Under the pieces are notes generated by a model. It ran no database searches. It was not told the origin of the DNA and was given only the letters and a program-made list of their open reading frames with translations. From positions 1-36,493 of IMG/VR virus record IMGVR_UViG_3300025141_000324: DNA of 36,493 nucleotides; one strand, written 5' to 3'. Below are positions 1 through 36,493 of this stretch, piece by piece (positions within the stretch are counted from its first letter, which is position 1; the number at the start of each line of letters is the position of its first letter). The translations under genes and the position numbers were made by a program. The stretch is from a virus.

Positions 1-1424
1 TATGTATTGGAAATTATTTAGAGGGTGATAATTCAGGTGCTGATACAGCACATTCGTTATTTTTTAGGGAAAGGGTTGCCAATAGGGAAGGTGTGCCATT
101 ATTGTTACCAGGTAGTGATACAGAAGATCCAAATAACGTTGTGTTAGGCCATCCATTAAATGCAGAAATACATGATTTAAAGATTTATGATACCTATAGG
201 TCACCTTCACAAATTTATACATCATCTTTGCAGGGTACAGATGATCTTACAAATTTAAAATTTTATGTTCCACCATTTTTTACCAGAGAGTCCCCAACCA
301 GAACACAAGTAGGGGATCAAGGTGGGGTATTTATTACGCCGTTTCAAACATATGATGGTGAAACAAATGATCCATTTAACGTTGATTTATCATTTGGTGT
401 AGGTGGATTCTATTTAAACCTTGAAAATTTTACAAGAGATTTTGCAACAGGACATTATCCTAGGTTGTTATATTTAACTGGTGCACAAATTACTGTGCCA
501 ACAGAGGAAATGTCTGCTACACAATTTTTGTATGAATCAGGATCTATTAGAAAACGTAATGTGACAGTATTACCCTGCGATAATGGTAGATTTGTACCAA
601 ACTATAATTTATTAAGAACAGGTTCAACAACACAAGAAACAACTAATCCACCAGATTTTGCATTATCAGGGTCAATTCTTGATAAATATACAAATGATTT
701 AGATGCGGTTGATTTTAGCATGATTAGTTTAACAAATATGTATGATTTAGATGCACATACATATCCAGGCCTTGCAATTGAATCCGGTTCAATTATTAAT
801 ACTATCGCAGGTGCAGGTCCAGAAAATTATTCAGGCACCGTTCCTTCACACAGAATTCCGACCATCCTACAGAGGACACGTGATAATACATCAAATGAAG
901 TTATATTTTTTGATATTAGCAATGTATACTATGGGGGCACAATTGAACCAAAATCATTCAAGGTTACAGATTCAAATATTTCAGGTACCGATGGATGTAT
1001 AGGTATTACGTTACAAGATGACGGTCGAGGGAACATATATAGGGCTGATTCAAAGACACAGCATGCAACATGGAATTCTGTTGGCAATATTTTTTATAAT
1101 GAAGGAATTGTGCTGGTAAAAACACCAAATATACCGTTTTTTGGAAGGGATCAATTTAATATTGAATTAAATGGTACATCTGAAATTAATGTATTAAAAT
1201 TTAATTTGCCTATAGGCGCACAATTGCTGAATTCTTCATCTAATATAAATTATGTTGAATTAACATCATCACTTGCACATGAAAAAAAGGATCCGTATGT
1301 TATAATAACGGGTATTAATTATCATGATGAAGATTTTAATGTTGTAATGAGAACTCACCTTGCTCATCCGGTTTATAGAAAAGCAGGTGATAAAATAATG
1401 TTTAAGACAAAAATAGATTTTTAG
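1..1424 (+). CDS. Large virion protein with LamG-type domain, C-terminal part (5' partial)
   Basis: The frame is open to the left edge, so this is the C-terminal end (about 474 codons visible) of a longer protein; the GTG at 93 is internal and should not be taken as a start. The residues encoded near 164-217 (EIHDLKIYDTYRSPSQI) match the typical last strand of a laminin-G/concanavalin-A-like domain, where such domains read E-x-D-x-V-x-I-Y-x-x-x-x-S-x-x-x-I. The remaining roughly 400 residues are rich in N, T, S, G and aromatic residues, as in beta-structured phage fibre or baseplate proteins, with no enzyme motif that I recognise. LamG domains in phage virions commonly bind carbohydrates. I infer a tail-fibre, baseplate-periphery or other surface protein; the exact role is unknown. 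It ends 8 bases before the resolvase gene, whose Shine-Dalgarno lies at its stop codon. Confidence 0.6.
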   Translation, partial: CIGNYLEGDNSGADTAHSLFFRERVANREGVPLLLPGSDTEDPNNVVLGHPLNAEIHDLKIYDTYRSPSQIYTSSLQGTDDLTNLKFYVPPFFTRESPTRTQVGDQGGVFITPFQTYDGETNDPFNVDLSFGVGGFYLNLENFTRDFATGHYPRLLYLTGAQITVPTEEMSATQFLYESGSIRKRNVTVLPCDNGRFVPNYNLLRTGSTTQETTNPPDFALSGSILDKYTNDLDAVDFSMISLTNMYDLDAHTYPGLAIESGSIINTIAGAGPENYSGTVPSHRIPTILQRTRDNTSNEVIFFDISNVYYGGTIEPKSFKVTDSNISGTDGCIGITLQDDGRGNIYRADSKTQHATWNSVGNIFYNEGIVLVKTPNIPFFGRDQFNIELNGTSEINVLKFNLPIGAQLLNSSSNINYVELTSSLAHEKKDPYVIITGINYHDEDFNVVMRTHLAHPVYRKAGDKIMFKTKIDF

Positions 1425-1432
1425 GAAATTTT

Positions 1433-1987
1433 ATGAAAGATGTACATATTGGGTTGGATATATCAACCTCCGTTATTGGCATATCAATTTTAGACCCAGA
1501 AGGTGAATTATTTGATTTGCGTTGTATTAAATTTAATAGTAATAAACAAACATTTTGGGAGAAAACAGATTCTGTTAAGAAATTTATGTTAGATTTATCT
1601 GATGAATTTAATGTAAAACAGGTATTTGTTGAAGAAAATCTTCAAAAATTTAGACCAGGATTCTCATCTGCAAAAACTTTAACGACACTTGCAAAAATGA
1701 ATGGAATTGTTTCTTTTATAGCACATGATATTTTTAATGTTATACCATTTAATGTAAAAGTAAATTCAGCAAGAAAGGTACTGGGTATAGAAATTAATAG
1801 AAAAGCAAAAACATATAAAACGAAGCAACAGGTTTTTGATCAGGTACGCGATAGAATAAAATATGATTGGCCACAAAAAGTATTACGTGGTGGGCCTAAT
1901 AAAGGCAAAACAATTTTTGATAATTCTTGTTATGATATGGCGGATGCGTGGGTAGTGTGTAAAGCTGGGCAATTATTAAGTTATTGA
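1433..1987 (+). CDS. RuvC-like Holliday junction resolvase / RNase H-fold nuclease
   Basis: A 184-residue protein with the acidic pattern of the RuvC-type RNase H fold: D9 in GLDIST at the end of strand 1, E67/E68 in VFVEEN, and D168/D171 in the C-terminal helix (CYDMADAWV). A basic stretch lies at about residues 120-160. RuvC-type enzymes resolve branched recombination and packaging intermediates with Mg2+. T4 uses the unrelated endonuclease VII (gp49) for this task, so this may be the functional substitute. The start ATG is preceded by TTAGGAAA at good spacing. It is followed after 33 bases by a primase-like gene and then the Mre11-Rad50 fusion, consistent with a DNA replication/recombination group. 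An alternative is a more general RuvC-like nuclease without junction specificity. Confidence 0.8.
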   Translation: MKDVHIGLDISTSVIGISILDPEGELFDLRCIKFNSNKQTFWEKTDSVKKFMLDLSDEFNVKQVFVEENLQKFRPGFSSAKTLTTLAKMNGIVSFIAHDIFNVIPFNVKVNSARKVLGIEINRKAKTYKTKQQVFDQVRDRIKYDWPQKVLRGGPNKGKTIFDNSCYDMADAWVVCKAGQLLSY

Positions 1988-2020
1988 ACATTAAATAATT
2001 TAATTACATAATTTTTATAT

Positions 2021-2980
2021 ATGTTTACTATTTCCGATAAAATTAATTTTTATAAAAAATTATTTGGTAAAATAAATATTGAAAATGATCACAAGAATAT
2101 AAGCGTTAAGTGCCCATTTTGTGCAACACATGGTAAGAAAAAATTATCAATTAGAATTGATAATGATATTATGCATTGCTGGGTATGTGGATACAAATCT
2201 AGAAATTTAATACCAATAATAAAAAAATTTTTTTCAAATGATATTCTTGATGAATATTGTCAAAAATTTTATAAAAAATTAAATTATTCCAATGATATTG
2301 ATGTTGATGAAATTAAGCTAAATTTCCCAAAAGATTTTAGATTATTAACATTAAGCAATAACAAATATGATCCAGATATTAGAAATATTAAAAATTATTT
2401 AATTAATCGTGATTTATGTGAAAGTGATTTTTGGTATTATAAATTTGGTTTTTCAAATAGAAATGATTTATATCGCAGGGTTATAATGCCATCCTTTAAT
2501 TCTAATGGAAAATTAAATTTTTTTGTTGCAAGAACAATTGATAATAATAAATACCCAAAATATTTAAATTCAAGTGTGTCTAAAATTGATATTATATTTA
2601 ATGAGTTAAACATTAATTGGAAAGAACCATTAACAATTGTTGAGGGACCGTTTGATTTGGTAAAATGTAATTCAAATGCAACCTGTTTATTGGGGTGTCA
2701 ATTATCTGAAGAATCATTATTGTTCAGTGAAATTATAAAAAATTCAACGCCAATAATATTGGCACTTGATGTTGACAAACAATACAGGCAACAACAAATA
2801 GCAAAAAAATTATCAACATATGATATTAATGTTAAAATGTTATCATTAAGTGGTTTTCAGGATGTTGGCGAGATGTCAAAAAAACAGTTTATTAATGCAA
2901 AAAATCATGCAAGACAATGGACATCTACTGGAATGTTGCAATATAAAATAAGTAACATTAAAAGTAAGGCCATTATTTAA
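2021..2980 (+). CDS. DnaG-type DNA primase (CHC2 zinc finger plus Toprim)
   Basis: A 319-residue protein. Residues 31-56 form a DnaG-like zinc finger: C31-x2-C34, then H51/C53 and C56 (CPFC and CWVC). The middle (about 150-195) contains the RRVIMP and ARTIDNNKYPKYLN segment seen in phage primases. A Toprim domain follows, with the glutamate motif IVEGPFD (E208) and the D-x-D motif ALDVD (D250, D252). It should synthesise RNA primers on single-stranded DNA. No helicase Walker motif is present, so it is a stand-alone primase rather than a T7 gp4-type fusion. It is shorter than full DnaG, and the helicase-binding domain seems absent. No clear Shine-Dalgarno precedes the ATG; the 33-base leader is nearly pure AT. 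It is followed after 13 bases by the Mre11-Rad50 fusion. Confidence 0.8.
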   Translation: MFTISDKINFYKKLFGKINIENDHKNISVKCPFCATHGKKKLSIRIDNDIMHCWVCGYKSRNLIPIIKKFFSNDILDEYCQKFYKKLNYSNDIDVDEIKLNFPKDFRLLTLSNNKYDPDIRNIKNYLINRDLCESDFWYYKFGFSNRNDLYRRVIMPSFNSNGKLNFFVARTIDNNKYPKYLNSSVSKIDIIFNELNINWKEPLTIVEGPFDLVKCNSNATCLLGCQLSEESLLFSEIIKNSTPIILALDVDKQYRQQQIAKKLSTYDINVKMLSLSGFQDVGEMSKKQFINAKNHARQWTSTGMLQYKISNIKSKAII

Positions 2981-2993
2981 GTTTGGATCATAA

Positions 2994-5900
2994 ATGACCA
3001 TTAAAGTTGCACATATATCTGATATTCACTATCGTGGTCTTATAAGGCACGTTGAATATAGAAAAGCATTTAAGTATTTTTTTAAAAAATGTAAAAAACT
3101 TAAAATTACACATATTGTTATTACAGGCGATATTTTTCATACTAAAACACAAGGAATATCACCCGAAGTAATTGATGAATTATCTTGGTTTTTTAAAAGT
3201 TGTTCAAAACTTGCATCAACTCATATTATTTTAGGTAATCATGATTTAAATTTAACCAACCCAGACAGGCAGGATGCAATTTCACCAATTATCAATGCAT
3301 TAAATGATAATAATTTACATTTATATAAGAAATCAGGTGTATATGAGTTTCATAAGGGTTATAATTGGGCAGTTTATTCATGTTGTGATAAAAAAGGTTG
3401 GGATAATGTCAAACCCATTAATGGGATGGTTAATATTGCGTTATTTCATGGTTGTGTTGTTGGTTCAAAAACAGACACAAATTGGGAATTAGAAGGTGAA
3501 GTTAAGGCCGAATTTTTTGATGGTTATGACATTGCAATGCTTGGTGATATTCATAAAAATCAATTTTTAACTGATGATAAACGAATTGCATATCCTGGTT
3601 CTGCAATTATGCAATCATATGGTGAGTGTGGTGAAAAAGGATTTTTAGTTTGGGATATTAAACCAAACGGGGCATTTGATGTAAACTTTCATGAAATTCC
3701 TGCAATATTTCCATTTGTCACAGTTGAATGGCAAGGAAATTTACAAGATACACTTCAGTTGGCATATAATAGTCCAGATTATTCACGATTTAGAATTAAA
3801 TCATGTGATTCAATACCACAAAAAGAAATTAAGATTTTACATAATGAATTAAAAAAAATTAAAAAAGCACAGGAAATTGTGTTTAAAATTGATAGATACG
3901 TTGATTCAAAGGTGGTGTTAGAGGATAATACTACAATTATTAAAAATGATTTATTTAATGTGAAAACACAAATTAAATTAATAGATGATTTTCTTAAAGG
4001 GGTTGAATTTAGTGATAAAGAAAAACAACAATTACATAATATTGTTAAACATTACGTATCAATAATTACATCCAATGATAATGTAAATCGTAACATAAAA
4101 TGGTCAATAAAAAGTTTAAAGTTTGATAATTTATTTTCGTATGGAAAAGGAAATAATATTAATTTTAATAATTTGAATGGAATTACAGGTATATTTGGCA
4201 CAAATAGATCCGGTAAATCATCAATTGTTGGTACAATTATGTATACATTATTTAATACAACAGACAGAGGGCCAATTAGCAACTTACATATTATTAATGC
4301 TAGAAAAGGTCACTGTAAAGCTGAAATGATATTAAATGTAGGTGGTAAGGAATACAAAATAGAACGACAATCTGTACGATATGAACAAAAGTCAGGGAAA
4401 CAACACGGAGTGACAAGCTTAAATTTACACGAATTAAATGTTGGATCACCAAATGTTTATCGTGATTTAAATGGCCTACAACGTAATGATACAGATAAAC
4501 AAATTAGAAATCTTATAGGAACATCGGAAGATTTTTTAATGACATCATTATCATCGCAAGGTGATATGAATAAATTTATTAATGCTGGTGCAATGCAAAG
4601 AAAAAATTTATTATCAAAATTTTTAGGATTAGAAATTTTTGACAATATGTTTGATTTGGTTAAAAAGGATTCAGCAGAGATTAAGGCGGAATTAAAAAAT
4701 ACACCTGATAGACCATGGGATATTTTAATTTCTGAATTAAATGAAAAATTAATAAACAAACAAAATCAAATAATTGAATATGATACTGAATTATCAAAAT
4801 TACGATTAAAGTTACAATCATTAAATATTGAATTATCAACGTATGATAATGATAATTTTATAAGTGAAATTGATATTAAAAGTCAAAAAGAGCTAATATC
4901 AGAACAAATTATAATAATACATAATATTGAGGAAAAACTCGATGATTTAAGGGCAAAAAATGATGGTGTTGAGGATGAATTAAATAAGATATTTAGTGTT
5001 AAAAGTAAATTTCCTTTGAAGGAATTACGAACACGTTATGAAGAACAAAAATTATTAGAAAATAACGTAGTTTCAATTAAGCATACATTAAAACGTGAGA
5101 ATGATGAATTAATAAGGCAACTAAGGTCAATTGAAAATTTAAATGATATACCGTGTGGTGACCAATATCCTATGTGTAAATTTATAAAGGATTCATATGT
5201 TGATAAAAAATCACTAGATAACCAGAAAATACTGATTAATGAATTGGAAAATAATCTAAAAACATCAGAAGAAGTTCTAGCAAATATTGAGGCTGAAAAA
5301 ATAAGTGATAAATTAGAGAAATATGAATCACTTTTAATTAAAGAATCAGAATTAAATACAGAAATTTCAAATAATGTTTCAAACATAGTAATATTAGAGA
5401 TTTCCCTTGAACGACAACAATCTACCTTGTTAGATATAGAATCATTGCTTAAAGAAATGGAGAAAAAGATATCAAAAAATAAAATAAATACTAATTTAGT
5501 TATTTTAAAAGAATTAATAGCAGACTTAAATTCAGATATCAACCAACTTGATGCAAAGAGAATTTCAAGTGCAACTGAAATAGGTCAATATGAGGTACAA
5601 TTAAAAAATTTAAAGAAGGAAAGAAAAAGCTATGATGTTTTAAGGAATAAGTGGAGAATATATGATAATTTAATTTCAGCAGTATCTAAACGTGGAATAC
5701 CAACCCACATCTTAAGGCAATTATGTCCAGTTATAAATGATGAAATTCAAAAAATTTTACACGGCGTTGTTAATTTTACTGTTGAAGTTAAACCAGATGT
5801 TGAAAAAAATGCTATGCATGTATTTATAGATTACGGTGATTCTAAAAGAATTATTGAATTGGCATCAGGAATGGAAAAAATGATTGCATCACTGGCAATA

Positions 5901-6137
5901 CGGGTTGCATTGATTAATATTTCATCACTACCTAAAACGGATATGTTTATTATAGATGAAGGATTTGGTGCACTTGATGAATCAAATATTGAGGCATGCA
6001 ATAGGTTACTAGATTCATTAAAGAAATGGTTTAAAAATATTATAGTTATAACACATGTTGACGCCGTAAAGGATATTGTTGATAATATGTTAGAAATAAC
6101 AAGAATTGGTAAGGATTCAAGTGTAATATATAATTAA
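2994..6137 (+). CDS. Fused Mre11-Rad50 (SbcD-SbcC, T4 gp47-gp46) nuclease/ATPase
   Basis: A single 1047-residue ORF joins both subunits of the recombination nuclease. Residues 1 to about 250 are the Mre11/SbcD phosphoesterase: D10 and H12 (HISDIH), D46 (TGDIFH), N82-H83-D84 (GNHD), H152 (FHGC) and H187 (LGDIHK). From about residue 370 the Rad50/SbcC ATPase begins, with Walker A GTNRSGKSS (402-410), a long coiled coil (about 560-900) broken by a hook-like CGDQYPMC (C721, C728), the signature LASGMEK (956-962), Walker B MFIIDEGFGALDE (D988, E989) and a final ITHVD switch. In T4 gp47 and gp46 are separate adjacent proteins in the same order; they resect double-strand ends for recombination-dependent replication and host DNA breakdown. 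All catalytic motifs are intact, so this looks functional. The Shine-Dalgarno is weak (GGAT). Confidence 0.92.
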   Translation: MTIKVAHISDIHYRGLIRHVEYRKAFKYFFKKCKKLKITHIVITGDIFHTKTQGISPEVIDELSWFFKSCSKLASTHIILGNHDLNLTNPDRQDAISPIINALNDNNLHLYKKSGVYEFHKGYNWAVYSCCDKKGWDNVKPINGMVNIALFHGCVVGSKTDTNWELEGEVKAEFFDGYDIAMLGDIHKNQFLTDDKRIAYPGSAIMQSYGECGEKGFLVWDIKPNGAFDVNFHEIPAIFPFVTVEWQGNLQDTLQLAYNSPDYSRFRIKSCDSIPQKEIKILHNELKKIKKAQEIVFKIDRYVDSKVVLEDNTTIIKNDLFNVKTQIKLIDDFLKGVEFSDKEKQQLHNIVKHYVSIITSNDNVNRNIKWSIKSLKFDNLFSYGKGNNINFNNLNGITGIFGTNRSGKSSIVGTIMYTLFNTTDRGPISNLHIINARKGHCKAEMILNVGGKEYKIERQSVRYEQKSGKQHGVTSLNLHELNVGSPNVYRDLNGLQRNDTDKQIRNLIGTSEDFLMTSLSSQGDMNKFINAGAMQRKNLLSKFLGLEIFDNMFDLVKKDSAEIKAELKNTPDRPWDILISELNEKLINKQNQIIEYDTELSKLRLKLQSLNIELSTYDNDNFISEIDIKSQKELISEQIIIIHNIEEKLDDLRAKNDGVEDELNKIFSVKSKFPLKELRTRYEEQKLLENNVVSIKHTLKRENDELIRQLRSIENLNDIPCGDQYPMCKFIKDSYVDKKSLDNQKILINELENNLKTSEEVLANIEAEKISDKLEKYESLLIKESELNTEISNNVSNIVILEISLERQQSTLLDIESLLKEMEKKISKNKINTNLVILKELIADLNSDINQLDAKRISSATEIGQYEVQLKNLKKERKSYDVLRNKWRIYDNLISAVSKRGIPTHILRQLCPVINDEIQKILHGVVNFTVEVKPDVEKNAMHVFIDYGDSKRIIELASGMEKMIASLAIRVALINISSLPKTDMFIIDEGFGALDESNIEACNRLLDSLKKWFKNIIVITHVDAVKDIVDNMLEITRIGKDSSVIYN

Positions 6138-6156
6138 TTGTATAAGGACGTTAATA

Positions 6157-6792
6157 ATGAAAATTACAACAAAGCAACTTAAAAAAATTATTAAAGAAGA
6201 ACTTAACAACATTATTCAAGAACAATCCCATGTATTACTCACAGTTGATTCAGAGGGTAATGTATATAAAGGCGATGGTCAGAATGAACCGTTAGGTTTA
6301 AATTTTTCAGATTATGAAAAAGAATTTGAAGATAAAGACAAGGTATTTCTTGATTATACGGCTCGTAATCAATTTTTAAAGGATCTTGATACAATTGATA
6401 AAGATTTATCATATAAAGTAGGAAGTCCTACAGCAGGCCCGGTTGTTAAATTACCAGACGGAAAGCTTCGTGGTCTACGCAAAGCAGTGTCTCAATTTGC
6501 AACGACAAAACCACAACCACCAAAACCCAAACCGAAGCCCGATCCACCCAAGGAATATAAAGATCAATCAGTTATAGATGCATTACTTGCGGTTGAAAAT
6601 GATGATCAAGCATTACGCGCAATGATTAAGGATATAATGGATGATCCTGACATGGATACAGTTAAAATTTCTTTTGATCCTCGTATTAGCGCAAATAAAA
6701 AAATTCAGTCCTGGATTAGTGGGGCAATTTATGGCGCAGCTGAAACAGCATATCGCAAACGTAAGGGCTCTGGTGCATATGTTGGTGATTAG
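6157..6792 (+). CDS. Unknown protein with basic N-terminal KITxxxLKKIIKEE motif (candidate packaged head protein)
   Basis: A 211-residue protein that I do not recognise as a named family. Its first 22 residues (MKITTKQLKKIIKEELNNII then QE) form a basic amphipathic helix. They match the N termini of three other small proteins in the window (GTG at 7217, ATG at 13875, ATG at 14329). The helix contains I12-K13-E14 and I20-Q21-E22, both fitting the L/I-x-E consensus cut by T4-type prohead proteases. A proline/lysine linker lies at about 118-132 (QPPKPKPKPDPPKEY), followed by a compact C-terminal part (about 135-211). I infer a possible capsid-targeted internal protein; this is not shown. The start is supported by TAAGGA upstream of the ATG. 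It lies after the recombination island and before other motif-bearing genes. Confidence 0.6.
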   Translation: MKITTKQLKKIIKEELNNIIQEQSHVLLTVDSEGNVYKGDGQNEPLGLNFSDYEKEFEDKDKVFLDYTARNQFLKDLDTIDKDLSYKVGSPTAGPVVKLPDGKLRGLRKAVSQFATTKPQPPKPKPKPDPPKEYKDQSVIDALLAVENDDQALRAMIKDIMDDPDMDTVKISFDPRISANKKIQSWISGAIYGAAETAYRKRKGSGAYVGD

Positions 6793-6859
6793 TGTATATT
6801 AAATGGTGTTTATAAGGTGCTTAAACATGTTTTCTAGTGATCTTAGGATATAATATATA

Positions 6860-7561
6860 GTGACCATAACAAATACAATTACAAGACAATCAGGTGCCTC
6901 CAAACCAAGATTTAGGTTATCCGGTCAAGGCACAATGCAAAGACCAAACACAACCATCGACAATACAAAGCGCCTAATTGCAATTAAAACATACGATTTG
7001 ATAACAAGTTATCCAATACTATATAAGGCCGGCCCTGGCGCGATATTGGACATATTAATAAGATCTAATGTTATAAATAAAAATTATAATGATGATATAA
7101 TTGATATTATTGTACAAGCATTTAAAAAATACAAAAGTGAGAATAATTATAAACAGGCAAATGTTACTTTCGATACTACAGATGTTGGTAGGCGTTTAAT
7201 GCAAGGAGAAAATATAGTGAAAATTACTAAAGGTGCTTTAAAAAAAGTTATACGTGAAGAGATTGAAAATTTAAATGAATTATATGAAGCAGATGATGAA
7301 AAAAAGCCGGGCCTTGAAGTTTCAGATGAACAACAATTAGGTGCTGTCCAATCAAAAACAGCCGCAAAAATGGCCGGTTCAGAGGATAATCCGATAAAAT
7401 ATATGAAAATGTCATCACTTTTGGCAGATAAACCGACAAGTGAACGTGGTGAAGGTCTGGCAATTTGGGCAATGGATCTTGCGAACAATGATATAAAACT
7501 TGCATATAGTTTATTAGACAAAGCAAAAATGGAACTTGCGCAGTTTAAAAAGCAGGTATAA
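6860..7561 (+). CDS. Unknown protein, long form, GTG start (contains nested gene)
   Basis: The longest form is 233 residues from a GTG with TTAGGATA about 11 bases upstream. I recognise no family. Residues 1 to about 119 include a folded-looking helical segment (about 37-95) and end in GRRLMQGENI. From codon 120 (GTG at 7217) the sequence turns into the motif VKITKGALKKVIREE, a near copy of the N terminus of the gene at 6157. Because that motif is otherwise always N-terminal here and a strong Shine-Dalgarno precedes the internal GTG, the ORF probably encodes two products, or is a fusion of two once-separate genes. The C-terminal half is acidic then helical (about 175-233). I cannot tell whether the long form is really made. 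Confidence 0.5.
   Translation: MTITNTITRQSGASKPRFRLSGQGTMQRPNTTIDNTKRLIAIKTYDLITSYPILYKAGPGAILDILIRSNVINKNYNDDIIDIIVQAFKKYKSENNYKQANVTFDTTDVGRRLMQGENIVKITKGALKKVIREEIENLNELYEADDEKKPGLEVSDEQQLGAVQSKTAAKMAGSEDNPIKYMKMSSLLADKPTSERGEGLAIWAMDLANNDIKLAYSLLDKAKMELAQFKKQV
7203..7208 (+). promoter_or_regulatory. Internal Shine-Dalgarno AAGGAG supporting the nested start
   Basis: AAGGAG is followed by the eight-base spacer AAAATATA and then GTG at 7217, inside and in frame with the longer ORF. It is as strong as the ribosome sites of the capsid, scaffold and tube genes in this window. An exact TATAAATA (7072-7079), like a T4 late promoter box, lies about 140 bases upstream, but such a match is expected by chance in AT-rich DNA. 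Confidence 0.5.
7217..7561 (+). CDS. Nested in-frame small protein with KITKxxLKKVIREE N terminus
   Basis: A 115-residue product starting at an internal GTG in the frame of the longer ORF. AAGGAG at 7203-7208 stands eight bases upstream, a much better ribosome site than that of the long form. The predicted N terminus (MKITKGALKKVIREEIENLN) matches the gene at 6157 in length, charge and position of the motif. Candidate L/I-x-E processing sites are I12-R13-E14, L19-N20-E21 and L22-Y23-E24 followed by A25. The rest is acidic (EADDEKKPGLEV) and then helical. I infer that this is the main product of the region and a candidate packaged head protein. Confidence 0.5.
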   Translation: MKITKGALKKVIREEIENLNELYEADDEKKPGLEVSDEQQLGAVQSKTAAKMAGSEDNPIKYMKMSSLLADKPTSERGEGLAIWAMDLANNDIKLAYSLLDKAKMELAQFKKQV

Positions 7562-7583
7562 TTTTCATATGTTTATAGTATAA

Positions 7584-7597
7584 TTCATATATATGAA
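7584..7597. promoter_or_regulatory. 14-bp perfect palindrome over the start codon of the zinc-ribbon gene
   Basis: TTCATATATATGAA is a perfect 14-bp palindrome that includes the ATG at 7593. Two TATAAT hexamers (7556-7561 and 7579-7584) lie just upstream. It could be an operator for a dimeric regulator, possibly autoregulation by the encoded zinc-ribbon protein. The DNA is very AT-rich, so chance is a real alternative. Confidence 0.2.
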
Positions 7598-7895
7598 ATT
7601 TATTAATAATATAAATGAATATCAGTCTATACACCAACATAGTGATGGGTTTTTTATTATATCACCACGTAATTATAATTTTATAGAAAATAATCTAGAT
7701 TGTCAAGTGTGTGGTTTTTTACTCTTACAAAATGATGATGTGTATGTTGAAAAATTTAGTTGTTGTATTAAGTGTGGTTTAAAGTGGGCCGAACCAAATC
7801 GTGATAGTTGGTTAAACGGTTGGCGCCCAGATGATAATGAAATTAAGGTTGAAATTTTGCAAAGAAAAAAATCATTAATTAATATTAATGTTTAA
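7593..7895 (+). CDS. Small zinc-ribbon protein, unknown function
   Basis: A 100-residue protein with two cysteine knuckles, C37-x2-C40 and C57/C58 to C61 (CIKCG), about 17 residues apart. This is the layout of a zinc ribbon. After the second knuckle comes a distinctive tryptophan-rich stretch (LKWAEPNRDSWLNGWRPDD). Zinc ribbons of this size are often nucleic-acid or protein adaptors, but no specific function can be assigned. The ATG has no Shine-Dalgarno and sits inside a 14-bp palindrome, which is unlike the structural genes further right. Coding potential is supported by the ordered cysteine pairs and by the tight fit between neighbouring genes. No transmembrane segment is visible. Confidence 0.6.
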   Translation: MKFINNINEYQSIHQHSDGFFIISPRNYNFIENNLDCQVCGFLLLQNDDVYVEKFSCCIKCGLKWAEPNRDSWLNGWRPDDNEIKVEILQRKKSLININV

Positions 7896-7946
7896 TTTCA
7901 ATTTTCAATCATATTTATAGTTAAATATTATTTCTTGGAGTATTAT

Positions 7947-8357
7947 ATGTTAGGTTATTCAAAATATCAAACGCTTGGTCAAATTATAGATTCTACATGG
8001 GGTGCATCTTCCATGGAGGGTAATATGCAATCTACAAAAATGTATAAATTACCACAATATTCAATTAAAATGAAGATTGTTGATGAAGGTACACTTCGGT
8101 GTGTTTTTACCACTATTTTAACCTATGCAGATAAAGGCACATTACATAATCAATTACAGGCACATGATGATCAGTCGGCAAAGATTACTAATGATGTAAT
8201 TAAACAGATTAAAAAATTATATAAAAAGGATGCAGGTGAAGCATTAAAATTAAAATCACGTACAAGTAATGTAAGTTTTGAAATGATTAATATGTCACCA
8301 CATTCTCCTAAACGTACAGGTTGTTATCGTAGAGAAACATTTTTTGATATATCATAA
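7947..8357 (+). CDS. Unknown protein immediately upstream of the large terminase
   Basis: A 136-residue protein. The frame extends to a TTG at 7935, but I chose the ATG at 7947 because TTGGAG (7935-7940) is then a Shine-Dalgarno with six-base spacing. The sequence is mixed alpha/beta with a basic lysine-rich helix (about 85-110) and an arginine-rich C terminus (SPKRTGCYRRETFFDIS). I do not recognise the family. Its stop is two bases before the terminase start, so the two are probably translated together. That position would suit a small terminase subunit (gp16), and no other candidate is visible, but no helix-turn-helix or coiled-coil oligomer signature supports this. I leave it as unknown. 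Confidence 0.65.
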   Translation: MLGYSKYQTLGQIIDSTWGASSMEGNMQSTKMYKLPQYSIKMKIVDEGTLRCVFTTILTYADKGTLHNQLQAHDDQSAKITNDVIKQIKKLYKKDAGEALKLKSRTSNVSFEMINMSPHSPKRTGCYRRETFFDIS

Positions 8358-8359
8358 TT

Positions 8360-9979
8360 ATGGCTAAAAAAAGACAAATAATTGACAAAAATCGTCAAAT
8401 TCAGGAGATTTTAAAGTGTGGTAAAGATCCTGTATATTTTATGAATCAATATGTTAAAATTCAACATATGACAAAAGGCCTGGTTAATTTTAAAACATTT
8501 ACATACCAGGATAAATGTATAGATAATTTTATTAAGCATAAGTTTAATATTGTTTTAAAATCACGTCAATTAGGTTTATCGACACTTAGTGCAAATTATG
8601 CGCTTTGGCTTGCCTTATTTCATAGGGATAAAAACATATTAATTATTGCAACAAAATTAGAGGTTGCAATGAATTTCATTCGTAAGATGAAAGTTACGCT
8701 TGATTATTTACCTAAATGGTTAATATTACCAGAAATTACATCTTTTAATAAACAAACAATTGAATTTAGTACCGGTTCCAGAATTAAGGCTGTTCCAACA
8801 TCAGATGATGCTGGTCGTTCAGAGGCATTATCACTATTAATTGTTGATGAAGCCGCATTTGTTCGTAAATTTGATCAATTATGGATGGGCTTATATCCAA
8901 CGCTATCAACAGGTGGTCGTGCAATTATAATTTCAACCCCAAATGGTGTTGGTGATCAATATCATACAATATATTCAGATGCAAAAAATAATCAAAATGA
9001 ATTTAATCCAATTAAAATAATGTGGTATGAGCATCCTGATTATGATGATGAGTGGTTTGAAAGTCAAACAAAAAATATGTCAAAGCGACAAATTGCACAA
9101 GAATTATTATGTGATTTTGTTACATCTGGCGATACATACATGTCAAGTAATGATATAGAATGGGTTGGTGAATGTGTTAAACCACCAATTGATAAGTGGG
9201 GAAGCCAAAGAAATATTTGGGTTTGGAATTATCCATTGTCAGAACACAAATATATTATATCTGCCGATATTGCACGTGGTGACGGCAAGGATTATTCCGC
9301 TGCACATGTAATTGATGCTACTGATGGCAAAGTTGTTGCAGAATATCAGGGTAAATTACCCCCTGATAGATTTGCAGAATTATTATATGAATTAGGTATG
9401 AAATATAACAAGGCATTAATGTGTCCTGAGAATAATTCATTTGGTTATGCAACTATTTTAAAACTTAAAGAACTTAAATATCCAATGTTATATCATAGAA
9501 AACGTAGAGGCGTTTATATTGGTGGTTATGTACCATCAACAGATGCAGATGTTGCAGGTTTTACTACAGGTGGTAGATCAAGAAATATGATTTTAACAAA
9601 ATTTGAGGAAATTATAAGAAATAAAGAATTAACCATTTATTCTAGCAGATTTTATAATGAATTAAAGACATTTGTTTGGAAGGGCTCAAAACCACAGGCG
9701 ATGAGAAATAAAAATGATGATTTAATAATAAGTTTTGCAATTGGTGCATGGATTTATGATGTTTCATCTGAATATAGTAAATCAAGTGATGTTATAAATA
9801 ATGCATTATTATCAGGAATGTCACTTGATAAAGGTGAATATTCGGCGGAAAGATTTAATTTAGGTGATGTTGGTAATAATGTTCTTTCAAAACCATCGCC
9901 TGTTTGGTCTATTGGGCAAAACAATCCTGAGAGAATTGACAAAATTGCAAAATCATTTGAAAATGAGATGTTAAGGTAA
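8360..9979 (+). CDS. Large terminase subunit (gp17-like DNA packaging ATPase/nuclease)
   Basis: A 539-residue two-domain packaging motor. ATPase: the P-loop KSRQLGLST (67-75), Walker B LLIVDEAAF (D163, E164) and coupling motif ISTPNG (191-196). Nuclease: RNase H fold with D303 (SADIARGDGKD), E357 (CPENNSFG) and D453/D454 (KNDDLIIS). In the P-loop the usual lysine before S/T is leucine, and the lysine stands at the front (K67), a known variant in phage terminases such as lambda gpA. The protein drives DNA into proheads through the portal and cuts the concatemer. It is somewhat shorter than T4 gp17 (610 residues). No strong Shine-Dalgarno is seen; translation is probably coupled to the upstream gene, two bases away. 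The portal follows after seven bases. Confidence 0.96.
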   Translation: MAKKRQIIDKNRQIQEILKCGKDPVYFMNQYVKIQHMTKGLVNFKTFTYQDKCIDNFIKHKFNIVLKSRQLGLSTLSANYALWLALFHRDKNILIIATKLEVAMNFIRKMKVTLDYLPKWLILPEITSFNKQTIEFSTGSRIKAVPTSDDAGRSEALSLLIVDEAAFVRKFDQLWMGLYPTLSTGGRAIIISTPNGVGDQYHTIYSDAKNNQNEFNPIKIMWYEHPDYDDEWFESQTKNMSKRQIAQELLCDFVTSGDTYMSSNDIEWVGECVKPPIDKWGSQRNIWVWNYPLSEHKYIISADIARGDGKDYSAAHVIDATDGKVVAEYQGKLPPDRFAELLYELGMKYNKALMCPENNSFGYATILKLKELKYPMLYHRKRRGVYIGGYVPSTDADVAGFTTGGRSRNMILTKFEEIIRNKELTIYSSRFYNELKTFVWKGSKPQAMRNKNDDLIISFAIGAWIYDVSSEYSKSSDVINNALLSGMSLDKGEYSAERFNLGDVGNNVLSKPSPVWSIGQNNPERIDKIAKSFENEMLR

Positions 9980-9986
9980 TATTATT

Positions 9987-11948
9987 GTGGCAACGAATAG
10001 AGATTTATTTAAAAGATTAGCACGACTTTTTAAATCAGGGCCTGTTGTAAAGCGTAAAGTTAAAAACTGGAAGGCCCCAACAGCAACCTCGGCCCTTGAT
10101 GTATTTAAAAAGACGTATAGTCACATGTATAGTTCGGCGATTAATGCATATGGTTACTATGATCGTTTAAGTAGGTACAGTGATTATAGCGAGATGGAAT
10201 ATACACCTGAAATAGCAAGTGCCTTAGACATTTATGCTGATGAGGCAACATCACAAGATGAAAATGGGTCAGTTTTACACATACATTCAGAGAACCCAAA
10301 AATTCGTTCCTTACTGGATGAGCTTTTTTATGATACACTTAATATTAATTTTCATTTAAATTCCTGGGTTAGGCATTTATGTAAGTATGGTGATTTCTTT
10401 CTCTTTAATGACGTTTCAGCAGAGCATGGTTTAATTAATGTATTTCCAATTCCGGTTAACGAAATTGAAAGAGAAGAAGGATTTGACCCTGATGATCCAT
10501 TGGCGGTTAAATTTAGATGGGCATCACAAGGTAATCAGGAATTAGAAAATTGGCAGGTAACACATTTTAGGTTATTGGGTAACGAAGCATTTCTACCGTA
10601 TGGTACATCAATATTGGAATCTGCAAGACGAATTTGGAGACAATTAATTTTAATTGAAGATGCAATGCTGGTTTATCGTGTTGTTAGATCACCTGAGCGT
10701 AGGGTTTTCTATATTGATGTTGGTAATGTACCACCGGAAGATATACAAAATTATATGGAGCAAGCAAAAGCAACCTTAAAGTCATCTCAGGTAATCGATA
10801 AAAATACAGGTAGGGTTGATTTGCGATATAACCCACTGAGCGTTGACGAAGATTACTTCCTTCCGGTGCGCGGTGCAGAAACAGGAACAAAAATTGATAC
10901 ACTTGCAGGTGGTACAAATGTATCTGCGATAGAAGATGTAGAATATATACAAAAGAAATTATTTTCCGCGCTTAAAGTTCCAAAAGCATATTTGGGATAT
11001 GAAGAAAATCTTACATCAAAAGCAACCCTTGCACAGGAAGATATACGATTTTCTCGTACAATTAATAAAATACAGCGTGTCATACTCGCAGAACTTAATA
11101 AACTTGCAACCATACATTTATATGCAAATGGTTTTACAGGTGAGAATTTAATAAATTTTGAATTACAACTTTCAAATCCATCATCCATTGCCCAACAACA
11201 GAAATTGGAATTATATCGTTCCAGGTTTGAAATTGCTGGAACTGCCCCGGAAGGTGTATTATCACTAGCATGGATACAAAAAAATATATTTAATTTAAGT
11301 GCTGATGAAATTAATCAGATTCGTGAAGACCAAGAGTCTGATAAATTAAGAAGTCTTAAAATAGAAGAATTAAAACTTCCTGAAGCCGGTGGCGCAGAGG
11401 CCGGTGGTGTAGAGGCCGGCGGGGAGGAACCTGGTGAAGAAGAAGCAGGTGAAGAAGAAGCAGGTGATGAAGAAGGACCGTCTGCAGAAGATTTATTTGC
11501 GTCAGAAATATCTATCGGTAATTTAATTATGGATGCAGAAAGTGATATTATAGGTGATAATTCTGATGATAATACATTAAAATTATCAATAGAGGATGAA
11601 GATGCTCCTGTAAAGGCACAAAATCAAATAGAAAAATATAAAAGTAATCGTAAACGAAAAAGGTCAGATTTTTCATCAGATATAAAAGGGCCAAATTTTA
11701 AAGATATTGTTTCTACTGTAAAATATGATGTTTATGATAAGCATTTTTTAAAAAATGTTGCCGTAAATCCATTTAAAGAATCAAGAGATATAGATTCACT
11801 TGATGAATTTTTAGATAAAAAATTACATGAAAATGCAAGATTAACATCTGAAGTAAAATCAGTATTAAAAAACCTTAAAAAGGAAATAAATAATAATAGT
11901 GGTAAAGATGATAAAAACATAACAGGTGTAAAAGATATTCATGGCTAA
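9987..11948 (+). CDS. Portal vertex protein (gp20-like) with acidic C-terminal extension
   Basis: A 653-residue protein, longer than T4 gp20 (524). The start is a GTG with TTAAGG upstream. The N-terminal half carries features of the T4 portal family: an AYGYYDRLSRYSDYSEME region (about 52-69) followed by TPEIASALDIYADEAT, then WVRHLCKYGDFFLF, and RSPERRVFYIDVGN in the crown-to-stem region. KVPKAYLGYEE and ATLAQEDIRFSRTI come later (about 330-362). Portals form the dodecameric head vertex that docks terminase and then the neck. From about residue 466 a Gly/Glu/Ala repeat forms a flexible acidic linker, followed by a lysine-rich tail (about 550-653) that is not part of the core fold. The last eight bases overlap the next gene. 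Confidence 0.93.
   Translation: MATNRDLFKRLARLFKSGPVVKRKVKNWKAPTATSALDVFKKTYSHMYSSAINAYGYYDRLSRYSDYSEMEYTPEIASALDIYADEATSQDENGSVLHIHSENPKIRSLLDELFYDTLNINFHLNSWVRHLCKYGDFFLFNDVSAEHGLINVFPIPVNEIEREEGFDPDDPLAVKFRWASQGNQELENWQVTHFRLLGNEAFLPYGTSILESARRIWRQLILIEDAMLVYRVVRSPERRVFYIDVGNVPPEDIQNYMEQAKATLKSSQVIDKNTGRVDLRYNPLSVDEDYFLPVRGAETGTKIDTLAGGTNVSAIEDVEYIQKKLFSALKVPKAYLGYEENLTSKATLAQEDIRFSRTINKIQRVILAELNKLATIHLYANGFTGENLINFELQLSNPSSIAQQQKLELYRSRFEIAGTAPEGVLSLAWIQKNIFNLSADEINQIREDQESDKLRSLKIEELKLPEAGGAEAGGVEAGGEEPGEEEAGEEEAGDEEGPSAEDLFASEISIGNLIMDAESDIIGDNSDDNTLKLSIEDEDAPVKAQNQIEKYKSNRKRKRSDFSSDIKGPNFKDIVSTVKYDVYDKHFLKNVAVNPFKESRDIDSLDEFLDKKLHENARLTSEVKSVLKNLKKEINNNSGKDDKNITGVKDIHG
11382..11476 (+). 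repeat. Gly/Glu/Ala codon repeats in the portal C-terminal extension
   Basis: Tandem, imperfect units coding for EAGG (three copies) and then GEEEA (two or three copies) form a low-complexity acidic linker inside the portal gene. The DNA is clearly richer in GC than its surroundings. Confidence 0.7.
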
Positions 11949-12795
11949 AATACATAATAAAAAAAGAAATGTTGGTTTGATTTATGAGTTTATGGTTAGA
12001 TATATGTCTAAATCATTGATTGATGGTGATGATATTAAATTTAAGGAAACTAAAAAAATATTTAAGAAACACTTTAAACCAGGTACAGAATTGTATCGTG
12101 AATTTAGGTTATTTAACTCACTAATAAAAACAACCGTTGGTACAAAATTCACCGCACAATCAATCTTAAGTGAAGCAAAAATTGCTGCTAGAGACTATAA
12201 TTATGATAAACTAAATCGTGAAAAATCAGTTTTAATTAAGAATATTAACCACAATTTGTCTGATACAGGATTTTATAACTTTAATATACCTGAATATAAA
12301 ATGTATGCAACAATACAAACATTATTGAATGATTGGAGAAATACAGGTGCATTAAATCTTGGTCGAATTGCTAAGTATGAAAATTCTATTATGGAATGGC
12401 TTGTGAGTGAAAAATCAGCAATTAATTTGGCTGAATGTGTTGATGATAATAGTAATAATTTGGTATTACGATTAATGTTAGAAAAAATTAATAAAAAATA
12501 TAATTTAAAATTATCAACATTACAAAAAGATATTTTGCGTGAATATGTGTTTACAAATAATATTGATAATTTAAAACAAACATTAAATGAAATAAAAATA
12601 AATGCCGATCAAAATATTAATAAATTAAAAAATGAATTTAATGATAATAAATATTTAATAGAAAAGATTGAAAAAGTTTCTAATATATTAAATGAACAAA
12701 ATCTAAAAGATATTAATGATGAAACAATTATTAAATGTTTTAAATTAATTGAATTAAATGATGTAGTAAATTTCTCGGAGGAAATAAATGTCTAG
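11941..12795 (+). CDS. Unknown helical protein between portal and prohead protease
   Basis: A 284-residue, lysine/asparagine-rich, strongly helical protein, beginning MAKIHNKKRNVGLIYEFMVR. It overlaps the portal stop by eight bases and the protease start by eight bases, so the three genes are translationally coupled. In T4 this interval holds the small prohead core genes 67 and 68; the protein here is much larger and has no visible similarity to them. Predicted coiled-coil-like heptads occur in the C-terminal third (about 180-260). The context makes a role in head assembly likely, but no enzyme motif is visible and I cannot name the function. Confidence 0.75.
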   Translation: MAKIHNKKRNVGLIYEFMVRYMSKSLIDGDDIKFKETKKIFKKHFKPGTELYREFRLFNSLIKTTVGTKFTAQSILSEAKIAARDYNYDKLNREKSVLIKNINHNLSDTGFYNFNIPEYKMYATIQTLLNDWRNTGALNLGRIAKYENSIMEWLVSEKSAINLAECVDDNSNNLVLRLMLEKINKKYNLKLSTLQKDILREYVFTNNIDNLKQTLNEIKINADQNINKLKNEFNDNKYLIEKIEKVSNILNEQNLKDINDETIIKCFKLIELNDVVNFSEEINV

Positions 12796-13396
12796 TGAAA
12801 CAAAACAATTACTTGTAGATTACCTTGCATTTGAATATACTCCAGATATGATTAGTGAATCAAAGGAAAGCAATAATGGTAAGGTTTTTTTAAAAGGGGT
12901 TTTACAAAAATCTGATACATTAAATCAAAATGGAAGAATTTATCCTCGTCCAATATTGGAAAGGGAAATTAGAAATTATCAAAAATTTATTCTTGAAGGT
13001 CGAGCATTAGGTGAACTTGATCATCCTGATTCATCTGTGGTTGAATTAAAAAATGCATCACATGTAATAAGGGAAGCATATGTTGAAGGTAATGTTGTGT
13101 ATGGGACAGTTGAATTGTTAAATACACCTTCCGGTAAAATATTACAAAGTTTGTTAGAATCTGGTGTTACCTTAGGTATTTCATCCAGGGGCGTTGGATC
13201 AACAAAAAAAAGTGGTAATCAACAGGTTGTACAGGATGATTTTCAATTAATATGTTGGGACTTTGTTTCTGAACCTTCAACACCTGGTGCATTTATGGTT
13301 AAGGAATCAAAAATTCACACATCAGAATTAAACAAAATTTTTACAAAATCAGATCGTATAGATAGGATTTTAAATGACATTATAGATTGGGAATAG
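12788..13396 (+). CDS. Prohead core protease (gp21-like serine protease)
   Basis: A 202-residue protein close in length to T4 gp21 (212). Family motifs include NQNGRIYPRPILEREI (46-61), the catalytic histidine H79 in GELDHPDS, and the catalytic serine at 132/133 in LGISSRGVGS, followed by WDFVSEPSTPGAF. In this family the protease sits in the scaffold core, activates itself, and cleaves scaffold, capsid and internal proteins after L/I-x-E before DNA packaging. It has a strong Shine-Dalgarno, CGGAGG, six bases before ATG, located inside the preceding gene. A probable substrate is the major capsid protein (L59-R60-E61 in the window). Confidence 0.94.
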   Translation: MSSETKQLLVDYLAFEYTPDMISESKESNNGKVFLKGVLQKSDTLNQNGRIYPRPILEREIRNYQKFILEGRALGELDHPDSSVVELKNASHVIREAYVEGNVVYGTVELLNTPSGKILQSLLESGVTLGISSRGVGSTKKSGNQQVVQDDFQLICWDFVSEPSTPGAFMVKESKIHTSELNKIFTKSDRIDRILNDIIDWE

Positions 13397-13408
13397 TGAG
13401 AACATAAT

Positions 13409-13873
13409 ATGCCATTAGACAATCCAAAAACACATCCAGGATTCGTACCAGCCTATCAGGTATCTGCAATACCATATGCAACATCATCCGCCGCCGCTGA
13501 AGTTGGAAAAGGGCCAGATGATATGGTCGTTGTTGAATTTCCGTATGTAACAAGATTTTTTACAATTACAAATTGGGGTAATCAACATTTGAGTGTTGGT
13601 TTTACGCAGCAAGGTCTTCTTGCATCGGGTGGGTATTCTTCATCTTTTGATGGACAAATACCGGCAAATACAGAAACAGATGGTCGTAAAAATTATTTTA
13701 CTATATTATCAGGTACGACATCACCAAGGTTAGAATTAAGGGTTAAGAAATTATTTTTTGAAGCCCATGCAGGTGGAAAAACCGCATTTAGCTTAGTTGC
13801 AGGTTTGACAGGAATACATCCTTCCCAATTCCCGGTTATTACCGGTTCAGATGGATTTCAAGGGGTTGGATAA
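13409..13873 (+). CDS. Small beta-rich head-associated protein, unknown
   Basis: A 154-residue protein beginning MPLDNPKTHPGFVPAYQVSA. It is rich in G, S, T, F and V with alternating strands (VVVEFPYVTRFFTITNWG, about 40-57; LELRVKKLFFEAHAG, about 112-126). This looks like a beta-sandwich virion protein, such as a head decoration protein. I cannot assign it to a named family. It lies between the prohead protease and scaffold-region genes; no signal peptide or membrane segment is present. The Shine-Dalgarno (GTGAGAA) is weak. The next gene starts one base after its stop, and the sequence around the stop serves as that gene's ribosome site. Confidence 0.7.
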   Translation: MPLDNPKTHPGFVPAYQVSAIPYATSSAAAEVGKGPDDMVVVEFPYVTRFFTITNWGNQHLSVGFTQQGLLASGGYSSSFDGQIPANTETDGRKNYFTILSGTTSPRLELRVKKLFFEAHAGGKTAFSLVAGLTGIHPSQFPVITGSDGFQGVG

Positions 13874-13874
13874 T

Positions 13875-14276
13875 ATGCGATTGAGTAAAAATCAGTTAAA
13901 AGGTATAGTCAAGGAATGCTTGGTTGAAATTTTATCGGAAGGTATACAATTAACTGATAATATAGTTGAAAATAAAGCACCTGTAAAAAAGAATTCTCGG
14001 AAAAAAAAGAGAAAGAATCAGAATTTTGAAAATAATGTCAATAATACGATAAATACTATGACAAAAGATCCTGTTTTGGCGTCTATTTTTGAGGATACGG
14101 CTAAAACTACACTTCAAGAGCAATATAATACTAACGTTGCATATAATCCAGACAGCCCAAATTCTTCTGATATAAATGTGCCAGTAGGTGATATATCTAC
14201 ACAAATTGCAGGTGAACTTGACCCAGGGGAATTACCGGGCGCAGAAAATTGGGCTAAATTAGCATTTATGAAATAA
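13875..14276 (+). CDS. Small prohead-region protein with RLSKxQLKGIVKE N-terminal motif
   Basis: A 133-residue protein. The frame reaches back to an ATG at 13851, but I chose 13875 because AAGGGG (13860-13865) stands nine bases upstream and the resulting N terminus (MRLSKNQLKGIVKECLVEIL) then matches the shared motif of the genes at 6157 and 7217. L/I-x-E candidates are L16-V17-E18 and L20-S21-E22 followed by G23. A lysine/arginine cluster (about 37-50) suggests nucleic-acid or scaffold contact. The C terminus ends in PGAENWAKLAFMK, resembling the scaffold terminus RWAELAGLL. I infer a prohead core or packaged internal protein; the function is unproven. Confidence 0.65.
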   Translation: MRLSKNQLKGIVKECLVEILSEGIQLTDNIVENKAPVKKNSRKKKRKNQNFENNVNNTINTMTKDPVLASIFEDTAKTTLQEQYNTNVAYNPDSPNSSDINVPVGDISTQIAGELDPGELPGAENWAKLAFMK

Positions 14277-14328
14277 ATTCTATAGTAAAGCATATTTATT
14301 ATTGTATGTAACTGCATAGGAGCGTAAT

Positions 14329-14601
14329 ATGAAACGTATTAAAAAGCTTACTCTTAATGAATTAAAGAAAATGGTTCTGAAAGAAAAGGCAAAAATGACT
14401 AGTTTTGGTGATGTGCAAAAAACTGAAAAGGTTGCAAAAAAGACAGATGAAGTTGATGCTGATGAATATGCCGATAGTCTTGAGCACAAAATTGATTATT
14501 TAAAGGTATTAAAAATTAAAGAAAATAAAATGAGATCTGCTTTATCTAATTTAAGGCGAAAACGACAAAAAATTCTTAGGGATCTGTCGGAGGATAAATA
14601 A
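14329..14601 (+). CDS. Small basic helical prohead-region protein
   Basis: A 90-residue lysine-rich protein with the Shine-Dalgarno AGGAG (14318-14322) before ATG. Its N terminus (MKRIKKLTLNELKKMVLKEK) is a looser copy of the shared motif, with L9-N10-E11 and L17-K18-E19 as L/I-x-E candidates. Residues 50-90 form a charged, coiled-coil-like helix ending LRRKRQKILRDLSEDK. Its size and charge recall small T4 prohead core and internal proteins, but no homology can be claimed. Its stop codon abuts the next ATG, whose ribosome site GGAGG lies inside this gene, so the two are coupled. Confidence 0.65.
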   Translation: MKRIKKLTLNELKKMVLKEKAKMTSFGDVQKTEKVAKKTDEVDADEYADSLEHKIDYLKVLKIKENKMRSALSNLRRKRQKILRDLSEDK

Positions 14602-15156
14602 ATGTCTACCATTAAACATCCGGGTGCAATAAAAAATGTTAATGAAGATGAATTTGATTTAGGGTCATCAAGCTCTAAATATATGTCTGAATTATTTCCT
14701 AATACACCAGGTGATGGCAAGGTAAATACACCTTCCGGTGCAGAGAAGGAATCCAAGGAATATGCAAAAGAAGCCGCAAAAGAGTTGTTAACAGCCAAGG
14801 TAAATATTCAATCATATCCATATGCCGGCGATTTTGCAGATGAACATGATCCAACATTTCCTAATGCACCTGACCCAAGTTTACAACATGAATATGCACC
14901 AAATCCAAGGATTTCTGATTTAATTGATGATAATGGTAATTTGGTTGGTGCAGCAACAAAGGATGATGTAAAGCCTGGTAATTACCCTGAATCATATTCA
15001 AAAAGGACCCCTTCCAGAGGTTTTGGTGTTGGTAGTGGGCGTTTAAAACCATCTGAATCTTCACTTAAAATAGGTACATTTTTGGTAGATAAAATTAAAA
15101 ATGAAGAGATTGTTGTTAGCCTTGAAGGTACCGGTGATGGGTCTGGCGCCCAATAA
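14602..15156 (+). CDS. Unknown protein of the prohead gene cluster
   Basis: A 184-residue protein, low in hydrophobics and rich in G, S, P, D, E and K, which suggests much disorder. The middle has YAGDFADEHDPTFPNAPDPS (about 74-93); the C-terminal part has an ordered-looking RGFGVGSGRLKPSESSLKIG then TFLVDKIKNEE. The start is firm: GGAGG at 14589-14593, eight bases before ATG, directly after the previous stop. I do not recognise a family. Its neighbours suggest a head assembly or virion role. Confidence 0.65.
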   Translation: MSTIKHPGAIKNVNEDEFDLGSSSSKYMSELFPNTPGDGKVNTPSGAEKESKEYAKEAAKELLTAKVNIQSYPYAGDFADEHDPTFPNAPDPSLQHEYAPNPRISDLIDDNGNLVGAATKDDVKPGNYPESYSKRTPSRGFGVGSGRLKPSESSLKIGTFLVDKIKNEEIVVSLEGTGDGSGAQ

Positions 15157-15164
15157 AATAAAAA

Positions 15165-15383
15165 ATGTCTAATTCAAATTATGATTTATTAAGGGAATTC
15201 TTGGCCTGGAGTATAAGTTCTTACGGTGGTTATGAACTTGGATCAAAAACAGCAGGTAAAATAGATAGGCCGTCATTAAAGGCATCCAATACATTCCCAT
15301 ATGTAATAAAAAATCCTGATTTAGATGATGATATTGAAGAAGATGATGATATTATTGATGATATAGGCGATAAAATTCATTAA
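15165..15383 (+). CDS. Small acidic protein of the prohead cluster
   Basis: A 72-residue protein. The N-terminal half (MSNSNYDLLREFLAWSISS) is amphipathic helical; the C-terminal third is almost wholly acidic (DLDDDIEEDDDIIDDIGD). Acidic tails are frequent in phage core and scaffold proteins. There is no clear Shine-Dalgarno before the ATG, eight bases after the previous stop, so it may depend on translational coupling. The function is unknown, and it could be a spurious ORF, though the fit between neighbours argues for a gene. Confidence 0.55.
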   Translation: MSNSNYDLLREFLAWSISSYGGYELGSKTAGKIDRPSLKASNTFPYVIKNPDLDDDIEEDDDIIDDIGDKIH

Positions 15384-15450
15384 AAATTAAAATTTATGTG
15401 ATTTTTATATTTTGTCTAATATTTATTGTTAGTAATGTCTGAGGAGTGTT

Positions 15451-16329
15451 ATGCAAACCAAGTCAATATTTGAAGAAGCGTTAGCTGATGCAAGGCAACT
15501 TAAAGAGGTTGCTGAGCAGAATGCAAAGAATGCAATTATTAATGCAGTTACACCAAAAATAAAACAATTAATTGAAATGCAGCTGGGAATTGATATAGTT
15601 AATGAAGTAAATGAGGGTGATGAAGTAAATGATGATGATCTATTATTAAATTTATTAAACCCAGATACAGAAGGTGATGTTAACCACCCAGAACAATATG
15701 TTCACCACGGCCGTGAAGCTGATGCAGAAGAAACAAATCCTACACCTGGGTTTGAAGATGGTGAAGAAAAATTTGTTCTTTCACGAGAATCACTTGAATC
15801 ATTAACATCGTTAGTATATGAAAAAGCTACTGACGAATTAAAAGAAAATAATGATAGCATTGAATTACAGGTTTTAAGGGCTAGTAATGATACAATAAAA
15901 TTTAAAAATGCATGTGTAAATTTATATGAATCAGGCAGGAAAATTAATTGCAAGAAATATAATGAACGTATACGTCAAAAAAGAAGCAAACTATTAAATT
16001 TATATAAAAAATTAGAAGAAAATAATCATAAATTTAATAAAAATAAATTTCAACTTTTAAAGGAAAAGTTGGAAACAACCAATCATTTATTAATGAAATC
16101 CTATGATAAACGGATCAATAGAGTTCAAAAAAGGCTAGATAAGCTAACTGAAATCGCTACTAAATTGAATAACAATGAAGTGGGGAGTAAAGTGAACGCT
16201 AAATTCCGTCGTGGTATTGGCAATCTATATACTGAAGCTGTTGGGCTTGAAAATAAAACAAATATTAATACAAAAGAAGTTACAAAGCTGCAGGATAAGA
16301 TTTTAGAACTCTATAATCTAGTAAAATAA
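15451..16329 (+). CDS. Coiled-coil prohead core/scaffold-like protein
   Basis: A 292-residue protein with the strong Shine-Dalgarno GAGGAG four bases before ATG. Residues 1-50 are a helix (MQTKSIFEEALADARQLKEV), residues 52-105 are acidic and probably flexible, and residues 110-290 are a long, highly charged coiled coil rich in K, E, N and L. No catalytic motif is present. The composition and position just before the gp22-like scaffold suggest a component of the prohead core. I see no cysteine pattern, membrane segment or signal peptide. It is separated from the scaffold gene by only ten bases. Confidence 0.65.
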   Translation: MQTKSIFEEALADARQLKEVAEQNAKNAIINAVTPKIKQLIEMQLGIDIVNEVNEGDEVNDDDLLLNLLNPDTEGDVNHPEQYVHHGREADAEETNPTPGFEDGEEKFVLSRESLESLTSLVYEKATDELKENNDSIELQVLRASNDTIKFKNACVNLYESGRKINCKKYNERIRQKRSKLLNLYKKLEENNHKFNKNKFQLLKEKLETTNHLLMKSYDKRINRVQKRLDKLTEIATKLNNNEVGSKVNAKFRRGIGNLYTEAVGLENKTNINTKEVTKLQDKILELYNLVK

Positions 16330-16339
16330 GGAGAAAATT

Positions 16340-17290
16340 ATGAGTAAGAAGTATAGTCTTTTATCAGAAAAAGACGTAACATTAAAATTATCAGGTGTTC
16401 CAGATGAGGTTGAACTTGATGATCTTGGTATTGAATTAGTTGCTGATGAAGAAGCTGGAGAAGGCGAAGAAGGCGAAGGCGAACCTGAAGGTGATGTTGA
16501 AGGCGATGTTGAAGAAGATCTTGAGGCAGAACTTGCGGAATTATTTGGTGAAGATGATGATACAGCCGATGAGACATATGCCGAACAAGATGATGCAGCC
16601 GATGAAGGCGGTGATGATGTTGCTGAATTCTATGAGTTTATGGAACAAGATGATGATGCAGCCGATGAAGGCGATGATGATGTCACTGAATTCTATGAGT
16701 TTACAGAAGGCGATGATGATGAAGCCGATGAAGGCGATGATATGGATGAGGTTGTTGAAATTGATGAAAATATGTTACGTCAAGAACTTCGAAGAATGAA
16801 GAAGCTATTTGAAGGCGATGGTGTTTCTGATTTCGGTGGTGGTTCAGTTGAACAAAAAGATATTTATAAAACACAAATGAATAAACATGATGCTCTCAAA
16901 GCTCGTGTTGTTAAAGAGGTACGCAAAAATCGTACTCTAAACCGTCAGTTGAAGGCACATCAAGTCGCCTTGAATCAACTGCGCAAACAATTATCAGAAA
17001 TGAATTTGTTTAATGCTAAATTGCTTTATGCGAATAAGCTCTTACAAAATGAGAATTTGACTAAGCATCAAAAGCTTAATGTCATTAAATCTCTTGATAA
17101 GGCACAGAGCTTGCGTGAAGCAAAGTTGTTGTATAGAGGTTTATTGGAGTCAATTGGTGATTCCGGTAAGAAGTCACTTAATGAGTCTTCAAAGCAAAGA
17201 GTACGAGGTTCAGCTTCTCGTTCAACGAAGTCGGGTAACGCAAATGGCGAACAAACCGCACGTTGGGCAGAGCTTGCTGGTCTTCTATAA
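16340..17290 (+). CDS. Prohead core scaffold protein (gp22-like)
   Basis: A 316-residue protein with AAGGAGA five bases before ATG. Residues 20-150 are extremely acidic and contain two to three tandem repeats of about 20 residues. Residues 155-275 form a coiled coil with the segment LFNAKLLYANKLLQNENLTK and then SLREAKLLYRGLLES, typical of T4-type gp22 scaffolds. The C terminus ends in RWAELAGLL. Scaffolds of this type build the core around which the major capsid protein assembles and are then degraded by the prohead protease; an L-F-E site follows the repeat region. T4 gp22 is 269 residues; the extra length is the acidic repeat. Position between protease and capsid genes fits. Confidence 0.88.
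   Translation: MSKKYSLLSEKDVTLKLSGVPDEVELDDLGIELVADEEAGEGEEGEGEPEGDVEGDVEEDLEAELAELFGEDDDTADETYAEQDDAADEGGDDVAEFYEFMEQDDDAADEGDDDVTEFYEFTEGDDDEADEGDDMDEVVEIDENMLRQELRRMKKLFEGDGVSDFGGGSVEQKDIYKTQMNKHDALKARVVKEVRKNRTLNRQLKAHQVALNQLRKQLSEMNLFNAKLLYANKLLQNENLTKHQKLNVIKSLDKAQSLREAKLLYRGLLESIGDSGKKSLNESSKQRVRGSASRSTKSGNANGEQTARWAELAGLL
16583..16765 (+). repeat. Tandem acidic repeats in the scaffold gene (60-63 bp units)
   Basis: Unit 1 (16583-16642) codes for EQDDAADEGGDDVAEFYEFM. Unit 2 (16643-16705) is a near copy of 21 codons ending VTEFYEFT. Unit 3 (16706 to about 16765) is degenerate (EGDDDEADEGDDMDEVVEI). The DNA identity between units 1 and 2 is high, which points to recent duplication and possible copy-number variation between relatives. 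Confidence 0.8.
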
Positions 17291-17320
17291 CAAATATAAG
17301 TTTTTAAGGAGTATAAAAAA

Positions 17321-19252
17321 ATGTCAAAACAATTTAGTTTAGAACATCTAACAAAAGATATTAGAGAACGACACATTGGAAATTCCTCTGGTCGTTTAGT
17401 TGAAAAGTGGTCTAGGACTGGTCTTTTAAGAGGCCTTGAAGGTGTTAATCGTGAAAATATGTCACGTTTACTTGAAAACCAGGCAGCCCAACTTTTACGA
17501 GAGCAAAATGCTCTATCAACCGGTGCTGCTTCAGGTACAAGTTCTGGGCAGGTCACTGGTTTTACAAATATTGCATTTCCAATTGTACGTCGTGTTTTTG
17601 GTGGTTTGGTTGCAAATGAGTTAGTCTCACTACAGCCAATGAGTTTACCTTCAGGTCTTCTCTTCTACCTTGATTATACGTATGGTACAAATGTTGGTGC
17701 TGATGTAAGTACGGCAGGGGCGCTTGGAACATCCCAGGCTGCCATATATAGTGCTGGGCAATCAATCTATAACAATCCAAGTGGTAGGGGTGTCCAGAGT
17801 GGATCACTTGCTGCTGGTGGTATGTATGATCTCGTTGGCACAGGTTACACCAAGGTGCATTCAACAGCTAGTGCATCTAGTTGGCAATTATTGGCGTCTG
17901 GTGCGTATCAGGGTTCAACAACGTTGCAGGATGGTAAAACACTTCATGCAACAGGCAGTGATGGGCGATTGGTTGATTTCGATGCACAGGTTACTGATGC
18001 AATTGAAGCAGATACAACCGGTGCTGGTGAAGGTAAATTCCAGTTCTTGATCTGGGATGTTACAAATATGCCATCTGATCTTGATCTTTCAAATTTCAAG
18101 CAGATTGGTATATACAAAGAAGATAGGCAAACTGTCGGAGCTACAGGTATTGGCGTCTTTTCTGCCAGCCACCAGGCCGGACAGAATCTTCATAACCTCC
18201 GCCGCCTAAATCAATTAGGTACATATTCTGCTGGTAAGTTTACTGTTAATCCGCTTGTGACCACGAGTACATCCAATGCGGCACTTTTGACTGTTGTTAC
18301 AGGTGCACTTTTGGGTACATGGTCTGGTGCTTCTGCATCAACTAGTGGTTTGTCAGGTTCTTATGTTGTATCCCCAACTCTTAATGTTGAGAGTGGTGTT
18401 GGTTCAGCACTTACGGTTCCAAGTTTCGAATCAAACTTTGCAGTTGGTTCTGACCCACAGCCGTTGATTCCTGAAATTGATATCAAAGTTGAATCAATCG
18501 CAGTTACAGCAACAACCCGTAAGCTCCGAGCCCGTTGGTCTCCGGAACTTGCGCAAGACTTGAATGCATATCACAGTCTTGATGCTGAGGTTGAACTTAC
18601 CCAGATTCTTTCTGAGCAGATTGCACTTGAAATTGATCGTGAGATTCTTAATGATCTCTTGACTCAGGCTAATGGTGCTAATTTATTCTGGTCGCGTGCA
18701 CCAGGTAAATTTGTAAATAAAGAAAGTGGTAACCAGGTTACTCGGGCAACTTCACTTCACCCAGGTCCCCAATTTACGGGTACTGTCCGTGAGTGGTATG
18801 AGACTCTTGTAGAGACTATTATTGATTGTGCTAATACAATTCATCGTAAGACCCTGCGGGGATCTGCAAACTTTATTGTTGTTAGCCCTGACGTGGCAAC
18901 TATCTTAGAGTCTTCGGTTCTCTACAAACCAAATTATTCACTTGATGGTAATGGTCAAGTTAGTAATCCAATGACAATGGGCGCTGAAGCAATTGGTACT
19001 GTTTCTAATCGCTTTACGGTTTACAAGGATCCATATTTCCCACGAAATAAAGTCCTTGTTGGTTTCAAGGGTGGTAGTTATCTTGAGACAGGTTATGTTT
19101 ATGCACCGTACGTGCCATTGATCGTCACTCCTACTATCTTCGCTCCTGAGGACTTCACCCCAAGAAAGGGTGTTATGACTCGATATGGTAAGAAGATGGT
19201 GCGATCCGACTTCTATGGTACAGTTACTGTAATGGATCTTAGTGTTATCTAG
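17321..19252 (+). CDS. Major capsid protein (gp23-like)
   Basis: A 643-residue protein; T4 gp23 is 521. AAGGAG stands nine bases before ATG. After a charged propeptide comes the family core: TNIAFPIVRRVFGGLVANEL (about 84-103) with SLQPMSLPSG, and later RKLRARWSPELAQDLNAYHS followed by LDAEVELTQILSEQIALEID (about 400-440). An L-R-E site (L59-R60-E61) before Q62 fits cleavage by the prohead protease and corresponds to T4 processing at E65. Extra length lies mainly in a G/S/T/A-rich stretch about 120-370, possibly a surface insertion domain. Codon use is richer in C and G than in neighbouring genes, as expected for a very highly expressed protein. A terminator follows within 35 bases. Confidence 0.96.
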   Translation: MSKQFSLEHLTKDIRERHIGNSSGRLVEKWSRTGLLRGLEGVNRENMSRLLENQAAQLLREQNALSTGAASGTSSGQVTGFTNIAFPIVRRVFGGLVANELVSLQPMSLPSGLLFYLDYTYGTNVGADVSTAGALGTSQAAIYSAGQSIYNNPSGRGVQSGSLAAGGMYDLVGTGYTKVHSTASASSWQLLASGAYQGSTTLQDGKTLHATGSDGRLVDFDAQVTDAIEADTTGAGEGKFQFLIWDVTNMPSDLDLSNFKQIGIYKEDRQTVGATGIGVFSASHQAGQNLHNLRRLNQLGTYSAGKFTVNPLVTTSTSNAALLTVVTGALLGTWSGASASTSGLSGSYVVSPTLNVESGVGSALTVPSFESNFAVGSDPQPLIPEIDIKVESIAVTATTRKLRARWSPELAQDLNAYHSLDAEVELTQILSEQIALEIDREILNDLLTQANGANLFWSRAPGKFVNKESGNQVTRATSLHPGPQFTGTVREWYETLVETIIDCANTIHRKTLRGSANFIVVSPDVATILESSVLYKPNYSLDGNGQVSNPMTMGAEAIGTVSNRFTVYKDPYFPRNKVLVGFKGGSYLETGYVYAPYVPLIVTPTIFAPEDFTPRKGVMTRYGKKMVRSDFYGTVTVMDLSVI

Positions 19253-19283
19253 TCTAATATAGTAATAATTTACTACCAACTTT

Positions 19284-19314
19284 AAGGCAGGCCACTTTGT
19301 GGCCTGCCTTTTTT
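19284..19314 (+). terminator. Rho-independent terminator after the major capsid gene
   Basis: A 12-bp perfect stem (AAGGCAGGCCAC and GTGGCCTGCCTT) closes the loop TTT and runs into T6. It is the strongest terminator in the window and would separate very high capsid transcription from the neck and tail genes. Confidence 0.95.
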
Positions 19315-19351
19315 ATTAAAATGATAATTAATTTAATCATATCATAATATA

Positions 19352-19359
19352 TATGAATA
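19352..19359 (+). promoter_or_regulatory. Candidate T4-type late promoter box
   Basis: TATGAATA matches the T4 late promoter consensus TATAAATA at 7 of 8 positions. It lies 38 bases after the capsid terminator and 69 bases before the next ATG, where a new promoter is needed. The following leader (19360-19420) is GC-richer than its surroundings and contains the inverted pair TCCAAT (19367-19372) and ATTGGA (19397-19402). The match is short, so this is tentative. Confidence 0.3.
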
Positions 19360-19428
19360 GGCCCAGTCCAATATAATCAGCCGATACCGCCGGTGGATTG
19401 GAAGCTTGCGGACAAAAGGAGAAAGATT

Positions 19429-19875
19429 ATGCCTAAAGTAAAAATTAACAATAAAAAAGGTTTAGTTCAAGAAGGTGGATCAGGAGTTGATCTTGAAGTT
19501 TCACCAACACTGTCAACTCACACGCTTTCAAAGGCAACGACATTGACCCAGGGTGGCTTTTATATTCTGTCTGCATCAGATGGTCAGACAGCTGTTACAT
19601 ATACAATGCCAGCAGCTTCAAAAAATCCAGGTTCTATGTTTATTTTCCGTATTGGTTCAGCAGATGCCCATGTTTTGACTGCTTCAACTGTTGCAGCCAC
19701 CGCTGGTACATTCCAAGGTGGTTATACCGGATTAACAGCAGGTGATGCAGCATCTGGTGATAGTCTTACATTTCCTGCCGTTGTTGGATGTTCTGTCGCA
19801 ATGGTAAGTGATGGTAGACAATATCTGTTGTTAAATGGTAGTGGTTCTTTAACCTTTGCTGGCTATCCTCACTAA
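19429..19875 (+). CDS. Small beta-rich virion protein, possible head decoration
   Basis: A 148-residue protein. The frame extends to a GTG at 19393, but AAGGAGA (19416-19422) places the start at ATG 19429. The N terminus (MPKVKINNKKGLVQEGGSGV) is basic, then the protein is rich in A, G, S and T with many short strands and almost no charge. It resembles a secreted-like beta-sandwich but has no signal peptide. It lies directly downstream of the capsid gene behind its own leader and terminator, suggesting an abundant virion protein such as a capsid decoration (Soc/Hoc-like in role, not in visible sequence). The assignment is inference only. Confidence 0.7.
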   Translation: MPKVKINNKKGLVQEGGSGVDLEVSPTLSTHTLSKATTLTQGGFYILSASDGQTAVTYTMPAASKNPGSMFIFRIGSADAHVLTASTVAATAGTFQGGYTGLTAGDAASGDSLTFPAVVGCSVAMVSDGRQYLLLNGSGSLTFAGYPH

Positions 19876-19930
19876 GATATTTTTTTGATCTTATTAATAC
19901 AATAAACAATAAATTATTAAGGAGCTATAT

Positions 19931-20254
19931 ATGCCAACACAGAAATCTACTAAAGACAGCAAATTATCATCATTGAAAAAAGCTGTTACATCTAAAAAAC
20001 AAACAGAAACTGTAAAGACTGTTAAAAAAACTAAATCAACTAATACACAAAAGGTTGATGGTATTTTTGAGTCAGGTGATATTGTTTTATATTCCAAGAA
20101 TGGTAAACCTATTCAAAAATGTAAAGCGGTTGTAACTACCGGTAAAGATGTTATAACTGCAATTGTTCTTGAAGGTGGTGGCCAAAAGGGTAAACTTAAA
20201 ACGTTGGAACCTGGGCGAACAACTCACTATCGAGGCGAAAAAATACCAAATTAA
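19931..20254 (+). CDS. Small lysine-rich protein with beta-barrel-like C-terminal half
   Basis: A 107-residue protein with AAGGAG before ATG. Residues 1-42 are lysine/threonine/serine-rich and probably disordered. Residues 43-107 (DGIFESGDIVLYSKNGKPIQ and on to ITAIVLEGGGQKGKLKTLEP) look like a small SH3-like or KOW-like barrel. I do not recognise the family. It lies between capsid and neck genes. A small head or neck accessory is plausible; a nucleic-acid-binding role would also fit the basic tail. Confidence 0.65.
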   Translation: MPTQKSTKDSKLSSLKKAVTSKKQTETVKTVKKTKSTNTQKVDGIFESGDIVLYSKNGKPIQKCKAVVTTGKDVITAIVLEGGGQKGKLKTLEPGRTTHYRGEKIPN

Positions 20255-20264
20255 ACGCTTTTAT

Positions 20265-20338
20265 ATGTTGCCATTCTGGCCGAAGTTCTATATTTATAGA
20301 TAAATTAGGAATTAAACTTGGGATTTTAGAATGGCAAC
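20265..20338 (+). promoter_or_regulatory. Long-range inverted repeat covering the neck gene start codon
   Basis: ATGTTGCCATTCT (20265-20277) and AGAATGGCAACAT (20328-20340) are perfect 13-base complements, enclosing 50 bases; two further G-U pairs can extend the stem inward. The right arm contains the ATG at 20331, and the weak ribosome site GGGA (20320-20323) lies just inside the loop. Folding in the mRNA would hide the start codon. A small internal hairpin (CTATA/TATAG, 20288-20299) also occurs in the loop. Confidence 0.6.
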
Positions 20339-21539
20339 ATTTGCAAACACAACTAGTCCAACCCCATTTGGGTTTTTCGATTCAGATTCTGCATTTCAGT
20401 CAGAAGCAGATAGTATTATAACATTTGTAAAACGCTCTTTAGGCGATGATATATTATCTGTTGAGTTAACAAAAAAACAAATTTGGATGTGTTTTGAACG
20501 ATCATTTCTTGAATTCGGATCAGTCGTAAATCAATATCAGGCACGTTCTAATCTTACATCACTTATCGGAATGTCTACAGGTAGTTTTGTTTCTGGTTCA
20601 AAAGAAGTTGGGCCACACGGAAAGGAACAATTAGTTCCTAGAAATACACTACAATTTTTAGGTCGTCAGGCAGAACCATATGCAATGGAAGCTGGTCTTG
20701 GTGGCTCATATAACATGATATCTGGTTCAATTGAGCTTGAAGATAATAGACAGGATTATGATTTACATACAGAGTTAAAAGATGCGGATGAAAATGTAAT
20801 ATTTGATACCCAAGATTCTGGTAAAAAAACAAAGATGAAAATAAGTGAAGTATTTCACTTTTCACCACAAGCTAATTTTAGATATTTTGGTTCAACATCA
20901 GGTGTAAGTTATCTTGCAAATGAATTTGAATTTGAATCATTTACTCCGGAAACTATTTTTTATGTATTACCTGTGTTTGAAGATATTTTACGTGCAAGCC
21001 AAATGGATATTTCTGCACGTGTACGTAGATCAAATTATTCATATAAAGTCATAGGTACCAAGATTAGGGTTTTCCCTACACCAACAAACACAGGTAGGAT
21101 TAATCCACCAAAAAAATTGTATATTCGAGTATTACTCGCCCCAGATCCATTTTCACCATCATATGATGATAATACAATATATGGTGTTACTGATTTGTCT
21201 AATATACCATATGGTAATTTAACATTTTCAAAGGTTAATAGCATAACTCGTCAATGGGTTAGAAATTATGCCTTTGCATTATGCAAAGAATTATTAGGTT
21301 TAATACGCAGTAAATTTAGTAATGTACCAATTCCAAATGCTGAATTAACATTAAATGGTGATGCATTAGTAACACAAGGTCGAGAAGATCAAACAAATCT
21401 TAAAACAGAGCTTAAAGAAATGCTTGAAACAATGACATATGACAAGTTGATTGAAATGGATGCATTAAAAGCAGAAAATATGCAAAAACAATTAAAATTT
21501 ATACCAGTACCTAATGGTGCTGCTATTACAATGAATTAG
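20331..21539 (+). CDS. Neck protein (gp13-like, head-tail connector)
   Basis: A 402-residue protein. The N-terminal half includes FVKRSLGDDILSVELTKKQI (about 31-50) and FLEFGSVVNQYQARSNL; the C-terminal region has SITRQWVRNYAFALCKELLG followed by LIRSKFSNVPIPNAELTLNG, a segment characteristic of T4-type neck proteins of the gp13 group. Gp13 joins gp14 in the ring that closes the packaged head and accepts the tail. At 402 residues it is longer than T4 gp13 (309). The start is inside a potential 13-bp hairpin arm. The next gene starts 11 bases after its stop, with AGGGGG overlapping the end of this gene. Confidence 0.75.
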   Translation: MATFANTTSPTPFGFFDSDSAFQSEADSIITFVKRSLGDDILSVELTKKQIWMCFERSFLEFGSVVNQYQARSNLTSLIGMSTGSFVSGSKEVGPHGKEQLVPRNTLQFLGRQAEPYAMEAGLGGSYNMISGSIELEDNRQDYDLHTELKDADENVIFDTQDSGKKTKMKISEVFHFSPQANFRYFGSTSGVSYLANEFEFESFTPETIFYVLPVFEDILRASQMDISARVRRSNYSYKVIGTKIRVFPTPTNTGRINPPKKLYIRVLLAPDPFSPSYDDNTIYGVTDLSNIPYGNLTFSKVNSITRQWVRNYAFALCKELLGLIRSKFSNVPIPNAELTLNGDALVTQGREDQTNLKTELKEMLETMTYDKLIEMDALKAENMQKQLKFIPVPNGAAITMN

Positions 21540-21550
21540 GGGGTTTAAAG

Positions 21551-22216
21551 GTGTCTCGGCTATTTATAACACCAAGAGAAGTTGATTTTATTAGTGATCT
21601 AACAAAAGAACTCTACAAGGATGTGTTGGGTCATAAGATATATTATTATTCAATTTCAGTTACAAAATCAAAAATAAATGAATTATATGATGAAGCAATT
21701 GAAAAAGTATTTGAAACGCCAATTGAAATAGAAGCAATGATTGAATGGAATCCTGAAGAAGTAACGACGAATTTATTTGGTACGGAAGAAAAAACTAGGT
21801 TAACTGCATTTATTCATGTAAGGGATGTTATTGATAAAGGTATTCAATTATCTGAAGGTGATTTCTTTAGTTTTGGTGAGAAGTTTTTTGAGATTACAAC
21901 ATTTACTGTAACGAGCAATGTATTCGGCCAAATTGAACATCCGGTTGGTTATAAATTAGAGGGTCGTGAAGCACGCCGTGGGCAATTTGTATCAACTGTA
22001 TTTGGGCCAACAAATGAAAAATACACTGATGAGAATGCTGTTCAGGATACCTTTGTACAACAACGTGGTGAACGTATGAATCGTGAAGGTGAAACCGGTG
22101 ATAAACGTGCACTACAGGATAAAGGTGTATTGGAAGCACCAATTACGGGTCCAAAGACTGTTTCGCCACAAGGAACAACCACAAAGGCTGGTAGTTCATT
22201 TTATGATGAGGAATAA
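21551..22216 (+). CDS. Neck protein (probable gp14-like)
   Basis: A 221-residue protein with a GTG start after TAGGGGG. The first 150 residues are alpha/beta: ITPREVDFISDLTKELYKDV near the N terminus, then strands around AMIEWNPEEVTTNLFG and FFSFGEKFFEITTF. The C-terminal 60 residues are polar and probably disordered. The size is near T4 gp14 (256), and the position between gp13-like and gp15-like genes matches the T4 order 13-14-15. The direct motif evidence is modest, so the name rests partly on context. It should help form the head-tail connector. Confidence 0.6.
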   Translation: MSRLFITPREVDFISDLTKELYKDVLGHKIYYYSISVTKSKINELYDEAIEKVFETPIEIEAMIEWNPEEVTTNLFGTEEKTRLTAFIHVRDVIDKGIQLSEGDFFSFGEKFFEITTFTVTSNVFGQIEHPVGYKLEGREARRGQFVSTVFGPTNEKYTDENAVQDTFVQQRGERMNREGETGDKRALQDKGVLEAPITGPKTVSPQGTTTKAGSSFYDEE

Positions 22217-22221
22217 AGAAA

Positions 22222-23475
22222 ATGTCACGTGATCGTATAATAACTGATGCGACAGATAGACAGTCTGCTGATACATCTGTAACTAGGGAATTAGTGGGAC
22301 AGAATGTACCTACTGATTTTTCAATAGCCCCTGTTGGTATAGAAGATATTGATCGTGCAGTGTTTGAGATTTTTGATAAACAAATTAAACATGAAATTTT
22401 TGTTGATGGTGAACCAATTCTTAATGATGGCCCAGGCAATGTACAAAGAGTACCAGTTATATTTGCAACAGGTGAAAGATTTGCACTGGTCAAGAGAAAA
22501 CGACCGGTTCGTGATAAAAATGGTCAGATTATTTTACCTTTAATATCAATCAGGCGTACTGGGTTTGAACAAGGTGTTGGTTTTGGTAGGGGTGTTGCAC
22601 AAGATACAGGTGGTTTTAAGATAAAAAGACGATTATCAAAAAGTGATAGAAAATACCAATTGGTATTGAATAAACTTGGGATTAAAAACCAGGATAATCT
22701 TGCAAATGATAAAAATTTTGGTGATTTTCACAACAAAAAAGATTCACGTCCGGATAGAATTGCAAGTAGAAGAAGACAAAAATCGAGTGTTCGAGTACAC
22801 TCGGGGAATCTGTTTAATACGGAACTACATAACAATATATTCGAAGTCATTGAGATACCCTTTCCGCAGTTCTATGATGTTAAATATGAGATTATGTATT
22901 GGTCACAGTATACCCAACATATGAATATTATGCTTGAACAATTATTTTCAGCATACCGAGCCCAGGGTAATCAATTTAAATTAACAACCGACAAGGGATA
23001 TTATTTTATTGGGTTTATTGGTGATTCAATTAGCCCACAAGATAATTTTCAAGATTTTTCTAATGAGGAAAGAATTATACGACATTCTTTTGAAATAACG
23101 GTACCAGGATATTTAATAGCACCAAAAAATCCAGGTGATATGGTATCACTTAGGAGTTATATGTCGGCACCACAAATAAATTTTGAGATGTTTGAATTAA
23201 AACCTAGCAGGGTACCTGTACAACGAGAAAAGCGTTCAGCCGTTGGTACAGGTGATATTGATAAATTTACATTAAGTGATGTATATGCTATGGATAAACA
23301 CGGTAATATAATTGACGAGAACAGATTTGAACCACAATATACTCGGGTTTCGTATGTTGATCCAGTTACTTCTGAGAAAAAAAGTAAATTGGTACGTGTA
23401 AAAGATAGGAATCAACGTAAGGGTGAAACAATTATTGATGCGAGTGAATTAATTGATATGGACGAATTTTCATAA
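22222..23475 (+). CDS. Tail completion / sheath stabiliser protein (gp15-like)
   Basis: A 417-residue protein; T4 gp15 is 272. Features like gp15 include NVQRVPVIFATGERFALVKR (about 74-93) with LPLISIRR, then FPQFYDVKYEIMYWSQYTQH (about 214-233) followed by MNIMLEQLFSAYRAQGNQF, and later NEERIIRHSFEITVPGYLI. Gp15 caps the tail tube and sheath and joins the tail to the neck. Extra sequence is a basic, polar insertion (about 130-195, including RIASRRRQKSS) and a charged C-terminal tail (about 345-417). It starts six bases after the previous gene, with GAGGA inside that gene. The first tail sheath follows after 90 bases. Confidence 0.8.
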   Translation: MSRDRIITDATDRQSADTSVTRELVGQNVPTDFSIAPVGIEDIDRAVFEIFDKQIKHEIFVDGEPILNDGPGNVQRVPVIFATGERFALVKRKRPVRDKNGQIILPLISIRRTGFEQGVGFGRGVAQDTGGFKIKRRLSKSDRKYQLVLNKLGIKNQDNLANDKNFGDFHNKKDSRPDRIASRRRQKSSVRVHSGNLFNTELHNNIFEVIEIPFPQFYDVKYEIMYWSQYTQHMNIMLEQLFSAYRAQGNQFKLTTDKGYYFIGFIGDSISPQDNFQDFSNEERIIRHSFEITVPGYLIAPKNPGDMVSLRSYMSAPQINFEMFELKPSRVPVQREKRSAVGTGDIDKFTLSDVYAMDKHGNIIDENRFEPQYTRVSYVDPVTSEKKSKLVRVKDRNQRKGETIIDASELIDMDEFS

Positions 23476-23565
23476 TTAGATTATGTATATGATAATCATT
23501 CTTTTTAAGTTTTTTCAAGTTTAAAAGCATAATTATATAGTAGATAGTAGGGTAAGGAGCAACTA

Positions 23566-26500
23566 ATGGCAAAGGAACAGACTTTTAATTCACCAGGTTT
23601 TTTCGAAAGAGAGATTGACCTATCAGGGCGTAAAGAAGAACCACTAGGGGTAGCATGTGGTATTGTCGGTACCGCGAAACGTGGTCCTGCATTTGTACCC
23701 GTAACTGTTGGATCATTTGATGATTTTGAATCTAAATTTGGTGGTTTAGATTCTACACGATTTGGACCGTATGCAGTTGAGAAATTTTTTGAAGCAAAAA
23801 CAGGTCCATCAGCAGTAACATATGTGAGAGTACTTGGCGCCGGCGCAAATTCAACTACTACAGATTTTAAAAATACAAGAAATAAAGGCATTGTTAAGAG
23901 TGCAGGTTTTAAGGTTGCAGGTACTGCTAATACTGATTATAGTGGGCATACAGGTGTTGCACAATTCCTAGTTGCCCGTCACTTTGTAAGTGCTTCTGAG
24001 GCACACTGTAATCCAGAATTTACGGATAATAATAGTTTTTTCCAAGGAAATCACTCCGACAAGAATCAAGTTCATCTTGTTAGGGCAGTATTATTCACGG
24101 CTAGCGGTACGAGATTTCAGGTAACAAGTTCTGGTTATAATATGTCTAATTATGATCCATCTCCTGCCAACGACCAAGCAAAACATCATAATTATAACCT
24201 TGCATCCCCCGCTGCTACAGATAATGATTATTATAAAGAAGGTGAATTCCTGCTTATACTATCGTCATCAGCAAATGGAACGTGGAAAGAGGGTTCTGGC
24301 GCAAATGTTAAAAATGGTCTTAGGGTTTTAACCGCATCACTCAACCCGGCAAGTCCAAATTATGTTTCACGTATTCTTAATACTGACCCATCTAGGTTTA
24401 ATAAGGAAGAACACCTATTATATGCGGATTTTGCAGTTGAACAGGAAGTGGCGGCAGTTGATACTACACTTTATAATAATGAAGCCGGTGACCACCACCG
24501 TGGTGCATTTTCTGTAGCACTTTGTTCAGGTTCTGCAGGAACTTCTAGTACATCAGGTCATACTACTTTAACGTGGCGTGAGGCATATGGGCGATTTGAT
24601 ACAAGGTATACAACTGCCAGAACAACAATGTTTATATCGCAACCTTACGGTAAAAAAGAATATGATTTATTCTACCTGGAGGCACTTGATGATGGTGCAT
24701 ATCCTAACGAAAAATACAAGTTATCTATATCAAACATTCAGGCCTCAACGGATCCAAATGATCCTTATGGCACTTTTACTGTTGAAGTTCGTGATTTTTA
24801 TGACACGGATAGAAATACCCAAATTTTAGAATCATATCCTAAGTGTAATCTCAATGCAGGTTCAGATCAATATGTTGCAAAAGTGATTGGTGATAAAAAA
24901 GCATATTTTAAATTTGATGCTGAAGATGAAGATGAACGTAGATTGGTTACAACAGGCAAATACCCGAATAAATCATTAAGGATTAGGGTTATTATGAGTG
25001 ATGAGTACACAAACGGTGCAGTTCCATTAACTGCGGTGCCATTTGGCTTTAGGGGTGTACCAACGTTATTAACAAATACAGGTTTGTCTGATGATAAAGC
25101 CTCCCCAGGTGGAATCCGTCTTGGGATGTATGTTTCTGGGTCACGGGTATCTGAATCACCAGCTGGAATCTATAATCATTCATTAACTGGTTCAATTGTA
25201 CCTCCGTTACCCTTTAGGGTAAAGTGTACTAGAGGCCAATGGCTATCTGATCTTACGGCAGATAAAGCCAATCCTTCAGGCATGCTAGGTGATCCCGGAC
25301 CTACGGAAACACATGATAAACGCCTATATTGGGGTGTTAAATTTGAACGTGTTCCAATTAGTGGTAGTGATACTGACGGAAAATTAAAGAATGCTATTTT
25401 ATCCCCAAATGAAGGAACTTTACCAAATGCCTGCGTTTCGGCATATACAAAATTCCTAGGTATTAAAAAACTTGATGTATTAGTAACAGGTACAAAGAAG
25501 GATGAATTTAATAATAATAAATTCACACTTGCCAGGGTTGCACTTGGTAACTTAAATCTTGATGATATTACCGGTTCAGCTGACCAACATATGTTAGAAG
25601 CATCCTATCATAGAAATGGTACTGTACATCCAACAAAATATACGATTACAGATGATATTGATACAGAGGCTAATAAATTAACGTTTGCAGCAATATTGCA
25701 AAGTGGATCAGTTAATACATTTAATAGATTTAGGGATTATGCTAAATTTAATACGATTTTTTACGGTGGTTTTGATGGTGTTAATATCTTAGATAAAGAT
25801 GCGGCAAAACTTAATGATAGGGCATCTTCAACAGTCGATGGTGGTAATGCTTATGCTTCGAGGGCTGCATATTCTGGATTGTCGGCAAATGTTGAAGGAG
25901 TAGGCATGAAAAATAATGCTGTTGCATCCATTAAATCAGCAGTTAATCTTATAACAGAAAGAACATATGTTGACGTTAATATTGTGACAATCCCTGGCAT
26001 ACGTGAAAAAAAGATAACTGATTATGCATCACAACGTGTTAAGGATTATGCATTAGCATTCTATATTATGGATATGCTAAGTTATGATAAGGATGATACG
26101 AGGTTATACACAGATTCAAAGAATCGACCGGATGTCAAGAAAACAGTAAATCAATTTGCAAATCGTGGAATTGACAATAATTATGTTGCAACATATTTCC
26201 CAGATGTAACAATTGTTGATAAGGAAAATGGTGATAGACGTGTTAAGGTACCTGCCTCAATTGCAGCTCTTGGCGCAATTTCATTCAATGATGCAAATAA
26301 ATTCCCGTGGTTTGCCCCTGCCGGTTTTAATCGTGCATCACTAGATTTTGTAACAAATGTTAGAACACGGTTAAATGCAACAGATAGAGATGATTTGTAT
26401 CTTGAAAGAATTAATCCAATTGCAACATTCCCCCGTCAAGGATTTGTAATCTTTGGGCAAAAAACATTACAGCATGCAAAATCTGCACTTGATAGGGTTA

Positions 26501-26805
26501 ATGTTAGAAGGTTAATGATTGAAGTTAAGAGATTGGTTATAAATATTGCCAGAAGTTTTGTTTTTGAACAAAATACCCCTTCAACCCGTGCAAGATTTGT
26601 GAATAGGATTGTTCCAATTTTAGCATTAATACAGGCAAATGCAGGTATAGAGAATTTTAAGATTGTTATGGATGATTCAAATAATTCACAAGAAGACATT
26701 GAAAACAATATTTTAAATGGTAGAATAGTCGTTGTACCTACCAGAGCAGTAGAATTTATAGCAATTGATTTTATTATAACAAATGCGGGCGTAGAATTTG
26801 TATAG
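23566..26805 (+). CDS. Tail sheath protein, paralogue 1 (gp18-like)
   Basis: A 1079-residue sheath protein; T4 gp18 is 659. AAGGAG precedes ATG. The N-terminal domain starts FNSPGFFEREIDLSGRKEE and includes GIVGTAKRGPAFVPVTVGSF (about 33-52). The conserved C-terminal region spans about residues 730-1079, with FYGGFDGVNI, FPWFAPAGFNRA, QKTLQHAKSALDRVNVRRLM and QANAGIENFKIVMDDS. The sheath polymerises around the tail tube and contracts at infection. The extra 400 residues lie in the middle (about 100-720), the region that forms outward domains in T4 gp18. A second full-length paralogue follows immediately. Confidence 0.95.
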   Translation: MAKEQTFNSPGFFEREIDLSGRKEEPLGVACGIVGTAKRGPAFVPVTVGSFDDFESKFGGLDSTRFGPYAVEKFFEAKTGPSAVTYVRVLGAGANSTTTDFKNTRNKGIVKSAGFKVAGTANTDYSGHTGVAQFLVARHFVSASEAHCNPEFTDNNSFFQGNHSDKNQVHLVRAVLFTASGTRFQVTSSGYNMSNYDPSPANDQAKHHNYNLASPAATDNDYYKEGEFLLILSSSANGTWKEGSGANVKNGLRVLTASLNPASPNYVSRILNTDPSRFNKEEHLLYADFAVEQEVAAVDTTLYNNEAGDHHRGAFSVALCSGSAGTSSTSGHTTLTWREAYGRFDTRYTTARTTMFISQPYGKKEYDLFYLEALDDGAYPNEKYKLSISNIQASTDPNDPYGTFTVEVRDFYDTDRNTQILESYPKCNLNAGSDQYVAKVIGDKKAYFKFDAEDEDERRLVTTGKYPNKSLRIRVIMSDEYTNGAVPLTAVPFGFRGVPTLLTNTGLSDDKASPGGIRLGMYVSGSRVSESPAGIYNHSLTGSIVPPLPFRVKCTRGQWLSDLTADKANPSGMLGDPGPTETHDKRLYWGVKFERVPISGSDTDGKLKNAILSPNEGTLPNACVSAYTKFLGIKKLDVLVTGTKKDEFNNNKFTLARVALGNLNLDDITGSADQHMLEASYHRNGTVHPTKYTITDDIDTEANKLTFAAILQSGSVNTFNRFRDYAKFNTIFYGGFDGVNILDKDAAKLNDRASSTVDGGNAYASRAAYSGLSANVEGVGMKNNAVASIKSAVNLITERTYVDVNIVTIPGIREKKITDYASQRVKDYALAFYIMDMLSYDKDDTRLYTDSKNRPDVKKTVNQFANRGIDNNYVATYFPDVTIVDKENGDRRVKVPASIAALGAISFNDANKFPWFAPAGFNRASLDFVTNVRTRLNATDRDDLYLERINPIATFPRQGFVIFGQKTLQHAKSALDRVNVRRLMIEVKRLVINIARSFVFEQNTPSTRARFVNRIVPILALIQANAGIENFKIVMDDSNNSQEDIENNILNGRIVVVPTRAVEFIAIDFIITNAGVEFV

Positions 26806-26850
26806 GATATATTTAATTGTAGATAAGGTAATGAATTTAGGAGTGTGAGT

Positions 26851-29800
26851 ATGCCAACAAAGGTATTTAAAAGTCCAGGAGTTTTTGCTAGTGAAATTGA
26901 TGAATCACAACCCACATCTGAAACGATTCAAGGTGTCCCAGCCGGCGTTATAGGAACGTCCGAGACGGGACCTGCATTTGTTCCGGTGACAGTTGGTAAT
27001 TTGGCTAGTTTTAAAGCTGTATTTGGTGATGTTAGAACAACAACAAATATTAATTTTTATGGTGCTATGGCAGCAGGTGAATATTTACGAAATGCAACAG
27101 CACTTACATATCTCAGGGTAATGGGTGTTGGTGATGGTAAAAAGAATTTAACTAGTGATGATACGTCTGTATCAGATCCAGAAAATAGAGTCCTCGCCGG
27201 TGGTGTAAAGGATGCTGGATTTATAGTTGGTGAACGCCAACCAGTGGATAACGGTAACCTTGGGGATAATACATATGCAACCTCTAACGGTGATAAGGGC
27301 AGGACATATTTCCTAGGTTGTTGGTTGTCAGATTCTGTAGGTTCATCACTATTAAGGGACCAGGGACAATATGATTTCTTCTGGGAAGATCCACCTGGCG
27401 AGACAACAAACGAAATGACATGTTCCATACCAATTATACGTGGTGTGTTGATGGCGGCTTCTGGTGTTATACCAAGATTATCATCCACACTCCCAAATTG
27501 GTCATTAAAAGCTCTTGCAGTTGATGCTCATAATTTTGGGCAAGGTAATTCACCCACTCCAACGTTAACCGGTAGTACATTAACACTTGCTGGTGATGTT
27601 AATCCACAAATTGCAGGTAAGATGTCGGGTACTGTTCAATTAGCTGACGGCGGTGCATCATTTCAATTAATATTAAATGGTTTTCAAGGTGAAGATGCAA
27701 CTGATTTTGATGACAAGATTCTTAGTTGTTCATTTAATGATAAGGATGCAAATTATTTCCCGAAAGTTCTTAATACCGTACCGAAAGATTTTCAAAAGAC
27801 AGGCCACCTTTTATATACATGGTATGATATACCAACGGCTTATGCAGCGGTTACAGGTAGCGGGATAATGCGAATTGAGGCCACAAATTATAATGGTGCC
27901 TCTGGCTCACATGAAAATATTGCATTTTTAATGACAGGTGCCTTAGCAAGAAACGCAGGTAGCACAACAGTACCAAACTATGAAGGATTTACTGATAGAT
28001 ATAAACATGCAAAATCACCGTGGTTTGTATCACAAAAATTTGGTGGTATTCATCATAAATTATTTAAAGTACATCAACTTGATGACGGTGCTAATTCTAA
28101 TCCTATTGCAAAATTATATGGTTATAGTGACAAATATAAGATTTCAATTACTGCCTTAAATAAAGCTGCAAAAACATTTTCCCTTCAGCTTAGAAGGTTT
28201 GAGGATTTAGATAGTGTAAAACCATTACAGCAATATAGAAATCTAAGCTTAGATCCAAATAATGCAAGGTTTGTAGGCAAAATTATTGGTGATACATATG
28301 TGTATTATGATTTTGATCAGGCGGAAAATTCACAAAAAATAGTTGTAGAAGGTAATTATCCCAATACTTCAAGGTTTATACGACTTGAATTAGCTGAAGG
28401 ATTGTTAAATGGTGAAGTACCGATAACAGCGCTGCCATTTGGCTTTACAAGTATTGATCACTTGTATACGTCTGGTGCACTTTCGTGGAACGAGGATTGG
28501 TCTACACTTCATTCAGCGTCAGATGGAGATGCCCATCAAGCCGGTGCATATAAAGGAACCACCATTGTTGATATGTTGAAATCTGCAAGGATTCCAGGTA
28601 TACCTTTTAGGGAGAACCTTAGGACGGTAAAATTATCTGATGCAAATGATAGTAATTTTGATTTGAATTATTATTGGGGTGTACAGGTTCATCGAAAAGC
28701 AAAGGTTGAACAACCAAATGCAGCAACAGCAACCGGTGATCAAAATTACACAGCAATTGATGCAACTGTAAGATCATATACAAAGTATTTCCCAAATTTT
28801 GCCTCCGCAAATAAGAATGTATTAGTTGAAGATACTGCGGAATCAACATCGACAGCATTTGGCAAAAATTACTTTACATTAGAAAATATTCAGGTTCCAA
28901 CTGGGTCTGACGGCAAAGCGGATCATAAAAACGTTTACTTATGGAAGTATGTAAGAGACGGTAATGTATCAACTAATGGTAGTAAATCATTTGATCTTGA
29001 TGATCTTGACCTTGCAAGTAATGTAAAATTTGCTAAATATACAACAATTATGCAGGGTGGGTTTAATGGTGTTAATGTATTTGATACTAATATGCGTGAT
29101 TTAACAAATGCCACAATTAAACATGAAATGGATAATGCTTCAACCCGTGGTGGAAAAAATGGTCGAACAGTTTCTGCATACAAAAAAGCATTAGACGTTA
29201 TTGGTAATACAGCGGATGTTGATATTAAATTACTTGCAATACCAGGTATTAGACATGCAGTGGTTACTGATGATGCAATAAATACTGTTGAAGATAGATT
29301 TGATGCAATGCTTATACTTGATGTTGAAGAAAGAGATGATATGGACACTGTTGTAACAGGTTCTAAACAAAAACCAAATGTAAGTGTTAAAAATACAGTG
29401 AAGTCATTTAGGAATCGTGCACTTGATACAAATTTTGCTGCTGCATATTTCCCAGATATTTCGTTGAATGTGTCTGTGTTTGATCAAAAACTTAAAAAAT
29501 CGGTATCAACAATTATTGATTATGTCCCACCAACGGTCGCAGTACTAGGCGCATATGCACGAAATGATTTATTAGGTCATCCATGGTTTGCACCTGCAGG
29601 TACTAATAGAGGCCAATTGGAAAAGGCTACCGATGTTAATGTTAAGATGAATGATAAAAATAGAGATGATTTAGCAAGCGTTGATATTAATGCAATTGTG
29701 CAACAAGCTGGTGATGAGGTACCAATTATATTTGGGCAAAATACCTTGCAAACAGCAAATACGTCACTTGATCGTGTTAATGTTAGGCGCCTGTTAATTG

Positions 29801-30078
29801 AGATTAGGCGTGAAGTTAAACGTATTGCAAATCGTTTACTTTTTGAACCTAATAGGGCATCTACACTTGCAAGATTCTCTTCACTAGTGAATCCTATTTT
29901 GGCTGATATTCAGGCAAATGCGGGTGTTGATAGATTTAAAGTTATTATAGATACAACGACAACAACACAAGCTGATGTTGAAAATAATACAATACGTGGT
30001 AAAATATTTATTCAACCAACACGTACTGCAGAATTCATTTCATTAGATTTTGTTGTTACAAATACAATACAGGAATAA
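26851..30078 (+). CDS. Tail sheath protein, paralogue 2 (gp18-like)
   Basis: A 1075-residue paralogue of the preceding sheath. I chose the ATG at 26851: TTAGGAG (26837-26843) is seven bases upstream, whereas the in-frame GTG at 26845 is too close. Conserved features are at nearly the same residue numbers: SPGVFASEIDESQ, GVIGTSETGPAFVPVTVGNL, MQGGFNGVNVFD (about 732), HPWFAPAGTNRGQ (about 910), SLDRVNVRRLLIEIRREVKR and QANAGVDRFKVIID. The middle has diverged strongly. Both copies retain complete N- and C-terminal polymerisation domains, so neither looks like a pseudogene. The two may mix in one sheath, or one may act in a special ring. The tube gene follows after 69 bases. Confidence 0.94.
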   Translation: MPTKVFKSPGVFASEIDESQPTSETIQGVPAGVIGTSETGPAFVPVTVGNLASFKAVFGDVRTTTNINFYGAMAAGEYLRNATALTYLRVMGVGDGKKNLTSDDTSVSDPENRVLAGGVKDAGFIVGERQPVDNGNLGDNTYATSNGDKGRTYFLGCWLSDSVGSSLLRDQGQYDFFWEDPPGETTNEMTCSIPIIRGVLMAASGVIPRLSSTLPNWSLKALAVDAHNFGQGNSPTPTLTGSTLTLAGDVNPQIAGKMSGTVQLADGGASFQLILNGFQGEDATDFDDKILSCSFNDKDANYFPKVLNTVPKDFQKTGHLLYTWYDIPTAYAAVTGSGIMRIEATNYNGASGSHENIAFLMTGALARNAGSTTVPNYEGFTDRYKHAKSPWFVSQKFGGIHHKLFKVHQLDDGANSNPIAKLYGYSDKYKISITALNKAAKTFSLQLRRFEDLDSVKPLQQYRNLSLDPNNARFVGKIIGDTYVYYDFDQAENSQKIVVEGNYPNTSRFIRLELAEGLLNGEVPITALPFGFTSIDHLYTSGALSWNEDWSTLHSASDGDAHQAGAYKGTTIVDMLKSARIPGIPFRENLRTVKLSDANDSNFDLNYYWGVQVHRKAKVEQPNAATATGDQNYTAIDATVRSYTKYFPNFASANKNVLVEDTAESTSTAFGKNYFTLENIQVPTGSDGKADHKNVYLWKYVRDGNVSTNGSKSFDLDDLDLASNVKFAKYTTIMQGGFNGVNVFDTNMRDLTNATIKHEMDNASTRGGKNGRTVSAYKKALDVIGNTADVDIKLLAIPGIRHAVVTDDAINTVEDRFDAMLILDVEERDDMDTVVTGSKQKPNVSVKNTVKSFRNRALDTNFAAAYFPDISLNVSVFDQKLKKSVSTIIDYVPPTVAVLGAYARNDLLGHPWFAPAGTNRGQLEKATDVNVKMNDKNRDDLASVDINAIVQQAGDEVPIIFGQNTLQTANTSLDRVNVRRLLIEIRREVKRIANRLLFEPNRASTLARFSSLVNPILADIQANAGVDRFKVIIDTTTTTQADVENNTIRGKIFIQPTRTAEFISLDFVVTNTIQE

Positions 30079-30147
30079 AAATGTTTTTAATATTTGGATT
30101 AAAATTGCAGGTGGTTAATAATTATGATAAGGATAGGAGGAATGTAA

Positions 30148-30636
30148 ATGGCTGAGATTCTTACCGTTGAACAAATGTTGCCAAATAAATTTGAGCCTAA
30201 ACGAAAGTTTAGATGGATTATGGCAATTGAAGGTGTTGATGCATATTTGATGAAAACTTCCGCAAGACCACAAATGACTTTCGAGGAAATTACCCTTGAT
30301 TTTATTAACCATAGAAGATATTTGGCTGGTAAACATTCATTTGCAGATTTAGCGGTTACACTTTACGACCCAATTGCACCATCTGGTGCACAACAAGTAA
30401 TGGAATGGATTAGATTAAATTTTGAATCTGTTTCAGGTCGTAGTGGTTATGCTGATTTTTATAAACGTGATATCCAATTAAAGTTATTGGATCCAGTTGG
30501 TACAGTTGTTGAATTATGGGACATTAAAGGTGCTTGGTGTAAAGACATTAACTTTAATGATTTGGATTACGCAGCAAATGAAGCTACGGAAATCGCACTT
30601 ACCGTAAGATATGATAACTGTGTATTACAATATTAA
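30148..30636 (+). CDS. Tail tube protein (gp19-like)
   Basis: A 162-residue protein, essentially the length of T4 gp19 (163). It has the family features: FEPKRKFRWIMAIEGVDAYL near the N terminus, ITLDFINHRRYLAGKHSFAD in the middle and YADFYKRDIQLKLLDPVGTV followed by VELWDIKGAWCKDINFNDLD toward the end. Hexameric rings of this protein stack to form the inner tail tube through which DNA passes. The Shine-Dalgarno is one of the strongest in the window (AGGAGG at 30135-30140, seven bases before ATG), fitting high expression. Its place after the sheath genes matches the T4 order 18-19. Confidence 0.95.
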   Translation: MAEILTVEQMLPNKFEPKRKFRWIMAIEGVDAYLMKTSARPQMTFEEITLDFINHRRYLAGKHSFADLAVTLYDPIAPSGAQQVMEWIRLNFESVSGRSGYADFYKRDIQLKLLDPVGTVVELWDIKGAWCKDINFNDLDYAANEATEIALTVRYDNCVLQY

Positions 30637-30677
30637 TATTAATATTAAAATCTAAACAATAACCTATAAACTACTAT

Positions 30678-30703
30678 TCTCCTACCCATACACGGGTAGG
30701 AGA
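30678..30703 (+). terminator. Perfect hairpin after the tail tube gene; weak terminator or processing site
   Basis: A 10-bp perfect stem (TCTCCTACCC and GGGTAGGAGA) with a six-base loop ATACAC lies in the 178-bp gap between the tube and chaperone genes. The T-rich run begins only about four bases after the stem (AAATTCTTTTAAT), so it is not a textbook rho-independent terminator. The loop-distal arm contains GGAG. The rest of the gap is AT-rich and shows no ORF; AAGGAG at 30803-30808 serves the next gene. Confidence 0.45.
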
Positions 30704-30814
30704 GAAATTCTTTTAATCAATATAAAATAAATAAAACATTAATTCTTAAACAGAAATTTACATTCATCCCATATTGTATAAAATTTTTTATATTAAACTT
30801 TTAAGGAGATAATA

Positions 30815-31675
30815 ATGTCAGAAGTTCGTGAATCTAATACTGTATTCGCTGATAATAAACATGAAGATAGATCAGCAATGCCGGGACCAATTCCACAAAA
30901 ATCAAAAGATGATTTTGGTTTTGACATTCCAATTGAATCAATTCCATTACCATCACTTGGTAAGGTTTACCCATCCAGTTCTGCACTTTGTAATAGGGAA
31001 TCGGTTGAGATTAGGGCCATGACGGCAAAGGATGAAGATATTTTAATGTCTCGTGCCTATATTAAAAATGGAACTGTAATTTCAAAATTACTTGAATCTT
31101 GTATTGTTGATAAAGATGTAAAAGTAACAGAGATGTTATCAGGTGATAGAAATGCACTTATGATTGGTTTAAGAACAATTGGTTATGGTGCAGATTATCG
31201 TGTTGAAGTAGAGTGTCCGGAGTGTGAACATAGAAATACGGCTGAGTTTGATTTAACAAATGTTCCAATCAAGCCATTGGATATTGAGCCGGTTGATAGT
31301 GGGGAAAATGTATTTGAATTTACATTGCCCGTGACAAAACATAAAATAGAATTTAAATTTTTAGCAGGTGGTGATGAGGAAGAGATTTCAAAAACACAGG
31401 AACGCAAGAAAAAGAAAGGCTTTGTTGCGGAATCAGTAGTTACAACACGATTGCTTTACAATATTGTTTCTGTTAACGGTGATTCTAATCGTACAAAGAT
31501 TGCACAATACACAAGAAATATGTTGGCCAGAGATTCACTGGCGCTACGAAAGTATGTTGATAAACATGAACCAGGTGTTGAATTATCTGATTATATGACA
31601 TGTGCCGCTTGCGGAGAGGAGTCCAAGGTGAATATTCCCCTTGGAGCATCGTTTTTTTGGCCTGACACCGAATGA
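30815..31675 (+). CDS. Baseplate/tail assembly chaperone (gp26-like), zinc-binding
   Basis: A 286-residue protein of the T4 gp26-type baseplate family, with IPLPSLGKVYP (about 43-53) and VEIRAMTAKDEDILMSRAYI (about 64-83). Two cysteine pairs, C134-x2-C137 (CPEC) and C263-x2-C266 (CAAC), suggest one zinc ribbon made from distant parts. In the genes before tape measures such proteins act as tail assembly chaperones that bind the tape measure. Its last codons overlap another ORF, and a run of seven T (31652-31658) lies 15 bases before its stop. This suggests that some ribosomes shift frame to make a longer fusion of about 365 residues. AAGGAG stands six bases before ATG. Confidence 0.78.
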   Translation: MSEVRESNTVFADNKHEDRSAMPGPIPQKSKDDFGFDIPIESIPLPSLGKVYPSSSALCNRESVEIRAMTAKDEDILMSRAYIKNGTVISKLLESCIVDKDVKVTEMLSGDRNALMIGLRTIGYGADYRVEVECPECEHRNTAEFDLTNVPIKPLDIEPVDSGENVFEFTLPVTKHKIEFKFLAGGDEEEISKTQERKKKKGFVAESVVTTRLLYNIVSVNGDSNRTKIAQYTRNMLARDSLALRKYVDKHEPGVELSDYMTCAACGEESKVNIPLGASFFWPDTE

Positions 31676-31913
31676 TAGAGAACACCAGCTAGAACAGATA
31701 TTTTTATTAATATACTATGGTGGACTTACGTATACAGAATGCCGTTTGATGCCAATTAGTTATAGGGATTGGTTTTTGAAAAGAATTGGCGCGGAAATTG
31801 ATAAATCCCAAGGTAATCAATCAAAGGCAATACACCAAAATACCCCAGAAGTAAATACGCTTACAGGTAAACATAGGCCAAATCCACCATCTAGGCTAAG
31901 ACGGTTTACATAA
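31641..31913 (+). CDS. Frameshift extension of the tail assembly chaperone
   Basis: An ORF of 90 codons, open from 31632, that overlaps the end of the gp26-like gene. It lacks an ATG near its start; the only early start is a TTG at 31641 with a modest AAGGTG ten bases upstream. The product from the T-run onward is FFGLTPNDREHQLEQIFLLI then YYGGLTYTECRLMPISYRDW and FLKRI, which looks like the helical second domain of tail chaperones. Relative to the upstream gene it is in the +1 (equivalently -2) frame. Geometry, overlap and position right before the tape measure resemble the G/GT arrangement of lambda and the -2 shift of Mu. The fusion is inferred. Confidence 0.65.
   Translation: MEHRFFGLTPNDREHQLEQIFLLIYYGGLTYTECRLMPISYRDWFLKRIGAEIDKSQGNQSKAIHQNTPEVNTLTGKHRPNPPSRLRRFT
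31652..31658 (+). other. Candidate slippery site for programmed -2/+1 frameshift
   Basis: Seven consecutive T (zero frame TCG TTT TTT TGG). A tRNA-Phe on TTT could re-pair after moving two bases back or one forward, giving TTT GGC CTG in the downstream frame. The zero-frame stop follows at 31673-31675. Confidence 0.6.
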
Positions 31914-31976
31914 TAAAAACCCCTTTATTTAAATGATTTAGTGAGTAACAATATATTTAGATTATGGGATTAATTT

Positions 31977-32258
31977 ATGATTGATGATTCAAAAAAATAC
32001 AAAAAAATAGAGAGTGTTGAGAATATTTTTTATGAAGGTATTCTAAACTGCCTTGAAACAGGTAGCGCAGGGTTTGGTATAAGGGGAGATAACAATAAAA
32101 TCAAGGCACTTAAGAGTGCATTAAATTCTTCAAAAGATTTTTTAAATGAATTAAATTCCAATAATACTTCACTACAATTAATAATGGAAAAATTGAAATA
32201 TAAAAATAAATGTGTACGTGAATTTGAAAATATTACAGGTCTTGACTGGCCTCTATAA
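31977..32258 (+). CDS. Small helical protein before the tape measure, unknown
   Basis: A 93-residue protein beginning MIDDSKKYKKIESVENIFYE, mostly helical and charged, ending in the more conserved-looking REFENITGLDWPL. The ribosome site is weak (GGGAT). No family is recognised and no cysteine, membrane or signal features are present. It is 63 bases after the frameshift ORF and 22 bases before the tape measure. A tail assembly role is plausible from context only. Confidence 0.55.
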   Translation: MIDDSKKYKKIESVENIFYEGILNCLETGSAGFGIRGDNNKIKALKSALNSSKDFLNELNSNNTSLQLIMEKLKYKNKCVREFENITGLDWPL

Positions 32259-32280
32259 GGCTTAATATCAGTGAACAATT

Positions 32281-35200
32281 ATGGCAAAAGATGATCTAGG
32301 CAAAAACGCTCAGTTTCAACGAGAAATAAATAAATTATTAGCAGCTCGTTTAGAAATGTTACGTGAAATGGATGAAATTTTACGTAGTCAATCAGATCTA
32401 TCTGAAAAAATGCGTGAAACCCTTGAAGATACTGATGTTGGGGCTTTAGAGGATCAATTTGGGGATTTACGTGGTGCAATTTCAGATGCAGCTGATGAAG
32501 CAGAAAGACTAGATGGTGCAAAATCTGGCGGTGGTTTATTTGGCGCGAAACAACAGTCACAAGGATTTTTCTCTGGAGCAAAGTCCGGATTTAAGAGTAT
32601 GACTGGTTCAATTGCCAAGGCAGCCATGTCTGTTGGTAAACTTGCATGGAGCATTGGCAGTAAATTACTCAGTGTTGTTAAGGGAACCATCGGTATGGCC
32701 TGGAAATTATTTAAAGGCCTAGCAGGTATAGTTTGGGGTGTAACAAAGTCAGTATTATCATTGGCTGCTTCACTTACAAAGGTTGCGGCCACAATGGCAG
32801 TTGGTATTCTATCAGTACCCTTTAAGATATATAAAGGTCTCATTGCTGAGGCAACACAGGCCGGTGGTGGCTCACAATATGCAATTGCAAAACAAAATAT
32901 AGTTAAGGCGTTCGGTAATCTAGCTGGTGAGTTATCTACAAGTGTTTTCAAGGGTTGGAAAGGTATGCGAAAATCATTAAGTCGCTTTGGCCGGTCCGCC
33001 GGTGAATCACTTGATGAGTTCAGGGAAAGGGTGGCAGAAGGTTTAGGACCTACATTATATGGGTTAAGAGATCAAGTCAAAGATAATGGTGATCAATTTT
33101 ATGCGCTTGTTATGGGTTTAAACCTAAGTAAGGAGGCAACCGCAGGTCTTGGTGCACGCATGCTTTCTTCAGGAAAGTCAATAGGCCAAATGAGTGTTGA
33201 GGTCACGAAACTAGCAAAGACATTTTCGTTTATTACAGGTAGTTTTAAGGTCATGGGTAAAATGATCATGGAGGCTGCTGGTGACTTCAAAAACTTTGGT
33301 ACATTGAGTATTGAAGCCATTGCCAAGTCAACGGCCTATGTAACCGCTCTAGGACTTGAGATGAAGGAAGTCCTAGGTATATTGGATGCATTTGATGATT
33401 TCCCTGATGCTGCAAAGAAAGTTTCACAATTATCACAGGCATTTGGTATGCATGTTGATGTACTTGAGATGATGAATGCCCAGGATCCTGCATCTAGGTT
33501 TGATGCGCTTAGAAAATCATTCCTTGCAACCGGTAAGAGTGTACAAAACCTTACACGACAGGAATTAAAGTTATTGGCCGCACAGACCGGTGTCAGTGAA
33601 AAGGCAATTAAAGTTGGATTCTCCCAAAAGAACCAAGGTTTAACACTTGATCAGGTAAACAAGAAAGCGGCAGAAGGTAAGAAAAAGACACTATCACAGG
33701 CCGAGGCAATGGAAAAACTTGCCAAGGCAATTGAACGCATGGTGAAATCTGGGTCACGTCAAGGTGGTATCTTTGCAAACTTCTTACGTGGCTTTACTGT
33801 TGGTGTAAAACGCAGTAAAGAAATGAGAAAAATGTTTAGGGATATCCGCAAAATTATTAGGGTTGCATATAGGGCAGGAAAGAGGTTAGGTAAACTATTC
33901 GTAGCAATCTTTCCAGGTGTTAAGGAATTTCTCAGCGGATACCAGGGTTTATTTAATGTAGGACGTTGGAAAAAGGCATTCCGTTCACTTGATGATGTTT
34001 TTAGAAGATATGCGGCAGATCCTGCTAGAAATTTTAATATACTTTCAGAAGGTGCAATGAATTTCTTTAAAATAATTTTTCCAGAAAGCGTCCTTAAGGG
34101 TTTCCGGATTGGTTTTACTGCCTTTGGCAGGATTTTTACAAACATCATTGCCGGCATGCTCAGATGGATTATTGAAGGTCTAACCAAGGTTATGAAAGGT
34201 ATGGTAAGATTTTTATCTGATCCTGCGTATAGGAATGGTTTTCTTGATTCATTAAAAAATGGTTTTGGTGCAGCAGGAAGCGCGGCTGGTGATATGTCAT
34301 CCCAAATTCTTCAACCACTCGTGGAAGTATTTACTGATGCTAGTCTTATTTCTGGGTTTACTGAAGCTCTTTTTGCTCTAGGCGATGCAATATATAAACA
34401 TGCAATTGTGCCATTCGGTCAATGGATTGCCGACAAAGTCAGGGGTATGATAAACTGGACATTTGGAACTGATTTTAAGGATTGGAAGGAGATTGGAAAA
34501 TTTCTTCAAGCATCATGGGATAAGGCAAAATCGAAGATGATGGACGCGTTTAATGAGGTCGCCAAGCCCATGAAAAAAATAGCCGATGCAATGATAGAGT
34601 GGGGCCCAACGATACTGGTGTTAGTTGGGGCGCTTAAAGCTCTTCAATTCGCAATTGCCGCTAATACGTTGGCTAACAAATTTGGTAGAGGTTTTGGTTT
34701 ACCAGGAGGCGGAGGCATGCCACGCGGTGGAGGTGGGCAAATGTCGCTTCCTGGTATGGCCCCAGCCGCCGGTGCGGGAATTTCTATGGCTGTTGTTGGT
34801 CCCGTTGCCATCGGTGCCGCCCTGGTTTATGCGGGAGTTGAGGCATATGGTGCCTGGGTTGATTCTAAGGTCGAAGAGTCAATGGCAAAAACCGACAAGT
34901 TTATCGCTGAGCAGGAAGCCATAAGCGTCTGGAAGACATCACAGGCGGATAAAAAGATAGAAGAATTAAAAAACAAGGTTATAAAATTTAGGACTGAACT
35001 TGGGCGATTAGTCCCACCAGAAACCAAGAAAAAGGTTGATAAAGTGTCAGCCTCGATACGATTGTTGAATGCCGCTGTTGCAGGTGCTACCACCGCCAGA
35101 GGAAAGAAACTCGCCTCGAATCTTAAATCAAATTTACACACTGTAACAAGAGAGGCCGCCACATTCCACGCTCAAAAGAGAATCAAACGGTTACCTACTG

Positions 35201-36493
35201 GTGGACACTTTTCTCGCCACAGGTACACTCTCAAAGATTTGAATGTCCATGAAAGAACAGGAAACTATGGCAAGAAGTTGGCCGCGAATTACCGGGAAGT
35301 CGCAAAGTCTCTCACCACCATGCCAATGGATAACTTCAGAAAACTCGATAAAGGTATGCAAGCCACCATTGTAACGATGGGCAGGTTGCACAAAACGGCC
35401 AACTACAAACGCCGGCGAGGTAAGTCCACCACCCACGAGTGGAAAGAAATGGAACGGATCTATAAGTCTAAAATTGCACCTATATACATCAGGGTGACTC
35501 AGGATGCCAAGAAACTCCAAGACATTATGAAAACAGGGGATATGAAAGCGTTCCAGAAAGAATTCCGAAAAATGGGAAAAGAGATGTCTTGGACCCAGCG
35601 GAACGCATTAATATATGGGGCCGCTGCCAGTGAACACTTCTCACCTGGTAGGGCCAAGGCAATGCATCATATCAATAATCAATTGGCTGAATATTGGAAT
35701 TTATCGGTAAAATTGGATAAATACAAGCAAGCATCCACGGCCGGTACCGAGTCGCTCAATGAATGGCAAAACAACCAAAAATCGCTTGAAAGAAACCAGA
35801 TTGCCTTAAAGGAATATGCCACCATAATGGGCCTTGTTGGCCGCGTCGATGACAAACATGCAAATAAAATGCAGAAATCCATGACAGCCATGGGCACCGG
35901 ATTAAAATATGTTGAAGAGAATGCAGCAAAACTGCAAGCCTCCATTAAGAAAGCAGCTACATTGAAAGATCCTGATGCCATCTCCAAGGCCTGGGCAGGT
36001 ATAAACAAACAACTGTTCGCAATGGAGGATCACATTAAAAAGGATCAAAAAAATATTGATAAGTACTCCTCCTCGACCGGTTATATCGTGGCCCTTGCCA
36101 AGGCATCAACAGTGTCAACAGATCCTAAAACTAAAAAAATGGTCCAAGGTCGTATCGAAGCCTATATTTTGAAGCAAGCTGAAAAGGAATTTAAGAGCAT
36201 CGAGGCAGAAGGGCTGATGAGAGATTATATCGGTGTCGGTTATGATCCAACGGACAAAGACGTTCAGACCAAGGAATTACAGAGGCAGCTACGAGCTGCG
36301 GTATTAAAAAATCAACAATTGTTATTTAAGCATATTGTAGGCACACAAAAGAAAGGTAAACCAGGCGCCCCTGGAGTCTCTGCCATGCGACCAGAAGTCA
36401 GGAGAGTAAAGGCTATTGTTGATACAACACCGAAGGCTCTTCTTGATCGTGCAAATCAAATTATGGAAATCGTTACGAAGTTCACGGCCTTCT
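32281..36493 (+). CDS. Tail tape measure protein (3' partial)
   Basis: The frame from ATG 32281 is open for 1404 codons and runs off the right edge, so the gene is incomplete. Residues 1-60 form a charged coiled coil (KNAQFQREINKLLAARLEML). A hydrophobic, glycine-rich, membrane-like stretch spans about 110-185 (for example SLAASLTKVAATMAVGILSV), and another lies near 830-860 (AGISMAVVGPVAIGAALVYA). The rest is long, helical and rich in K, A and M. Size, hydrophobic islands and position after the tube and chaperone genes define a tape measure, which sets tail length and helps DNA cross the membrane. No peptidase or lysozyme domain is visible in this part. The ribosome site is weak. From about 33,000 onward the GC content is clearly higher than elsewhere in the window. 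Confidence 0.9.
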   Translation, partial: MAKDDLGKNAQFQREINKLLAARLEMLREMDEILRSQSDLSEKMRETLEDTDVGALEDQFGDLRGAISDAADEAERLDGAKSGGGLFGAKQQSQGFFSGAKSGFKSMTGSIAKAAMSVGKLAWSIGSKLLSVVKGTIGMAWKLFKGLAGIVWGVTKSVLSLAASLTKVAATMAVGILSVPFKIYKGLIAEATQAGGGSQYAIAKQNIVKAFGNLAGELSTSVFKGWKGMRKSLSRFGRSAGESLDEFRERVAEGLGPTLYGLRDQVKDNGDQFYALVMGLNLSKEATAGLGARMLSSGKSIGQMSVEVTKLAKTFSFITGSFKVMGKMIMEAAGDFKNFGTLSIEAIAKSTAYVTALGLEMKEVLGILDAFDDFPDAAKKVSQLSQAFGMHVDVLEMMNAQDPASRFDALRKSFLATGKSVQNLTRQELKLLAAQTGVSEKAIKVGFSQKNQGLTLDQVNKKAAEGKKKTLSQAEAMEKLAKAIERMVKSGSRQGGIFANFLRGFTVGVKRSKEMRKMFRDIRKIIRVAYRAGKRLGKLFVAIFPGVKEFLSGYQGLFNVGRWKKAFRSLDDVFRRYAADPARNFNILSEGAMNFFKIIFPESVLKGFRIGFTAFGRIFTNIIAGMLRWIIEGLTKVMKGMVRFLSDPAYRNGFLDSLKNGFGAAGSAAGDMSSQILQPLVEVFTDASLISGFTEALFALGDAIYKHAIVPFGQWIADKVRGMINWTFGTDFKDWKEIGKFLQASWDKAKSKMMDAFNEVAKPMKKIADAMIEWGPTILVLVGALKALQFAIAANTLANKFGRGFGLPGGGGMPRGGGGQMSLPGMAPAAGAGISMAVVGPVAIGAALVYAGVEAYGAWVDSKVEESMAKTDKFIAEQEAISVWKTSQADKKIEELKNKVIKFRTELGRLVPPETKKKVDKVSASIRLLNAAVAGATTARGKKLASNLKSNLHTVTREAATFHAQKRIKRLPTGGHFSRHRYTLKDLNVHERTGNYGKKLAANYREVAKSLTTMPMDNFRKLDKGMQATIVTMGRLHKTANYKRRRGKSTTHEWKEMERIYKSKIAPIYIRVTQDAKKLQDIMKTGDMKAFQKEFRKMGKEMSWTQRNALIYGAAASEHFSPGRAKAMHHINNQLAEYWNLSVKLDKYKQASTAGTESLNEWQNNQKSLERNQIALKEYATIMGLVGRVDDKHANKMQKSMTAMGTGLKYVEENAAKLQASIKKAATLKDPDAISKAWAGINKQLFAMEDHIKKDQKNIDKYSSSTGYIVALAKASTVSTDPKTKKMVQGRIEAYILKQAEKEFKSIEAEGLMRDYIGVGYDPTDKDVQTKELQRQLRAAVLKNQQLLFKHIVGTQKKGKPGAPGVSAMRPEVRRVKAIVDTTPKALLDRANQIMEIVTKFTAF

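Follow-up and report, generated by a model that had tools for sequence, protein, structure and literature searches.

Putative programmed frameshifting in the gp26-family tail assembly chaperone of a T4-type phage and its relatives

Genomic setting of the gp26-family gene and its overlapping reading frame

This study analysed one stretch of viral DNA of 36,493 nt (positions 1 to 36,493 of IMG/VR virus record IMGVR_UViG_3300025141_000324), referred to here as the window, in which the structural module of a T4-type myovirus was recognized, including a T4-type terminase, a gp20-type portal and a gp23-type capsid protein. Two tail sheath genes, each encoding about 1078 aa, stand in tandem (23566-26805 and 26845-30078), and in both of them the phrog_23 match was restricted to the C-terminal third. 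The gene order under study comprises a gp19-type tube gene, ORF1, ORF2, a small ORF and a very long ORF (Table 1). ORF1 matched the Pfam profile PF12322 (T4_baseplate) with E=3e-18 and 66.7 bits against a curated cut-off of 24.5, reaching the last profile position, and the criterion for membership in the T4 gp26 family is met; it also matched phrog_150 ('baseplate hub') with E=6e-23. ORF2 encodes the remainder of the chaperone and is homologous to the C-terminal domain of gp51. Family searches with the very long ORF returned no significant match, and its assignment as the tape measure gene rests on position only. The location expected of a pair of the lambda G/GT type, between the tail tube and tape measure genes, is thus met with one small ORF intervening.

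Within the window, seven consecutive T are found at 31652-31658, where frame 0 reads TTT TTT TGG CCT GAC ACC GAA TGA, and 14 bases separate the last T from the frame-0 stop. ORF2 occupies the +1 frame, which is open from 31632 to a TAA at 31911-31913; it contains no ATG, and the only near start, a TTG at 31641, is not accompanied by a Shine-Dalgarno (SD) motif.

Table 1. Features at and around the gp26-family gene of the window
Feature	Position	Strand	Basis or remark
Tail tube protein (gp19-type)	30148..30636	+	phrog_4542 E=1e-33
ORF1, G-like product, gp26-family (PF12322) tail assembly chaperone	30815..31675	+	286 aa, frame 0, C-terminus ...GASFFWPDTE
TGA in the ORF2 frame, upstream limit of ORF2	31629..31631	+	
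Putative slippery site TTT TTT TGG	31652..31660	+	near-invariant 12-nt block TTTTTTTGGCCT; entry window -2 to +12
Frame-0 stop TGA, downstream limit for the shift	31673..31675	+	
T-like extension, +1 frame	31659..31913	+	84 aa after the predicted slip; +1-frame homologues in relatives, coding signature, hhalign
Predicted fusion (GT-like)	30815..31913	+	365 aa if +1; alignment with invariant columns in both halves
Small ORF between chaperone and tape measure	31977..32258	+	no known family; conserved in relatives (L014 E=5e-13)
Long ORF in tape-measure position	32281..36492	+	>1404 aa, runs off the window; position only

Conservation of the junction in relatives and in other T4-like phages

Relatives of ORF1 are encoded by 80 IMG/VR contigs at 36-63% amino acid identity, and the junction could be read in 79 loci, the window included. 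We observed that the ORF2 homologue lies in the +1 frame in 78 of the 79, the exception being L022. An extra frame break in or after gp26 was seen in L020 and L022, which were set aside as probable sequencing errors. After dereplication to 61 sequences, the site reads TTTTTTTGG in 56, TTCTTTTGG in four and TTTCTTTGG in one, and across loci it is placed 12-24 nt upstream of the frame-0 stop. The second Phe codon is TTT in 60/61 against a background of 66-74% TTT (P 2e-7 to 4e-10) and is never TTC (0/61), though TTC makes up 26-34% of Phe codons; at Phe-Phe pairs elsewhere, TTTTTT was used in only 87 of 271, so that the conservation of the site cannot be put down to chance. Positions 0 to +11 are nearly invariant, while adjacent third positions are free to vary. 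Stops in the ORF2 frame come within 2 nt of the T-run in some loci, and when the stops in both frames are combined over all loci, entry into ORF2 is confined to -2 to +12 (about 14 nt) around the T-run.

Differences within ORF2 were distributed over codon positions 1, 2 and 3 as 574/245/1247, the mark of a coding frame. In 15 of the 79 loci, the ORF2 frame was devoid of ATG, GTG and TTG between its upstream stop and a point 45 nt beyond the site. Two further expectations for a G/GT pair are therefore satisfied, namely an overlapping second ORF in another frame without a conserved start, and a conserved slippery site ahead of the frame-0 stop in the only possible entry window. Among 57 representatives, an ATG in the ORF2 frame was found at -27 in 10 and at +18 in 11. 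In some relatives (L023, L031, L039, L062), an ATG with an SD-like motif stands 27 nt upstream of the first +1 codon, suggesting that the T part may also be made alone there.

Most claims of the original prediction, which had been made for the window only, were upheld. The gp26-like gene was said to end 15 bases after seven T, which held, the last T and the stop being separated by 14 bases; the second ORF was said to overlap it without an ATG, in a +1 (= -2) and not a -1 relation, which also held; and this ORF, for which a chaperone-like helical domain was claimed, is homologous to the gp51 C-terminus. The statement that it lies directly before the tape measure was slightly off, because the small ORF intervenes. 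Among relatives, the +1 relation is kept in 78/79 loci and T7 in 56/61 sequences. The prediction was to be refuted by relatives with a clear ATG and ribosome site or with no T-run: an ATG with an SD-like motif does occur in some relatives and several have T3 or T4 runs, and 15/79 loci are without any usual start.

The same two halves, overlapping at a Phe-Phe codon pair beside the stop, were noticed in cyanophages, the pelagiphage HTVC008M, KVP40, phiM12 and Cr30. These phages differ from the window in that the relation is -1 at U_UUU_UUC/U and the second part is 'gp51', the two being separate genes in the S-PM2 and KVP40 records. In S-PM2, syn9, P-SSM2, HTVC008M, KVP40, phiM12 and Cr30, the PF12322 gene adjoins a match to phrog_634 ('baseplate hub assembly catalyst'), this second match is in the -1 frame in 7/7, and the end of gene 26 reads T TTT TTC or T TTT TTT beside the stop. 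Of 60 distinct cyanophage-type loci, 58 have TTTTTTC as the canonical -1 heptamer and 2 have TTTTTTT, and entry is confined to 0 to +10, i.e. the heptamer itself. Other Phe-Phe pairs in gp26 are TTTTTC in 9/61, and 14/61 cyanophage-type loci have no start codon for gp51. The predicted junction peptide of S-PM2 would be TGVVSTYTLEGLQSFFR with a -1 frameshift, as against TGVVSTYTLEGLQSFFA from frame 0. The annotators of KVP40 (L123) had already noted a short ORF resembling 40 residues at the C-terminus of T4 gp51. Jumbo phages RaK2, GAP32, XacN1, Paride and Atu_ph07 also display the -1 relation, at T TTT TTC/T. In RaK2 and GAP32 (L094, L095), no tape measure gene adjoins gp26 on the same strand; the neighbour on the opposite strand encodes a virion protein, which the RaK2 record likens to a tape measure protein.

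Decoding of the junction and rival explanations

Our data very probably indicate that ORF1 and ORF2 are one gene decoded in two ways through a programmed frameshift, although this is inferred from sequence alone and without expression data. Strong support for such a frameshift, giving a G/GT-type pair in a T4-type phage, comes from the conservation, the confined entry window, the missing starts and the homology. The sequences show directly that the site is conserved, that ORF2 lies in the +1 frame and can be entered only through a narrow window, and that ORF2 is conserved as a coding frame and homologous to the C-terminus of gp51. That the shift is ribosomal and +1 is, as part of the whole explanation, held with the same high confidence, and is an inference in the absence of protein or ribosome-profiling data.

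In the proposed mechanism, most ribosomes would remain in frame 0 and stop after FFWPDTE, giving the 286-aa G-like chaperone. A minority, with tRNA-Phe on UUU in the P site and the A site still empty over the Trp codon UGG, would slip +1 at UUU_U, the peptidyl-tRNA-Phe moving from 31655-31657 to 31656-31658, and would then read GGC (at 31659), CUG and ACA into a 365-aa fusion with a small helical C-terminal domain. This fusion is presumed to be the minor product, though no data on the product ratio are available. The predicted +1 junction peptide of this virus is VNIPLGASFFGLTPNDR (~1816.95 Da, hand calculation), to which a -2 shift would add an extra F. By analogy with lambda gpG and gpGT, and without binding data, both products may bind the tape measure protein and start tube assembly; in a lambda-like view, many short copies would coat the tape measure and few long copies would recruit tube subunits.

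Re-pairing after a +1 slip is possible at all sites (UUU to UUU or UUC, CUU to UUU). The sites of cultured +1-frame members are TTT CTT TGG C in Flavobacterium immuto, TTC TTT CGT in Streptococcus GXN1, CTG TTT C in Streptomyces BRock, LuckySocke and GiJojo, and TTT TTT C in Bacillus SP-15; a joined gene annotation was looked for in the records of these members and none was there. A prfB-type site with CUU_U or UUU_U in the P site is met in 61/61 dereplicated sequences, CUU_U being the natural prfB +1 site and UUU_U that of a minority of species (PMC5009743). The other prfB-type requirement, a stop codon in the A site with an SD a few nt upstream, is not met, the A site being occupied by the sense codon UGG. 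No SD motif was found at prfB spacing, SD-like 5-mers at -21 to -30 occurring in under half of the representatives, and a search for downstream RNA structure or a hairpin stimulator revealed none (mean z -0.33); the stimulator is therefore not identified.

The same fusion could be obtained by a -2 frameshift, as in phage Mu, giving FFFGL and not FFGL, which we consider unlikely. A -2 slip also re-pairs perfectly in the 56/61 sequences with TTT TTT TGG, and a strong preference for seven T would fit it. However, in TTCTTTTGG and TTTCTTTGG it would place the anticodon on UCU or UUC and re-pairing fails, as it does at the TTTC sites of the Streptomyces and Streptococcus members; the condition for a Mu-type shift, that re-pairing be possible in all members, is not met, and +1 is favoured because it alone is open to all. 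The original prediction, which had left the choice between -2 and +1 undecided, is in this way supported with +1 as the favoured direction.

It is likewise improbable that RNA polymerase slippage on T7 is responsible, whereby a share of transcripts with six Us would encode the fusion in frame. T7 is kept in 56/61 sequences and the loss of one T would give an identical protein, but the frame relation is also kept in members with T3 or T4 runs, so that the criterion of a long homopolymer in all members is not met. Longer runs are usually needed for slippage of bacterial polymerase.

A third possibility is that ORF2 is a separate gene, translated by internal initiation or by re-initiation at or near the gp26 stop. 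In its favour are the ORF2-frame ATG codons of some relatives and the S-PM2 and KVP40 records, where gp51 is annotated as a distinct gene. On the other hand, the usual starts are absent from 15/79 window-group and 14/61 cyanophage-type loci, the positions of ATG vary whereas the slippery sites are conserved at synonymous positions, and T4 gp51 is a fused form, making this explanation very improbable. That the apparent frame break is a sequencing error or a decayed gene, as the error-prone nature of homopolymer runs and the broken look of single contigs L020 and L022 might suggest, is practically ruled out because dozens of independent contigs, and cultured phages as well, show the identical break at one and the same codon, and coding constraint acts on both frames.

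T4 gp26 and gp51 and comparison with known systems

T4 gp26 and gp51 both belong to PF12322 (8.8e-64 and 3.9e-52) and are paralogues, encoded by separate genes on opposite strands; the heptamer was looked for at the end of T4 gene 26 and is absent. The extra, T-like C-terminus of T4 gp51 showed a match to cyanophage gp51 (E 7e-8); over its full length and across the junction, T4 gp51 could be aligned by hhalign to the predicted -1 fusion (prob 98.7, E 3e-16, one pair). A direct profile match between the window-group T part and the T4 gp51 C-terminus failed (E 0.79), and the two are linked only through cyanophage gp51 (E ~1e-7 on both sides). In a tree of the gp26 domain, the +1 rows fall on one side of a weakly supported branch (79/53). 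The -1 rows are divided between two groups, and T4 26 and 51 cluster with each other next to KVP40. The long branches leave the order of events uncertain, and the ancestral direction is thus not settled; with KVP40 (-1) adjoining T4 in the tree, the simplest interpretation is that the T4 lineage lost the frameshift through gene duplication.

A bolder reading, which we regard as likely, places G/GT-type frameshifting at or near the origin of the gp26 chaperone family in T4-superfamily phages; its direction would have switched between -1 and +1 at a single conserved Phe-Phe pair, and the T4 lineage would have duplicated the gene into 26 (G) and 51 (GT). Within this reading, T4 gp26 and gp51 look like the short and the long product, each made from a gene of its own, and T4 probably replaced the frameshift by gene duplication. 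The original claim that T4 gp26 is not known to be frameshifted is refined accordingly, as T4 is not simply without the feature. T4 gp26 and gp51 have been listed among the chaperones of hub assembly, the virion lacks gp51, and the control of T4 tube length has been described as unknown in detail (PMC3004832); if the bolder reading is true, gp26 and gp51 would be the long-missing tape-measure chaperones of T4.

A 2016 review described G-T frameshifting as widely conserved in long-tailed phages except T4 (PMC5009743). With reference to the open-access literature searched on gp26/gp51 or tail-chaperone frameshifting, no report was found for the gp26 family, an absence that is only weak evidence, and a DNA-level search of phages found nothing. 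It seems, as inferred from sequence and predicted structure, that the T4 group, the exception of that review, uses G/GT frameshifting widely, in two versions present in most of the T4-type phages examined; the proposal that G/GT logic extends to a T4-type baseplate/tail chaperone is in this respect strongly supported. If true, many T4-type phages, including abundant marine ones, use this mechanism, and the annotated cyanophage 'gp51' is half of a fusion protein. The family would also provide naturally occurring examples of three solutions to one junction, a +1 shift, a -1 shift and gene duplication, together with a +1 site at which the A site is occupied by a sense codon.

The AF2 model of the window gp26 (frame 0) was confident (pLDDT 91.6), and the model of a natural T4-type gp51 (pLDDT 85.7) ends in three helices corresponding to the T-like part. 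Neither model had a significant Foldseek match in the PDB, and the fusion sequence matched none of the solved chains. When the Foldseek candidates for the gp26 model were aligned with VIA-align, the HK97 tail assembly chaperone 2OB9 came first (Z 5.1, 89/107 residues, 4.9 A; Foldseek E 5.1), a weak result since Z<8 may reflect a common arrangement, and this fold likeness is possible but no more than a hint.

Comparatively, the ORF1/ORF2 pair resembles lambda gpG/gpGT in its place between tail tube and tape measure, its overlapping ORFs, its conserved slippery site near the frame-0 stop and its C-terminal extension domain, but the protein belongs to the T4 gp26 family without a detectable gpG sequence match, and the shift would be +1 at UUU_UGG, not -1. 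With T4 gp26/gp51 it shares PF12322 and the T-like C-terminus of gp51, whereas T4 has two genes on opposite strands and no heptamer. The likeness to prfB (RF2) lies in the P-site CUU_U or UUU_U and the +1 slip, the sites of immuto and L048 (CUU UGG C) being one base off the prfB site CUU UGA C, while the window site differs in having neither an A-site stop codon nor an SD at prfB spacing. For their counterparts of G/GT, the tail chaperones of HSTV-2 and of actinophages likewise use +1 frameshifting (PMC5009743, PMC10885494).
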